NCBI GenBank assembly: GCA_003505715.1 | Contig: DNXU01000379.1 | Location: 1-10,932, forward strand | DNA length: 10,932 nucleotides | From: Cyanobacteria bacterium UBA8803 | GTDB lineage: Bacteria > Cyanobacteriota > Cyanobacteriia > Cyanobacteriales > Coleofasciculaceae | Direction of reading: 5' to 3' | In this document: positions 1-10,932 of the stretch, piece by piece | Numbering within the stretch: the first letter of the stretch is position 1 | Layout: each line of letters starts with the position of its first letter | The notes under the pieces: model-generated | Databases searched by the model: none | What the model was told of the DNA's origin: nothing | The model's input: the letters and a program-made list of their open reading frames with translations, nothing else | Position numbers and translations under genes: made by a program

Positions 1-18
1 ATCCCCCAATTCTGGGGG
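1..18. repeat. 18-bp palindromic repeat, left edge
   Basis: ATCCCCCAATTCTGGGGG, a C5/G5 inverted repeat around AATTCT, identical to 10915-10932 at the other edge. It resembles the dispersed C/G-run palindromes seen in cyanobacterial intergenic DNA. It may continue beyond the window. Confidence 0.75.
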
Positions 19-40
19 ACTTTAAGAATAAGAATAGGTT

Positions 41-58
41 CCCCCCAAAGTTGGGGGG
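41..58. repeat. C6/G6 palindrome with 8-bp stem
   Basis: CCCCCCAAAGTTGGGGGG folds into an 8-bp stem (CCCCCCAA with TTGGGGGG) and a 2-base AG centre. It is closely related in layout to the edge repeat at 1-18 and is followed by another G6 run (62-67). On the minus strand it is followed by a moderately T-rich stretch, so it could serve as a back-up transcription stop for the operon, but it is most simply a dispersed intergenic repeat. Confidence 0.7.
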
Positions 59-72
59 CTAGGGGGGCAATA

Positions 73-80
73 GCGATCGC
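73..80. repeat. HIP1 octamer GCGATCGC
   Basis: Perfect copy of the highly iterated palindrome 1 that is over-represented in many cyanobacterial genomes. It supports the taxonomic guess; no local function is implied. Confidence 0.85.
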
Positions 81-214
81 GCTAGCTTCAGTATCGTTTA
101 AAATTTCTGTATCAGATATCTATAATAAAGTAAATTTTGAGCAGGTAGATGGGGAAACTGCACCCAATGTAGGAGAGGTTTATAGGTTAAAACTAACTAA
201 AATTATTTCCGAAT

Positions 215-235
215 AGTCGGTTTCAACAACCGACT
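215..235. terminator. Candidate bidirectional terminator hairpin after gene D
   Basis: Perfect 8-bp inverted repeat AGTCGGTT / AACCGACT around a 5-base loop (TCAAC). It lies 86 bases beyond the stop of gene D on the minus strand and directly on the stop of the possible plus-strand remnant, that is, between convergent reading frames. Neither side has a strong T-run, so classical intrinsic termination is uncertain. Confidence 0.4.
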
Positions 236-320
236 TAATCTATGAGCCAGAGAATTTATTCTATGGCGGGTTTGTACTGAAAAACTGCTACTAGTATGAT
301 TGAATGCAACTTAGTATCAG

Positions 321-3149
321 TTACCGCCAGTCGCCCTGCACCGTAAAAGCTGCCCAATAATAAGGAGACTGCCATTGTTCAGAATTCCACATCTCTAATT
401 GCGCCTCTCTCAAAGCGGTTATCGGATTTTGCCCGCCTTGCAACATCTTCTGATAAAACTTCGCCATCACCTCTGAAGTAGCAACATCATTCACCTTCCA
501 AAAACTTACCACCACGCGCCTTGCCCCAGCATACATAAAGCCTCTGGTCAAGCCTATCAAGCCTTCCCCTTTCACTTCTTTACCCAATCCAGTGTCGCAA
601 GCACTCAAAACCACTAATTCCGCAGGCAAATTGAGGTTGAAAATATCGTGCAAGCGCAAGAAACCATCTTGGGATTTGCCTTGTTGGTCGAATAGAGACA
701 GCACAATGCCTGATAATTCAGGATTGACTGGATCGACTAAGCCATGAGTCGCCAAGTGAACGATTTGATATTGAGCTAAGTTGGGGTCAATAGCCTTGGC
801 AAAAGAGGCATCAAAGTCCAAAGCTTGCAGGCTTTGCCCGTTGGGAACCAGGGCGAGGATTTTCTCAGCTTCAATGCGAGTGTTTGGCAAACGGTCATAT
901 ATCTTAGCACTATCCCCTAAACCCAAATTACGGGTAGCGCGAGTCCGAGCCAAATTGTTGGGCGTTTCAGGGATTGGTTGGGTGGGAGTGTTAGCTAGGC
1001 GAGGGTCATTAGCAGCGAAGATGGGATCAGCAATTACGGCAACGATTTTGGCAGCAGTGGCACGGTTTTGCAGTTGGCGGCGTTGAATCGCAACGGTGGA
1101 GGCAGAAGGGAGGGTGATGATTTCGTTTTGGACTAAAAGCGGGGTGGTGGGAGAAGATGGGATGGGTAGTGCGGCAAAAGGAACAGATTGCAATACCCCA
1201 TCCCCAACAATCAGTAAGCGTTTATTGCCCAGTTGAGAGGCAACGGGGGCGAGAATTATCTGACTCAGGGGGAGTCCGCTTTCCAGTGTGGCTGCACTAG
1301 AAGTGAGAGATTTACGGAAAGGTTGGGCGGCGGCTTCGATTTCGCTGCGTTTGGGTAGTACGTAACTGGTAATGCTGTTTTTGCTCACCAACCACAGGTA
1401 ACTGCTGTCTTCACCCAAGGAATATTCTAAAAGTATGGTATCTTCGTCGAGTACCTGTTGTTGAATTTCTTGTAAGTTTAGAGGTTGGGGATATTTCAGA
1501 GCAGCGTAACGGGGACTGGTGGTGCGAATTTGGGCTTTGAGTTGGTCGAGTTGAGTCAGAACGGTATCGATTTTTTGTTTAATTTCATCAAGTTGTTGTT
1601 GGGTATGTTGGCTGCTCAGTAGTTGATACTTTTGATAATCGAAGGTGTTGAGTTGTTGTTGTAATCTTTGTTCTTGTTCTAGTAGTTTGGGGTCTACACC
1701 TTGGCGGATATTGGCGTTAGCTTCGGTGAGGAGTTCGAGGAGACTTCTAGCACGAGCGCGTTCGCTAGCGTGGAGGGCGAGGGCATCGTAACCTTGGGAG
1801 GGGTTTTGTTGATGCAGTTGCATTAGGAGGTCGATGTAGAACTCGTAGTAGTCTTGGACGGTGGCGAAGTATGAGGCGCGGAGTTCTTGGGAGCCAATTT
1901 TGGTGCGGAGGTCTTCAATAATGGTGGTGGTGTTCTCTATCAGGGTTAAGGCTTCTTTCAGGTTGCCTTGGCTGCGTTGCAAGACGGCGGTGTTATAGAG
2001 AGTAGTAGCTTCTACACTTATATCTCCCACCACCTGAGATAGGGGCAAAGCTTGGTTGTAGAATTCCAAAGCTTTCTGTGTTTCTCCCAATGAGTGGTAG
2101 ACATTGCCAATATTAGTGAGAGTACGGGCTTCCTGCTCTCTATGCCCCACCGCCCGTAGTAGGGGTAAAGCTTGGTTGTAGTATTCTAAGGCTTTCTGCT
2201 TTTCTCCCAATGAGTCGTAGACAGCACCAATATTACTCAGAGTACCGGCTTCCCTACCTCTATCCCCTATCGCCTGTAATACGGGTAAAGCTTGGTTGAA
2301 TAATTCCAAAGCTTTGTGCTTTTCTCCCAATGAGTTGTAGACAGCGCCCATATTATTGATAATACTGGCTTCTCCACCTTTATCCCCCACCACCCGTATT
2401 AGGGGCAAAGCTTGGTTGTAGTATTCCAAGGCTTTCTGCTTTTCTCCCAATGAGTCGTAGACACTGCCAATACTATTGAGAGTATTGGCTTCCCCACCTC
2501 TATCTCCCACCGCCCGAAATAGAAGCAGAGCTTGGTTGAAGAATTCCAAGGCTTTCTGCTTTTCTCCCAATGAGTTGTAGACAGAGCCAATATTATTGAG
2601 AGTATAAGCTTCCCCACTTCTATCCCTGACCGCCCGTATTAGGGACAAAGCTTGATTTAATGATTCCAAAGCTTGCTGCATTTCTCCCAATGAGTCGTAG
2701 ACAGAGCCAATGCCAGAGAGAGTAAGGGCTTCCATACCTCTATCCCCCACTGCCTGAACTAGGGGCAGAGCTTGGTTGAAGAATTCCAAGGCTTTCTGCT
2801 TTTCTCCCAATGAGGAGTAGATATAGCCGATGTAATAAAGAGATACGGCTTCTGAGCCTTTGTCACCTGCTTGACGATAAAGTACGAAAGCCTGTTCAAA
2901 TTTAGGAATTGCCTGTCGCAGAGATTCTGCTGTTCCTTGTTTATAGAGTTGAAGCGCTTCCTGAAAAACCTGTTCAGCCGCATCAGAGTTAGCTGGCTGT
3001 TGGGCTATCCTGGGAGCTATCGGCTGAGGGATAGCAGCGAAGGATTGTGAGCCTAAGAGTAAGCAAGTTATCCCAGAAAGTGAAATCAACGGCACTAACC
3101 CCAGCCAAAGTTGTTTCTGAGTTACTGCTGTTTTGAAACGTTGAACCAT
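321..3149 (-). CDS. Exported TPR-CHAT caspase-like protease (gene D)
   Basis: TPR-CHAT protein of 942 residues counted from the ATG at 3149; a GTG directly before it (3150-3152) could also be used, but GAGG lies 7 bases from the ATG and only 4 from the GTG. A strong signal peptide (about 1-38; basic N-region, core [20 protein letters not shown], cleavage near SFAA) implies export. A divergent helical repeat is followed by a very regular TPR array of 40-residue units (about 90-370; consensus [18 protein letters not shown] then AVGDRG-EA-TL-NIGSVY), a last TPR (to about 425), the block [16 protein letters not shown], a coiled coil (about 490-540) and the CHAT domain (about 600-942). The dyad is intact: His802 in LATHG (codon 744-746) and Cys851 in LSACDTG (codon 597-599). 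Likely role: cysteine protease whose activity is gated by ligand or partner binding to the TPR face; substrate unknown. Last gene of the cluster, 46 bases after the stop of gene C. Confidence 0.92.
2041..2880 (-). repeat. Seven tandem 120-bp units encoding 40-residue TPRs in gene D
   Basis: Units at 2041, 2161, 2281, 2401, 2521, 2641 and 2761 repeat in exact 120-base register with no indel, each containing near-identical blocks such as GCTTGGTTG and TTTCTCCCAATGAG. The protein period is 40 residues, longer than the canonical 34-residue TPR and like the long-period TPRs of the LGN/AGS3 type. The unit farthest from the CHAT domain (2761-2880) is the most diverged in its second half. The pattern points to expansion by unequal crossing-over, with homogenisation still active or recent. 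Confidence 0.93.
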
Positions 3150-3156
3150 CACTGCA

Positions 3157-3160
3157 CCTC
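3157..3160 (-). promoter_or_regulatory. Shine-Dalgarno of gene D, deciding ATG over GTG
   Basis: GAGG on the minus strand, 7 bases before the ATG at 3149 and only 4 before the GTG at 3152. The spacing favours the ATG start, giving a protein one residue shorter. Confidence 0.6.
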
Positions 3161-3195
3161 AATTATTAATGGATTAAATCGAGCGAGAATCGACG

Positions 3196-4980
3196 CTACT
3201 GCCAATCGCCCTGCACGGTAAACGCTGCCCAATAATAAGGAGACTGCCATTGCCCAGAATTCCACATCTCCAACTGCGCCTCTCTCAACGCTGTGACGGG
3301 TTTTTGCCCTCCTTGCAACATCTTCTGGTAAAATTTCGCCATCAGTTCCGAAGTAGCCGCATCATTCACACTCCATAAAGATCCCACCACTTGCTTTGCT
3401 CCCGCAGACAAAAAGCCTTTTGCCAAACCGATTAACCCTTCTCCTTTCACGTCCTTACCCAAGCTAGTTTCGCTACCACTCAATACCACCAATTCTGCTG
3501 GCAAATTCAAATTAAAAATTTCATAAAGCCGCAAAAACCCATCTTGAGGCTTACCATTTCTGTCATATAACGACAGGACAATTTCTGACAGTTCGGGCTG
3601 AATAGGATCAAGTACCATGTGAGTGGCAAAGTGAATAATTTTAGATTCGGCCAAATTGGGGTTAGTAACAGTCGATCGCTCCGCCTCAAAATCCAAGGCT
3701 GGCAAACGCTGGTTTTCTGGCACGAAGGCGAGAATTTTCTCGGCTTCAATGCGCGTGTAGGGTAGCCGATTGAATATAACTCCCTCTTCCCCAAGTTCCA
3801 AGTCTTTGGTAGGTAAACTCTGGGCAGAATTTTTGGCTGGATTGGGAAGGCGAGGGTCATTCAAAGTAAAAACGGGATCGGCAATCACGGCAACATTTTT
3901 CGCTATTGGACGATTTTTAAATTGTTGGCGTTGAATGGCAATTAAAGAAGCAGAAGGAAGCGTAATAATTTCATTTCGTGCTAAAAGCGGCGTAGTGGGA
4001 GAAGATGGGATAGGCAGTGCAGCAAACGGTACATATTGCAACGCCCCATCTCCAACAATCAGCAAGCGCTTATTACCTAATTGAGATACAATCGGAGCTA
4101 AAATTATTCGACTTAATGAAATGCCGCTGTCAATATTTGCGGCATTACTTTTAGCGATAGATTGGCGGAAATTTTGCACAGCAGATTCAATTTCGCTGCG
4201 TTTGGGCAGTTGGTAACTGGTGATGCTATGTTTCGTCACCACCCATAAATAACTGCGTTCTTCACCAAGGGCATATTCCAGAAGTATAGTATCTTCATCA
4301 AGAACCTGTTGTTGAAATTCCTGTAGCGTTAGGGGTGGTGGATATTTGAGCGCAGCGTAGCGAGGACTGCTAAGGCGAATCTGAGTTTTTAATTGGTCGA
4401 GTTGAGCCAGATTAGTGGCGATTTTTTGGTTAATTTCGTTAAGTTCTTGCTCTGTATACTGACGGTTGAGAAGTTGATATTTTTGATGATTTATGCTATT
4501 GAGTTGCTGTAGCAAATTGCGTTCTTGTTCTAACAGTTTGGGGTTAGCGCTAGCGCGAATATTTGCGCCCGCTTCGGTGAGGTGTTCGATCAGATTTCTG
4601 GCGCGGGTGCGATCGCTAATCTCCCATGCTTGTGCGTCGTACCCTTGATCGGGATTTTGCCAGTGCAGTTGCATCAGCAAATCGCTGTACAACTGGTAAT
4701 AGCCTTGCACAGTAGCGAAGTAGGAGGCGCGGAGTTTTGGACTGGGTATTGTAGTGCGGAGGTTTTCGACAATAGCGATCGCATCCTCAATTTGAGTCAG
4801 TGCAGTATCAAAGTTGCCGCGATCGCGTTCTAACTCAGCACGATTATAAAGGCTAAGGGCTTCCTGTGCCTTGTCTCCCACTACATTACTGACGGGCAAA
4901 GCATAACTCAACCTCACCAGCAGGGTAGTGGATACAGCCAAACATTGGAATAATAAAATCAGCCCTGTTAGACGCGCCAT
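3196..4980 (-). CDS. Exported CHAT-domain pseudoprotease, TPR array lost (gene C)
   Basis: 594-residue CHAT protein, much shorter than its two neighbours. Residues 1-28 are a signal peptide (core LTGLILLFQCLAVSTTLLV, likely cleavage after SYA). It is followed at once by what aligns with the end of the TPR array of gene D (LPVSNVVGD versus LPLSQVVGD), one last TPR-like helix pair (to about 75), the inter-domain block (SDRTRARNLIEHLTEA), a coiled coil (about 150-198) and a full-length CHAT domain (about 260-594). The histidine motif reads FATHMV instead of FATHG (His454 kept, Gly to Met at 455). The cysteine motif reads LSGSETSLG where B and D have LSAC-TGLG, so the catalytic Cys is Ser503 (AGC, 3472-3474; TGC would need one base change). 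The frame is otherwise intact, so this is a maintained protein, probably catalytically dead as a thiol protease; regulator, decoy or scaffold is inferred. A GGAGG lies 7 bases before the ATG. Gene B ends 27 bases upstream. Confidence 0.9.
   Translation of the reverse strand: MARLTGLILLFQCLAVSTTLLVRLSYALPVSNVVGDKAQEALSLYNRAELERDRGNFDTALTQIEDAIAIVENLRTTIPSPKLRASYFATVQGYYQLYSDLLMQLHWQNPDQGYDAQAWEISDRTRARNLIEHLTEAGANIRASANPKLLEQERNLLQQLNSINHQKYQLLNRQYTEQELNEINQKIATNLAQLDQLKTQIRLSSPRYAALKYPPPLTLQEFQQQVLDEDTILLEYALGEERSYLWVVTKHSITSYQLPKRSEIESAVQNFRQSIAKSNAANIDSGISLSRIILAPIVSQLGNKRLLIVGDGALQYVPFAALPIPSSPTTPLLARNEIITLPSASLIAIQRQQFKNRPIAKNVAVIADPVFTLNDPRLPNPAKNSAQSLPTKDLELGEEGVIFNRLPYTRIEAEKILAFVPENQRLPALDFEAERSTVTNPNLAESKIIHFATHMVLDPIQPELSEIVLSLYDRNGKPQDGFLRLYEIFNLNLPAELVVLSGSETSLGKDVKGEGLIGLAKGFLSAGAKQVVGSLWSVNDAATSELMAKFYQKMLQGGQKPVTALREAQLEMWNSGQWQSPYYWAAFTVQGDWQ
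3227..3288 (-). repeat. 62-bp perfect repeat shared by 3' ends of genes C and B, copy 1
   Basis: Identical to 5039-5100 over 62 bases. It encodes part of the shared C-terminal block [20 protein letters not shown] and the residues after it, upstream of the final GDW. Gene D carries a slightly diverged copy at 352-413. Identity at synonymous sites, in contrast to the divergence elsewhere between C and B, points to gene conversion of the 3' end. Confidence 0.9.
4609..4826. repeat. Three HIP1 octamers clustered in the 5' part of gene C
   Basis: GCGATCGC occurs at 4609-4616, 4775-4782 and 4819-4826, all within coding sequence for the last TPR helix and inter-domain block of gene C. I see no HIP1 copy in the other three genes, whose homologous segments are otherwise alignable. 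Confidence 0.8.
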
Positions 4981-4987
4981 CCCTAAC

Positions 4988-4992
4988 CCTCC
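4988..4992 (-). promoter_or_regulatory. Shine-Dalgarno of gene C
   Basis: GGAGG on the minus strand, 7 bases before the ATG at 4980, inside the 27-base gap after the stop of gene B. It supports both the start of C and the view that this inactive CHAT gene is still translated in its own right. Confidence 0.7.
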
Positions 4993-5007
4993 AAAATTGT
5001 CAACAGC

Positions 5008-8000
5008 CTAACGCCAATCCCCCTGTACAGTAAACGCCGCCCAATAATAAGGAGACTGCCATTGCCCAGAATTCCACATCTCCAACTGCGCCTCTCTCAA
5101 AGCAGTAACCGGATTTTGCCCCGACTGAAGCATGTTCTGATAAAACTTACTCATCAATTCCGAAGTAGCGATATCATTCACACTCCACAAACTCACCACA
5201 ACTCGCTTGGCTCCAGCATACATAAAGCCTCTTGTCAAGCCGATAATCCCTTCCCCTTTCACATTTTCACCTAATCCCGTTTGACAGGCACTCAATACTA
5301 CCAACTCCGCAGGTAAATTCAGGTTAAAAATATCATGGAGGCGCAAAAATCCATCCTGTGTTTCTCGTTTTTCATTAAAGAGTGATAAGACGATTCCAGA
5401 TAATTCCGGATTAACGGAATCGAGTAAACCGTGAGTGGCAAAATGAACTATCTGATATTGAGCTAAATTAGGGTCAGTGGCTTGAGTACGAGAGGCGTTA
5501 AAGTCTAAAGCTTCCAACTCTTGGATTTCTGGCACTAAAGCCAGAATTTTTTCGGCTTCGGTGCGGGTAAATTTGAGACGGCTAAATAGTGTCGCATTTT
5601 CGCCAATCCCTAAATTGCGGGCAGCGCGATTGAGGGCTTCATTGTCTGGTGTTTTTGGAGTTTCTTGACGTGAATTGCTTTCAAAGCGAGAATCATTAAG
5701 ATTAAATACTGGGTCAGCCAAAACAGCTAAAGTTTTAGCAGCAGGGGTACGGTTTTGCAGTTGTTGGCGTTGAATGGCAATGGTGGAGGCAGAAGGAAGA
5801 GTAACTATTTCATTTTGGACTAACAGAGGAGTGGTGGGAGAAGAAGGTAGAGGTAGTGCGGCAAAGGGAATGTATTGCAATACCCCATCTCCAACAATCA
5901 GTAAACGTTTATTACCGATTTGAGAGGCAATGGGAGTGAGTAAAATTTGACTGAGGGGGATGCCAGTTTCTAGGTGGGCTGCACTGGAAGTGAGAGATTG
6001 ACGCAAAGTTTGGGCAGTGGCTTCGATTTGGCTACGTTTAGGAAGGACATAGCTATTGATACTATTTTTAGTCACGGCCCAGAGATAACTGCGGTCTTCG
6101 CCTAGGGCATATTCTAAGAGAATGGTATCGTCATCGAGTACCTGTTGTTGAATTTCTGTTAGGGTTAGGGGTTGGGGATATTTCAGGTTAGCGTAGCGAG
6201 GACTAGTGAGGCGAATTTGGGCTTGGAGTTGGTCGAGTTGAGTAATAACATTATCAATTTTTTGTTTAATTTCAGTGAGTTCTGTTTCTGAATATTGACC
6301 GCTAGTAAGTTCATACTTACGATGGTCTAAATCATTAAGCTGTTGTTGTAAAGTCTGTTCTTGCTCTAATAGTTGGGGGTCAACTCCTTGGCGAATGTCT
6401 GCATAAGCTTCGGTGAGGATTTCCAGGAGACTTCTAGCGCGGGCGCGTTCGCTAATTTCTAAGGCTTGTCCATCATATCCTAGATTAGGTTTTTCTTTGT
6501 GGAGTTCCATTAATAAATCGATGTAAAATTGGTAGTAATCTTGGTTTTGGGCAAAGTAAGATTGCCGCAGTTCTTGGCTCCCAATTTGGGTGCGGAGCGA
6601 TTCAATAATTTTAATTGCTGTTTCAATTTCTGCTTGGGCGGCAGCGAGGTTATTTTGTTGACGGTTTAAGATGGCTTGATTGTAAAGAATGCGGGCTTCT
6701 TCGGTTTTATAACCGAGTTTTTTGGATAGGGGCAATGCTTGGTTGTAGTATGCTTGAGCTTGGGAAATTTGACCGGAATCGGCGTAGATTTTTCCGATTT
6801 GGTTGAGGATGGTAGTTTCTTTGATTTGGTCTTTTAGGTAGCGGTAGATTTGAAGGGATTGGTTGTAGGCATTGAGGGCGGTTGACCAGTCTTTTGAGGC
6901 TATGTAGATGCTACCTATGCCACTTAAGGCAGTAGCTTCGGTGGCTAAATCTCCTGCGGAGCGTGAGATAATTAGGGCTTTATTGTAGGAGTCTATTGCA
7001 TTTTTCCATTGTCCTGTAGCAGCTTCGATATCGCCAATATTTTTGAGGGTGGTGGCTGCACCTCCCCTATCGTTTAATTCATATAACAGAGGTAAGGCTT
7101 GGTTGTGATATTCCAGAGCAGTTTTCGGGTCGGCTAAATCGTTGTAGAGTTGACCGAGACTGTTGAGGATGGCTGCTTCTTCTGCTTTTGCACCTGCTTG
7201 TCGCGATAAAGGTAATGCTTGGTTGTAGGAGTCTAGGGCAGTTTGGAATTGACCTAAATTGGTGTGAATGTTGCCCATAAGGAGTAGTGTGTGGGCAGCT
7301 TTAGCAGAGTTGTTATCGGTACGATAAAGGTTGAGCGCTTCTTCTAACTTTTGAAGTGCCAGTTGCCTCGATTCGATGGTTTGTTGCTGATTTAATTGGA
7401 CTCCTTCTTGCAACGTCTGTTTAGGGACATAGGCATAAATAGCGGCTGATACTTCCCACAAGCGGATGCTGCCACCCCAACTGCTGGTAAGGATTTGGTT
7501 ACCATCGGGGCTAAATATTCCAATATTGATGCTATCGTCGTGCCCTTGGAATTCAGCTAGGAGGTTACCCGAAATATCCCACAGGAGGGGCGTACTGTCA
7601 CCTAGCGTAAGAATACGGCGACCATCTGGGCTAAACTTTGCACTAGTTACCCCGAATTGATGCCCCCGAATTTCGATTAGGATCTTCCCTGAAGTATCCC
7701 ACAAGCGGGCAGTTGTTCCATACAAACTGGCAGTGAGGATTTGATTACCATCGGGACTAAATTCTGCACTGGTTACTCCATTGTCATACCCCTGGAATAC
7801 TGTTAGGAGTTTACCCGAACTATCCCAGAGTCGGGCGGTTTTATCTTCACTGGTAGTCAGAATTTGGTTACCATTGGGGCTGAATTCTGCACTTATGACT
7901 GAACCCTCATGCCCTTGGAATACTGATAAAAGGTTACCTGAAGTATCCCAGAGTCGGGCGGTTTTATCATCACTGGCAGTGAGGATTTGGTTGCTATCGG

Positions 8001-8553
8001 GGCTAAATATTGCACTGTTGATTCCCTCTTTATGGGTTTGGAATTCTGCTAGACGGTTGCCTGAAGTATCCCATAAGTAGATGGTGTCAACCCATGTAGT
8101 GATGATTTGCTTGCCATTAGGGCTAAATTCTACGGTGTTAGCTCTCTCTCCTTCCGTCTGATTCCCCCGCAATTCTGCTATGAGGTTGCCCGAAGTATCC
8201 CATAAGTTGACGCTACGATCGTGCGCCGTGAGGATTTGCTTGCCATCGGGGCTAAATTCTGCACTGGTGACAGTACCATGCCCCTGGAATACTGCTATGA
8301 GATTACCGGAAGTGTCCCACAAGTGGGCAGTTCCATCCCGACTAGCCGTGAGGATTCGGTTCCCATCAGGGCTAAATTCTGCACTGGTGATGTCCCTCTC
8401 ATGCCCTTGGAATTTTGCTGGTTGAGTATTATCCTTAGACACATCTTGCTTCAAGTTTGGTAGAGCAACTACCTGCTCAATGTGGGTGGTAAGTAAGCGA
8501 ATAGAAATAATCAAAGTTATAGATACAACTGTATAAGCATTCCAGCTACTCAT
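5008..8553 (-). CDS. WD40-TPR-CHAT caspase-like protease (gene B)
   Basis: Multidomain protein of 1181 residues combining sensor repeats with a protease. Order: N-terminal hydrophobic segment (about 8-31, signal peptide or membrane anchor, possible cleavage after VVA before LPN); eight WD40 units (about 47-370), enough for one 8-bladed propeller; TPR-like helical repeats of about 40 residues (about 385-655, NQALPLS-type helices); the conserved inter-domain block with [17 protein letters not shown]; a Gln/Glu/Leu-rich coiled coil (about 728-780); and a C-terminal CHAT domain (about 840-1181). The caspase-type dyad is present: His1041 in FATHG (codon 5431-5433) and Cys1090 in LSACQTG (codon 5284-5286). 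CHAT is a clan CD cysteine peptidase family that includes HetF and the TPR-CHAT Csx29 of type III-E CRISPR; the substrate here is unknown. Its ATG follows the stop of gene A by 2 bases with only a weak AAGTAAG-like purine stretch, so translation is probably coupled to A. Confidence 0.92.
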   Translation of the reverse strand: MSSWNAYTVVSITLIISIRLLTTHIEQVVALPNLKQDVSKDNTQPAKFQGHERDITSAEFSPDGNRILTASRDGTAHLWDTSGNLIAVFQGHGTVTSAEFSPDGKQILTAHDRSVNLWDTSGNLIAELRGNQTEGERANTVEFSPNGKQIITTWVDTIYLWDTSGNRLAEFQTHKEGINSAIFSPDSNQILTASDDKTARLWDTSGNLLSVFQGHEGSVISAEFSPNGNQILTTSEDKTARLWDSSGKLLTVFQGYDNGVTSAEFSPDGNQILTASLYGTTARLWDTSGKILIEIRGHQFGVTSAKFSPDGRRILTLGDSTPLLWDISGNLLAEFQGHDDSINIGIFSPDGNQILTSSWGGSIRLWEVSAAIYAYVPKQTLQEGVQLNQQQTIESRQLALQKLEEALNLYRTDNNSAKAAHTLLLMGNIHTNLGQFQTALDSYNQALPLSRQAGAKAEEAAILNSLGQLYNDLADPKTALEYHNQALPLLYELNDRGGAATTLKNIGDIEAATGQWKNAIDSYNKALIISRSAGDLATEATALSGIGSIYIASKDWSTALNAYNQSLQIYRYLKDQIKETTILNQIGKIYADSGQISQAQAYYNQALPLSKKLGYKTEEARILYNQAILNRQQNNLAAAQAEIETAIKIIESLRTQIGSQELRQSYFAQNQDYYQFYIDLLMELHKEKPNLGYDGQALEISERARARSLLEILTEAYADIRQGVDPQLLEQEQTLQQQLNDLDHRKYELTSGQYSETELTEIKQKIDNVITQLDQLQAQIRLTSPRYANLKYPQPLTLTEIQQQVLDDDTILLEYALGEDRSYLWAVTKNSINSYVLPKRSQIEATAQTLRQSLTSSAAHLETGIPLSQILLTPIASQIGNKRLLIVGDGVLQYIPFAALPLPSSPTTPLLVQNEIVTLPSASTIAIQRQQLQNRTPAAKTLAVLADPVFNLNDSRFESNSRQETPKTPDNEALNRAARNLGIGENATLFSRLKFTRTEAEKILALVPEIQELEALDFNASRTQATDPNLAQYQIVHFATHGLLDSVNPELSGIVLSLFNEKRETQDGFLRLHDIFNLNLPAELVVLSACQTGLGENVKGEGIIGLTRGFMYAGAKRVVVSLWSVNDIATSELMSKFYQNMLQSGQNPVTALREAQLEMWNSGQWQSPYYWAAFTVQGDWR
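5039..5100 (-). repeat. 62-bp perfect repeat shared by 3' ends of genes B and C, copy 2
   Basis: Identical partner of 3227-3288, in direct orientation and about 1.8 kb away. Recombination between the two copies would delete gene C in frame with the end of gene B, so the locus has a built-in route for copy-number change (inference). Confidence 0.9.
7447..8416 (-). repeat. WD40 repeat array of gene B (8 units)
   Basis: Eight WD40 units of about 39-43 residues, each with FSP(D/N)(G/S) and LW(D/E). Unit 3 is longer in its first strand-loop (RGNQTEGERANTV) and unit 2 is two residues short. The sequence is close to the array of gene A at protein and DNA level, so the two arrays share recent ancestry. 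Eight units fit a single closed propeller in front of the TPR region. Confidence 0.9.
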
Positions 8554-8555
8554 AG

Positions 8556-10736
8556 CTATTTAGGCTTACTTAAATTAATTGCTGCTAACACATCCCAGAG
8601 TCGGACAGTTTTATCATCACTGGCAGTGAGAATTCGGTTGCCATCAGGGCTAAATGCTGCACTTGCGATCTGAGCCTCATGTCCCCGATATTCTACCAAG
8701 AGGTTACCTGAAATATTCCACAGACGAATTGTTCCAGTACTATCGGCGGTGAGTATATAGCGACTATCGGGGCTAAATTTTGTAATGGTCGATCCACTTC
8801 CAATACCAGACCCATTTTGTAATTTTGCTACAAGGTTGCCCGAAGTATTCCACAAGTAGACAGTTGAACCCAAAAAACTGATGGTGAGAATGTGGCGACC
8901 ATCGGGGCTAAATTCTGCTCTGGCGGTGTGATCGTCATCCCCCTGGAATACTGCTAAGAGATTGCCCGAAGTATCCCACAAGCGGACATTTCTAGCTAGC
9001 TCATCAGTAGTGAGGATTTGGGTTCCATCAGGACTGAATATTGCGCTATTGACTCCAAAACGATCATCCCCTGGGAATTCTCTTATGAGCTTGCCCGAAG
9101 TATCCCAAAGATGGGCGTTTCCAGGCGCACTGGCGGTAAGGATTTGGTTGCCATTGGGGCTAAATACTGCTCTTGTGACAGTATATCCATACTCACCTTT
9201 GAATTCTGCAATCAGCTTGCCCGAAGTATCCCACAATCGGGCGGTTCCATCCTCACTGGCGGTTAGGATTTGCTTGCCATCAGGGCTAAATTCTAAACTG
9301 GTGATATTACCCTCATGTCCTTGGAATTCTGCAATGAGTTTGCCTGAAGTATTCCACAGGCGGCCAATTGTATCCTGATCTGCGGTGAGGATGTAGCGAC
9401 CATCTGGGCTAAATACTGCGTTATCATTTGGGAGAAAGAGTAATATCCCATTTCTGGTATCACCCTCGCGCCCTCGCAATTCTGTGATGAGCTTACCAGA
9501 TGTGTCCCACAGACGAGTGAGCTTAGCATCCAGCGCCAGGTATTCCAAGCTGGTTGTGAGGATATAACGACCGTCGGGACTAAATACCGCATTTCTGACA
9601 GCATCCTGATGATTAAGTGACAATAGTTGAGCGTTTTTCTCGGCTACCCTGTCTCCAAAGCTTTGCAGAACAGATACTTGCTGGTTTTGGGCAGCAATCA
9701 GATTTGATATATCCCATAACCGAGCCGTCTTATCCATATTGACAGTCAAGATGTACTGACCGTTGGGACTAAATTTTGCACTGTCCCCAGACCCATACCC
9801 TTGGAATTCTGCTATGACTTTGCCTGAAATATCCCAAAGGCGGATAGTATTCGAGCTGGCTGTGAGGATTTGAGTCCCATCGGGGCTAAATACGGCACTG
9901 GTGACAAAATCCTGATGCCCCCGCAAGACAGCTAGGAGATTACCTTGGCGATCCCATAACCGAGCGGTTTTATCCCAGCTTGCCGTGAGGATTTTGTTCC
10001 CATCGGGACTAAATACTGCACGGATGACAAAACTCTCGTGACCCCGAAATTCTGCCAGGAGCTTGCCGGAAGTATCCCATAGGTGAGCGGTGTTATTACC
10101 ATCTGCTGTGAGGATTTGATTGCCATCGGGACTAAATACTGCACTGTTGCTCCCATACTCATGCGTCCGGAATCCTGTCAGGAGTTTTCCCGAAGTATCC
10201 CATATACGGACAGTACCATCATCACTTGCCGTGAGGATTTTGCTCCCATCTGGGCTAAATACTGCACTATTGACTCTCTTATCATGTCCCCGGAATTCTG
10301 CTATGAGTTTGCCTGTAGTATCCCACAGGCGGACAGTTTTATCCCCACTAGCAGTGAGGATTCGGTTCCCATCGGGGCTAAATTCTGCACTGTTGACGCT
10401 ATCTTCATCCGCCCGAAATACTGTTAGAAGGTTGCCCGAAGTATCCCACAAGCGGACAGTTTTATCCCCACTAGCAGTGAGGATTCGGTTCCCATCGGGG
10501 CTAAATTCTGCACTGTTGACATGACCCTCATGCCCGACGAACACTGCAAGTTGACCACCAAATGCCTGTGCGGGTTGCTGAGTTTCTGATGGATTGGGGG
10601 TTGTGGTTGTCAGTGACTGAGACAATGTGAGACTTGGGGGTTGAGCGTTAATTGGGGTGCTTGTGATGGTAGCAAAGACCATGCTCATCAGAAGAGGCAA
10701 ACAACGATGGATTTTTCGATAATTACCTCGAAACAT
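8556..10736 (-). CDS. Exported WD40-only repeat protein, 15 repeats (gene A)
   Basis: Predicted extracytoplasmic beta-propeller protein of 726 residues, with no enzymatic domain visible. Residues 1-32 form a clear Sec-type signal peptide: basic N-region (RGNYRKIHR), hydrophobic core (LPLLMSMVFATI), likely cleavage after INA before QPP. A Thr/Pro/Gln-rich linker (about 33-62) follows, then 15 WD40 units from about 64 to 715, each near 41 residues with core FSPDGN-ILTAS-DKT-RLWDTSG. A roughly 35-residue insert rich in Gln and charged residues (about 341-377) separates units 1-7 from 8-15, which fits one 7-bladed and one 8-bladed propeller. The family role is protein-protein or ligand scaffolding; the partner here is unknown. 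First gene of the cluster; its TAG stop lies 2 bases before the next ATG. The ATG is chosen because the signal peptide begins there, but no good Shine-Dalgarno precedes it. Its last residues (DVLAAI) resemble the end of the WD40 array of gene B (EVSAAI), so A may be a propeller-only derivative of that architecture. Confidence 0.9.
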   Translation of the reverse strand: MFRGNYRKIHRCLPLLMSMVFATITSTPINAQPPSLTLSQSLTTTTPNPSETQQPAQAFGGQLAVFVGHEGHVNSAEFSPDGNRILTASGDKTVRLWDTSGNLLTVFRADEDSVNSAEFSPDGNRILTASGDKTVRLWDTTGKLIAEFRGHDKRVNSAVFSPDGSKILTASDDGTVRIWDTSGKLLTGFRTHEYGSNSAVFSPDGNQILTADGNNTAHLWDTSGKLLAEFRGHESFVIRAVFSPDGNKILTASWDKTARLWDRQGNLLAVLRGHQDFVTSAVFSPDGTQILTASSNTIRLWDISGKVIAEFQGYGSGDSAKFSPNGQYILTVNMDKTARLWDISNLIAAQNQQVSVLQSFGDRVAEKNAQLLSLNHQDAVRNAVFSPDGRYILTTSLEYLALDAKLTRLWDTSGKLITELRGREGDTRNGILLFLPNDNAVFSPDGRYILTADQDTIGRLWNTSGKLIAEFQGHEGNITSLEFSPDGKQILTASEDGTARLWDTSGKLIAEFKGEYGYTVTRAVFSPNGNQILTASAPGNAHLWDTSGKLIREFPGDDRFGVNSAIFSPDGTQILTTDELARNVRLWDTSGNLLAVFQGDDDHTARAEFSPDGRHILTISFLGSTVYLWNTSGNLVAKLQNGSGIGSGSTITKFSPDSRYILTADSTGTIRLWNISGNLLVEYRGHEAQIASAAFSPDGNRILTASDDKTVRLWDVLAAINLSKPK
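10329..10397 (-). repeat. 69-bp perfect direct repeat, copy 1 (WD40 unit 2 of gene A)
   Basis: Base-for-base identical to 10452-10520, offset 123 bases (one WD40 unit). It encodes VNSAEFSPDGNRILTASGDK and the following TVR. Synonymous positions are also identical, so the copy is recent or maintained by gene conversion. Confidence 0.92.
10452..10520 (-). repeat. 69-bp perfect direct repeat, copy 2 (WD40 unit 1 of gene A)
   Basis: Identical partner of 10329-10397. Identity breaks on both sides (A versus G at the left edge, A versus G at the right), leaving the GH-loop segments of the two units different (VGHEGH versus RADEDS). Confidence 0.92.
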
Positions 10737-10793
10737 AACAGTTTTTTGGCCAGATTGGGATAGCGAAATGATAGCTAGGGGCTAGGGAAAGTA

Positions 10794-10799
10794 AGTATA
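10794..10799 (-). promoter_or_regulatory. Candidate -10 element for the operon
   Basis: On the minus strand TATACT (one mismatch to TATAAT) lies about 58 bases before the ATG of gene A, next to overlapping TATGAT hexamers at 10800-10805 and 10826-10831. No convincing TTGACA-like -35 is found at 16-18 bases, so this is only a candidate; it would leave an untranslated leader of roughly 50 bases. Confidence 0.3.
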
Positions 10800-10825
10800 A
10801 TCATATTGAGACACCCTACAGTTAA

Positions 10826-10840
10826 ATCATATTTTATGAT
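10826..10840. promoter_or_regulatory. 15-bp inverted repeat upstream of the operon (possible operator)
   Basis: ATCATA-TTT-TATGAT is a perfect 6-bp-arm palindrome about 90 bases upstream of the ATG of gene A. The sequence AATCATATT occurs here (10825-10833) and again at 10799-10807, 26 bases away, so two similar half-sites flank the likely promoter. This is compatible with a dimeric regulator; AT-rich chance occurrence cannot be excluded. Confidence 0.35.
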
Positions 10841-10914
10841 GACCACCTTTATGGGAAATGCTAAATAATCTTCCCACAGTCACCTGTATCAAATCAACTC
10901 AATTACTGCCCTAA

Positions 10915-10932
10915 ATCCCCCAATTCTGGGGG
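10915..10932. repeat. 18-bp palindromic repeat, right edge
   Basis: Same 18 bases as 1-18, in the same orientation, about 180 bases upstream of the first gene of the cluster. The cluster is therefore bracketed by two copies. No transposase or further terminal repeat sequence is visible within the window. Confidence 0.75.

What the first reader, a model, noticed from the sequence alone, without database searches (positions are those of the whole stretch)
321..10736. Four-gene exported WD40/TPR/CHAT cassette with every module combination
Seen: four tightly spaced co-oriented genes encode WD40 alone, WD40-TPR-CHAT, nearly bare CHAT, and TPR-CHAT, each with its own signal peptide or hydrophobic N-terminus. 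Known: CHAT is a caspase-like cysteine peptidase family, and TPR/WD40 repeats often act as its sensor superstructures in bacterial signalling and conflict systems, usually intracellular. Inference: this is a self-contained extracytoplasmic sensor-protease network, in which the free propeller and the inactive CHAT tune the two active proteases. I do not recognise it as a named system. No STAND NTPase, CRISPR component or obvious substrate gene accompanies it.
Basis: partly seen in the sequence, partly recalled or inferred. Interest (0 to 1): 0.75.

Follow-up and report, generated by a model that had tools for sequence, protein, structure and literature searches.

The report
Exported CHAT cassette with dead protease
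A cyanobacterium carries four neighbouring genes for probably exported proteins built from sensor repeats and a caspase-like protease domain, one of them a protease that has lost its active site while the rest is kept, and relatives of these genes usually sit beside a second, differently exported caspase-like protease, so this may be a two-protease signalling module outside the cell membrane.

Summary
In detail: on the minus strand lie D (WD40 only), B (WD40-TPR-CHAT), C (near-bare CHAT) and A (TPR-CHAT), separated by 2, 27 and 43 bases. D, C and A start with signal-peptide-like sequences; B's is weaker. A and B keep the His-Cys dyad; C has Ser for Cys.

C does not look like a dying gene: dN/dS is about 0.12-0.19, an 83% identical full-length counterpart also lacks the Cys (Asp), and both join a third non-Cys protein in one clade (support 0.999). 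C's departures from conservation cluster at the active site. It is a maintained pseudo-CHAT.

The four-gene layout is not conserved: of 254 held loci, only the window shows it. What recurs is linkage to a Tat-type, dyad-intact orthocaspase: 26 of 31 short orthocaspase loci (17 genera) have a WD40/TPR/CHAT gene within three genes on the same strand, against 10 of 283 control genes. The window's contig ends 196 bases upstream of D; equal contig lengths suggest that the cassette shares a 48 kb contig with an orthocaspase.

Best reading: an extracytoplasmic two-caspase-fold module with sensor proteases, a pseudoprotease partner and a free propeller. Mechanism is inferred; export is untested.

The parts
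8556..10736 (-). gene D: exported WD40-only protein, 726 aa, about 15 WD40 units
   Evidence: ORF; Pfam WD40; 15 units by my profile; N-terminus shared with WD40-TPR-CHAT proteins L051, P0159 and P0167
5008..8553 (-). gene B: WD40(8)-TPR(5)-CHAT, 1181 aa, dyad His1041/Cys1090 (codons 5431-5433 and 5284-5286, computed from the alignment)
   Evidence: weak signal-like N-terminus
3196..4980 (-). gene C: near-bare pseudo-CHAT, 594 aa; His454 kept (codon 3619-3621), Ser503 in place of the catalytic Cys (codon 3472-3474)
321..3152 (-). gene A: TPR-CHAT, 943 aa, dyad His803/Cys852 (codons 744-746 and 597-599)
2021..2852 (-). 120-base tandem repeats of gene A coding the TPR units; copy number uncertain
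   Evidence: three units fewer than P0129

Best explanation
The cassette is a tandem, module-shuffled array of the cyanobacterial signal-bearing WD40/TPR-CHAT protease family, and most likely part of an extracytoplasmic two-caspase-fold module whose other usual member is a Tat-type orthocaspase. Shown by sequence: A and B keep a protease dyad under a repeat superstructure; C is a maintained pseudo-CHAT that lacks both the long repeat array and the nucleophile; D is a repeat superstructure without a protease; orthocaspase and CHAT genes are linked in many genera. Inferred: A and B are latent proteases whose TPR/WD40 arm, on binding a ligand or damaged protein outside the cytoplasmic membrane, rearranges the CHAT active site, as the TPR does in Csx29; the orthocaspase acts before or after them in the same compartment; C binds the same partner or substrate without cutting it and so damps or gates A and B; D competes for the ligand.
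For: Architecture and dyads. C: dN/dS 0.12-0.19; full-length counterpart P0002 with Asp for Cys and TPR-CHAT P0003 with Tyr/Ser for His/Cys, one clade at 0.999; active-site clustering of its changes; identical C listed in 4 contigs. Orthocaspase linkage: 26 of 31 short loci against 10 of 283 control genes. Shared contig lengths (48,314 for A-like P0129, B, C and the genome's own orthocaspase P0231; 38,000 for P0003, P0010, P0161 and orthocaspase P0249). Fold of C matches Csx29, separase, DdvA and gingipains. TPR-to-active-site relay in Csx29: PMC10028731 (passages).
Against: No orthocaspase is seen in the window, and its 196 upstream bases hold none; the genome's own orthocaspase on C567 is followed by a different TPR-CHAT, and a second short one (C449) has no CHAT gene in view. 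The four-gene set is private to the window among held loci. B's signal is weak. D could be a truncated duplicate without function. The linkage loci share ancestry, so the Fisher p value overstates independence. No interaction, localisation or activity data.
Confidence: 0.45

Rival explanations
1. An ordinary duplication array: WD40/TPR-CHAT genes are expanded in this genome, A and B work alone as paralogues, and C and D are by-products of module loss without a role of their own.
For: 88 PF12770 matches in the genome; D aligns with the front and C with the back of the genome's own WD40-TPR-CHAT protein; tandem arrays elsewhere; all four genes together seen only here.
Against: C is under purifying selection over a long branch, with a full-length non-Cys counterpart at 83% identity and a wider non-Cys clade. 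This does not protect D, whose selection was not tested.
Confidence: 0.3
2. A cytoplasmic conflict (anti-phage or cell-death) system of the CHAT type: N-terminal hydrophobic stretches are membrane anchors or chance, and the repeats sense intracellular invaders.
For: CHAT, TPR and WD40 domains occur in bacterial conflict systems (PMC10907252, passages); HetF is a membrane-associated cytoplasm-facing CHAT protein by its authors' account (PMC8406250, passages).
Against: Signal-like starts in three of four genes; twin-arginine starts on the linked orthocaspases; no NTPase, CRISPR or PADLOC-named partner in the window.
Confidence: 0.15
3. C is not dead but a protease with a serine nucleophile.
For: Ser replaces Cys in C, P0003 and P0074, and His is kept in C and P0074.
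Against: C's closest counterpart has Asp there, P0003 has lost the His too, and conserved residues at 520-533 are changed as well.
Confidence: 0.05

Closest known systems
Csx29 (TPR-CHAT of Craspase, type III-E CRISPR)
   Different: No Cas7-11 or CRISPR part in the window; signal-like starts; WD40 arm in B and D; C lacks the Cys
HetF of Anabaena (PMC8406250, passages)
   Same: Cyanobacterial CHAT plus TPR protein
   Different: CHAT at the N-terminus followed by a transmembrane segment and TPRs; here CHAT is C-terminal
Cyanobacterial orthocaspases and pseudo-orthocaspases (PMC6426788, abstract passage and section 13)
   Same: Caspase-fold proteins in the same phylum; dead variants are kept there too, and the Tyr/Ser pair of P0003 equals their commonest substitution
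   Different: Pfam C14, not CHAT; here a C14 protein is the linked partner and the dead member is a CHAT
Separase
   Different: Eukaryotic, cohesin cleavage; fold likeness only
cFLIP and caspase-8 (recalled, no call)
   Same: A pseudo-caspase kept beside active relatives
   Different: Analogy only; no dimer or interaction evidence

Membership tests
CHAT family (PF12770) | CHAT domain over the curated cut-off | tested here: met
   A, B and C at 222-235 bits, cut-off 24; D has none among the families shown
CHAT family (PF12770) | His-Cys catalytic dyad for activity | tested here: not met
   Met in A and B; not met in C, so C is a family member by homology but not an expected protease
Craspase (type III-E CRISPR) | Cas7-11 effector and CRISPR beside the TPR-CHAT gene | tested here: inconclusive
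   None among the window's ORFs, but both flanks lie off the contig
HetF | N-terminal CHAT, then TM and TPR | tested here: not met
   CHAT is C-terminal in A, B and C; HetF order from PMC8406250
Named anti-phage systems (PADLOC) | match to a system-defining model | tested here: not met
   Only TPR-, HEAT- and weak repeat-type matches; none for C
Orthocaspase-CHAT pair (proposed here) | Tat-type C14 orthocaspase within three genes on the same strand | tested here: inconclusive
   Contig ends 196 bases upstream of D; shared 48,314-base contig inferred from list entries
Exported proteins | signal peptide and location outside the cytoplasmic membrane | tested here: inconclusive
   Crude hydropathy and charge only

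The most novel reading that the evidence does not exclude
Filamentous cyanobacteria run an extracytoplasmic two-protease relay, a Tat-exported orthocaspase and Sec-exported WD40/TPR-CHAT proteases of separase type, in which a maintained pseudo-CHAT and a free propeller act as regulators, much as cFLIP does for caspase-8. It would be a caspase-like signalling network working outside the cytoplasmic membrane.
Probability: 0.3. Interest if true: 0.8.

Novelty: new variant of a known kind. Interest (0 to 1): 0.6.

Why it matters
Cyanobacterial orthocaspases and the large CHAT expansions mostly lack known partners and substrates. A recurrent gene pair links the two families and gives each a candidate partner, possibly in one compartment, testable with purified proteins. 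A pseudo-CHAT kept under selection would be, as far as the searches reach, an undescribed type for this family, parallel to the known pseudo-orthocaspases. It bears on the open question of what caspase-like proteins do in cyanobacterial stress and cell death.

Tried and rejected
Self-contained four-gene system: rejected as a conserved unit; of 254 held loci only the window has all four architectures in ORFs of 250 aa or more (many loci are short, overlap or end at contig ends). D searched in 148 genomes of the order at E 1e-120 gave only itself (in the rows shown seven candidates per genome were scored, too strict a test); at 1e-60 in 20 family genomes WD40 cross-matches dominate, and matches that include D's N-terminus beside an orthocaspase were read in L145 and L146.

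C as a decaying pseudogene: tested by pairwise and three-point dN/dS and found unlikely. C as sequencing error: unlikely, identical protein listed in 4 contigs. Met in place of Gly after the His is not by itself a mark of loss: the acidobacterial L073 has HFATHM with a Cys.

An orthocaspase in the window's upstream 196 bases: not found. Overlap of the window's ends with other held contigs: only short dispersed repeat matches.

Solved relatives of C by sequence: none at E 0.01; the fold search was needed. Papers: 'CHAT domain'+'pseudoprotease' 0, 'orthocaspase'+'CHAT domain' 0, 'metacaspase'+'CHAT domain' 1, on a fungus (listing only). These cover only the held open-access library. PMC8283722 reports one orthocaspase associated with a CHAT domain (passages), so the subjects can meet in other wording. 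PMC3501461 analysed metacaspase operons and does not print 'CHAT' (passages). No paper on DdvA appeared among the 8 listed.

Long orthocaspases (700+ aa, two of the 17 being 683 aa cut by a locus end and 772 aa): 17 read, only part of those listed; 6 have CHAT next downstream, 4 next upstream, 7 neither, one of these cut at the downstream side.

Dropped rows: of the matches, five short partial rows (G152, G118 twice, G078, G008) were left out of the 31. The 31 include one with stop codons (L209), one on a 5 kb contig (L219) and one without the N-terminus (L150). The five non-hits are L201 (CHAT gene further downstream), L209, L210, L217 and L219. In four of the 26 hits (L145, L195, L199, L207) the neighbour showed WD40 or TPR but no CHAT by my profile, three of them at contig ends. 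The 47 reference rows exclude the four non-Cys proteins.

Full report
What is there. The window is a complete contig (C299, 10,932 bases) of an 8.07 Mb, 642-contig genome. Its proteins' near relatives carry names such as Coleofasciculus, Allocoleopsis, Oscillatoria and Microseira. Four genes lie on the minus strand, in the order of transcription D, B, C, A, with gaps of 2, 27 and 43 bases. Pfam gives WD40 for D, WD40+TPR+CHAT for B, CHAT only for C, TPR+CHAT for A. Promoter-like and terminator-like sites are no more frequent than in shuffles (15 against 16.0; 7 against 10.8), so co-transcription rests on spacing alone.

Export. D, A and C have a positively charged start before a hydrophobic stretch; B has the stretch without net charge before it. 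All four reach a hydropathy that 18% of 355 other ORFs of the fetched part of the genome reach. The start of A is shared by relatives in Coleofasciculus and UBA11372 and by metagenome proteins. The start of D is shared by WD40-TPR-CHAT proteins (L051; P0159 and P0167). Of 57 CHAT ORFs of 400 aa or more in the fetched part of the genome, 30 have a hydropathy of 1.8 or more, so a signal-like start is common in the family rather than special to this cassette. This is suggestive, not proof.

The CHAT family in this genome. There are 88 PF12770 matches. In the loci fetched, 64 CHAT ORFs were examined; C is the only one with a residue other than Cys aligned at the Cys column, a few fragments having no residue there. 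In a census of the held loci, 149 ORFs had both columns aligned: 147 His/Cys, and the two others are both copies of C (loci overlap, so some genes count more than once).

C is a maintained pseudo-CHAT. Its motifs are HFATHM and SGSETS where A and B have H(L/F)ATHG and SAC(D/Q)TG. Three-point distances with seven outgroups give dN/dS 0.12-0.19 on the C side, with dS 0.69-1.03, and 0.09-0.23 on the A side. Many pairwise dS values exceed 1, so the ratios are rough. C breaks 16 of 146 columns that are invariant in 18 other sequences; A breaks 2 of 148, B 5 of 151, two more distant relatives 8 of 154 and 7 of 153. Against 47 dyad-intact relatives, 9 of C's 12 broken near-invariant columns lie in the stretches around His and Cys, which hold 35 of 130 such columns (hypergeometric p 4e-4; the stretches were chosen after a first look). 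A search with C found P0002, 594 aa, 83% identical end to end, with HFATHM and SGDKTS (Asp for Cys), and P0003, 873 aa, 73%, a TPR-CHAT with HFATYA and SSSETG (Tyr for His, Ser for Cys). With a second search, 190 listed proteins were classified: 186 His/Cys; the rest are C, P0002, P0003 and P0074 of Spirulina sp. CCY15215 (Ser). The lists show the best 120 of 4569 and of 7819 matches, so this is a rate among near relatives. A FastTree tree of 89 sequences joins C with P0002 (1.0) and both with P0003 (0.999). The Cys is thus missing in all three members of this clade, in which C and P0002 also lack the TPR array. The identical protein C is listed in four contigs.

Origin of D and C. D (residues 1-715) aligns with the front of the genome's own 1826-aa WD40(22)-TPR(5)-CHAT protein at 49%, and C with the back of it. 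Tandem arrays occur in the same genome (contig C15: 1826 aa beside an incomplete 1913 aa gene) and elsewhere (L066; L152 and L160; L198 with two W24-TPR5-CHAT genes). So the layout is best seen as a local product of duplication and module loss. Of 254 held loci only the window has all four architectures.

The recurrent neighbour. In relatives, the gene directly before WD40, WD40-TPR-CHAT or TPR-CHAT genes is repeatedly a protein of about 400 aa with a twin-arginine start (SRRxFL or TRRxFL type; the reading as a Tat signal is recalled), a Peptidase C14 domain (PF00656, E 7e-22 to 1e-19 in five tested) and SGHG and DSCxxG motifs (L163). In 148 genomes of the order, 50 have a match at 1e-80. All 31 near-full-length short matches were read with flanks. 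Of these, 26 have a same-strand WD40/TPR/CHAT gene within three genes (24 downstream, 2 upstream; 22 with CHAT in view), in 17 genera (the own-genome case on C567). In 20 arbitrary stretches of genomes of the same order, 10 of 283 genes have such a neighbour and none has a CHAT one. Fisher p is 5e-25, not corrected for shared ancestry. Long orthocaspases show the linkage in 10 of 17 read.

Does this apply to the window? It is not seen directly: the contig ends 196 bases upstream of D, and those bases hold no orthocaspase. Indirectly: C (P0001) and B (P0169) are each listed in 4 contigs, longest 48,314; A with three more TPRs (P0129) in 3, longest 48,314; and the genome's own orthocaspase (P0231, identical to the one on C567) in 4, longest 48,314. 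Likewise P0003, P0010, P0161 and orthocaspase P0249 all list 38,000. Across the lists, 20 of 119 distinct orthocaspase contig lengths equal one of 178 distinct CHAT contig lengths; with lengths shifted by 1-30 bases the mean is 0.53 and the maximum 2. On C567 the orthocaspase is followed by another TPR-CHAT, so its exact position relative to the cassette is open. D was not searched in that protein collection.

Mechanism, graded. Shown by sequence: architecture, dyads, selection on C, orthocaspase linkage in relatives. Likely: export of A, C and D. Inferred: repeat arms as sensors; allosteric activation; C as non-cutting partner of A, B, the orthocaspase or their substrate; D as free ligand-binding arm; the order of orthocaspase and CHAT in a relay. 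A plain duplication array with idle by-products remains possible, above all for D.

Novelty. CHAT proteases, orthocaspases and pseudo-orthocaspases are known (PMC6426788, abstract passage and section 13). In the searched open-access library no paper holds both 'orthocaspase' and 'CHAT domain' or 'CHAT domain' and 'pseudoprotease'. I therefore call it a new variant of a known kind.

Noticed in passing
31 short orthocaspase loci, e.g. L148 6477-7670, L154 4496-5695, L198 3998-5191: A Tat-type, dyad-intact orthocaspase stands next to WD40/TPR-CHAT genes in 26 of 31 loci, a gene pair I did not find named in the papers searched.
   Followed up: yes
P0003 (873 aa): A TPR-CHAT with Tyr and Ser for His and Cys, the same pair that is commonest in pseudo-orthocaspases, a different Pfam family.
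   Followed up: partly
P0074 (Spirulina sp. CCY15215, 975 aa): Another TPR-CHAT with Ser for Cys and His kept; its context was not available.
   Followed up: no
window 2021-2852: The TPR repeats of gene A are three units short of P0129, otherwise near-identical: assembly collapse or strain variation.
   Followed up: partly
window 1-20 and 10912-10932: Both contig ends carry the same short repeat (CCCCCAGAATTGGGGGAT), also seen in L163, where the assembly probably broke.
   Followed up: no
L198 (G085:C33): Two tandem WD40(24)-TPR(5)-CHAT genes of 1944 and 1937 aa behind one orthocaspase.
   Followed up: no
[not shown]
   Followed up: partly
L210 (own contig C449, 2056-3261): A second short orthocaspase of the same genome without a CHAT gene in view.
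   Followed up: no
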